Below are positions 1 through 5,208 of a stretch of 5,208 nt of DNA, piece after piece. Source of the DNA: Deltaproteobacteria bacterium. Lineage in GTDB: Bacteria; JAUYMQ01. Made by a program: the position numbers and the translations under genes. Each line of letters begins with the position of its first letter. Position 1 is the first letter of the stretch. Location: positions 1 through 5,208 of the forward strand of contig JAUYMQ010000350.1 in assembly GCA_030698575.1 (NCBI GenBank). The letters run 5' to 3'. Below the pieces are notes generated by a model. That model worked only from the letters and a program-made list of their open reading frames with translations. It was not told the origin of the DNA and did no database searches.

Positions 1-1
1 G

Positions 2-3000
2 GGGACCGCGTCGTCGACGCTGGTGCGGAACGCCCCGGGGCACATCACGAACCGGACCGATTTTCGGGGGGTGCAGACGACCTGGGCCAATCACGACGTG
101 GACGGAAGCCCGGGCACGGTGACCGAGGCGGTGGGCGAGCCCGAGCAGCGGACGACGACGTTCACGTACCACCCGGAGCTCCACACGGCGCTCTCGATCG
201 TGCGCCCCAGCGCTCTGCCCGGCGGCACGCAGAAGGTCGCGATCTTCGACTACCAGAAGCCCGCATCGGGCCCGCCGCCTGACCCGCCGCTGAACCCGCC
301 CGCGGACTTGGACCCAGCGACGTTCAACATTCCTGGGACGAACAACACAAACTTCGACCGCGTGGTGCACCGGGTGATCGAGAGTGGCTGGACACGGGAT
401 GCGGCGGGCACCCCGCTACGCGTGGCTTACGTCTCGCATTTTAGCTACGACGGCTTTGGGCGTGTGACCAGCATCGATGGGCCACGGGACAATACCGGGC
501 CGGCGGGACCCGATGTGACGACGTTTGCCTACTACGCCGACAACGCGGCGCAGGGCAACAAGCGCGGGCAGTTGCAGACGGTCACGAACGCGGCTTCGCA
601 GGTAACGGCCTTCAACGACTACGACGCCATGGGAAACGCGCTGTCGGTGACGGACCCCAACGGCCTCACGACGACCTTCACGTATGACGCGGGCAATCGG
701 GTAAGGACCATCACGCAGGTGGGGGCCGGCGTCGATGGCGGTGGGCAGCCCATCGACCTCGTGACAACGTACGTCTACGAGGCGAACGGGAACCTCGACT
801 ACATCGCGCTCCCGCGGGGCAACTTCATCAACTACCAGTTTGACGGGGCCGATCGGCTCAGCTCCATCACGCGGACGGCGACCGAGCCCACGAGCCCCTC
901 CGACACGCCGGCCGGGGAGACAATCCGGTACAGCTACGACAGCGAGGGAAACCGGACGCGCGAGGAGGTGGCGCCGGGGGTCTCCGCGCAAGAAGTCCGC
1001 TTCACCGACTTCGAGTACGACGCCCTGAACCGGCTCGAAAAGGTCTACAACCCGGTCTTCACGAGCGACCCCGTGACCGACGCCGTCTTCCGGCGATCTA
1101 CGTATGACGCCAACGGCAACCGCAAGGCCTTGGACCTGGAACAAGTCCAGGGGATGACCTCCACGACGCTCCGCCACACGGCCTTCGCCTTTGATCCCCT
1201 GAACCGGCTGAAAGACGTAACCCAGGACGACGGCTCGCCTTCGGGGGTCCTGACCGCCTACGCCTACGACGTGCAGGACAACCTTCGAACCCTCACCGAC
1301 GGCAACAACCACGACACGGACTACGGGACGGATGATTTCGGCCGCCAGGTCGAAGCGGTCTCGCCCGACACGGGGACGGCCCGGTTCGAGTACGACGAGG
1401 CCGGAAATCTGGTGGAGAAGGACCAGAACGGCCTCGTCACCGAGTACACCTACGACGCCCTGAACCGCCTGGCCCTCGTGCACTTTCCTTCTGATTCCTC
1501 GGAGGACCTTGCCTACACCTACGACACCCACGCCGACGCGCCGCCGAAGGAGAACGGCGTCGGGCGCCTCGTGCGGATCGAGGATGCCTCGGGGAAGACC
1601 TACTTCTCGTACGACAAGCGGGGAAACGTGGCCCTGGAGGAACGGCAGCAGGGCGGCGTGACGCTCACAACGAGCTACGCCTGGGACCCGAACGGGAACC
1701 TGCAGAGCCTGACCTACCCCTCGGGGCGGAAGCTCACCTACAGCTACGCCCTCGCGAACGACCAGCCCCAGACCGTGGCCATGAACCACCAGGGGCAGAA
1801 CCGGACCCTGGCCTTCGGGATTGCCTTCGAGGCCTTCGGCCCCTTGGCCTCGCTCCAGTACGGAAACGGCCTGGTGGAGACCCGGACCTACGATGTGGCA
1901 GGCCAGCTCGATGGCCTGAGTGTGGCCCCCAATACAGGCCCCGCCGTGCTCTCGCTGGACTACACCTTCGACGAGACGGGCAACATCTCCGGCATCGTCG
2001 ACACGCAGGGTTCCGAGAAGAACAAGAGCTACATCTACGATCGTCTGGACCGCCTCGACACGGCGACCGTCGGAGATCTCGGGGATTTCGACTACGACTA
2101 CGACCCCGTGGGGAACCGAACCCGGGAGGACCATGACGGGGCGGTCACGACCTATACGATCGAGGCCACGAACAACCAGATCGACACCCTCTCCGGGGCC
2201 ACCACGGCGACCTTCGGCTATGACACCCATGGCAACACGACCACGGACGGGACGCTGACTTTCGCGTACCACCCGACGCATCAGTTGAAGCAGGTCCAGG
2301 AGCCGGGCATGGCGGTGCTGGGAACCTACCAGTACGACGGCCAGTCGCGGCGGACGGCCAAGACCGTGCAGGGGCTGACGCGGCTCTTCGCCTACGACAC
2401 GGGCGCGCAGATGCTGGGCGAGTATGACGCTGCGGGGAACGTGCTGAAGGAGTACGCCTACCTGGGGACGCAGCGGCTGGTGATGGTGGACCACGACCGG
2501 GACGATGAGGGCATCCGGGACGAGGTGGACAACTGCTCGGTCGTCCAGAACCCGGACCAGGCGGACGGGGACTCGGATCTTCTGGGGGATCTGTGCGATG
2601 CGGCCCCCGGAAATCCCGACCGGGACGGGGACGGGCTTCTGGATGGGGAAGAAGATGCCGATAAGGATGGCCAGGTGAGCGCGGGAGAGACCGACCCCGA
2701 CAACCCGGACACGGATGGGGACACGTTCAGTGATGGCGTTGAGGTGGCGGCGGGGACGGACCCGCTGGACCCGAATTCCTACCCGGGCGCGCCGTCCGCG
2801 ATTCCAGCCCTCTCCGTCATGGGCGTGGTGATCTTCCTGGTTCTCTTTGCCGCGGGGCGGTTCTGGGCCCTCCGGCGGCGGTGGTCGAAGGTGGGGCGGG
2901 GCATGGATCTCATGGTGCTGGCGCTGGGCCTCACCCTCATGGCCCCGGAGGGGGTGACCCCGCAGGGCGGAGGTACGCCGGAGCGGGTGTACTACATTCA

Positions 3001-3907
3001 CACGGACCACCTCGGAACGGCGCTGAAGCTGACCGATGCCAATCAGCAGGTGGCTTGGGATGCCCGAGCCGAGGCCTTCGGAAAGACGACGGTCACGGCC
3101 ACGAACACGGTGTTCAACCTCCGCTTCCCGGGCCAGTACTATGATGCGGAGACGGGGCTGACCCACAATGGCTTCCGGACGTATTCGTCCCAGCTTGGCG
3201 CTTACCTGCAGGCCGACCCGATTGGCGACGCTCTTACAGCAGCGACCGGGGTGACGGGTCTTCACTACGGGTACGCCGATGCCTCACCCACCGGGGTGAT
3301 CGACCCCCTGGGGCTCGATGGGATTGCGCAGGGGGCATATGACTATTGGGAGGCCGTCGGGGTTGCGGGGGCAAGCCAGGGCGGGGTGCGCGGCACGGCG
3401 CAGATGGCCGCCGCCGCGTTCGCGCAGGCATCGATCGATTTCTTCCTGGCGCGGTGGATTGAATCGGAGGCTGGGCTTGCCGGCTATGCCTACGGGCAAC
3501 AGTGCTACGGGGAAGCGCTGAAGCACGGCGGCTACGCGGCGGGAGGCATTGCCCTTTCTTCGGGTGCCATCGGGTATGTCGTCCCCAAGATTCCCGGACT
3601 GTTTTCGAGAGCCGCAAGGGTGGGATCCCGCGTCGATCCTACACGGCTTAGCCATATTTTCCGCGATGCTCCAGGGCATGTGAACCCGTCGACGGTTGCG
3701 TCTCGCGAGCGGTTCCTTCGGCTATTCGAAGACGTAGCGTCGAATCCTCTAAACCGGCGTCCAGACTTCCCGCTACCGAAGGAGGCCGTGGAGGCGGGTG
3801 TTGAATCGTTCACGAAAACGTACCGAAGCGGGAAACAAATATGGGTGCTAACCCGGGATGGAAAGATCATCAACGCTGGCGTCAACCCAGGGGGTGCGAT
3901 CCGATGA
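2..3907 (+). CDS. RHS/YD-repeat polymorphic toxin protein, 5'-truncated by window edge
   Basis: RHS proteins form a hollow beta-cage of YD repeats that encloses a C-terminal toxin and are used in interbacterial antagonism through type VI or other secretion routes. The frame is open from base 2, so the true start lies upstream; the GTG at base 23 is only the first possible initiator and residues here are numbered from it (1294 residues to the TGA at 3905-3907). Order of parts: linker-like N-terminal part (1-139), about twenty YD repeats such as YDALNRL, YDANGN and YDPVGNR (~140-815), an inserted thrombospondin type-3 plus hydrophobic block (~823-988), the conserved RHS C-terminal module from HTDHLGT (993-999) through YDAETGL and DPIGD to DPLGL (1094-1098), then a variable tip of 196 residues. 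The DPxGL motif is the known end of the RHS core, where autoproteolysis releases the toxin in studied members. Family assignment is secure. The secretion route is unknown because the N-terminus is missing. Confidence 0.95.
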   Translation, partial: GTASSTLVRNAPGHITNRTDFRGVQTTWANHDVDGSPGTVTEAVGEPEQRTTTFTYHPELHTALSIVRPSALPGGTQKVAIFDYQKPASGPPPDPPLNPPADLDPATFNIPGTNNTNFDRVVHRVIESGWTRDAAGTPLRVAYVSHFSYDGFGRVTSIDGPRDNTGPAGPDVTTFAYYADNAAQGNKRGQLQTVTNAASQVTAFNDYDAMGNALSVTDPNGLTTTFTYDAGNRVRTITQVGAGVDGGGQPIDLVTTYVYEANGNLDYIALPRGNFINYQFDGADRLSSITRTATEPTSPSDTPAGETIRYSYDSEGNRTREEVAPGVSAQEVRFTDFEYDALNRLEKVYNPVFTSDPVTDAVFRRSTYDANGNRKALDLEQVQGMTSTTLRHTAFAFDPLNRLKDVTQDDGSPSGVLTAYAYDVQDNLRTLTDGNNHDTDYGTDDFGRQVEAVSPDTGTARFEYDEAGNLVEKDQNGLVTEYTYDALNRLALVHFPSDSSEDLAYTYDTHADAPPKENGVGRLVRIEDASGKTYFSYDKRGNVALEERQQGGVTLTTSYAWDPNGNLQSLTYPSGRKLTYSYALANDQPQTVAMNHQGQNRTLAFGIAFEAFGPLASLQYGNGLVETRTYDVAGQLDGLSVAPNTGPAVLSLDYTFDETGNISGIVDTQGSEKNKSYIYDRLDRLDTATVGDLGDFDYDYDPVGNRTREDHDGAVTTYTIEATNNQIDTLSGATTATFGYDTHGNTTTDGTLTFAYHPTHQLKQVQEPGMAVLGTYQYDGQSRRTAKTVQGLTRLFAYDTGAQMLGEYDAAGNVLKEYAYLGTQRLVMVDHDRDDEGIRDEVDNCSVVQNPDQADGDSDLLGDLCDAAPGNPDRDGDGLLDGEEDADKDGQVSAGETDPDNPDTDGDTFSDGVEVAAGTDPLDPNSYPGAPSAIPALSVMGVVIFLVLFAAGRFWALRRRWSKVGRGMDLMVLALGLTLMAPEGVTPQGGGTPERVYYIHTDHLGTALKLTDANQQVAWDARAEAFGKTTVTATNTVFNLRFPGQYYDAETGLTHNGFRTYSSQLGAYLQADPIGDALTAATGVTGLHYGYADASPTGVIDPLGLDGIAQGAYDYWEAVGVAGASQGGVRGTAQMAAAAFAQASIDFFLARWIESEAGLAGYAYGQQCYGEALKHGGYAAGGIALSSGAIGYVVPKIPGLFSRAARVGSRVDPTRLSHIFRDAPGHVNPSTVASRERFLRLFEDVASNPLNRRPDFPLPKEAVEAGVESFTKTYRSGKQIWVLTRDGKIINAGVNPGGAIR
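440..2479 (+). repeat. Tandem YD (RHS) repeats within the RHS gene
   Basis: This part of the RHS gene encodes roughly twenty degenerate units of the form [YF]xYDxxGNLxxxxD. Examples are FSYDGFGR (starts at residue 140), FTYDAGNRV, YSYDSEGNR, FEYDALNRL, STYDANGNR, FAFDPLNRL, YTYDALNRL, FSYDKRGNV, YAWDPNGNL, YTFDETGNI, YIYDRLDRL, YDYDPVGNR and YQYDGQSRR. The repeats have diverged at DNA level. The closest nucleotide match I see is the YDALNRL unit at 1017-1036 against 1451-1470, which differs at one of 20 bases. In the family these strands spiral into the cage that shields the toxin. Spacing varies and some units are decayed (YGTDDFGRQ, YTIEATNNQ). Confidence 0.92.
2489..2782 (+). other. Thrombospondin type-3 (Ca-binding) repeat insert in the RHS core
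   Basis: Residues 823-920 of the RHS protein are Asp/Gly-rich and match thrombospondin type-3 repeats. There is a DxDxDxGIxD start (823-833), DNC (836-838), NPDQADGDSD (843-852) and GDLCD (855-859), then DRDGDGLLDGEED (866-878), DADKDGQ (878-884) and DTDGDTFSDG (896-905), ending in the common exit TDPLDPNSYP. The two cysteines C838 and C858 are spaced as in the family's usual disulfide. Such repeats bind several calcium ions and rigidify extracellular linkers. In ordinary RHS proteins the strand ending YLGTQRLVMV runs almost directly into the YYIHTDHLGT strand, so this block interrupts the core. Calcium binding and an extracytoplasmic location are inferred from the family. Confidence 0.85.
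2801..2944 (+). other. IPTL-like hydrophobic segment, Arg cluster and second hydrophobic segment
   Basis: Residues 927-953 begin with IPALS, continue through about 19 largely hydrophobic residues and end in ALRRR, the layout of IPTL-CTERM-type sorting tails (IPTLSEWG-like motif, membrane helix, basic cluster). Those tails normally sit at the extreme C-terminus after Asp-rich or thrombospondin type-3 regions, but here more than 340 residues follow. After a basic loop (RRRWSK, 951-956) comes a second, shorter hydrophobic run (961-974, MDLMVLALGLTLMA). By the positive-inside rule the two could form a hairpin with the arginine loop in the cytoplasm and both flanks outside. The resemblance is read by eye; the topology and any processing are inference. 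Confidence 0.6.
3302..3904 (+). other. Variable C-terminal toxin tip of the RHS protein (putative nuclease)
   Basis: This is the part of the RHS protein after DPLGL, where polymorphic toxin domains sit. Residues ~1100-1200 are Ala/Gly-rich with hydrophobic stretches (for example 1169-1187) and resemble a pre-toxin or translocation segment. The compact end (1211-1294) contains HIFRDAPGHVN (1211-1221), an acidic/aromatic helix with RFLRLFEDVA, the FTKTY strand (1263-1267), QIWVLTRDGKI (1272-1282) and NAGVNPGG (1284-1291). Paired histidines followed by Thr/Ser, Trp and Asn-bearing strands recall small RNases of the Barnase-EndoU-ColicinE5/D-RelE type, and I recall similar tails on other RHS and contact-dependent toxins. 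H1211, H1219, T1264 or T1266, W1274, R1278 and N1288 are the candidate active residues. Toxin role is likely from position; the nuclease class is tentative. Confidence 0.65.
3889..3894 (+). promoter_or_regulatory. Ribosome binding site for the putative immunity gene
   Basis: AGGGGG lies 9 bases before the ATG at 3904 and inside the last codons of the RHS gene. Together with the ATGA stop/start overlap it favours 3904 over the in-frame ATG at 3841, which lies deep inside the toxin coding region and would add 21 residues. It implies coupled translation of toxin and partner. Confidence 0.7.
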
Positions 3908-4422
3908 GCGCATTGGCGAACGCCCTGGCACTCGATACAGCGCAAGACCTCCCTGCTGCAGCTCGGGAATACGAGCGGGCGGTCAGGGACGTAGGGGCGA
4001 CATTGGAAACGTATTTGAATCTGGCGGTTCTCTATTTCGTACTCGTGGATCCTGGGGAGGCCAGCACGCGAGGATTGTCCGCTGACTTCGTGAATGCGGC
4101 ATGGCGACGAGCAACTGAGCTGCTCGAAGAAGCTTCTGACCGTTTTGGTTCGAACTCCGAGATCGAGTTCTGGAAGAGATACTTCCGCTTCGTTGTTGTC
4201 GGGGATGCGTTTCTTCCAGAGGAGTGCGAAGAGCTTGCAAAAAGTGGAGGCTCGCTCGTCCCTTACTTCTTCCTTTCTTCCGCTTGTGATGATAACCGAT
4301 ATTGTGAGCAGACGGAGGTACTTCGCGAACAAGTCCGTGCCCGCGAGACGGCTAGACAGCGATACGTTTATGATATGCTGCAAAAGGCGCGAGGTCGATC
4401 TCGCCAGAGGTCGAAGTCATGA
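3904..4422 (+). CDS. Putative immunity protein for the RHS toxin (172 aa, helical, TPR-like)
   Basis: A 172-residue protein whose ATG overlaps the RHS stop codon (ATGA), with a good Shine-Dalgarno sequence 9 bases upstream. In polymorphic toxin loci the gene directly after the toxin tip nearly always encodes the immunity protein that binds and blocks that tip in the producer. The sequence has no signal peptide and looks entirely alpha-helical. The N-terminal part (AAAREYERAV, residues 18-27, then a TYLNLAVLYF helix, 36-45) has the spacing of a tetratricopeptide-like helix pair. A second pair surrounds AAWRRATELLEEASDRF (65-81) and EFWKRYFRF (88-96). The last 30 residues are strongly basic. 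It is acidic before that tail (for example EECEEL, 106-111), which would suit binding a basic nuclease. I do not recognise a named family. G+C is about 51% in 4141-4380, well below the RHS core. Function is inferred from position. Confidence 0.75.
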   Translation: MSALANALALDTAQDLPAAAREYERAVRDVGATLETYLNLAVLYFVLVDPGEASTRGLSADFVNAAWRRATELLEEASDRFGSNSEIEFWKRYFRFVVVGDAFLPEECEELAKSGGSLVPYFFLSSACDDNRYCEQTEVLREQVRARETARQRYVYDMLQKARGRSRQRSKS

Positions 4423-4704
4423 TCCTGGTCTGACATAGACCCTTTCCTCATCCTTCTCCGCCGAGCCGAAGGCCCGCTGCATCCGCGCACGCCAATCGGG
4501 CCTTGGGCCGACGTGGTCCTCCGCTGCTTCCGTGTCCAGCTCAAAAACTCTATCTGCCCACTTTTGGAACAGGATCTTGAGACCCGGACATGCGGAGTGG
4601 CTCGGTTCAGTGCCTGGCCTTCGGTATGGGAATCGCGTGCATAGGGTGATCGGGTGGGCGGACGTATCCGACCAAGCGATACGAGGCAATCGGCTGGTAG
4701 GACC
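4417..4704 (-). pseudogene. Possible 3' remnant of a disrupted gene, in phase with the transposase
   Basis: On the minus strand the frame is open from just after the transposase stop (4705-4707) to a TGA at 4417-4419; the first possible start is a TTG at 4687-4689. No convincing ribosome site is seen. The first ~35 codons (to about 4590) look non-coding in composition, rich in Pro/Ser/His. The last ~55 (about 4417-4585) read like a real protein end, with KWADRVFELDTEAAEDH, then DWRARMQRAFGSAEKDEERV. I recognise no family. One reading is that the transposable element's end lies between ~4590 and 4704 and that the element cut off the front of a gene. The alternative is chance openness in GC-rich DNA. 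Its stop overlaps that of the immunity gene in the palindrome TCATGA (4417-4422), the two facing each other. Nothing else is seen in the 282-base gap 4423-4704. Confidence 0.3.
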
Positions 4705-5208
4705 TCAGGCCGCGCGCCCGTACCGGTGATGAAGGCCGCCCACCTGGGGGATGGCGATGACGCGTCCCCGGGACGGCGGCTCTATGTTCCTGGGAACGGG
4801 GGCGTTCCTCTGGAGCGAGATGTGAGGGCGCGCCCGATCGTAATAATGGAGGTAGCTCTTGAGAACCCTGCGAAGGTGATTCTCGCCGAACACGATGACG
4901 TGGTCCAGACACTCCCGCCGGATGGAACCGATCACCCTTTCCACGAATGGATTTTGCCAGGGCGACTTCCGGCTCGTGATGATCTCCCGAATGCCCATGT
5001 TCTGGAGCCGTCGGCGGAACCAATCCCCGTAGATACCGTCCCGATCCCGAACGAGGAACCTGGGGATCGGCTCATCGTCTGGGAACGCCTCGACCATCTG
5101 CTGGGCTGTCCACTCGGCCGTGGGATGCTCGGTCACGTTGAAGTGCACGATGCGTCGGCGGTCGTGGGAAAGGACGAGGAAGCAATACAGGACGCGAAAC
5201 GTGGCCGT
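4705..5208 (-). CDS. DDE transposase, integrase core domain (C-terminal part, cut by window edge)
   Basis: The last 167 residues of a transposase whose reading frame enters from the right edge; a GTG at 5146-5148 is internal, because the frame continues open upstream of it (visible beginning TATFRVLYCFLVLSHDRRR). The fold is the retroviral-integrase-like rve domain. Counting from the edge, VRDRDGIYG supplies the second catalytic Asp (about residue 55) and SPWQNPFVERVIGSIRREC the catalytic Glu (about residue 90), giving D-x34-E spacing. The first Asp should lie just off the window. The tail YLHYYDRARPHISLQRNAP followed by a GGLHHRYGRAA end is typical of IS481/IS3-like integrase-core proteins abundant in Acidobacteria, Deltaproteobacteria and metagenomes. 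The C-terminus appears complete and no frameshift is seen in the visible part. It would cut and join element ends. The exact insertion-sequence family is not assigned. Confidence 0.9.
   Translation of the reverse strand, partial: TATFRVLYCFLVLSHDRRRIVHFNVTEHPTAEWTAQQMVEAFPDDEPIPRFLVRDRDGIYGDWFRRRLQNMGIREIITSRKSPWQNPFVERVIGSIRRECLDHVIVFGENHLRRVLKSYLHYYDRARPHISLQRNAPVPRNIEPPSRGRVIAIPQVGGLHHRYGRAA
4705..5208 (-). mobile_element. Partial insertion sequence carrying the integrase-core transposase
   Basis: The transposase implies an insertion sequence whose 3' end lies between the stop codon and the immunity gene (somewhere in 4423-4704) and whose 5' end is beyond the window. Only the gene-bearing part is given here. 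I could not identify a terminal inverted repeat or target duplication, because the partner end is not visible. Confidence 0.6.

What the first reader, a model, noticed from the sequence alone, without database searches (positions are those of the whole stretch)
2489..2986. Thrombospondin type-3 plus double hydrophobic block inserted inside the RHS core
About 166 residues (823-988) separate two strands, YLGTQRLVMV and YYIHTDHLGT, that are nearly adjacent in ordinary RHS proteins. The insert has its own logic: Ca-binding rod, membrane-type helix, arginine loop, second hydrophobic run. It could anchor the cage in an outer envelope, act as a tether for surface display, or form a hairpin that aids toxin entry. 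The sequence shows the insert directly; its role is inference.
Basis: partly seen in the sequence, partly recalled or inferred. Interest (0 to 1): 0.6.

Follow-up and report, generated by a model that had tools for sequence, protein, structure and literature searches.

The report
Internal sorting signal splits RHS toxin
A large bacterial toxin-cage (RHS) protein carries in its middle what normally sits at the very end of a surface protein and at the very start of the next one, a sorting tag followed by a second export signal, which suggests that the cell cuts it into an anchored cage and a separately exported lid-plus-toxin.

Summary
Residues 830-996 (nt 2489-2989, 167 aa) separate two RHS strands that are nearly adjacent in ordinary RHS proteins. 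The block is bacterial TSP3 repeats, then IPALSVMG + transmembrane helix + RRR, then a basic loop and a second, signal-peptide-like hydrophobic run.

The first helix unit is not a generic helix. It matches the exosortase-type C-terminal sorting tails ([IVL]P[AT]L..G-TM-RRR) that at least nine other proteins of this genome carry at their true C-termini, often after the same TSP3 linker. The genome encodes an XrtH exosortase. In a profile test the only internal occurrences are in RHS proteins. All six RHS genes here with an intact upstream part have the block. The closest database model is NCBIfam 'midcut-by-XrtH' (27.3 bits, below its 45-bit cut-off).

Elsewhere the same site holds in-frame hairpins ending in signal-peptidase-like sites (Binatota, Myxococcota), or the gene is split there and the second part has its own signal peptide.

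Best model: export, cut by XrtH and signal peptidase, giving an anchored shell plus a separately exported plug and toxin. Cleavage is inferred; the window copy lacks a canonical signal-peptidase I site. The toxin-entry idea is not supported.

The parts
2..3907 (+). RHS polymorphic-toxin ORF (5' end beyond the contig), 1301 aa
   Evidence: RHS_repeat E 9.5e-48, RHS E 2.2e-12, Rhs_assc_core 57.9 bits
2459..2488 (+). last RHS strand before the block, YLGTQRLVMV (res 820-829)
2489..2776 (+). TSP3 calcium-rod-like linker (res 830-925)
   Evidence: PF18884 TSP3_bac 34.4 bits; PDB thrombospondin-2 match
2801..2824 (+). sorting signature IPALSVMG (res 934-941), [IV]P[AT]L[SG]xxG
   Evidence: same motif at C-termini of non-RHS proteins of this genome
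2813..2872 (+). transmembrane helix 1 of the sorting signal (res 938-957)
   Evidence: KD17 2.68, 1 of 1000 shuffles reach it
2873..2908 (+). basic, presumably cytoplasmic loop RRRWSKVGRGMD (res 958-969)
   Evidence: RRR invariant in the six aligned RHS copies
2909..2971 (+). second hydrophobic run, internal signal-peptide-like segment (res 970-990); this copy lacks a canonical A-x-A site
   Evidence: paralogues end in AQA|, AFA|, ALA|
2990..3019 (+). RHS strand resumes, YYIHTDHLGT (res 997-1006)
3071..3316 (+). Rhs_assc_core / C-terminal plug region with aspartyl-protease motif DPIG (3215-3226) and DPLG (3302-3313)
   Evidence: motif as described in PMC10684867
3314..3907 (+). variable C-terminal region, presumed toxin (no family match)
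3904..4422 (+). ORF directly downstream (172 aa), candidate immunity protein
   Evidence: position only; no significant family match

Best explanation
The block is a 'midcut' module inside an RHS toxin: a complete exosortase-type sorting tail (TSP3 linker, IPALxxxG, transmembrane helix, RRR) joined in frame to a second signal peptide. The protein is exported by Sec. The tail helix stops transfer with RRR in the cytoplasm, and the second signal restarts transfer, so the last shell strands, the C-terminal plug and the toxin also reach the periplasm. XrtH cuts at IPAL and attaches the shell to a surface lipid anchor; a signal peptidase removes the second signal. The result is an anchored RHS shell and a separate plug-plus-toxin chain that can stay in place without a covalent link or be released. 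Shown here: the sequence anatomy, the match to the genome's own C-terminal tails, XrtH in the genome, recurrence at the same site, and a natural split-gene version. Inferred: topology, both cuts, the anchor, and re-association.
For: (1) A profile built only from nine C-terminal tails of non-RHS proteins of this genome was run over 7354 ORF segments. Hits with sequence E up to about 0.02 end 0-7 residues from a C-terminus, except those in RHS proteins (C151 4.3e-6, C121 0.007, window 0.015), which have 127-341 residues left. (2) The genome encodes XrtH at 110.8 bits, cut-off 86, with NGC, Arg and His in the expected order (read by eye). (3) The window block matches NF033207 midcut-by-XrtH at 3.3e-6 over profile positions 31-82, and it is the best hit in the genome. 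A true member, L191, has the order SP, AIPV..-TM-RGVQKGR, second SP ending in VQA|Q, exported domain. (4) All six RHS genes with intact upstream parts carry the hairpin. Second runs end in GSAQA|A (C233), REAFA|A (C151, C127), RALA|S (C555). (5) Full-length paralogue C121 begins with a Sec signal peptide. (6) Same site, other lineages: in-frame hairpins in Binatota G1040, three tandem copies with RLQA|Q or VRA|Q, and Myxococcota G1025, SVAQA|A. Split gene in L222, whose second ORF holds MIRNLLLVILFNILAVLNVNA|TVVYLHTDQLGS just after the first ORF ends. Stand-alone signal-peptide + core ORFs in Acidobacteriota. (7) Cut RHS proteins stay assembled: Tse5 is three fragments held by protein-protein contacts (PMC10684867).
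Against: No cleavage was observed; everything is sequence inference. The NF033207 score is below its 45-bit cut-off, and TIGR04174 (IPTL-CTERM) did not report the block. The window copy has no canonical signal-peptidase I site (LTLMAPEGVTPQGGG), and its second hydrophobic run is weak. The Binatota hairpins lack IPxL and have a cysteine instead, so if the model is general a different protease must act there. The window ORF lacks its own N-terminus. The structure prediction was too poor to use.
Confidence: 0.62

Rival explanations
1. Uncut membrane hairpin: the two hydrophobic runs stay in the inner membrane as a permanent anchor for the RHS cage, with both halves in the periplasm and no proteolysis.
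For: Positive loop between two hydrophobic runs fits a hairpin. The window copy has no clear signal-peptidase site. A Leptospira-like RHS (L221) has a different two-helix insert at the same site.
Against: TM1 carries the specific sorting signature used at C-termini in this genome together with XrtH; second runs of paralogues and of other lineages end in A-x-A-like sites; a natural split gene exists at the site.
Confidence: 0.2
2. Toxin-entry device: the hairpin inserts into the target cell membrane and helps the toxin cross.
For: Only that it is hydrophobic and lies near the toxin.
Against: The signature, TSP3 linker and RRR are those of the cell's own surface-protein tails. Proposed translocation helices of T6SS Rhs effectors lie in their N-terminal fragments (PMC10684867), not here.
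Confidence: 0.06
3. Accidental fusion: the C-terminal tail of one gene and the N-terminal signal of the next were joined by recombination or by assembly error and the product is not functional.
For: The block looks exactly like the end of one protein plus the start of another; RHS cassettes recombine; some loci here are broken (C151 frameshift and truncated repeat; C178 truncated cassette).
Against: Six divergent copies in frame in one genome (hairpin identities 19-58% to the window), plus Binatota and Myxococcota examples.
Confidence: 0.12

Closest known systems
NCBIfam NF033207, midcut-by-XrtH protein
   Same: Internal XrtH-type sorting signal (IP.. + TM + basic) followed directly by a second signal-peptide-like segment and an exported domain; the window block aligns over profile positions 31-82.
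   Different: 27.3 bits against a 45-bit cut-off; the NF033207 member seen here has a short N-terminal part and a different C-terminal domain, not an RHS cage.
IPTL-CTERM / exosortase H sorting signals (TIGR04174, TIGR04177)
   Same: [IV]P[AT]L..G-TM-RRR signature; XrtH in the genome above cut-off; true C-terminal tails in the same genome.
   Different: Here the signal is internal, about 340 residues before the C-terminus; the TIGR04174 model itself does not report it.
RHS polymorphic toxins (Tse5, RhsA, Rhs1 and relatives)
   Same: YD repeats, Rhs_assc_core, DPIG/DPLG plug motif, variable C-terminus; aligned to 8h8a, 7q97, 8cp6.
   Different: Ordinary RHS have no such insert between the two strands, and the named ones are T6SS cargo; this group appears Sec-exported (C121 signal peptide) and carries the sorting module before the last shell strands and plug.
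MYXO-CTERM / myxosortase (PMC11980579)
   Same: Same tripartite logic of signature, TM helix and Arg-rich tail; Cys-type versions appear inside Binatota RHS.
   Different: Described at the C-terminus; different enzyme and Cys signature.
Bacterial teneurin-like RHS proteins (PMC13018210)
   Same: Large RHS/YD shells predicted to be Sec-exported and surface-anchored.
   Different: [quoted passage not shown] no internal sorting signal mentioned in the passages read.

Membership tests
NF033207 midcut-by-XrtH | curated score of at least 45 bits | tested here: not met
   27.3 bits, E 3.3e-6
NF033207 midcut-by-XrtH | internal XrtH-type sorting signal followed by second hydrophobic signal and further exported domain | tested here: met
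   sequence anatomy compared with true member L191
NF033207 midcut-by-XrtH | XrtH encoded in the same genome | tested here: met
   C634, 110.8 bits, cut-off 86
NF033207 midcut-by-XrtH | actual cleavage in the middle | not testable with these tools
   needs protein chemistry
IPTL-CTERM (TIGR04174) | curated model score of at least 20.5 bits | tested here: not met
   window block not reported at E<=10
IPTL-CTERM (TIGR04174) | location at the C-terminus | tested here: not met
   341 residues follow the match
IPTL-CTERM (TIGR04174) | [IV]P[AT]L..G + TM + Arg cluster signature | tested here: met
RHS polymorphic toxin | RHS repeats and Rhs_assc_core above cut-off | tested here: met
   PF05593 160 bits, PF03527 47.1, TIGR03696 57.9
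RHS polymorphic toxin | DPxG-n-DPxG aspartyl-protease motif before the variable C-terminus | tested here: met
   DPIG-x25-DPLG, nt 3215-3313; spacing in Tse5 is x19 (PMC10684867)
RHS polymorphic toxin | C-terminal toxin with adjacent immunity gene | tested here: inconclusive
   197-aa tail and adjacent 172-aa ORF without significant family matches
Thrombospondin type 3 repeat | Pfam score above cut-off | tested here: met
   PF18884 34.4 bits, cut-off 25; PF02412 19.4 bits, below 25

The most novel reading that the evidence does not exclude
RHS toxins have a recurring natural breakpoint before the last shell strands and plug. Different lineages turn one protein into two separately sorted chains there, by an internal sortase tag plus second signal peptide, or by two genes, so the shell becomes a lipid-anchored surface holder for an exchangeable, separately exported lid-toxin. 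Sorting tail plus restart signal would be a general bacterial way to make two surface proteins from one polypeptide, also seen in non-RHS proteins (L138, L145).
Probability: 0.35. Interest if true: 0.8.

Novelty: new variant of a known kind. Interest (0 to 1): 0.6.

Why it matters
How RHS toxins outside type VI secretion reach the surface and release their toxin is poorly known. If this is right, the shell is anchored by exosortase and the toxin-bearing lid is a separate chain, which gives a direct, testable delivery route and explains stand-alone 'core plus toxin' genes with signal peptides. It also places an exosortase signal inside a cage protein and suggests that sorting tail plus restart signal is a reusable way to cut one polypeptide into two surface proteins.

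Tried and rejected
Structure prediction of residues 558-1107 on a 3-sequence alignment gave pLDDT 41 / pTM 0.26 and cannot say where the hydrophobic runs go; no second job or fold search was run. A scan of genome contigs with the TSP3-rich block profile returned 80 loci, none with an RHS core by the motif script used. Scans of viral contigs gave few RHS. The order and phylum of the window's genome hold no other genome in this collection, so near relatives could not be compared. NF033207 in 398 Pseudomonadota genomes: one genome over the cut-off, and no RHS hairpin among the loci inspected. Hairpin profile A4 in 396 genomes of the phylum of G043 (Acidobacteriota): no RHS with an IPxL hairpin among the fetched loci, only stand-alone signal-peptide + core ORFs. 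The literature library held no paper on midcut proteins, and searches for exosortase or internal signals with RHS showed none in titles or abstracts; Zhang et al. 2012 (PMC3482391) does not mention exosortase or sortase. The toxin-entry idea was rejected for lack of support. The L221 insert is a different hairpin and was not counted as a homologue.

Full report
WHAT IS THERE. The window holds one long ORF, nt 2-3907 on the + strand, open at the 5' end of the contig. It is an RHS protein: RHS_repeat E 9.5e-48, RHS E 2.2e-12, Rhs_assc_core 57.9 bits. The strand YLGTQRLVMV (residues 820-829) and the strand YYIHTDHLGT (997-1006) are separated by 167 residues, nt 2489-2989. The block consists of acidic TSP3 repeats (PF18884 above cut-off, PF02412 below it), the motif IPALSVMG, a strong transmembrane helix, RRR and a basic loop, a weaker hydrophobic run, and a glycine-rich stretch QGGGTPERV. 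The helix is the most hydrophobic segment of the protein and is matched by 1 of 1000 shuffles; the second run alone is not beyond chance (447 of 1000).

THE FIRST HALF IS A SORTING TAIL. The same genome contains at least nine non-RHS ORFs whose C-termini read [IVL]P[AT]L..G, helix, RRR within the last 25-44 residues (variants such as APAMGPLG included). Several are preceded by the same 'GTDPxDP' TSP3 linker. A profile built only from these nine tails was run against 7354 ORF segments from all held loci. Hits with sequence E up to about 0.02 end 0-7 residues before a C-terminus, except those in the RHS proteins: C151 (E 4.3e-6), C121 (0.007) and the window gene (0.015), where 127, 293 and 341 residues follow. 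The genome has one XrtH exosortase, 110.8 bits against a cut-off of 86; its sequence shows NGC, an Arg and a His in the order expected for the exosortase active site (judged by eye from general knowledge).

THE SECOND HALF IS SIGNAL-PEPTIDE-LIKE. In the paralogues the second run has a basic start, a hydrophobic core and a small-residue end just before the RHS strand: GRLTRLGAVALLIGAHLFQVGSAQA|ATLTYLHADQLGS (C233), DRAARLYLALFVWLALQVQLSREAFA|ALGEYIHPDHLGS (C151, C127), DRAARTTLVLFLVVAHIHQAQRALA|STVTYLNEDHLGS (C555), and more weakly VVPGTVTS|QGGG in C121. The cleavage points are my reading of the -3,-1 rule, not a predictor's output. The window copy (LMVLALGLTLMAPEGVTPQGGG) has no canonical A-x-A site; this is the weakest point for the window gene itself.

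EVERY INTACT RHS GENE OF THIS GENOME HAS IT. Seven RHS cores exist. Six (C613 = window, C121, C233, C151, C127, C555) carry the hairpin; in C127 and C555 it is seen only in part because the contig starts there. The seventh (C178) is a truncated cassette keeping only the tail of the block, TQGSGPTERVLYIHTDHLGT. C121, the full-length copy (1811 aa), begins with a Sec signal peptide (MLARLAAAVLLFAGALFCLPGQDAAAQ) and has a sub-threshold match to DUF6531, the N-terminal plug of RHS shells according to PMC10684867.

OUTSIDE THIS GENOME. Of 55 RHS cores from other genomes with at least 60 residues upstream, 45 have no hydrophobic segment before HTDHLGT. This sample is not random, because some loci were fetched with a hairpin profile. 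Among the 30 loci, fetched only for their core score from the phylum of a Myxococcota-like MAG, one had a hairpin: G1025...VALIVACVVSARALRRRVGWAKLGTTWVALALVVQFVAPASVAQA|ALAVGP, in a 2493-aa ORF. One genome of the phylum of a Binatia MAG (G1040) has three tandem RHS genes with in-frame hairpins at the same site, ending in RLQA|Q or VRA|Q; the signature before the first helix there is Cys-type (SGSCGT, SGMCST), not IPxL. In one contig (L222) the RHS gene is split exactly at this site: the first ORF ends after IIYLGEQLVAEVEQ plus about 100 further residues, and the next ORF follows within about 20 nt and contains MIRNLLLVILFNILAVLNVNA|TVVYLHTDQLGS. Two Acidobacteriota genomes (G294, G123) hold stand-alone ORFs that are a signal peptide plus RHS core plus variable end. 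A Leptospira-like contig (L221) has two RHS ORFs with a different two-helix insert and a lipobox-like FTNINCG. Bacteroidota-like RHS (L264-L266) carry soluble inserts of roughly 90 residues at the same site, so the site tolerates insertions.

CLOSEST DATABASE MODEL. NCBIfam NF033207 'midcut-by-XrtH' aligns to the window hairpin over positions 31-82 at 27.3 bits (E 3.3e-6), below its 45-bit cut-off. The window gene is the best hit in its genome and three other RHS copies are among the top five. A true member, L191 in a Pseudomonadota genome, shows the same order: signal peptide, short stretch, AIPVDHPG-helix-RGVQKGR, second signal ending in RVQAQ, exported repeats. So the block works like a midcut module, but the protein is not filed as a member of NF033207.

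WHERE THE CUT WOULD FALL. In the PDB comparison the part after the block aligns to the last ~106 residues of the Tse5 shell (8cp6 chain B, 1016-1121 of 1121). PMC10684867 gives the C-terminal plug as residues 1092-1168 with a DPXG-x19-DPXG aspartyl protease, so the block sits just before the last shell strands and the plug (inference from chain length). The window keeps DPIG-x25-DPLG. Tse5 is made of three fragments that stay together through protein contacts (PMC10684867), so a cut RHS protein can remain assembled.

MECHANISM. Shown: sequence anatomy; match to the genome's own sorting tails; XrtH; Sec signal on a paralogue; recurrence and natural splitting at the site. Inferred: the first helix stops transfer with RRR inside; the second signal restarts transfer; XrtH cuts at IPAL and leaves the shell on a surface anchor, as sortase-like systems are thought to do (PMC11980579); signal peptidase frees the plug-toxin chain, which re-associates or is released. 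Confidence about 0.62 for the module and its processing together; confidence that the first half is a sorting signal is higher, about 0.85.

LIMITS. No cleavage data. The window's genome is the only held member of its order and phylum. The structure prediction failed. Most RHS genes were not sampled. Phylum names of other genomes are taken from the record titles of the loci used as centres, not from a stated classification.

Noticed in passing
L222 (IMGVR_UViG_2681813037), - strand, nt about 5691-8327: RHS gene naturally split into adjacent ORFs at the same site; the second contains a signal peptide directly before YLHTDQLGS. The core appears to continue in a further, overlapping frame.
   Followed up: partly
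L221 3-1538 and 2144-5494: Leptospira-like RHS ORFs with a different two-helix insert at the same site ending in a lipobox-like FTNINCG and a GGGSSGGGGAS linker.
   Followed up: no
L138 (G031) and L145 (G007), around 1501: Non-RHS proteins with an internal sorting-tail-like helix + RRR followed by a second signal peptide (STRA|EET, MASA|QP) and a stretch that may be an outer-membrane barrel; suggests the module is more general than XrtH or RHS.
   Followed up: no
L183-L186 (G294), L187-L189 (G123): Families of stand-alone 'signal peptide + RHS core + variable C-terminus' ORFs in Acidobacteriota without an upstream RHS cage in the fetched stretch.
   Followed up: partly
L264-L266: Bacteroidota-like RHS proteins carry a soluble insert of roughly 90 residues with FCC[DN]D at the same junction.
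   Followed up: no
L004/L118 (C151) and L019 (C178): Tandem, frameshifted or truncated RHS C-terminal cassettes in the same genome, consistent with cassette recombination.
   Followed up: partly
window 3904-4422 +: 172-aa ORF overlapping the RHS stop by 4 nt, no significant family match: candidate immunity gene.
   Followed up: partly
window 4705-5208 -: Integrase core (rve_3, E 5.3e-15), probably of an insertion sequence, running off the contig end just downstream of the toxin gene.
   Followed up: no
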